Source: Candidatus Korarchaeum sp. (GTDB lineage Archaea > Korarchaeota > Korarchaeia > Korarchaeales > Korarchaeaceae). From it: a DNA stretch of 26,279 nt. A model generated the notes under the pieces. It saw only the letters and a list, made by a program, of their open reading frames with translations. It had not been told where the DNA came from and ran no database searches. Made by a program: the position numbers and the translations under genes. The DNA is taken from contig JAJHQZ010000014.1 in assembly GCA_020833055.1 (NCBI GenBank), forward strand, positions 1 to 26,279, given 5' to 3'. Position 1 is the first letter of the stretch. Each line of letters starts with the position of its first letter. Of the stretch, positions 1-26,279 are shown piece after piece.

Positions 1-188
1 ACATCATCCAGCGTGGGCTTCTCGATCACAACGAGCACATTCGAATCGTAAACCTGATCATCCGGGCTAGGAAGAGCTATTACTCTCTTCAAACGCTTTC
101 CGAAGTGAAGCATCAGTCCCTCAGCGAGCTTGATGATTGAGGCCGTCCATCCCTCTGGCCCACGCATCTCGAGCACTATGGGGAGCAT
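1..188 (-). CDS. Partial protein, possibly nucleotidyltransferase-like (5' part only)
   Basis: The gene runs off the left edge; 62 complete codons are visible. The ATG at 188 is the first possible start after an in-frame TAG directly upstream. A TATA-like CCTTTATTAC about 26 nt upstream suggests a leaderless message. The fragment reads MLPIVLEMRGPEG..., with an amphipathic stretch and then a strand-like VLVVIEKP near residues 51-58. This weakly recalls the DVLVV strand of Pol-beta-type nucleotidyltransferases, but the GSxxxGxxxxxSDxD signature is not clearly present (PDDQVYDSN is the nearest). I do not recognise the family with confidence. The reading frame itself is well supported by codon use; the function is a guess. 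Confidence 0.5.
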   Translation of the reverse strand, partial: MLPIVLEMRGPEGWTASIIKLAEGLMLHFGKRLKRVIALPSPDDQVYDSNVLVVIEKPTLDD

Positions 189-210
189 CTACTTCTCATA
201 TAGGAATGAA

Positions 211-220
211 GTAATAAAGG
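211..220 (-). promoter_or_regulatory. TATA-like box of the left-edge gene
   Basis: On the minus strand this reads CCTTTATTAC, centred about 27 nt before the ATG at 188, the spacing expected for a leaderless archaeal transcript. Confidence 0.4.
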
Positions 221-356
221 TGAGGGATCTCATCGACTCCCGATAGATCCCACATCCGCAGTTGAGATCGCCTGTTTAGGTAAGCCCTTCTCTCAATGGA
301 GTGGATCCCGCTATCGAGCTTCCCTTAGTCCGATGCACTAAATAGACCCTAAGGTA

Positions 357-369
357 AAGTTTTTATATT
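357..369 (+). promoter_or_regulatory. TATA box/BRE of thrS
   Basis: AAGTTTTTATATT, a strong archaeal-looking promoter core. The same 13-mer occurs on the minus strand in front of dppA (11294-11306). The predicted transcript start is near 390, giving thrS a leader of about 84 nt, long for this window. Between 221 and 356 I see no gene or convincing RNA. Confidence 0.6.
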
Positions 370-460
370 GAGGATGAACCTCAGGGAGGTGTGCAGCTTG
401 AGGAGGGATCTAGAAACTTCTTAGCTGCTTGAGTCCCGGAGACTCTATTCATCCGAGCTC

Positions 461-468
461 GGGAGGTG
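461..468 (+). promoter_or_regulatory. Ribosome binding site that sets the thrS start
   Basis: GGGAGGTG lies exactly 6 nt before TTG 475. The longest open frame would start at GTG 466, but that GTG is inside the Shine-Dalgarno sequence itself, so TTG 475 is the likely start. The same GGAGGTG-N6-start arrangement recurs at dppA. Confidence 0.75.
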
Positions 469-474
469 TCCCCT

Positions 475-2391
475 TTGGTTAAAGTTATAATGCCAGATGG
501 GACTACCTTGAACGCTGGAGAGGGGGAGAGGATTTTAGATGTGATACCTAGAGGTATAGGACTGATAGCAGAGGCATCAGGGAGACTTCTGGACCTCTCA
601 ACTGTGATAAGTGATGATCTAGGCGAGATAAGGATCCTGGACTTCAATAGTAGGGAGGGGAAGGAGGCTTACTGGCACACCACATCTCACATATTAGCTC
701 AAGCTGTCAAGAGGCTCTTTAAGGAGGCTAAGCTAGGGATAGGGCCTCCCATAGAGGAGGGCTTCTACTACGAGTTCGACCTGGGGGGCAAGACCTTCTC
801 TCAGGAGGACTTGGAGCTGATAGAGGAGGAGATGAGGAGGATCGTTGAGGAGGATATCGAGATAGTGAGGGAGGAGATGAGGAGGGAGGAGGCCCTAGCT
901 CTCTTCAGGGAGGCTGGAGAGCCGTATAAGGTCGAGCTCCTGGAGGAGATAGAGGAGCCAGTGGTATCGATATACAGGCAAGGTGAGTTCTTCGACCTCT
1001 GCAGAGGCCCTCACTTACCTTCCACCGGTTATGTGAAGTATATGAAGCTTCTTCAGGTCTCCTCATCCTACTGGAGGGGGGATGAGAGGAATCCCGTGAT
1101 GCAGAGAGTCTACGGGATATCCTTCCCCTCTAAGGAGATGCTGGATGAGTTCTTAGCGAGGAGGGAGGAGATAAGGAAGAGGGATCATAGGGTCATAGGG
1201 CCCCAGCTAGATCTCTTCTCCATGCCGTCAGAGATAATAGGTCCAGGCCTCGTCTTATGGCATCCCAAGGGAGCTAGGGTCAGGCGTATAATAGAGGACT
1301 TCTTAGTGAGGGTCCACTTGAGCAGGGGATACGAGCTCGTCTACTCCCCTCATATAGCTTACAGCACACTCTGGAGGATCTCGGGGCACTTAGATTACTA
1401 CAGAGATTATATGTACGTCTTCGAGAAGGAGGGGATAGAGCACGCTGTAAAGCCCATGAACTGCCCCTTCCACATACTCATCTACAAATCGAAGAGGAGG
1501 AGCTACAGGGAACTCCCACTCAGGCTATTCGAGCTCGGAACTGTCTATAGGTTCGAGAAGTCGGGCGTCCTCCACGGCTTGCTGAGGGCTAGGGGGTTCA
1601 CTCAGGACGATGCTCACATATTCACCACTAGGGAGGATCTTGAGGACGAAGTCGTGGGGCTCATAGACCTCAATGAGTACTTAATGAGGTCCTTCGGCTT
1701 CGAGGAGCTCAAGGTGGAGATATCCACTTGGGATCCCAGGAGGAGATCTGAGTACATGGGCTCCGATGAGGACTGGTCAGCAGCTCAATCCTCCTTAGAG
1801 GGCGCTCTGAGGAGGAAGGGGTACAGATATGAGATAATGGAGGGGGAGGCTGCATTTTACGGCCCAAAGATAGATATGAAGCTCGTGGATTCAATAGGGA
1901 GGGAGTGGCAACTCAGTACGATACAGATAGACTTCAACCTCCCCAGGAGATTCGATCTGAAGTATGTGAGAGCTGACGGTAGCGAGGAGCACATCGTGAT
2001 GATACACAGAGCCCTATTGGGATCTATAGAGAGGTTCTTCGGGATACTCCTGGAGCATTACGCTGGAAACTTCCCCCTATGGATAGCCCCCATCCAGCTA
2101 AGGATACTTCCAGTCTCCCAGGCCCAGGAGGGGAGAGCTGAGGAACTATTAGCTCTCATGTCAGCTAGAGGGGTCAGGGCAGATATTAGGAGAGCAGAAT
2201 CTACTCTCAGCTACAGGATAAGGGAGAGCGAACTGGAGAAAATACCTATAATCGCTATAATAGGGGAAAGGGAGATGAAGACGGGTGAGATCTCAGTTAG
2301 GGTCAAGGGGAAGGGGAATCTGGGGAGCATGAGCTTGGAAGATTTCTTCAGGACATTCGGGAAGGAGTTACTCCCTCCAGATATGAGGTAA
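475..2391 (+). CDS. thrS: Threonyl-tRNA synthetase, bacterial type with N2 editing domain
   Basis: Charges tRNA-Thr in the cytoplasm; 638 aa from TTG 475, close to the about 640 aa of bacterial ThrRS. Order: TGS domain (about 1-60); editing domain of the tRNA_SAD type with HTTSH (H68, H72) and DLCRGPH (C176, H180); class II catalytic core (about 235-530); anticodon-binding domain at the C-terminus. The three zinc ligands are visible as MNCPFH (C330), DDAHIF (H381) and IHRALLGS (H511). Motif 2 is the YRFEKSG...RARGFTQDDAH segment. This is the bacterial/eukaryotic architecture, not the typical euryarchaeal ThrRS with a D-aminoacyl-tRNA-deacylase-like editing domain, so transfer from bacteria is plausible (inference). 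It sits alone behind its own promoter and leader. TTTTTT follows the stop and doubles as the TATA box of the next gene. Confidence 0.97.
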   Translation: MVKVIMPDGTTLNAGEGERILDVIPRGIGLIAEASGRLLDLSTVISDDLGEIRILDFNSREGKEAYWHTTSHILAQAVKRLFKEAKLGIGPPIEEGFYYEFDLGGKTFSQEDLELIEEEMRRIVEEDIEIVREEMRREEALALFREAGEPYKVELLEEIEEPVVSIYRQGEFFDLCRGPHLPSTGYVKYMKLLQVSSSYWRGDERNPVMQRVYGISFPSKEMLDEFLARREEIRKRDHRVIGPQLDLFSMPSEIIGPGLVLWHPKGARVRRIIEDFLVRVHLSRGYELVYSPHIAYSTLWRISGHLDYYRDYMYVFEKEGIEHAVKPMNCPFHILIYKSKRRSYRELPLRLFELGTVYRFEKSGVLHGLLRARGFTQDDAHIFTTREDLEDEVVGLIDLNEYLMRSFGFEELKVEISTWDPRRRSEYMGSDEDWSAAQSSLEGALRRKGYRYEIMEGEAAFYGPKIDMKLVDSIGREWQLSTIQIDFNLPRRFDLKYVRADGSEEHIVMIHRALLGSIERFFGILLEHYAGNFPLWIAPIQLRILPVSQAQEGRAEELLALMSARGVRADIRRAESTLSYRIRESELEKIPIIAIIGEREMKTGEISVRVKGKGNLGSMSLEDFFRTFGKELLPPDMR

Positions 2392-2393
2392 CA

Positions 2394-2404
2394 TTTTTTA
2401 TTTA
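2394..2404 (+). promoter_or_regulatory. T-tract after thrS, also TATA box of the DUF998 gene
   Basis: TTTTTTATTTA begins 3 nt after the thrS stop. As a T6 run it could terminate thrS. Its centre is about 25 nt from ATG 2423, so it fits a leaderless promoter for the next gene. Confidence 0.5.
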
Positions 2405-2422
2405 TCCTCGGGCTATCAGCGT

Positions 2423-2968
2423 ATGAAGCGGGGAGCTACGCTCCTGGGCGCTTTAGCGATAATAGTCCCACTATCCTCAATATTCCTCTCCATATACCTC
2501 TCACCATGGTTCAGATGGGAGGAGAATGCTTTGAGCGATCTAGGGCATGCTTCTAGGAGCGGGGTGGCCCCTATCTTCAACCTAGGCCTCGTTACCGGGG
2601 GCCTCCTCTTCATGATCTTCTCCATAATGTACATGCACGGGAAGTACCCTCTCACATCTAAGCTCATGATAATAGCGTCCTACTTCCTGATACTGATAGG
2701 GACTTTCGATGAGATCTACGGCTTCCTCCATTTCTTAGTGAGCTTGATCTTCTTCATAATGCTCGCATTCGCAGCCTTAGCTTTCAGTTATGAATCCAAG
2801 AAGAGCTATCCTATCTTAGTGACCCTGATAATAGGGATCTCCTGGGCCCTGAATATGTCAGGGATCTGGAAGTGCGGCGCTGCCGTACCGGAGATGATAT
2901 CCGTGCTCGCCTCCCTAGTATGGTTCACCGATGCCCTGAGGAATCTGAGGAGATCTAGCTGGGGCTGA
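2423..2968 (+). CDS. DUF998 family integral membrane protein
   Basis: 181 aa with about six hydrophobic segments: residues 5-28, 52-72, 79-96, 99-120, 130-148 and 155-172. The motif ENALSDLGH after the first segment is characteristic of DUF998 (PF06197-type) proteins, which have no assigned biochemical role. The ATG follows a TATA-like T-tract at leaderless spacing. It is monocistronic: thrS is upstream on the same strand but has a likely terminator, and about 200 nt follow before the next gene. Family assignment is fairly secure; function is unknown. Confidence 0.8.
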   Translation: MKRGATLLGALAIIVPLSSIFLSIYLSPWFRWEENALSDLGHASRSGVAPIFNLGLVTGGLLFMIFSIMYMHGKYPLTSKLMIIASYFLILIGTFDEIYGFLHFLVSLIFFIMLAFAALAFSYESKKSYPILVTLIIGISWALNMSGIWKCGAAVPEMISVLASLVWFTDALRNLRRSSWG

Positions 2969-3156
2969 TCTCCTCATCATTAAATTTATTTAAAATAATC
3001 GTCAAAATTCTAAAAATTTACAATTGGTGGTTCATTAAGTTTCCATCGGAAAAGCTCATATAAAGTTGACTATCCGGGAGCTGCTGCTAATATATGAACT
3101 CGCATCATGATGAGAGCATGAATATCAAGATGATCCTGAGGAGCTCTCGAGCAAGA

Positions 3157-3163
3157 CTTAAAT
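3157..3163 (+). promoter_or_regulatory. TATA-like box of the dipeptide epimerase gene
   Basis: CTTAAAT centred about 25 nt before ATG 3185, consistent with a leaderless message. The upstream gap (2969-3156) is AT-rich and has a second TATA-like stretch at 3088-3097. Confidence 0.45.
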
Positions 3164-3184
3164 CTTAATTCTAGAGTGTTCGTT

Positions 3185-4306
3185 ATGCCCATCAGGAGGG
3201 TCGAGGTATATACCGTTGAGCTCCCCTACAAGAAGCCCTTCACAATATCTATGGGCACTTCCTACAGCAGTACGGATGTCGTAGTTAAGCTGATAGATGA
3301 TGAGGGCAATGTGGGTTGGGGGGAGGCATCCCCATCTAGGAGAGTGACTGGTGAGAGCGAGGACACTATATTATCGGCTATGAACGTCCTCGCCCCCCAA
3401 TTGATCAATGAGGATCCGCTAAATGTCGAGGGGATCGAGAGGAAGTTAGCAGGAGCTATCCTCGGAAACACTTCAGCGAAGCTGGCGCTCGAGATGGCTG
3501 TCTTCGACCTGAAGGGGAAGATACTTGGCGTGAGGGTGAGGGATCTTCTGGGAGGCTATAGAGATAGAGTGGAGACGGATTTCACCATAGGAATAATGTC
3601 GCCCGAGGAGATGGCCTCAGATGCCCTGAAGTACGTTGAGATGGGATTCAGGATATTGAAGCTCAAAGTGGGTCTGGATGTAGAGGAGGATATAGCGAGG
3701 GTCAAGGCCGTAAGGGATGCGGTGGGCAAGGACATAAGGATAAGGATAGATGCTAATCAGGGCTGGACAGTTAAGCAAGCTAAAAGGGCCCTCTCATCTA
3801 TGGAGAGATACGATGTGGAGCTCGCTGAACAGCCAGTGAAGTGGTACGATTATGAGGGGATGGCCGAGCTTACTAGAGTGAGTCCCATCCCCATAATGGC
3901 CGATGAATCGGTCCATTCCGCTAGAGATGCTCTCTTAGTTGCGAAGATGAGGGCCGCTGATTACATAAACATAAAGTTGACTAAGGCTGGTGGCCTCCTG
4001 GAGGCGAGGAGGATAGCAGCGATAAGCGAAGCCGCCGGGATACCTAATATGATAGGGTGCATGATGGAGGGAGGTATAAGCATAACTGCAGCAGTCCACT
4101 TCGCTACAGCCACTAGGAACGTGGTCACAACGGACCTAGACTCAGATATATCCCTGAAGGAGGACTTCGTAGAGGGAGGAGCTAAATGTGAAAAGGGCTT
4201 CAGGATACTGCCGGAGGGCCCCGGCTTAGGGGACTTGAGGGTCAAGGAGGGGATGCTAAAGCTTAGGGGAGTTTTCGAGGAAGGGAAAGTATCTACGCCT
4301 CTGTAG
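3185..4306 (+). CDS. Dipeptide epimerase (L-Ala-D/L-Glu epimerase-like, enolase superfamily)
   Basis: 373 aa. It should racemise an alpha carbon of a dipeptide by abstracting and returning a proton, with Mg2+ bound in the barrel. The muconate-lactonizing subgroup signature is complete: KLK at 159-161 (acid/base lysines), metal ligands D189 (IDANQGW), E215 (AEQP) and D240 (ADES), and the second acid/base lysine K264 (NIKLTKAGG). The spacing between these residues is close to that of the B. subtilis Ala-Glu epimerase. An N-terminal capping domain precedes residue 130. I chose ATG 3185 over GTG 3176 because the TATA box fits leaderless transcription there. The next gene starts 9 nt downstream, so they form an operon. 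With no peptidoglycan expected in an archaeon, the substrate is probably an imported dipeptide (inference from the Dpp locus alongside). Exact substrate cannot be read from sequence. Confidence 0.88.
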   Translation: MPIRRVEVYTVELPYKKPFTISMGTSYSSTDVVVKLIDDEGNVGWGEASPSRRVTGESEDTILSAMNVLAPQLINEDPLNVEGIERKLAGAILGNTSAKLALEMAVFDLKGKILGVRVRDLLGGYRDRVETDFTIGIMSPEEMASDALKYVEMGFRILKLKVGLDVEEDIARVKAVRDAVGKDIRIRIDANQGWTVKQAKRALSSMERYDVELAEQPVKWYDYEGMAELTRVSPIPIMADESVHSARDALLVAKMRAADYINIKLTKAGGLLEARRIAAISEAAGIPNMIGCMMEGGISITAAVHFATATRNVVTTDLDSDISLKEDFVEGGAKCEKGFRILPEGPGLGDLRVKEGMLKLRGVFEEGKVSTPL

Positions 4307-4315
4307 GGAGAGAGC

Positions 4316-5602
4316 ATGATAGAGTCATATTATCCTTCTGTATTCAAATGCAAGCCCTCCTTCCCCATAGTAGTCGATAGGGGGTTCAAAGCTGAGATAT
4401 GGACGAAGGATGGGAGGAGGTTCCTGGACTTCAGCGGGGCTGCCACCTCCTTAGGTCAGGCGCATCCCAAGGTAGTCGAGAGCATCAAGGAGCATGTGAA
4501 TAAAATAACAGGATTCTCAGGTCTATTGGCTCCAACGGAACCCTTCTTAAGGTTGGGTGAGGAACTGAAATCTATAGTGCCTATCAGGGACGCTTCAATA
4601 GCTTACGCTACTACAGGAAGTGAGGCGAGCGATTTCGCGATCCAGCTGGCTAAATACGTCACGAAGAGGAGCGTCATCCTCTCATTCTTCGGGGCCTATC
4701 ATGGTCTGACGGGCTACGCTCTGATGTCATCACCGACGGAGGGAATGAGGAGAGTGGCCCCTAGGGTCAGCGATACTCTATATGCGCCCTACCCCAACTG
4801 CCTCCCCTGCAAGATGAGATCCCTCCCATGCGATGATTGCGTGGATCTCTCAATCTCGTTCATAGAGGAGGAAATAATTGGGAGAGCTGTCGAGCCAGAG
4901 GATCTCGCGGCTATAATTGTGGAGCCTCTACAATCGCATGGGGGCATAATATTTCCGCCAGCGAGGTTCTTCCAAGAACTTAGGAGGATATCGAACGAGA
5001 CAGGGGCTCTCCTGATAGTGGATGAAGTCTATACCGGTTTCGGGAGGACGGGGAAGTGGTTCGGGATCGAGCACCATGGCGTCGAGCCCGATATAATGGT
5101 AATGGGTAAGGGGATGGGCGGGGGACTCCCCATAGCTGCCGTGGCCTTCAGGGGGAGCCTCCTGGAGGACTGGTACCTCTGCAGTGGGGGGAGCCTCGGG
5201 ACCTTCGCTGGGCACTACCTATCGGCAGTAGCTTCCCTGGCAACTATAGAGGCCATAAGGGAGGAGAATCTGATCGAGAACTCCAAGGAGAGGGGGGAGC
5301 AGTTGAGCTCATCCCTCAGGGAGTTCGTCGAGAGATATGACTTCCTGGTCGATTCCAGAGGAACGGGATGTGTTCAGGGAATAGAGTTCTATGAGAAAGG
5401 CAAACCTTCTAAGAAAGTAGCTGAGATGGTGAAATGGGCTTTATTCGATCGGGGTCTCCTAGCCATCCAGGTGGGGAGGCATCATAACGTGATCAAATTG
5501 ACCCCGCCCATAACGATAACAGAGGAGCAGATGGATGAGGCCATAAGGATTATTGAGGATTCCCTCAATGAGGTAAAAAGAGTTAGAAGAGATAGCTTAT
5601 GA
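4316..5602 (+). CDS. Class III PLP aminotransferase (4-aminobutyrate aminotransferase/amino-acid racemase type)
   Basis: 428 aa, cytosolic, PLP-dependent. Visible features: a TTGSEASD phosphate-binding segment near 99-106, VDEVYTGFGRTG with the pyridine-binding D236, and the Schiff-base lysine K265 in MGKGMGGG. The fold-type I class III family holds omega-aminotransferases as well as archaeal broad-range amino-acid racemases, and I cannot tell these apart by eye. An insertion at 161-176 carries four cysteines (C162, C165, C172, C175), a possible zinc site. ATG 4316 is preceded by GGGAGAG and lies 9 nt behind the dipeptide epimerase stop, so both are probably co-transcribed. Its 3' end overlaps the small ORF on the other strand by 20 nt and faces the dpp operon. 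Confidence 0.9.
   Translation: MIESYYPSVFKCKPSFPIVVDRGFKAEIWTKDGRRFLDFSGAATSLGQAHPKVVESIKEHVNKITGFSGLLAPTEPFLRLGEELKSIVPIRDASIAYATTGSEASDFAIQLAKYVTKRSVILSFFGAYHGLTGYALMSSPTEGMRRVAPRVSDTLYAPYPNCLPCKMRSLPCDDCVDLSISFIEEEIIGRAVEPEDLAAIIVEPLQSHGGIIFPPARFFQELRRISNETGALLIVDEVYTGFGRTGKWFGIEHHGVEPDIMVMGKGMGGGLPIAAVAFRGSLLEDWYLCSGGSLGTFAGHYLSAVASLATIEAIREENLIENSKERGEQLSSSLREFVERYDFLVDSRGTGCVQGIEFYEKGKPSKKVAEMVKWALFDRGLLAIQVGRHHNVIKLTPPITITEEQMDEAIRIIEDSLNEVKRVRRDSL
5575..5579 (-). terminator. Short T-tract after the dpp operon
   Basis: TTTTT on the minus strand, 4 nt past the stop of the small ORF at the end of the dpp operon. Archaeal termination often uses only such T runs; five is a weak signal. 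Confidence 0.3.
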
Positions 5603-5720
5603 GGATGACCAGCAGCACCATTATTATGATCATCAATAGCAGGGGGAGGAGGTGAGTCGTTAGAAGCGCTATCAGGAAAGCGATATAATCCTTCAAACTC
5701 AATTTTTGCTCATCGCTCAA
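5583..5720 (-). CDS. Small hydrophobic membrane protein at the end of the dpp operon
   Basis: 45 codons from TTG 5720, or 52 from TTG 5741 if translation begins inside dppF. The frame opens 2 nt after the dppF stop. It has a charged start (MSDEQKLSLKDY) and then about 33 almost wholly hydrophobic residues, ending in VILISYLF. This would be one long membrane helix or a tight two-helix hairpin around TTHLLP. Codon choice (CTC, ATA, ATC, AGC) matches the neighbours. There is no good Shine-Dalgarno, so coupling to dppF termination would be needed. The last 20 nt overlap the convergent aminotransferase. I do not recognise the family. It may be an accessory subunit of the importer or an unrelated passenger; a chance ORF remains possible. 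Confidence 0.5.
   Translation of the reverse strand: MSDEQKLSLKDYIAFLIALLTTHLLPLLLMIIIMVLLVILISYLF
5703..5707 (+). terminator. T-tract downstream of the aminotransferase
   Basis: TTTTT on the plus strand about 100 nt past the aminotransferase stop, in the convergent gap with dppF. Weak candidate for a plus-strand terminator. Confidence 0.25.
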
Positions 5721-5722
5721 GG

Positions 5723-6694
5723 TCAGCTCAACTCTCTCCAAAGATGGCATGCCACATAATGTCCCTCAGAGATCTCCTCGATCTTTGGCTCCTCAGTCCT
5801 GCATACTTCCTTAGCGTAAGGGCACCTCGTGTGGAACCTGCATCCCGATGGTGGATTCATAGGGCTCGGTATTTCGCCTAGAAGCAAGAGCTTCCTCCTG
5901 GATTTAACTAACTTGGGATCGGGGACAGGAATGGAGGAGATCAGTCCGATCGTATAAGGATGCCTCGGGTTCTCGAATAGTTCCTCGGTCGGGGCCACTT
6001 CCACCAACTTGCCCAAGTACATCACACCAACCCTATTACTAAAATGTCTGACTACAGCGAGATTATGACTTATCAGTAGGTATGTTAGTCCAAATTTTTC
6101 CTTCAAATCGGATAGCAAGTTCAATATTTTCGCTTGTACGCTGACGTCCAGGGCTGAAGTGGGTTCATCCAAGACTATGAACTTGGGCCTGAGTATGAGC
6201 GCTCTAGCTATTACTATCCTCTGCCTCTGTCCCCCTGAGAACTCATGAGGGTATCTATGCATGTGCTCGGGGTTCAGGCCCACTAGCTTTAACATCTCAC
6301 TCACCCTCTCCTCCACTTCCTTCCCCCTTAGCCCCTCATGGATGATCAGGGGCTCACCGACTATATCCTTGACCTTCTTCTTCGGATGTAGGGCCTTGTA
6401 CGGGTCTTGGAAGACTATCTGCATCTCCCTCCTCAGGGGAAGGAGCTCCTTACCCCTCAGTTCAGTTATATCCCTCCCATCGAAGAATATCCTCCCGGAC
6501 GTAGGTTCTATCAACTTGAGGACAACTCTCCCCAGCGTTGTTTTCCCGCTCCCAGACTCACCAACCAGTCCAAAAGTCTCTCCTTTCCCTATATCCATCG
6601 ATACTCCATCCACAGCTCTTATCTCCCCGATAACTTTCATCAGCACGCCTCCCCTCACGGGGAAGTACTTCCTGATATCCTGGAGCCTGAGCAT
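5723..6694 (-). CDS. dppF: Dipeptide/oligopeptide ABC transporter ATP-binding protein DppF
   Basis: 323 aa ATPase, the second of two nucleotide-binding subunits of the peptide importer. Walker A is GESGSGKTT, the signature is FSGGQRQR, and Walker B is [11 protein letters not shown]. The C-terminal oligo/dipeptide-transporter extension has [12 protein letters not shown], a [13 protein letters not shown] segment and four cysteines ([16 protein letters not shown]). Known DppD/DppF homologues carry an iron-sulfur cluster at such a site. ATG 6703 overlaps the dppD stop, but the Shine-Dalgarno-like GGGAGATGAT is best spaced for ATG 6694, which I prefer. It is fifth in dppABCDF and translationally coupled to dppD. 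Confidence 0.95.
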
Positions 6695-6699
6695 GATTA

Positions 6700-7659
6700 T
6701 CATCTCCCATAGAGGAAGCAGGAGACGAGATGATCATTTCCCACATTTAGGAGGTTCGGAACTTCCTTATCACAGATATCCATCCTCTTCGGGCATCTGG
6801 GGTGGAAGAGGCAACCGGGAGGAGGATTGAGGAGGGAGGGTATCTCCCCTTCCATGGAGAAGAGCCTACTTCCGGAGGATTTCGATCCGGGGATCGATCT
6901 GAGGAGGCCCACTGTGTATGGATGGAGGGGGTTCTCGAATAGTTCCTCAGTCCTAGCTACCTCAACTATCCTCCCAGCGTACATAACGGCTATCCTATCT
7001 GATATCTCAGCGGCTAGAGCTAAATCATGCGTTATATAGATGACGCTGGTGTTGAACTCCCTGATGAGCTCCTTGAAGAGATTCATTATCTGGGCTTGGA
7101 TAGTGACATCCAGCGCAGAGGTGGGCTCGTCAGCTATCATTAGCTTCGGTCTCAGGGCTAAAGCCATCGATATCACTATTCTCTGAGCCATCCCTCCGCT
7201 CAATTCATGCGGGTAGCTCCTATAAATCCTCTCCGGATCGGGAAGGCCAACTTTCCTGAACATATCCAGTACTCTCTCCCTCGCCTCCTCCTTACTCATA
7301 CTCTCATGAGCTAGGAAGGCTTCAGCGACCTGATCCCCGACTTGTATGACGGGATTGAGCGCTGCTTTCGGCTCCTGAAATATCATAGATATATCCCTCC
7401 CTCTTATCTTAAGGATCTCACTCATCGGAAGTTTTAAGAGGTCCTTTCCCTCGAAGATCACCTCTCCTCCAGCTATCTCAGCGTTCTCATCCAATAACCT
7501 CATTATAGTGAGCCCCGTCACCGTTTTCCCGCTGCCAGTCTCTCCCACTAATCCTAAGACCTCGCCGTAGTTCACTGAGAAGCTCACGCCATCAACAGCT
7601 CTCACGATTCCCCTCAACGTGTGGAATCTGACCTTGAGGTCCCTAACATCGAGTAGCAT
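6700..7659 (-). CDS. dppD: Dipeptide/oligopeptide ABC transporter ATP-binding protein DppD
   Basis: 319 aa. Walker A is GETGSGKT, the signature is LSGGMAQR, and Walker B is [12 protein letters not shown]. It has the peptide-transporter C-terminal extension [13 protein letters not shown] with [13 protein letters not shown], and cysteines in [12 protein letters not shown] and VSCF, the likely cluster ligands. It pairs with DppF to energise uptake on the cytoplasmic face. The ATG lies 3 nt after the dppC stop, with AGGAG about 8 nt before it, so translation is coupled. Its last bases overlap an upstream in-frame ATG of dppF. Confidence 0.95.
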
Positions 7660-7662
7660 AGG

Positions 7663-8529
7663 CTATCTCCTCGCCCTCACATTCATTATATCGTTTATCC
7701 CGTCCCCGAGTAAGTTGAACCCCATCGTAGCCAGCAGTATCGCGAAGCCAGGGAACGTGGAGACCCACCACTGCTCAGTTATGAACCTCCTCCCCTCGCT
7801 CACCATGACGCCCCACTCGGGAGTCGGCGGTTGAACTCCGAGGCCCAGGAAGCCCAGGGCAGCTGCCGTCAGTATGGTCCCACCCATATCCAGAGTCGCC
7901 CTCACTACCAGAGTGGGTATGGCCATGGGCAACACATGCCTTACGATTATCCTTATGTCGCTAGCCCCTACCGCCCTCGCAGCCTCTATATACGTCTCCT
8001 CCCTTATCTGAAGAGCCATAGCCCTAGCGAGTCTAGCGTAGAACACCCAATCGACGAAAGCTATGGCCATCATCGTGTTGAACAGCCCGGGGCCCAAGGC
8101 GGCTGCTACAGCGAGCGCCAATATCAGCCTAGGGAAGGCCATGAACATGTCAGTTATTCTCATCAATATTTCATCAATTTTTCCCCCAAAATATCCTGAT
8201 ACTAATCCTATTAAGGTCCCTATAGTCAGAGAAATTGCAATGACTGCTACAGCTATGAACAGGGAGATCCTAGACCCCCAGATGACCCTGCTGAAGATAT
8301 CCCTCCCCAGCTGATCAGTGCCGAAGGGGTGCTCCATGCTCGGCGGTAGCAACCTCTTGCTCATATCAGTTTTCGTAGGGTCTTCGGTAGCTATTATAGG
8401 CGCTAATAGTGCTATCATTATCAGCAGGAGTGTTATGGAGATCCCTAGAATAGTGAGAGGGCTCCTCCTTATCAAAATCATCGTGAACTTGAAGTCCTCG
8501 GATCTGAAGTACTCATTTATCTTGAACAA
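7663..8529 (-). CDS. dppC: Dipeptide/oligopeptide ABC transporter permease DppC
   Basis: 288 aa from TTG 8529; a longer frame begins at ATG 8547. I prefer TTG because GAGGTG sits exactly 6 nt upstream, the same arrangement as thrS and dppA, whereas ATG 8547 has no Shine-Dalgarno. One N-terminal helix (about 17-42) precedes the permease core with GTDQLGRDIFSRVIWG, five more helices, and the EAA loop EAARAVGASD...HVLP that docks to the ATPases. ALGFLGLGVQPPTPEWG is typical of DppC/OppC. It overlaps the dppB stop if read from ATG 8547, and lies 10 nt after it from the TTG. Confidence 0.93.
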   Translation of the reverse strand: MFKINEYFRSEDFKFTMILIRRSPLTILGISITLLLIMIALLAPIIATEDPTKTDMSKRLLPPSMEHPFGTDQLGRDIFSRVIWGSRISLFIAVAVIAISLTIGTLIGLVSGYFGGKIDEILMRITDMFMAFPRLILALAVAAALGPGLFNTMMAIAFVDWVFYARLARAMALQIREETYIEAARAVGASDIRIIVRHVLPMAIPTLVVRATLDMGGTILTAAALGFLGLGVQPPTPEWGVMVSEGRRFITEQWWVSTFPGFAILLATMGFNLLGDGINDIMNVRARR

Positions 8530-8539
8530 ATCGATCACC

Positions 8540-9553
8540 TCATGCATATCTTATCCTAGGATCTAGGAAGGCGTAGAGGATATCAACTATCAGATTGGCT
8601 AGCGAGTAAACTATTGCTATTAATAGAGTCGACCCCATAACTGCCATGAAATCCACAGATAGGAAGGCTCCTGTGGAATATCTTCCCAATCCAGGCCATG
8701 CAAATATAGTTTCCGTCAAAATAGCACCTTCCAATAGGCTACCATATGCCATACCTATCACTGTGGTCGTCGGGATGAGGGCATTCCTCAATGCGTGCCT
8801 GAATAGGACTATCCTCTCAGCTAGCCCTTTACTCCTAGCGGCCTTTATGAAATCCTGCGTCAGCACTTCCAGGAGGGCGGTCCTCGTTATCCTCGCTATC
8901 GAGGCTGAAGCGTAGTATCCCAAAACGAATGATGGTAATGCTAGGTGCCATAGAGCATTAATGAATGCCTCGAAATTCCCAGTTATCAAGCTATCTATTG
9001 TCAAGAGGCCCGTTATCCTGGGGGGCTCGGGTATCCCTGGATCGAGCCTCCCGGGCCCCGGGAATATGCCTAACTTATAATAGAGGACGAACAGGAGTAT
9101 CAGACCCAGCCAGAAGACGGGCATGCTCACGCCCATGAGCGCGAATATCCTAGAAATATGATCGGGCCACTTGTCCTTCTTAACAGCTGATATTATTCCC
9201 AAGGGAATCCCTATAGCTATAGCCACTATTATAGCTGCGGTGGCGAGCTCTATCGTAGCTGGGAAGAAGTAGAGGAGGTCTTCCATCACCGGGTTGTTCG
9301 TCTTTATCGATCTCCCCAGATCCCCCCTGACCACTTTGTATATATAGTCGAAGAACTGCTCATGTAAGGGTTTATCGAATCCCCACTCCCTCCTTATCTT
9401 CTCCACGAGCTCCGGGGAAGCCTGAGGGCCCAGTATAGCTCCGATAGGATCCGCCGGGATCACATGAGATACTACAAATGTTATCACTATAATTCCAAAT
9501 AGGACAAAAATCATTAAGGCTAATCTCCTTATAATATAAGTCCTGAGATCCAT
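8540..9553 (-). CDS. dppB: Dipeptide/oligopeptide ABC transporter permease DppB
   Basis: 337 aa, the first of two permease subunits, with about six membrane helices. The first is near residues 10-30, followed by the extracytoplasmic DPIGAILGPQASPE region of the family. The EAA loop is KAARSKGL...HALRNALIP, and GAILTETIFAWPGLG is very close to bacterial DppB. ATG 9553 has AAGGAGGATCTCT directly upstream. It is separated from dppA by 37 nt that hold a T6 run on the minus strand, so expression of the permease may be set below that of the binding protein. Confidence 0.95.
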   Translation of the reverse strand: MDLRTYIIRRLALMIFVLFGIIVITFVVSHVIPADPIGAILGPQASPELVEKIRREWGFDKPLHEQFFDYIYKVVRGDLGRSIKTNNPVMEDLLYFFPATIELATAAIIVAIAIGIPLGIISAVKKDKWPDHISRIFALMGVSMPVFWLGLILLFVLYYKLGIFPGPGRLDPGIPEPPRITGLLTIDSLITGNFEAFINALWHLALPSFVLGYYASASIARITRTALLEVLTQDFIKAARSKGLAERIVLFRHALRNALIPTTTVIGMAYGSLLEGAILTETIFAWPGLGRYSTGAFLSVDFMAVMGSTLLIAIVYSLANLIVDILYAFLDPRIRYA

Positions 9554-9570
9554 AGAGATCCTCCTTATGC

Positions 9571-9576
9571 AAAAAA
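9571..9576 (-). terminator. T6 run between dppA and dppB
   Basis: TTTTTT on the minus strand inside the 37-nt dppA-dppB gap, shortly before the dppB ribosome binding site. It could act as a partial terminator so that more dppA than permease mRNA is made. Confidence 0.35.
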
Positions 9577-9590
9577 GTGGGTAGGGGTTT

Positions 9591-11252
9591 TTATCCCTTA
9601 CTGACCTTGGAGAGATCCAAGTAGTAGAACGTGGGATCGGGCAGCCAGTTCCTCACATAATCCCTAACAGCCTGCTGAGCGACTGTCTGATAGAGCATGA
9701 CGTAAGGACCATGATCCAGTATGTAATCCGTTAGATTCAGGTACATCTGTTCCCTCTTCTTAGTATCCATCTCCACGCTAGCCTTCTCAGCCAAGTCTGC
9801 CGCGTAGTCATCATACCAGCTGTTCCTCCAAGCTAACTGCTTTATCCTATAGTTGGCGAAGGCCATAGCATTGCTGTCCGGGTCAGGATAATCTGAGCCC
9901 CATCCTGCTAAGACCATCTGAAGTCCCTGCTTCCTGTACTTCTCATACATCATAGATTGCGTCATCTGAACTATTTTCACCGTGATACCGCACTCAGCCA
10001 GATCGGCCTGTATCTTAGTCGCTATATCTATCTGCGGATAAGTCGGCGGTGTCGTCAACTCTATCGTGAAGCCGTTCGGATAACCGGCTTTAGCTAGTAG
10101 CTCCTTCGCTTTATTAACATCCTTATAGTAGGGAGTCTTCGGGTTGGCACCTAGCAACCCCTTCGGAATCACTGTCTGCCACTTTATAGCGGCTCCCTTC
10201 AATATCCCATTCACTATACCATCGTAATCTATGCAGTACCTTATAGCATCCCTCACCTCCTCCTTATCCAAGGGTTTCACGGCTACGTTCATCCCTATGT
10301 AGACGTTATGCAGCCTCTCAGCCCTAACGATCTGAATCCCGGGCTGCCCCTCGATCTGCTTTATCTGATCTGGGGTTAAGTCAGTTGCAACATCTACATC
10401 CCCTTTCTGTATGAGTAGGAGCTGATCCGTAGGCTCAGCGACATGCTTTATTATGACAGTCTTGACGCGGGGCTGCCCAGGCTTCCAATAGTATGGGTTG
10501 GCCCTCAGGATGAACTGGGACTCCCTATCCCATTTCTCCAGCACGAAGGGACCGCTTCCAGCGCTGTGATCGTCCAACCAAGCGCTTCCCATATCTCCAT
10601 TCTTCTCGTGGGCCTCTACAACTTTCTTATCCACGATGCTCGATGTCGTGAAGGTCAAGACGCTGAGGAAGAAGCTGGGAGCAACTGTCTTATTGAGCTT
10701 TATCCTGACAGTATAATCATCGATCTTCTCTATCTGATCCGGGGTCTTCAGGAATGGCGCAAGCACTGAGTAGGCCGTTTGCTTCAACTTAACTACCCTC
10801 TGAAGGGAATAAACGACATCATCAGCTGTTAGCGGGTTTCCGCTGGCGAACTTGATGCCCTTCCTTATGTAAAACGTCCAAGTCATCCCATCGGGACTTA
10901 CCTCCCATCTCTCAGCGACTTCTGGCTTCACGTTTATCAGATCGGGGAGCTCGAAGTCAACGAGTTTATCGTATAACTGATTCGTGACGAAGCAAGACGT
11001 GAATTCATAAGCTCTCGCAGGATCGAGTGAAACAGCATCGGATGTATCCATGGCGATTATCAGAGTATCAGCAGGAGTCTTCATGGCAGCAGTCGTAGTG
11101 GTCGGTGTTACAGTCGGTGTAACTGTCTGAACCACTGTCGTGGTCACTGTAGTCGTGACAGTAGTCACCTTGCCGGGGCCCGCGGCGAAATAACCGATGA
11201 CAGCACCCACTATGAAGAGGAGTATGACTAAGGCTAGATCGCGGGCATTCAT
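9591..11252 (-). CDS. dppA: Membrane-anchored dipeptide/oligopeptide-binding protein DppA (SBP family 5)
   Basis: 553 aa, captures peptides outside the cell and hands them to DppBC. An N-terminal hydrophobic helix (about 6-24, LALVILLFIVGAVIGYF) has no lipobox cysteine, so the protein is probably anchored by this helix. A Thr-rich stalk follows (about 29-54, 16 of 26 residues Thr), as in archaeal surface-binding proteins that are often O-glycosylated. The family 5 core includes VAERWEVSPDGMTWTFYIRKG, SGNPLTADDVVYSLQRV, and a C-terminal PDPTFYYLDLSKV. ATG 11252 is preceded by GGAGGTG at 6 nt; the longer frame's GTG 11261 lies within that Shine-Dalgarno. First gene of the dpp operon, with a strong TATA box. 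Confidence 0.95.
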   Translation of the reverse strand: MNARDLALVILLFIVGAVIGYFAAGPGKVTTVTTTVTTTVVQTVTPTVTPTTTTAAMKTPADTLIIAMDTSDAVSLDPARAYEFTSCFVTNQLYDKLVDFELPDLINVKPEVAERWEVSPDGMTWTFYIRKGIKFASGNPLTADDVVYSLQRVVKLKQTAYSVLAPFLKTPDQIEKIDDYTVRIKLNKTVAPSFFLSVLTFTTSSIVDKKVVEAHEKNGDMGSAWLDDHSAGSGPFVLEKWDRESQFILRANPYYWKPGQPRVKTVIIKHVAEPTDQLLLIQKGDVDVATDLTPDQIKQIEGQPGIQIVRAERLHNVYIGMNVAVKPLDKEEVRDAIRYCIDYDGIVNGILKGAAIKWQTVIPKGLLGANPKTPYYKDVNKAKELLAKAGYPNGFTIELTTPPTYPQIDIATKIQADLAECGITVKIVQMTQSMMYEKYRKQGLQMVLAGWGSDYPDPDSNAMAFANYRIKQLAWRNSWYDDYAADLAEKASVEMDTKKREQMYLNLTDYILDHGPYVMLYQTVAQQAVRDYVRNWLPDPTFYYLDLSKVSKG

Positions 11253-11258
11253 TACGGG

Positions 11259-11265
11259 CACCTCC
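11259..11265 (-). promoter_or_regulatory. Ribosome binding site that sets the dppA start
   Basis: GGAGGTG on the minus strand, 6 nt before ATG 11252. The alternative GTG start at 11261 is the last three bases of this element. Confidence 0.75.
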
Positions 11266-11293
11266 TCAGGAGGCCTAGGCTCTAAGATGAACT

Positions 11294-11306
11294 AATATAA
11301 AAACTT
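11294..11306 (-). promoter_or_regulatory. TATA box/BRE of the dpp operon
   Basis: AAGTTTTTATATT on the minus strand, identical to the thrS promoter core at 357-369. The predicted start of transcription is near 11273, giving a leader of about 20 nt that includes the Shine-Dalgarno. Confidence 0.65.
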
Positions 11307-11542
11307 AGAGGTCGGTTGAATTCACATAATTAAGGCCTATTTTTTAATCCTTTAACGGGAATGTCTCTTTAATTTTTTATTGAAAAAATTTCCATCAACT
11401 GTAATCGTAAATGTGTGAATATATAACAAATAGGAGCTTTTAATTAATCTGAATATTAATATTATAGGGATTAATATATGTTTTATGCTTGAAGATAACT
11501 CTAACGCTCGCTCCTGCGAATCTCCCATGGGTCTCAAAGGGT
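11307..11542. other. AT-rich divergent intergenic region with a nested inverted repeat
   Basis: No convincing gene. It separates the divergent dppA and cysteine-synthase-like genes. A stretch at 11443-11475 shows ATTAATC...GATTAAT flanking a perfect 12-bp palindrome, AATATTAATATT (11452-11463), a candidate regulator site. Short T and A runs occur throughout. A 61-codon minus-strand frame (11352-11537) is judged spurious. Confidence 0.5.
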
Positions 11543-11552
11543 AATTTTTAAG
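11543..11552 (+). promoter_or_regulatory. TATA-like box of the cysteine-synthase-like gene
   Basis: AATTTTTAAG centred about 27 nt before ATG 11575, matching a leaderless transcript; no Shine-Dalgarno precedes the ATG. Confidence 0.5.
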
Positions 11553-11574
11553 AGTCTACGCTCAAATTTTTCAT

Positions 11575-12477
11575 ATGCCCGAGATCTGGGAATGCGTTGG
11601 GAACACTCCTATAGTCGATGTAGACGGTATCTCATTCAAGCTAGAGTACCTGAATCCCGGAGGCAGCCATAAAGATAGGATGGCAGTTTCGATGCTCCTA
11701 GATCTAATAGATAGGAAGGGCAGGGGTGGAGCTATAGTCGAAGCCACGAGCGGGTGCACTGGAGTCTCACTCTCCCTGCACGGCAGAGCGATGGGTTTCG
11801 ATGTCTATATAACAGTTAAGGAGGACTCTAGCCCCGTCAAGGTCGCCCTGATGAGGAGCTTAGGCGCTAAAGTCTACACATGCCCCAATGTCCCCCCCGA
11901 GGATCCCAGGAGCATAAAATCCGTAGCTAAGAGGATAGCTGAGGAGAAGGGAGCCACATTCTTGATGCAGGACTCGAATCCAGCTAACCCTAGGGGACAG
12001 GAGAGGATGGGAGAGGAGATATTGGAGAGTTTAAGGAGAGTGGATGTTTTCGTGATGGGAGTAGGGACTGGAGGTACGATAACAGGTGTTGGGAAACTTC
12101 TTAAGAAGGAATTCGGGACCAAAATAATAGCAGTTACCTCTAAAGGCTCAGAACTAGCTAGGAAATTCGGCCTCTCTAGTAAGTTCGAGGGGGAGGTGGA
12201 AGGTTACGATAGTTATCATATCCCCGATAATCTCGACCTCAGCTTAGTGGATGAAGTCTATGAGGTCAGCAGAGCTGAAGCGATTGAGTGGGCCTCTGAG
12301 CTCCTGAAGAAAGGGATTATGGGAGGTATGTCGACGGGTGCTCACTATCTAGCTAGCTTATATGCCAAGAAAAAGTACGGAGGGACTGTAGTCACTGTGG
12401 CTGCCGATAGCGTCCTCTTCCATCCTCCCATACTGAATGCTTCGAGCGGGGTCGCAGCTTATAAGCTCCCATTTTAA
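11575..12477 (+). CDS. PLP-dependent enzyme of the cysteine synthase (beta-elimination/replacement) family
   Basis: 300 aa, slightly shorter than typical O-acetylserine or O-phosphoserine sulfhydrylases. The N-terminus has VGNTPIVDVDG, then the Schiff-base lysine K33 in GGSHKDR. The phosphate-binding loop is GVGTGGT (162-168), and a Ser in AADS near residue 282 is placed to contact the pyridine nitrogen. The asparagine loop that usually reads SGNTG reads SGCTG here (59-63). In this family that asparagine contacts the PLP 3'-hydroxyl, so activity or substrate may differ. Cysteine synthesis is the default reading, but threonine-deaminase-like, cystathionine or other beta-replacement activities are not excluded. 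The DUF4349 gene follows closely but appears to have its own promoter across the stop codon. Confidence 0.82.
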   Translation: MPEIWECVGNTPIVDVDGISFKLEYLNPGGSHKDRMAVSMLLDLIDRKGRGGAIVEATSGCTGVSLSLHGRAMGFDVYITVKEDSSPVKVALMRSLGAKVYTCPNVPPEDPRSIKSVAKRIAEEKGATFLMQDSNPANPRGQERMGEEILESLRRVDVFVMGVGTGGTITGVGKLLKKEFGTKIIAVTSKGSELARKFGLSSKFEGEVEGYDSYHIPDNLDLSLVDEVYEVSRAEAIEWASELLKKGIMGGMSTGAHYLASLYAKKKYGGTVVTVAADSVLFHPPILNASSGVAAYKLPF

Positions 12478-12478
12478 G
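12471..12478 (+). promoter_or_regulatory. TATA-like box of the DUF4349 gene
   Basis: ATTTTAAG overlapping the preceding gene's stop codon, centred about 26 nt before ATG 12500. This supports a leaderless start at that ATG, not any earlier in-frame codon. Confidence 0.5.
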
Positions 12479-12499
12479 CGAGTAGTGCTATGCAAAGTT

Positions 12500-13333
12500 A
12501 TGAAGAGAGAGATATCACTAGCGGCCTTTTTGGCGGTCCTCCTGCTGGCCGGCTACCTCATATATCCATATCTTTTCGAGAGTCAGCCTCAGCAGGCGCC
12601 TCAATATATGCCAGAGGTAACCGCGGCAGCGAGTTTAAAGAGGGAACAAGCTCCCTCTGGCAAGGAAGCCATCTCAATACCTTCAGGAAGAAATGTAACA
12701 GTAAGTGCTTATCTGAAGCTCCAGGTGAGTGATGTAAATTCAGCTCAATTGAAGCTATCTCAGATCGCTCTGAAGTATAATGGATATGTCCAGAGCTCCT
12801 CAATATACGAGGGAGGAGGTTACGTGACCCTGAGGATACCTGTGGAGAAGTTGGAAGATGCTCTGAGAGATATAAGATCTCTTGGCAAAGTCGAGGTAGA
12901 GCAGAGGAATGTGGAAGATGTTACGGAGCAAGTGTTAGATGTGGAGACGAGATTGAAGAGCCTAAAAGCTACTGAAAGTAGGCTGATGGATCTCCTGAAT
13001 AAAGCTGAGAGCGTCAAAGATATAATAGAGATAGAGGATAAGCTATCTCAAGTGAGGCAGCAGATAGAATGGTTGGAAGCCATGAGGAGGAACTTGGAGA
13101 CGATGATAAATTATGCTACTGTGGATGTGGAGCTGAAGAAGGAAGGTTACATACCTCCTGAGGAGGATCTCCTAGCTAAGATCTGGGAGGATTCCAGGAA
13201 GGCCCTGATAGGTTCTATCTACATAATAGTAGTGGGAGCTTCCTTCTCAGCTTTACCTCTCCTGCTTATCGCATCAATATACCTAGCGTACAGGAGGAGG
13301 CGCTCGGGTCAATCCCCGATTAAATCGGAATAA
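12500..13333 (+). CDS. DUF4349 membrane-anchored protein
   Basis: 277 aa. An N-terminal signal-anchor helix (about 5-25) is followed by an outside region. Within it, residues about 55-125 form a ferredoxin-like alpha/beta part (AYLKLQVSDVNSAQLKLSQIA...YVTLRIPVEKLEDAL), and about 130-205 are strongly helical and coiled-coil-like (VLDVETRLKSLKATESRL...LSQVRQQIEWLEAMRRNLE). A C-terminal membrane helix (about 235-262) ends in a basic tail, YRRRRSGQ. This is the DUF4349 layout; the family has no firm function and often sits in the cell envelope. ATG 12500 was chosen because of the leaderless promoter spacing. The 3' end overlaps the convergent glycosyltransferase gene by 25 nt. Confidence 0.82.
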   Translation: MKREISLAAFLAVLLLAGYLIYPYLFESQPQQAPQYMPEVTAAASLKREQAPSGKEAISIPSGRNVTVSAYLKLQVSDVNSAQLKLSQIALKYNGYVQSSSIYEGGGYVTLRIPVEKLEDALRDIRSLGKVEVEQRNVEDVTEQVLDVETRLKSLKATESRLMDLLNKAESVKDIIEIEDKLSQVRQQIEWLEAMRRNLETMINYATVDVELKKEGYIPPEEDLLAKIWEDSRKALIGSIYIIVVGASFSALPLLLIASIYLAYRRRRSGQSPIKSE

Positions 13334-14382
13334 ACTGATAGTATTCTCTCACCAACTACCCTTATATCATAATTTTTTTCAACAATAGACCTGAGATTTT
13401 CAGGAGGGATATCAAAATTCTCGAGATTCTTCAAAGCTTTCCTCAAGGATTCCCTATCTCCGGGCCTGTAGAAGATGGCTATCCCGCTGAATAACCTCTT
13501 GTGAACCTCTATATCGGAGAGTATGACGGGTTTCCCGAGGGCCATTGCTTCTAGGACTATCGTAGGGAATCCCTCACTCCTAGATGGCAGTATTATGGCA
13601 TCGGAGCTCAGGGCGTAGGGGATCCAGCCCTCCATATCCATCCTCCCGAGGAACCTCACTCTCATCCCCTCGGCTAGTTTCATCAACCTCCCCCTCATCG
13701 GCCCATCGCCCACTATCCATAGAGAAGCCCCATCAACTCCCCTCAGGTCCGAGAGTAGGGAATCCAAGTTCTTCGCTTCAGTCAATCCACCAACGAAGAG
13801 CAACTGCACATCCCCTTCCCTCTCAACAGGATTCGAGGATCTAGCTAAGTTATCTATCTCCTCCAGATCTATGAAGTTTGGGATCACCTTTATCTTACCT
13901 TCATCTATCCCCCTGCTCACCATTAGCTCCTTATCGACTTCATTCAACGCTATGAATACAGCAGCTCCCCTGAGAATCCTGAAGGATATTCTCTCGTGCA
14001 GCTCAGCCAATAGGGATGCGAGTCCCCTGTAGGAAGCCCTCCCATGGAGAGTCACCACTACCCTCTCCCTCCTCGCGAATGGGTAGCTGAGGAGGGTCGT
14101 GAAAGTGTAGACAGAGTGCATGTGGATCAGATCGAAGCTTTCAGCTATCTTCCTGAAGTAAAATGGGAGCTCAAGCGGTATAGGATTCCTCAAAGGCTCT
14201 AAGAAAGATCTGAGCCTCACTACCTTATAATCATCCTCCTCGATCTCAGTGGGCCCCCTATGTGTCGTGAGCACGGTCACCTCATGACCCCTGGATGAGA
14301 GGAATCTGGAGAGCCTCTTCACATGGTACTCGATGCCACCCGGATGGGGCGGGAATCTGTGACAGATCTGAAGTACTCTCAT
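13309..14382 (-). CDS. GT4-family glycosyltransferase (GT-B fold)
   Basis: 357 aa, predicted cytoplasmic or membrane-associated retaining glycosyltransferase using a nucleotide sugar. The N-terminal acceptor domain begins MRVLQICHRFPPHPGGIE, where the glycine-rich loop follows the first strand. The C-terminal donor domain (from about 190) has LLFVGGLTEAKNLDSLL, and the EX7E motif lies in SRSEGFPTIVLEAM (E270, E278). Likely roles are glycolipid, N-glycan or S-layer decoration; the acceptor cannot be told. ATG 14382 overlaps the stop of the radical SAM gene (ATGA), so the two are translationally coupled. The 3' end overlaps the DUF4349 gene. Confidence 0.9.
   Translation of the reverse strand: MRVLQICHRFPPHPGGIEYHVKRLSRFLSSRGHEVTVLTTHRGPTEIEEDDYKVVRLRSFLEPLRNPIPLELPFYFRKIAESFDLIHMHSVYTFTTLLSYPFARRERVVVTLHGRASYRGLASLLAELHERISFRILRGAAVFIALNEVDKELMVSRGIDEGKIKVIPNFIDLEEIDNLARSSNPVEREGDVQLLFVGGLTEAKNLDSLLSDLRGVDGASLWIVGDGPMRGRLMKLAEGMRVRFLGRMDMEGWIPYALSSDAIILPSRSEGFPTIVLEAMALGKPVILSDIEVHKRLFSGIAIFYRPGDRESLRKALKNLENFDIPPENLRSIVEKNYDIRVVGERILSVYSDLIGD
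13373..13379 (+). terminator. T7 tract downstream of the DUF4349 gene
   Basis: TTTTTTT on the plus strand, about 40 nt past the DUF4349 stop and lying antisense within the glycosyltransferase coding region. Plausible archaeal terminator for the plus-strand transcript. Confidence 0.45.
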
Positions 14383-15461
14383 AATAGAACCTCAGAAAAT
14401 CCGCTCTTAGAACATCTACCGACTATGGGTATCTCCTCACCGCATTTAGGGCATTTACCATCCGTTAAATTGCACCTCTCAACGTAGAACCCGTACCTCT
14501 TTATCAAGAGGGTCCCGCAGTTAGGACAGTAAGTACTCTCGCTGGGGTCCCCGGGAACGTTCCCAGCGTAAACGTACTTCAAGCCCTCTTCCTTCGCTAT
14601 AGAGAGGGCCCTCTTCATAGTCTGGATGGGTGTGGGAGGTATGTCCTTCATCTTATAGTGTGGGAAGAACCTGGAGAAATGCACCGGAGTATCATCACCC
14701 ACTTCCTCTGAGACCCACCTGGAGAAGGACCTTATCTCATCCTCCCCATCGTTGTATCCAGGTATTATAAGGTAGGTGAGTTCCACGTGCCTCCCGGCCC
14801 TCTTCAAATCGATCACAGTATCCAAAATAGGCTTCAAGAAGGGAACTTTAGCTACCTTCCTGTAGAACTGGTCTGTGAAGGCCTTAACATCGACATTAGC
14901 TGCATCTATAACAGGTATCAACCTCTCCCTAGCCTCCTCGCTCCAATATCCATTGGTCACGCTTATAGTAGCGAGCCCCGCTCTCTTAGCGAGTTCAGCT
15001 GTCTCAACTACCCACTCCATGCTCACTATCGTGGGCTCATTGTACGTGAAAGCTATGCTCTTAGCTCCATAGCTCATAGCTTCCCTCACTGCCTCCTCAG
15101 GAGGTAAGTAAACGAGATCCGGGAATTTCTCTGGATCGGACTGGCTTATTATCCAGTTCTGGCAGTGATCGCAGAACATATTGCAACCCACTGTACCTAT
15201 GCTGTAAGTCCTGCTCCCGGGCATGAAGTGGAAGAGGGGCTTCTTCTCTATTGGATCGAGGGCTACGCTGCTCATCATCCCATAATTGACCTCGCAGAGC
15301 ACACCCCTAACGTTTACCTTGGATCTGCATAACCCATACCTTCCCTCAGGGATAAAGCATTTCCTAGGGCAAGCGAGGCATCTTACAGCTCCTCCCTCCA
15401 GCTGGGCTTGAAGCTTCGCCCTGACCCGATGGGGCGCTCCATCCGGGCAACCCTCAGCCAT
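14379..15461 (-). CDS. amrS: AmrS-like radical SAM protein (AmmeMemoRadiSam system type, PflA-related)
   Basis: 360 aa. The radical SAM CX3CX2C cluster motif is C93, C97, C100 in VGCNMFCDHC, followed by the GxxE-like AFTYNEPTI segment. An N-terminal cysteine group, CLACPRKC...GLC (C28, C31, C35, C45), is characteristic of this family. The C-terminal tail adds a zinc-ribbon-like set (YCPNCG, RC, KCPKCGEE). Family members are often found near Memo and AMMECR1 genes, neither of which is in this window; their reaction is not settled. ATG 15461 follows a TATA-like box by about 29 nt, giving a nearly leaderless message. It overlaps the glycosyltransferase start by 4 nt. Confidence 0.88.
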   Translation of the reverse strand: MAEGCPDGAPHRVRAKLQAQLEGGAVRCLACPRKCFIPEGRYGLCRSKVNVRGVLCEVNYGMMSSVALDPIEKKPLFHFMPGSRTYSIGTVGCNMFCDHCQNWIISQSDPEKFPDLVYLPPEEAVREAMSYGAKSIAFTYNEPTIVSMEWVVETAELAKRAGLATISVTNGYWSEEARERLIPVIDAANVDVKAFTDQFYRKVAKVPFLKPILDTVIDLKRAGRHVELTYLIIPGYNDGEDEIRSFSRWVSEEVGDDTPVHFSRFFPHYKMKDIPPTPIQTMKRALSIAKEEGLKYVYAGNVPGDPSESTYCPNCGTLLIKRYGFYVERCNLTDGKCPKCGEEIPIVGRCSKSGFSEVLL

Positions 15462-15485
15462 CTCGCATACTCCCTCGAGCGACCT

Positions 15486-15497
15486 GATAAACTTTAA
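15486..15497 (-). promoter_or_regulatory. TATA-like box of amrS
   Basis: TTAAAGTTTATC on the minus strand, centred about 30 nt before ATG 15461, within the 40-nt gap behind the secreted-protein gene. Confidence 0.45.
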
Positions 15498-15501
15498 TGA
15501 G

Positions 15502-16059
15502 TCACCCCTTACAACTATTTATCAGCTTCTTCACGGAGTTTATCGAATCCTCCGACTTGGGACCCCATGCTGAGACCTCGAAGAACCAGGATCTCCCGTA
15601 CCATAGGGATAAGCTCTGATTCCCCTCGGTGTAGGAGAGGAAGCCCATCTCATCAGTGAATAAGTACTTGGTCTTCTCTGGCGGGAGCTCATCTCTCAAC
15701 TGATTTACAGCTCTGGCTCCGAACTGCAAAGAGCTCTGAGTACTCGGTAGCTTAGCTACGACTAGGAGGAGGTAGGTGTCATTCCCGTAACCTGCGGAGT
15801 AAAGATAAGCGCTGCTCCCAGCGGGTAAATCGAATCCCGATCCCAAGCTGAAGATCGGTTGGTAGCTGAGAAGGAAGAACCCGTGATTTGAGAAGGATGT
15901 GGAGTTCAGTCTGGAGGTGAGATCCGTGAAGGGGAGGCTCTCAGGCGGGAGGGGCCATTCCTCACTGGCCCCGGGTTGTGGGATCAAGTAAATGAGCGCC
16001 CCTAGGAGCATTAAGCTTATCATCAACGCAGCGGGGAGGATGAGCCTCCAGGATCTCAG
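15502..16059 (-). CDS. Secreted or membrane-anchored protein of unknown function, apparent CTG start
   Basis: 185 aa if begun at CTG 16059. That start yields a model signal sequence, MRSWRLILPAALMISLMLLG, with two arginines ahead of the hydrophobic core. The first conventional starts (TTG 16026, ATG 16023) would cut off the basic n-region and have no Shine-Dalgarno. GGAGGTG lies 5 nt before the CTG, and no ATG, GTG or TTG in this frame is better placed. The mature part (about 155 aa) is rich in Ser, Leu, Phe and Tyr (YQPIFSLGSGFDLPAGS, AYLYSAGYGNDTYLLLVVAKLP), which suggests a compact beta-rich domain outside the cell. I do not recognise a family. The gene is transcribed alone or with amrS and is divergent from phoU. 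Confidence 0.65.
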   Translation of the reverse strand: MRSWRLILPAALMISLMLLGALIYLIPQPGASEEWPLPPESLPFTDLTSRLNSTSFSNHGFFLLSYQPIFSLGSGFDLPAGSSAYLYSAGYGNDTYLLLVVAKLPSTQSSLQFGARAVNQLRDELPPEKTKYLFTDEMGFLSYTEGNQSLSLWYGRSWFFEVSAWGPKSEDSINSVKKLINSCKG

Positions 16060-16064
16060 GCTAT

Positions 16065-16071
16065 CACCTCC
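16065..16071 (-). promoter_or_regulatory. Ribosome binding site pointing to a CTG start
   Basis: GGAGGTG on the minus strand, 5 nt before CTG 16059. The spacing matches the GGTG-N5-start seen at pstB, lysA and the DJ-1 gene. Confidence 0.55.
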
Positions 16072-16087
16072 TCTCCATCTCCTCAGA

Positions 16088-16097
16088 CTATAAAAGC
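16088..16097 (-). promoter_or_regulatory. TATA-like box of the secreted-protein gene
   Basis: GCTTTTATAG on the minus strand. A start of transcription about 26 nt downstream (near 16066) would leave a very short leader before the CTG. Confidence 0.4.
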
Positions 16098-16205
16098 TAT
16101 ACTGCCTCGGTTACTCAACTCAATATGCCCCTCTGGGGATAGCGAGAGCTGGCGAGTCAGAGTAAAATTAACTATATACTCTACAGATATTCACGGGAGG
16201 AAGAG

Positions 16206-16213
16206 TTATATAT
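16206..16213 (+). promoter_or_regulatory. TATA-like box of phoU
   Basis: TTATATAT, centred about 31 nt before ATG 16241. A further ACTATATA at 16171-16178 lies upstream and is shared with the pstC upstream region. Confidence 0.45.
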
Positions 16214-16240
16214 GGATCTATCATCTTAGCCCGATGGAAG

Positions 16241-16861
16241 ATGTCAGCCCTGCTAGATAGGGAGATCAAATCATTGTTTTACGAGATAGCTAAATCGAGT
16301 GAGCTCTCACTCCAGTTGATGAGAGGATGTATAGATACCTTCCTCGGCAAGAGGAACCCGGGAGATGCCTTGAAGGAGATAGAGAGAGGAGCTGAGATAC
16401 TCTCATTCTCCCACGATCAAGTCAGAATGAAAGTCAGCGAGATCTTAGCTAGATTCCAGCCTATGGGTGCTGATCTCAGGAAACTGATCTCCCTCCTCGA
16501 GATATCCTACGGCTTGCTGAGGTTGGGGAGGTACACTAGGAACATAGCCCAAACATTAGTGCTCTTCGAGAACTTGAGCGAGTGCGATATCTCGAGGCTC
16601 ATTGATACAGCTGAGATAACTGAGAATATGGTCAAGGAAGCCCTGAGGGCTGTCGAGGAGGGGAATGGGGAGCTAGCTAGAAAGGTCATAGGGATGGATG
16701 ATAAAGTGGATAACGCCTACAGCAGCTACCTAATGGGAGTGATAAGGGGTGAGGAGAAGAGCGCTATCTGTGCAGTAGCCTACACCCTCATACTCAGGTA
16801 CTTGGAGAGGATGGCTGACCATGCTGTCATGATAGCGGAAGAAGTATTGAGGATGTCCTAG
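16241..16861 (+). CDS. phoU: PhoU-like phosphate regulatory protein
   Basis: 206 aa, all-helical, the usual length of PhoU. Two PhoU repeats are seen, each ending in an acidic metal-binding type helix: GRYTRNIAQTL with the preceding LLEISYGLLR in the first, and MDDKVDNAYSSYL with RYLERMADHAVMIAEEV in the second. PhoU proteins restrain the Pst phosphate importer and phosphate signalling. The pst genes lie 3 kb downstream on the same strand, separated by lysA and the opposite-strand AOR gene, which supports this role. The ATG fits a nearly leaderless transcript. lysA starts 15 nt after its stop, so the two are likely co-transcribed. Confidence 0.88.
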   Translation: MSALLDREIKSLFYEIAKSSELSLQLMRGCIDTFLGKRNPGDALKEIERGAEILSFSHDQVRMKVSEILARFQPMGADLRKLISLLEISYGLLRLGRYTRNIAQTLVLFENLSECDISRLIDTAEITENMVKEALRAVEEGNGELARKVIGMDDKVDNAYSSYLMGVIRGEEKSAICAVAYTLILRYLERMADHAVMIAEEVLRMS

Positions 16862-16876
16862 GCCTCTGGTGAGGTT

Positions 16877-18028
16877 ATGAGGGTAAATGGAGTGGATCTC
16901 AGTGAGATAGCTGAGCTCTTCGGCACTCCCACGTATGTGATAGATCTGGATAGAGTGAGGGAGAACTACCTTAGGCTCGATAAAGCTATTAAATGCCCTC
17001 ATGTCATAGCATACGCTTATAAGGCGAATCATGAGCCTGAACTAGTTAGGCTTCTAGCTAAATTAGGTTCAGGAGCTACCGTACCATCTGCCTTCGGTGT
17101 GATATTAGCTAGGATCTCCGGAGTACCTCCGGAGAAGACTGTCTTAGTTGGGCCCAGCCCATCCAGAAGTGATTTGATAGAGGCGATGGACTTCGGGGCA
17201 ATAATATCCATCGAGAGTCATTCACAAGCTAATGCTGTGAGGGGCATAGGGAGAGCTAATGTGATGGTTAGAGTCAACCCGGGTGTAGGGGCTGGGGCTT
17301 ATCCGGGCTTAGTGACCGGGGGGAAGAGGAGTAAGTTCGGATTACCTCCAGAGGAGGCATTGAGCCTCTTCAATTCCCTAAAAAAGGATATGCGTGCCCT
17401 AGGGTTCCACACCCACATAGGTAGCCAGATATTCTCGACGGATCCATTCAGGGCAGCTTTGGATGTGATAAAGGGGCTAGCTGAGAGGGTGGGTGGAGTT
17501 GAGATAGTGGACTTGGGCGGGGGCCTGGGGGTCCCCTACTCAAATGAGAGCCCCTTCCCCCTTGAGGAATATGCTGAGCTCGTTTGCGAGAGGGTTAGGG
17601 AGATGGGGGCGAAGCTATTCCTGGAGACCGGTAGATACATAGTTGCTGACGCCGGCTACCTCTTGAGCAGGGTGAATTATGTGAAGGAAGTCGGAGGGGA
17701 GAAGTGGCTACTAATAGATGCCGGTATGAACGATCTGATAAGGCCAGCTCTGTATGGAGCGAGGCACGAGATAATCTGCGAGGGGGAGGGGAGGGAGAGA
17801 GTGCTAGTTGCGGGTCCGGTATGCGAATCATCCGACTTCTTCGGCGAATACGAGCTGCCGAAGCTGAAGGAAGGGGATCTTATAGCCTTCAAGAACGCTG
17901 GAGCTTACGGCTTCTCGATGGCTAGCAGGTACAACCTGAGGCCCCTTCCGGCGGTCGTAGGTATAGAGGGAGGGAGGTTCAGGTTACTGAGGCCCAGGGA
18001 GGACTTCTGCAGGGCTGTATTCGGTTAG
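16877..18028 (+). CDS. lysA: Diaminopimelate decarboxylase-type enzyme (fold III PLP decarboxylase)
   Basis: 383 aa, slightly short for LysA. The PLP lysine is K49 in AYAYKANHE. Next come GFHTHIGSQ, VDLGGGLG (phosphate loop), LETGRYIVADAG, the catalytic cysteine of GPVCESSD, and GAYGFSMASRYN near the C-terminus. Diaminopimelate decarboxylase is the best fit, making lysine in the DAP pathway. No other dap gene is here, and an ornithine, arginine or carboxynorspermidine-type decarboxylase cannot be fully ruled out by eye. Start: GGTG lies 5 nt before ATG 16877. The stop overlaps the convergent aldehyde:ferredoxin oxidoreductase gene by 4 nt. Confidence 0.87.
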   Translation: MRVNGVDLSEIAELFGTPTYVIDLDRVRENYLRLDKAIKCPHVIAYAYKANHEPELVRLLAKLGSGATVPSAFGVILARISGVPPEKTVLVGPSPSRSDLIEAMDFGAIISIESHSQANAVRGIGRANVMVRVNPGVGAGAYPGLVTGGKRSKFGLPPEEALSLFNSLKKDMRALGFHTHIGSQIFSTDPFRAALDVIKGLAERVGGVEIVDLGGGLGVPYSNESPFPLEEYAELVCERVREMGAKLFLETGRYIVADAGYLLSRVNYVKEVGGEKWLLIDAGMNDLIRPALYGARHEIICEGEGRERVLVAGPVCESSDFFGEYELPKLKEGDLIAFKNAGAYGFSMASRYNLRPLPAVVGIEGGRFRLLRPREDFCRAVFG

Positions 18029-19821
18029 ATGAGATTCAGCTCCCTGAGGGTCTCCTGCCTGGGTACTCCCTCCTTATCCCATCCCCTGAGCTCGTAGTAG
18101 AGGTCCAGGAATCTCTCCTGCTCCTCCTCAGTTATCCTCCTCTCCTCACCATCGTGGATGAATGACTCCTTGAGGAGCCTCTTGGGAAGCCTGTCGTCCT
18201 TCCTCCTCAATCCCAGCCTCACATTATACATCCTAGTCAGGTTTATTATCCTCCTAGCTGCTTTGATCATATCATCGGCAGTAGCGTTCCTCCCCGTGAT
18301 CATTGAGTAGTACTTAGCCATCTGCTCCCAGGCTATCAGAGTCCTAGTTGAGAACCTGCAGAGGACTAGGGAATCTCCTATAGCAGCTAGCTCCTCTAAA
18401 TTCGCTAAAACCTTCGTCTTCTCCATGTCTATCGTCTTCCTGTCCCCTCCCAATCCCCTTATATCGGCGTAGTAACCAGTTATCCTGAGGTGGCAAGCTC
18501 CCCTTGGGGAGACACCGTAGCCGAGTATCATGCTCTTCAGGGTCCTTGGATCGTATCCAGCTGGCTCCAGACCCTTGACATGAATAGCTATTTCCTCCAA
18601 TCCCAGAGCCTTGGATGCTCTAGCCACTCCCTCAGCTAAGATGTCCCCCACACCTTCCCTCTTAGCTATCATCTCCGCGAGCTTATGCAGAGATTCAGGG
18701 TCCCCGTAATCTAGCTTGAAGCCCGGATCCAGCTTACCCCTCTTATAAGCCTCTATAGCGAAACCGAAAACGTTACCTAGCGTTATAGTATCCATCCCGA
18801 GCCTATCGGCTCGATCGTTGAGCCATACTATCGCTTTAATATCAGTTATGGCATTGAGGCCCCCTATCGCAAATATAGTCTCGTACTCGAGCTCTACCTC
18901 GCTACCAGCGTACTTACCTTCCCTCACCCTGCTGTACCTCCCGCAAGGAGTTGGGCAGCCGAAACAAGCCTTGGGATGCACGAAGACCTCCCTCTTTATC
19001 GAATCCCAAGCTATGTTCTCCCATCCATCGACGGAGCCCTTGGACCAGTAGTAGCTGGGGAAGAACCCCCAGAGGTTAGCTAGCTCGACTATCCCGGGGG
19101 TGCCCCTCTCAAAGTAGGACTTCAACTCCTCCTTAGCTCTTGGGACTATCTCCTCCGCTGAGTACTTCCTCACTCCATCAGGATCTTGAGCATCCCACTC
19201 CTGCTTATCGTACTCCACCACTATCGCTTTCAGCTTCTTGGATCCCATGACAGCTCCTCCACCTGTCCTACCAGCTTGCCTCCACTTCTCATTCCCTATA
19301 GCAGCGAACTTAACCAAGTTCTCTCCAGCGGGCCCTATAGAAGCTACGGAGCATCTCCCATGCTCTCTCTTGAGCTCCTCCTCAGTCTCATATATGTCCT
19401 TCCCCCACAAGTGGCTAGCATCCCTCAGCTCGACGCCGTTCTCACTGAGGACCAGGTAAGTCGGTCTATCAGCTCTGTTCATTATCACTAGCGCAGTGGT
19501 GCCCACCCATCTCGTCGCAGCCCCTAGGGTGCCGCCTATCACGGACTCCCCCAGTATGCCAGTCTGGGGCGATTTGAAGACGAAAGTCCCCTTCCCGGAG
19601 TATGGGACCGCAGTTCCCGTGAAGGGGCCTATAGCGAATATGAGGGGATTCTCCGGTCCCAGAGGATCCGTTCTCTCGTCAGTCATATCGTAAAGTATCT
19701 TAACCCCTAGACCCTTCCCCCCTATGAAATTCCACGCTAGATCGTCTGGAACTTGCTCACTCCTTATGCTCCTCTTACTGAGATCTATCCAATGAATTAG
19801 GCCGTACCCCCTCATGATCAT
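18025..19821 (-). CDS. aor: Aldehyde:ferredoxin oxidoreductase (tungsten type)
   Basis: 598 aa, near the about 605 of Pyrococcus AOR. It oxidises aldehydes to acids with ferredoxin reduction, using a tungsto-bispterin and a [4Fe-4S] cluster. Cluster ligands are C286, C289, C293 (ACFGCPTPCG) and C488 (SLVLCRF), matching the known C-X2-C-X3-C plus distal Cys pattern. Domain 1 shows GGKGLGVKIL and GPFTGTAVPYSGKG. The YET and ACHLRITGYY segments (E314 region, H444) are at positions comparable to active-site residues of the family. ATG 19821 lies about 26 nt from a TATA box, so the message is probably leaderless. In peptide-fermenting archaea this enzyme removes aldehydes made by side reactions of 2-oxoacid oxidoreductases. 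No molybdopterin or ferredoxin genes adjoin it. Confidence 0.95.
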   Translation of the reverse strand: MIMRGYGLIHWIDLSKRSIRSEQVPDDLAWNFIGGKGLGVKILYDMTDERTDPLGPENPLIFAIGPFTGTAVPYSGKGTFVFKSPQTGILGESVIGGTLGAATRWVGTTALVIMNRADRPTYLVLSENGVELRDASHLWGKDIYETEEELKREHGRCSVASIGPAGENLVKFAAIGNEKWRQAGRTGGGAVMGSKKLKAIVVEYDKQEWDAQDPDGVRKYSAEEIVPRAKEELKSYFERGTPGIVELANLWGFFPSYYWSKGSVDGWENIAWDSIKREVFVHPKACFGCPTPCGRYSRVREGKYAGSEVELEYETIFAIGGLNAITDIKAIVWLNDRADRLGMDTITLGNVFGFAIEAYKRGKLDPGFKLDYGDPESLHKLAEMIAKREGVGDILAEGVARASKALGLEEIAIHVKGLEPAGYDPRTLKSMILGYGVSPRGACHLRITGYYADIRGLGGDRKTIDMEKTKVLANLEELAAIGDSLVLCRFSTRTLIAWEQMAKYYSMITGRNATADDMIKAARRIINLTRMYNVRLGLRRKDDRLPKRLLKESFIHDGEERRITEEEQERFLDLYYELRGWDKEGVPRQETLRELNLI

Positions 19822-19843
19822 CCGACTGCTGAGGGGCCGGATT

Positions 19844-19852
19844 GATAAAAAT
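19844..19852 (-). promoter_or_regulatory. TATA-like box of aor
   Basis: ATTTTTATC on the minus strand, centred 26-27 nt before ATG 19821; supports leaderless transcription. Confidence 0.5.
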
Positions 19853-19875
19853 GTTACGATCCTCCATCCAGCTAC

Positions 19876-19893
19876 CTATATAGACTATATAGA
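19876..19893. repeat. Tandem 9-bp repeat, each unit containing a palindrome
   Basis: CTATATAGA occurs twice head to tail in the divergent aor-pstC gap; CTATATAG within each is a perfect 8-bp palindrome. The copies are centred 9 bp apart, close to one helical turn. It is upstream of the pstC TATA box, where a phosphate-responsive regulator could bind. Confidence 0.5.
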
Positions 19894-19923
19894 TAACTTA
19901 TAGCTATTTTGTCTAGATCGGTT

Positions 19924-19933
19924 AAGTTTATAG
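19924..19933 (+). promoter_or_regulatory. TATA-like box of the pst operon
   Basis: AAGTTTATAG, predicting transcription from near 19955 and a short leader that contains the AAGGTG ribosome binding site. This rules against the upstream TTG 19909 as the start. Confidence 0.45.
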
Positions 19934-19956
19934 TTTTTACTTTTAAGGGGGGCCCG

Positions 19957-19962
19957 AAGGTG
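19957..19962 (+). promoter_or_regulatory. Ribosome binding site that sets the pstC start
   Basis: AAGGTG, 6 nt before ATG 19969. Starts at TTG 19909 or GTG 19960 would lie upstream of, or inside, this element. Confidence 0.55.
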
Positions 19963-19968
19963 CGGGGA

Positions 19969-20928
19969 ATGTCATCTATGGGATCGCGATGGTCCTCTAT
20001 CTCACTCCCTAAATATGACAGGGGCTTCTACTTATCACTATTGCCCTTCGCCTCCCTCATTTTCGCAATATTCTTAGCGCTCACATACGTGATAGCTTCA
20101 GTCTCATACCCCTCGATATCCAAGTTCGGCGTTAAGCTCTTCACCGAGAACGTCTGGAGCCCATCGGAAATGGGGGAGGAGTTCGTGAAGTACGGACTAT
20201 TAGCTCCTCTCTACGGGACCATAATCACCTCCTCTCTAGCTGCTATAATAGCGCTCCCCCTCTCCCTATCCACTGTCTACTTAGTAGAGGAGATGGCGAA
20301 CTCGAAGGTGAGGGAATTGCTATCGACAGCTATAGATCTCATGGCAGGACTCCCGACTGTCTTATACGGGCTCTGGGGATTGGGTGTCATGATACCTTTC
20401 CTCAGGGAGAATATAATGAAGCCACTACACTCAGCCCTCCCCTGGCTACCTCTCTTCTCCTGCGAACCGTTGAGCGGGGCCTCGATACTCTCCGCTGGCA
20501 TTCTATTGGCCATAATGATAATACCTTTCATGCACAGTCTGATACAGGATGCCTACAGGAGCGTCCCATGGATTTACAGGGAGGCGATACTCTCGATAGG
20601 GGCTAATAGGTACGAGTACTATAAGATGATGATCTCCCTCATAAAGCCCGCTGTACTCGGCTCCCTCCTCTTGGGCATAGGGAGGGCGTCTAGCGAAACT
20701 GTCGCGGTCGCTTTAGTGGTAGGGAATGCGTTCAACATATCCTTCTGCATATTCGCCCCGGGATATACGATACCCTCGCTGATAGCTAATCAATTCTCGG
20801 AGTCCAACTTCTACCCGTATATGCAGAGCGCTCTTTATGCAGGCGGTTTAGTTCTGCTCATCGTAGGCGCTCTCTTCAGCGCTCTAGCCCTCTTGATGAT
20901 GAGGAAGGTGAGGAAATTATATGGCTGA
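19969..20928 (+). CDS. pstC: Phosphate ABC transporter permease PstC
   Basis: 319 aa from ATG 19969. About six membrane helices; the first (near 22-45, LSLLPFASLIFAIFLALTYV) is followed by a large outside loop with SKFGVKLFTENVWSPSEMGEE, the PstC hallmark. MAGLPTVLYGLWGL is the conserved permease segment, and the EAA loop is EAILSIGANRYEYYKMM with RASSETVAVALVVGNAFN downstream. It pairs with PstA to form the phosphate channel. It opens the pstCAB operon, and no substrate-binding pstS lies in the window. It overlaps pstA by 8 nt. The start is fixed by the TATA box and AAGGTG spacing. Confidence 0.92.
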   Translation: MSSMGSRWSSISLPKYDRGFYLSLLPFASLIFAIFLALTYVIASVSYPSISKFGVKLFTENVWSPSEMGEEFVKYGLLAPLYGTIITSSLAAIIALPLSLSTVYLVEEMANSKVRELLSTAIDLMAGLPTVLYGLWGLGVMIPFLRENIMKPLHSALPWLPLFSCEPLSGASILSAGILLAIMIIPFMHSLIQDAYRSVPWIYREAILSIGANRYEYYKMMISLIKPAVLGSLLLGIGRASSETVAVALVVGNAFNISFCIFAPGYTIPSLIANQFSESNFYPYMQSALYAGGLVLLIVGALFSALALLMMRKVRKLYG

Positions 20929-21763
20929 GCTGAGGGAATTGAAGGAGAAGCTATTCTTGATAACTTCCCTATCGCTAGCGGTATTAGCGATACTCCCTAT
21001 TTTCCACATACTCCTCTCCATCTTCTACAATGGATTGCCCGTCCTCATCTCAGCGGGAATCGATTTCCTAGTGGACTCCTCTCCCCCTCCGGGAAGGGGA
21101 TTGGGTGGTATAGGCCCCTCATTAGTGGGCACTTTCATGCTCGCCCTCATATCCTCTCTAATAGGGATCCCCCTCTCCTTCGCCTCGGCTCTGTTCTTCG
21201 TGGAGTTCCCCGATAACGTAATATCCAGGGGAGTGAGGGTCCTTAGCAAAGCTCTCCTCCAGATACCATCAATCTTAGTTGGGATGCTCGTATATACAAT
21301 AATGGTAGTTCCCATGGGGAAATTCTCAATGCTAGCTGGCTCTTTAGCCTTGGCCATAATGATGATCCCTTACGTTACTACTTACGTTGAGGAAGCCCTG
21401 GAAAATGTGCCGAAAACTTATAAGGAAGCTGGTTATGCCCTCGGGCTCTCGAGGACGAAAGTAGTATTTAAGATAAGCGTGAGTATAGCTAAGAGGGGCA
21501 TACTCACGGGGGTACTGATGGGATTCGCGAAAGTCACCGGGGAGACTGCTCCCCTCCTCTTCACAGTCGGGAAGCAGAGGCAAATGATATCATTAGACCC
21601 CTTGGGCTACACGGACTCGATATCGCTCCTGATATTCGACTTCATACAGACTCCATACGCTAACTGGCATAGAGTCGCCTGGGGTTCTGCCTTAATCCTC
21701 ACATCGATATTCCTCTTGATATTCCTCGCCGCTAGGAGTTTGACTAGGAGGGTGGTCTTATGA
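20921..21763 (+). CDS. pstA: Phosphate ABC transporter permease PstA
   Basis: 280 aa with about six helices: an N-terminal helix (about 12-33), then the conserved GGIGPSLVGTFMLALISSLIG part. The ATPase-docking loop is YKEAGYALGLSRTKVVFKISV, followed by AKVTGETAPLLFTVG, the PstA signature. The ATG overlaps the end of pstC, and the stop overlaps the start of pstB (ATGA), so all three are translationally coupled. Confidence 0.93.
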   Translation: MAELRELKEKLFLITSLSLAVLAILPIFHILLSIFYNGLPVLISAGIDFLVDSSPPPGRGLGGIGPSLVGTFMLALISSLIGIPLSFASALFFVEFPDNVISRGVRVLSKALLQIPSILVGMLVYTIMVVPMGKFSMLAGSLALAIMMIPYVTTYVEEALENVPKTYKEAGYALGLSRTKVVFKISVSIAKRGILTGVLMGFAKVTGETAPLLFTVGKQRQMISLDPLGYTDSISLLIFDFIQTPYANWHRVAWGSALILTSIFLLIFLAARSLTRRVVL

Positions 21764-22521
21764 GGAGAGTCGCCCTATCTATAAGCGATCTAACGGTAAA
21801 AATTGGAGGGAAGGAGATACTTAAGAGGATAAATATCGAAGTTCCGGAGAGGAGGATACTAGCTGTTATGGGACCCTCGGGCTCCGGTAAGTCCACGCTG
21901 CTGAGAGCGATAAACAGGCTGCTAGATCTAGTCCCCGGATGCGAGGTGAGCGGGAGGGTGAGGATATACGATACCGAGGTCTACTCATCAGATCCCTATA
22001 AAGTTAGGAGGCTCACTGGCATGGTCTTCCAGGTGCCGAATCCATTCCCGAACATGAGCATATACGATAACGTCGCCGTAGGCCCTAAGATGAATGGGCT
22101 CGTGAAGGATAAGAGGGAGCTAGATGATCTCGTTAAGTGGGCTCTTGAGAGAGCTATGCTCTGGGATGAGGTCAAGGATAGGCTCAAGGATCCTCCCAAT
22201 AAGTTGAGCGGTGGGCAGCAGCAGAGACTCTGCCTAGCTAGGGCTCTAGCTCTGAGGCCGAAGCTCCTACTCCTGGATGAGCCCACAGCAAATGTAGACC
22301 CTATAAATGCCTCTAAGATAGAGGAAGCTTTGAGAGGACTAGTCGAGAGCCATGATATAACGGTAGTATTCGTCACGCATACCCCATATCAAGCGGTCAG
22401 GATCTCAGATTACGTGGCATTCCTCTACATGGGGGAGCTAGTCGAGTTCGGGTTGACGCAAGAGATAGCTCTGAACCCGAAGCACGAGCTCACGATGAGG
22501 TTCCTCAAGAGAGAGGCTTGA
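21760..22521 (+). CDS. pstB: Phosphate ABC transporter ATP-binding protein PstB
   Basis: 253 aa, the usual PstB length. Walker A is GPSGSGKST, the Q-loop segment is VFQVPNPFPNMSIYDNVAVGP (strongly PstB-like), the signature is LSGGQQQR, Walker B is LLLLDEPTANVDP, and the H-loop is VTHTPYQAVR. It energises phosphate import by PstCA. GGAGGGTG with 5 nt spacing precedes the ATG. It is convergent with ppdK, with only 10 nt between the stops. Confidence 0.95.
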   Translation: MRRVALSISDLTVKIGGKEILKRINIEVPERRILAVMGPSGSGKSTLLRAINRLLDLVPGCEVSGRVRIYDTEVYSSDPYKVRRLTGMVFQVPNPFPNMSIYDNVAVGPKMNGLVKDKRELDDLVKWALERAMLWDEVKDRLKDPPNKLSGGQQQRLCLARALALRPKLLLLDEPTANVDPINASKIEEALRGLVESHDITVVFVTHTPYQAVRISDYVAFLYMGELVEFGLTQEIALNPKHELTMRFLKREA

Positions 22522-22525
22522 TTGT

Positions 22526-22531
22526 AAAAAA
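22526..22531 (-). terminator. T6 tract directly after ppdK
   Basis: TTTTTT on the minus strand starting at the base after the ppdK stop; a likely archaeal T-tract terminator in the 10-nt convergent gap with pstB. Confidence 0.5.
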
Positions 22532-25186
22532 TCAGTAGATTGGGAACTCCACTCCCCTCTCCTTCAGGGCTGCGTGAGCAGCGGCTAGCCTCGCTACTGG
22601 AACCCTGAAAGCGGATGCACTTACATAATCAAGCTTTATCCTATGGCAGAACTCTATGCTCTTCGGATCCCCTCCATGCTCCCCGCATATCCCTATCTCC
22701 AGGTTGGGATTCGCGGCCCTGCCCTTCTCAACAGCTATCCTCATGAGCTCCCCTACTCCCTCAGTGTCCAAGCTCTGGAAGACGTCGAAATCTAGTATCC
22801 CTTTCTCCAGGTAATCGTGCATGAACTTGTTCTCGACATCATCCCTGCTGAAAGTGAATACCCCCTGAGTCAAGTCGTTGGTCCCGAAGCTGAAGAAATC
22901 CGCCTCCTTAGCTATCTTATCTGCTGTTATACAAGCCCTAACGACTTCTATCATTGTTCCGACTGGCATCCTGACCCCGTACTCCTTAAATACTGGTTCT
23001 ATGGCTTTCTCCTTCACGTACTTTATCTCCCTGTAATCCGCGACCTGAGGTATCATTATCTGAACTTGCAAGTCCTTCCCCTCCTTCCTGAGCTGCAGGT
23101 AGGCTTCGACTATAGCCCTGACCTGAGCTTCATATATCTCGGGGTACGTAACACCCACTCTCACACCCCTGTGCCCCATCATCGGATTCGCTTCCCTAAG
23201 CTCCCTCACCCTCCTCAAGAGAGATTCTAGCTTGCTCACTTCATCGGAGTCCCCTCTCATCCTAGCTTCGCATAACTTCTCCAATAGCTCATCCGAGCTC
23301 GGGAGGAACTCGTGGAGCGGAGGATCGAAGAGCCTAACTGTCACCTTCAGCCCTTCCATCACTCTGAATATCTCCAAGAAGTCGTTTCTCAGGAACGGGA
23401 CTAGCTTATTCATCGCCTCCCTTCTCTCCTCACTGTCCCTCGCCATTATGACCTGCTGGAATATAGAGAGCCTCTCAGGCCTCCTGAACATCCTCTCCGT
23501 CCTCAGAAGACCTATCCCCTCAGCACCAAATCTCCTAGCTATCTCAGCGTCCTCAGGAGTATCAGCGTTGGCTCTAACTCCCAGGCTCCTCACTTCATCA
23601 GCCATCCTCAGTATCTCGAAGAACTCTCTGGGGAGCTCAGCTTTCGCTGTTGGTATCTCGCCCAGGTAAACCTTCCCGGTGAAGCCATCTATAGTTATGA
23701 CATCCCCCTCCCTCACAGTTATCCCATCCACCCTGAACTCCCTCCTATCGTAGTCTATCTTTATCTTCTCAGCCCCCACTACAGCAGGCTTCCCTATTGC
23801 CCTGGCTACGACTGATGCATGGCTAGTCATACCTCCCCTGCTCGTCAGTATCCCTTCTGATGCGTAGAAACCGTGGACATCATCCGGCCTCGTCTCCTCC
23901 CTCACTAATATTACCCTCTCACCCCTGTCCCTCCACTCCACAGCTGTATCAGCATCGAAAACAACTCTGCCAGTGGCAGCTCCAGGTGATGCGTTCAATC
24001 CCTCAGCTATAGGGCTTATCCCGTGCTTCTTCAAGTAGGATTCATCCAACCTAGGGTAGAGCAAGCCTATTATGTGCTCAGGCTTGACTCTAGCTAGAGC
24101 TTCCTCCTTAGTGACGAGCCCCTCCTCGTACATATCTACGACAGTCTTCACTCTAGCTAGAGGGGTCATCTTAGCGTTCCTAGTCTGCAGGAGGAATACC
24201 TTCCCTCTCTCGATCGTGAACTCTATGTCCTGAACTTCCTTCTTAACCCTCTCCAGTTTCTTAGCCATATCGTATATCTGCTTGTAGAGATCCGGCCTCT
24301 CGTTCTTCAGCTCCTCTATGCTCTTAGGGGTCCTTATCCCAGCTACTACATCCTCCCCCTGAGCGTTCGGGAGGAACTCACCGTAGAGGACGTTCTCACC
24401 AGTAGCTGGGTCCCTCGTGAATAATACTCCGGTCCCGGAATCGAAGCCCATGTTACCGAAGACCATAGCTACTATATTCACAGCGGTTCCGTCTGCTACA
24501 TCTGGAGTTATGTTATTGGCCTTCCTGTAGAATACAGCCCTCGGAGAGTTCCAAGATCTAAATACAGCCATTATAGCTAGCTCCAATTGTTTCCATGGAT
24601 CCTGAGGGAACTTATCCCCTAGGACTTCCTTAAATCTCCTGACCACTTCCTTGAGATCATCAGCGCTGAGCTCTGAATCATATTTGGCTCCTCTCTCCCT
24701 CTTTATCTCCTCGAATATATCATCGAAGACCTTCTTATCTATCCCCAGCACTATGCTACCGAACATCTGGAGGAAGCGTCTGTAAGCATCGTATGCGAAC
24801 CTCTCATTCCCAGTGAGCTCGATCAAGCCCCTGAGAGTATCATCGTTCAGCCCTAAGTTGAGGACAGTATCCATCATCCCCGGCATTGAGACGGGGGCCC
24901 CGCTCCTCACGGAGACTAGGAGCGGATTTCTCGGATCCCCGAACTTCCTCCCGGTCTTCTCCTCCAGCCACCTCATCGCTTCCCTAACTTCATCCATGAG
25001 GCCATCCGGCAGCCTCTCACCATTCGAGTAGAAGAGCTTGCATGCCTCCGTAGTTATCGTTATCCCGGGAGGTACTGGGAGACCCTGTTTATACATGAGA
25101 ACTAGACCGGCGCCTTTACCCCCGAGGAGCTTGACATCCTCAGGATCGGATTCATCGTAGGTATAGACCAGCTTCCTCATATGCAT
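22532..25186 (-). CDS. ppdK: Pyruvate, phosphate dikinase
   Basis: 884 aa, the standard PPDK length. It interconverts pyruvate + ATP + Pi and PEP + AMP + PPi. Domains in order: nucleotide-binding domain (about 1-340, with LLGGKGAGLV, VSVRSGAPVSMPGMMDT and DSGTGVLFTRDPATGE); the swivelling phosphohistidine domain (about 390-510) with H456 in GGMTSHASVV and the Thr two residues before it, a phosphorylation site in plant and some bacterial enzymes; and the PEP/pyruvate barrel (about 530-884) with MGHRGVRVG, FFSFGTNDLTQ and C834 in GICGEHGGDP. It works in glycolysis or gluconeogenesis in archaea lacking classical pyruvate kinase control. ATG 25186 and ATG 25180 are both possible starts; AGGATG lies just before the second. 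The promoter is at 25235-25244. Confidence 0.97.
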   Translation of the reverse strand: MHMRKLVYTYDESDPEDVKLLGGKGAGLVLMYKQGLPVPPGITITTEACKLFYSNGERLPDGLMDEVREAMRWLEEKTGRKFGDPRNPLLVSVRSGAPVSMPGMMDTVLNLGLNDDTLRGLIELTGNERFAYDAYRRFLQMFGSIVLGIDKKVFDDIFEEIKRERGAKYDSELSADDLKEVVRRFKEVLGDKFPQDPWKQLELAIMAVFRSWNSPRAVFYRKANNITPDVADGTAVNIVAMVFGNMGFDSGTGVLFTRDPATGENVLYGEFLPNAQGEDVVAGIRTPKSIEELKNERPDLYKQIYDMAKKLERVKKEVQDIEFTIERGKVFLLQTRNAKMTPLARVKTVVDMYEEGLVTKEEALARVKPEHIIGLLYPRLDESYLKKHGISPIAEGLNASPGAATGRVVFDADTAVEWRDRGERVILVREETRPDDVHGFYASEGILTSRGGMTSHASVVARAIGKPAVVGAEKIKIDYDRREFRVDGITVREGDVITIDGFTGKVYLGEIPTAKAELPREFFEILRMADEVRSLGVRANADTPEDAEIARRFGAEGIGLLRTERMFRRPERLSIFQQVIMARDSEERREAMNKLVPFLRNDFLEIFRVMEGLKVTVRLFDPPLHEFLPSSDELLEKLCEARMRGDSDEVSKLESLLRRVRELREANPMMGHRGVRVGVTYPEIYEAQVRAIVEAYLQLRKEGKDLQVQIMIPQVADYREIKYVKEKAIEPVFKEYGVRMPVGTMIEVVRACITADKIAKEADFFSFGTNDLTQGVFTFSRDDVENKFMHDYLEKGILDFDVFQSLDTEGVGELMRIAVEKGRAANPNLEIGICGEHGGDPKSIEFCHRIKLDYVSASAFRVPVARLAAAHAALKERGVEFPIY

Positions 25187-25234
25187 CCTAGGATTGAGGG
25201 GTAAATCCCTTATTACCTTTTCCGAGATTTCACA

Positions 25235-25244
25235 AATATAAAAT
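25235..25244 (-). promoter_or_regulatory. TATA box of ppdK
   Basis: ATTTTATATT on the minus strand in the 70-nt gap behind the DJ-1 gene; predicted transcript start near 25214, leaving a leader of about 28 nt. Confidence 0.5.
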
Positions 25245-25256
25245 ATGGGGTTGGGG

Positions 25257-25820
25257 TCACTCCCCCTTCAGGATCCTTATGAACTCCCTCATCCAGTAAG
25301 GTAGATCAGGCCAGGCCCTAGCTGTGACGATGTGGCCCCTGCATATCACTACCTCCTTATCTTGCCAATTGGCTCCGTGGGCCTTCAGGTCCGGAGCAAC
25401 CGCTGCATATGAAGTCACATTCATGCCCGGTTCTATGAGCTTGTAACCAGTGAGGACAAGAGGGCCATGGCATATAGCAGCTAAGGGCTTTCTCTTCTCC
25501 ATGAAATGCCTCACTATCCTCTCAAGGTCCTCGTTGAGTCTGATGTACTCAGGCGCCCTCCCTCCGGGTATCACCAAACCATCGTAATCCTCGGGGTTCA
25601 CTTCCTTGAACTCCTTATCCACCCAAACGAACCTGTACCCGGGCTTCTCCGTGTAAGTCTCCCAGCCGGGCTCGAAGTCGTGCACAACTGTCATCAGGAC
25701 TTTCTTAGTCGGTGCAGCCACATGGACCTCGAAGCCCTCCTCCTTCAACCTCCAATACGGGTAAAAGAGCTCCTGGGCTTCGACAGCATCACCAGCTACT
25801 ATCAATACCCTCTTGGCCAT
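25257..25820 (-). CDS. DJ-1/PfpI family protein
   Basis: 187 aa from ATG 25820 (a longer frame reaches 25880, but GGTG sits 5 nt before this ATG and the sequence upstream of it does not look coding). MAKRVLIVAGDAVEAQELFYP is the family's first strand and helix, with the active-site Glu region at 14-17. The nucleophile elbow is AAICHGPLVL with C117 and H118, preceded by LVIPGGRAPEYI. Members include PfpI-type peptidases, deglycase or glyoxalase-like enzymes and chaperones; the precise activity here is open. ICRGHIVTARAWPDLPYW at the C-terminus is typical of the PfpI branch. It stands alone between ppdK and an Nramp-like gene, all on one strand but with separate promoters. Confidence 0.92.
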   Translation of the reverse strand: MAKRVLIVAGDAVEAQELFYPYWRLKEEGFEVHVAAPTKKVLMTVVHDFEPGWETYTEKPGYRFVWVDKEFKEVNPEDYDGLVIPGGRAPEYIRLNEDLERIVRHFMEKRKPLAAICHGPLVLTGYKLIEPGMNVTSYAAVAPDLKAHGANWQDKEVVICRGHIVTARAWPDLPYWMREFIRILKGE

Positions 25821-25849
25821 GCTATCACCAGCTGATAACTCTAGTAAAC

Positions 25850-25858
25850 AATAAAAAT
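25850..25858 (-). promoter_or_regulatory. TATA-like box of the DJ-1 gene
   Basis: TTTTTATT on the minus strand, centred about 34 nt before ATG 25820; predicted leader of about 8 nt. Confidence 0.4.
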
Positions 25859-25886
25859 CTTTGGTGACCCCCCTCGGCACAAAATG

Positions 25887-25892
25887 AAAAAA
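25887..25892 (-). terminator. T6 tract after the Nramp-like gene
   Basis: TTTTTT on the minus strand about 30 nt past the stop at 25920; likely terminator for the right-edge gene. Confidence 0.4.
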
Positions 25893-25919
25893 TTATTGAA
25901 AGTTAGGGGGGCACTAAAT

Positions 25920-26279
25920 TCAGAAGGTCACCTCTAAGTAGAGAGCGAAGGAGTACGTGAAGAATATCGCGCTTATCAACAGGAATATGAAGACTATCCA
26001 AGAGGGCCTCACTATCTTCCCGGCTGGATGTATCTTAGGCAGAAGCACGAAGTTCTGGTAGAAGAAGACCCACGTGAATATTACCATTATCAGCATATTG
26101 GTCACGCCGGTCATTAGAACTAGTACGCCGGGCTGCTCCAACAGGACAGTTATCATCCCGATCACTGTGAATATTGTCACGACCCAGTAGTATATCTTGC
26201 GGTACTCGACTCTCTCGGGTATCCCAGGTACCGTGTACAGGTTGCTAGCCACAGTCCTCCCTGCACCATCTAAGGCAGT
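25920..26279 (-). CDS. Nramp-like metal ion transporter, C-terminal part (runs off the right edge)
   Basis: 119 residues are visible and the frame stays open to the window edge (ACT GCC TTA GAT GGT...), so the GTG at 26252 is an internal codon, not a start. LDGAGRTVASNLYTV at the broken end resembles the LDG-R segment ahead of the last helices in Nramp transporters. It is followed by YWVVTIFTVIGMITVLL, a helix holding TGVTNMLIMVIFTWVFFYQN, the basic loop VLLPKIHPAGKIVRPSW and a last helix, IVFIFLLISAIFFTYSFALYL. Together this is the C-terminal third of an Nramp-type divalent-metal carrier or a relative. The metal-binding helices are outside the window, so substrate cannot be judged. Confidence 0.65.
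   Translation of the reverse strand, partial: TALDGAGRTVASNLYTVPGIPERVEYRKIYYWVVTIFTVIGMITVLLEQPGVLVLMTGVTNMLIMVIFTWVFFYQNFVLLPKIHPAGKIVRPSWIVFIFLLISAIFFTYSFALYLEVTF

Follow-up and report, generated by a model that had tools for sequence, protein, structure and literature searches.

A conserved small membrane protein encoded last in one archaeal lineage of dpp operons is probably an additional part of the peptide importer

In archaea that ferment peptides, among them the uncultivated Korarchaeota and the Asgard relatives of eukaryotes, peptide importers play a central role. They are regarded as five-protein machines; we know of no sixth small membrane subunit in the canonical DppABCDF and OppABCDF systems. 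KdpF and CbiN are small hydrophobic subunits encoded within transporter operons, and AcrZ is encoded away from acrAB. Modulation of transporters by small membrane proteins is well established, with AcrZ, MgtU and MgtS as examples (PMC10710835), and a mycobacterial lipid importer of ABC type contains LucB as a small subunit that had stayed hidden (PMC10710835, PMC9882608). In a literature search that covered papers outside subscription, no such protein was found described for an Opp/Dpp importer.

We analyzed a stretch of 26,279 nucleotides (the window), which is contig C14 in a 1.39 Mb archaeal assembly assigned to Candidatus Korarchaeum. It contains an operon of the Opp/Dpp-type ABC importer class, with the A-B-C-D-F gene order and oligo_HPY C-termini in both ATPases (Pfam). 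Directly behind its last gene and on the same strand lies a small hydrophobic frame, as the first-pass annotation of this DNA had reported. The features are as follows.

5583..5750, minus strand: small membrane-protein gene (sORF), based on the open frame, homologs, dN/dS and codon use
5652..5696, minus strand: conserved core of the small protein, residues 19–33, LKDYIAFLIALLTTH, ending just before LLP (alignments, AlphaFold)
5589..5651, minus strand: predicted membrane helix, residues 34–54, reaching the C-terminus (AlphaFold, hydropathy)
5723..6703, minus strand: dppF, importer ATPase (Pfam ABC_tran and oligo_HPY); its 3' end overlaps the longest sORF form
6700..7659, minus strand: dppD, ATPase (Pfam)
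7663..8547, minus strand: dppC, permease (Pfam BPD_transp_1 and OppC_N)
8540..9553, minus strand: dppB, permease (Pfam, NCBIfam)
9591..11261, minus strand: dppA, substrate-binding protein (Pfam SBP_bac_5; NCBIfam DppA-like, below the curated cut-off)
4316..5602, plus strand: class-III aminotransferase, convergent, a neighbor in Korarchaeota only

An enolase-superfamily gene and the class-III aminotransferase gene adjoin the importer (window 3176–5602). The former comes nearest to L-Ala-D/L-Glu (dipeptide) epimerases, with a match under the curated cut-off, and the presence of both genes beside the importer suggests peptide use. In a near-identical genome (G010), an extra 850-aa frame is found between the enolase-superfamily gene and a DUF998 gene (L021:11299-13851); the window (2968–3176) is without it.

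Three start codons are available to the small frame: ATG 5750 (55 codons), TTG 5741 (52 codons, the start chosen previously) and TTG 5720 (45 codons), the last of which is two bases past the dppF stop. Which of these is the true start is uncertain; relatives mostly start 8–14 residues ahead of a conserved K-D-Y, and the TTG 5720 form is nearest to this. Translation would yield a protein of about 45–55 aa. The first-pass annotation had described a hydrophobic frame of 45–52 codons whose codon choice resembles that of neighboring genes, and this description holds, with the 55-codon form as an addition. The best 19-residue Kyte-Doolittle mean is 3.3, the highest among the 91 window ORFs of 40–110 aa (a mean of at least 2.5 is reached by only 3/91), and the CAI-like score is 0.652, within the range of the 20 large genes of the window (0.61–0.75), with only 0.02% of random synonymous versions of the sORF scoring as high. 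The 20-nt overlap of its 3' end with the convergent aminotransferase gene also proved exact, but a 28-nt overlap of the longest form (ATG 5750) with dppF had been overlooked.

A search of 61 genomes detected intact homologs in 11 of 15 genus mates of the window's genome and in one further genus, at 50–98% identity over the matched part. The orthologous dppF is absent from the four genus mates without a match (G005, G007, G011 and G013) too, and all genus genomes that have this dppF also have the small gene (12/12). A profile built from 14 sequences matched significantly in a distant family of archaea, designated f42, and in the Baldrarchaeota contig JAEOSG010000114.1, which belongs to genome G395. 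NCBI places Baldrarchaeota in Promethearchaeati (Asgard archaea), and f42 is called Asgard here because it shares its phylum with G395. After addition of the f42 and Baldrarchaeota sequences, the enlarged profile matched in 43 of the 227 Asgard-phylum genomes; one of these matches (G543, E 0.009) falls inside a 972-codon frame and was discounted as chance. A third profile added no further group among 394 archaeal genomes, and weak matches in other archaea (E 0.002–0.1) were set aside, some of them falling in frames interrupted by stops or within longer, unrelated ORFs. The searches thus covered 394 archaeal genomes, the 227 genomes of the Asgard phylum and, for bacteria, one narrow pattern scan of contigs, in which every confirmed match was archaeal. 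Intact-frame homologs were found at 56 places in 55 genomes: 12 of these genomes belong to the window's genus and 42 to the Asgard phylum, and G022, from a sister genus, contributes two operons. In some genomes, the small gene may already stand as a hypothetical protein.

The core of the family has the signature D-Y-x-A...T-x-[FL]-L-P. Among 38 aligned members, D21, A28, L35 and P36 are invariant and A24, I27 and T32 are nearly so. The N-terminal tail has 8–53 residues and is in most cases strongly acidic, the median net charge being -5.5, with a frequent D-W-x-x-Y-like motif in f42, whereas the C-terminal tail has 1–10 residues (median 2). AlphaFold models for the window and Baldrarchaeota proteins, computed as single chains from 10 sequences only and with a pTM of about 0.4, agree in showing a helix at residues 19–31, a break and then a helix of 21–24 residues, with block pLDDT of 84–95 over the helices in both. 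The break is predicted at T-H or T-N directly before L-L-P. By prediction, the protein has the size and single span of small accessory proteins of transporters such as AcrZ, KdpF and MgtU (less than about 100 residues, one membrane helix). It had previously been suggested to be a single-helix companion of the importer; the idea of an operon-specific companion is strongly supported by the linkage and selection described below, and the predicted layout is more precisely a short helix, a break and a membrane helix. The single predicted membrane helix ends within a few residues of the C-terminus and follows a soluble N-terminal part, a layout like that of tail-anchored proteins, and no signal peptide was seen on inspection by eye. 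The small protein thus looks tail-anchored, in which case its acidic tail would be cytoplasmic, near the DppD and DppF ATPases.

We propose that the small protein is an accessory subunit of this Dpp importer lineage, with a stabilizing or regulatory role and the layout described here, and we assign this reading a probability of roughly 0.7. DppABCDF operons of this archaeal lineage would yield the protein as their last product, in step with the importer. Its acidic N-terminal tail would be cytoplasmic and close to the two ATPases. The conserved D-Y core would form a short helix on the surface of the membrane, hinged immediately ahead of L-L-P, and the C-terminal helix would span the membrane and pack on the DppB and DppC permeases. 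We infer that the protein binds the importer and that it may make the complex more stable or adjust its ATPase cycle. Such effects on their transporters are established or proposed for AcrZ, MgtU and LucB. A more specific proposal, which we put forward tentatively and at somewhat less than even odds, is that it is a sixth integral Dpp subunit common to Korarchaeota and Asgard archaea, anchored by its C-terminus, in which the acidic tail and the interfacial helix would gate or tune DppD and DppF, a kind of regulation not previously described.

In many Korarchaeota, the start codon of the small gene overlaps the dppF stop; six genomes have ATGCCTGA, with a G-rich element upstream. Such an arrangement fits translational coupling. 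It should also be considered whether the protein is a factor for stability or turnover and not a subunit, which would bind the importer transiently and either protect it from a membrane protease or deliver it to one, in the manner of MgtU and MgtR. The small size, the single membrane helix and the genetic linkage would fit this role equally well, and examples are documented among bacterial transporters (PMC10710835). However, the overlap with dppF points to synthesis alongside the importer and not to conditional control, and MgtU-type models remained unmatched (one member, E 0.45, which is chance level), so we regard a turnover factor as unlikely. More generally, sequence searches of Pfam, NCBIfam and PDB yielded matches at chance level only (e.g., PsaI, E 0.42), and membership in a known family was rejected. 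Against Pfam and NCBIfam, the window protein had no match, other members had scattered weak ones, the best with E 0.0019, and the Pfam and NCBIfam models of MgtU, KdpF, AcrZ and other small-protein families did not recruit the protein.

The accessory-subunit reading is supported by genetic linkage to one transporter, although linkage of genes is no proof of binding. At 56/56 places, a dppF gene of an Opp/Dpp-type importer immediately precedes the small gene in the same orientation, and the two genes often overlap; at one of the 42 Asgard places (L251) the frame was not picked by the sequence motif and adjacency was taken from profile-match coordinates. In neighborhood maps of Korarchaeota the small gene is always at the end of the five-gene dpp operon, and G022 has two such operons with one copy in each. 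The gene downstream differs, being the aminotransferase in Korarchaeota and other genes in Asgard archaea. Thus, the constant partner is the importer, and a link to the convergent aminotransferase could be ruled out. The same observations bear on the idea that this is a membrane protein serving some other purpose, simply co-transcribed with the dpp genes. Operons do carry such passengers, but linkage at every place over two phyla, the absence of the small gene from genomes without this dppF lineage and the different non-dpp neighbors in the two phyla make this quite improbable.

The small gene does not follow every dppF. The DNA behind about 60 other dppF paralogs of the window's phylum was read and contained no homolog, some of these genes being followed by unrelated membrane proteins, and, among the Asgard dppF genes sampled, those that fall outside gene-bearing lineages also lacked it. 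Most Opp/Dpp importers manage with no protein of this kind, other dpp operons in the same genomes among them, which counts against the accessory-subunit reading.

Some of these other operons end in membrane genes of their own. Another Dpp/Opp operon of the window's genome (L088, G000:C5:20765-21765) ends in a protein of 171–194 aa, as do L086 (G010) and L089 (G011); it overlaps dppF by about 19 nt and has a hydrophobic helix at each end. It may be a further membrane companion specific to its operon, and its sequence is unrelated to that of the small protein. Membrane proteins of 87–227 aa, some of them weakly similar to each other, are located directly behind or overlap further dppF genes of the same family (L068, L072 (G020, G016), L079 (G018) and L080 (G017)). 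It may be that tail-end membrane genes are a habit of these dpp operons.

In a DppF tree of 85 sequences, the gene-bearing dppF genes did not form one clade. Presence of the small gene required three changes on this tree vs 21.8 in shuffles (0/500 as low), a count that leans partly on weakly supported branches, and the strongly supported branches are compatible with a single origin of the gene. The Baldrarchaeota DppF grouped with gene-bearing DppFs of Korarchaeota (moderate support). This placement raises the possibility of transfer, and the dpp operon, including the small gene, may have moved between phyla as one unit. We also considered the C-terminal tail of DppF as a sign of interaction. 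It is longer in most of the gene-bearing Korarchaeota group (6–13 residues) and in Asgard f42 (22–25 residues), but other gene-bearing DppFs have tails of 2–3 residues and some gene-free DppFs have 9–13 or more. Tail length is therefore not consistent with gene presence and is suggestive at most. A conserved tail, LDFG[KRE]S.Q.EYA, occurs in the f42 DppFs of gene-bearing operons (L179–L186) but in none of the other DppFs in the comparison.

A small hydrophobic toxin or a leader peptide would likewise be short and hydrophobic, but the last gene of an operon is no leader, and strict operon linkage together with a conserved D-Y...T..LP core is, to our knowledge, untypical of small hydrophobic toxins, making either very improbable.

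Selection on the small gene was assessed in Korarchaeota over 31 core codons, which were picked to exclude the dppF overlap and most of the aminotransferase overlap. Most pairs with measurable dS had dN/dS of 0.03–0.3 and two pairs were outside this range (0.35 and 0.40), with synonymous sites near saturation in most pairs. Pooled pN/pS was 0.29 in Korarchaeota and 0.34 in Asgard archaea. By these measures, purifying selection on the small gene is strong. A short frame in a tight convergent junction, as found in Korarchaeota, might be an untranslated opposite-strand tail arising by chance, but dN/dS well below 1, frames that stay intact at identities down to about 25–30%, the conserved core and the codon use refute this on sequence grounds and leave it a negligible probability. 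The first-pass annotation had proposed low dN/dS as a check and had named unconserved or broken frames in relatives as evidence against the gene; the opposite was found, and its view of an unannotated small membrane protein gene is upheld. Judged from conservation, purifying selection and linkage to dppF, the sORF is a real, evolutionarily conserved gene, and its product is probably a further component of the importer that has so far gone undescribed.

The outcome is a defined family with a testable sequence signature, and it illustrates that conserved genes can hide in tightly packed convergent junctions. If the proposed role is true, a conserved sixth membrane component changes models of importer assembly and control, and the ABC peptide importer joins the transporters that have small-protein partners.

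Compared with known systems, the other five genes of the operon are the standard set of canonical DppABCDF and OppABCDF. The small protein resembles AcrZ, the E. coli partner of AcrB, in having about 50 residues, one membrane helix, conservation and, as proposed here, a multi-subunit transporter partner. However, AcrZ binds an RND pump, its binding is proven whereas ours is proposed, and the two do not match in sequence. LucB, which like LucA belongs to the mycobacterial Mce1 system, is also an overlooked small membrane protein of an ABC-type importer and a proposed regulator or scaffold (PMC9882608, PMC10710835), but it has four membrane helices, was discovered by cryo-EM and belongs to an MCE-type importer. 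MgtU, MgtR and MgtS are small membrane proteins that affect transporter stability, but their partners are P-type ATPases and the family match to the small protein is at chance level only. KdpF and CbiN share with it a small hydrophobic character and a place in a transporter operon, but serve other transporter classes, with two spans in CbiN and no sequence relation found. Although by sequence a member of none of these families, the small protein may, by analogy, work like AcrZ, MgtU or LucB.
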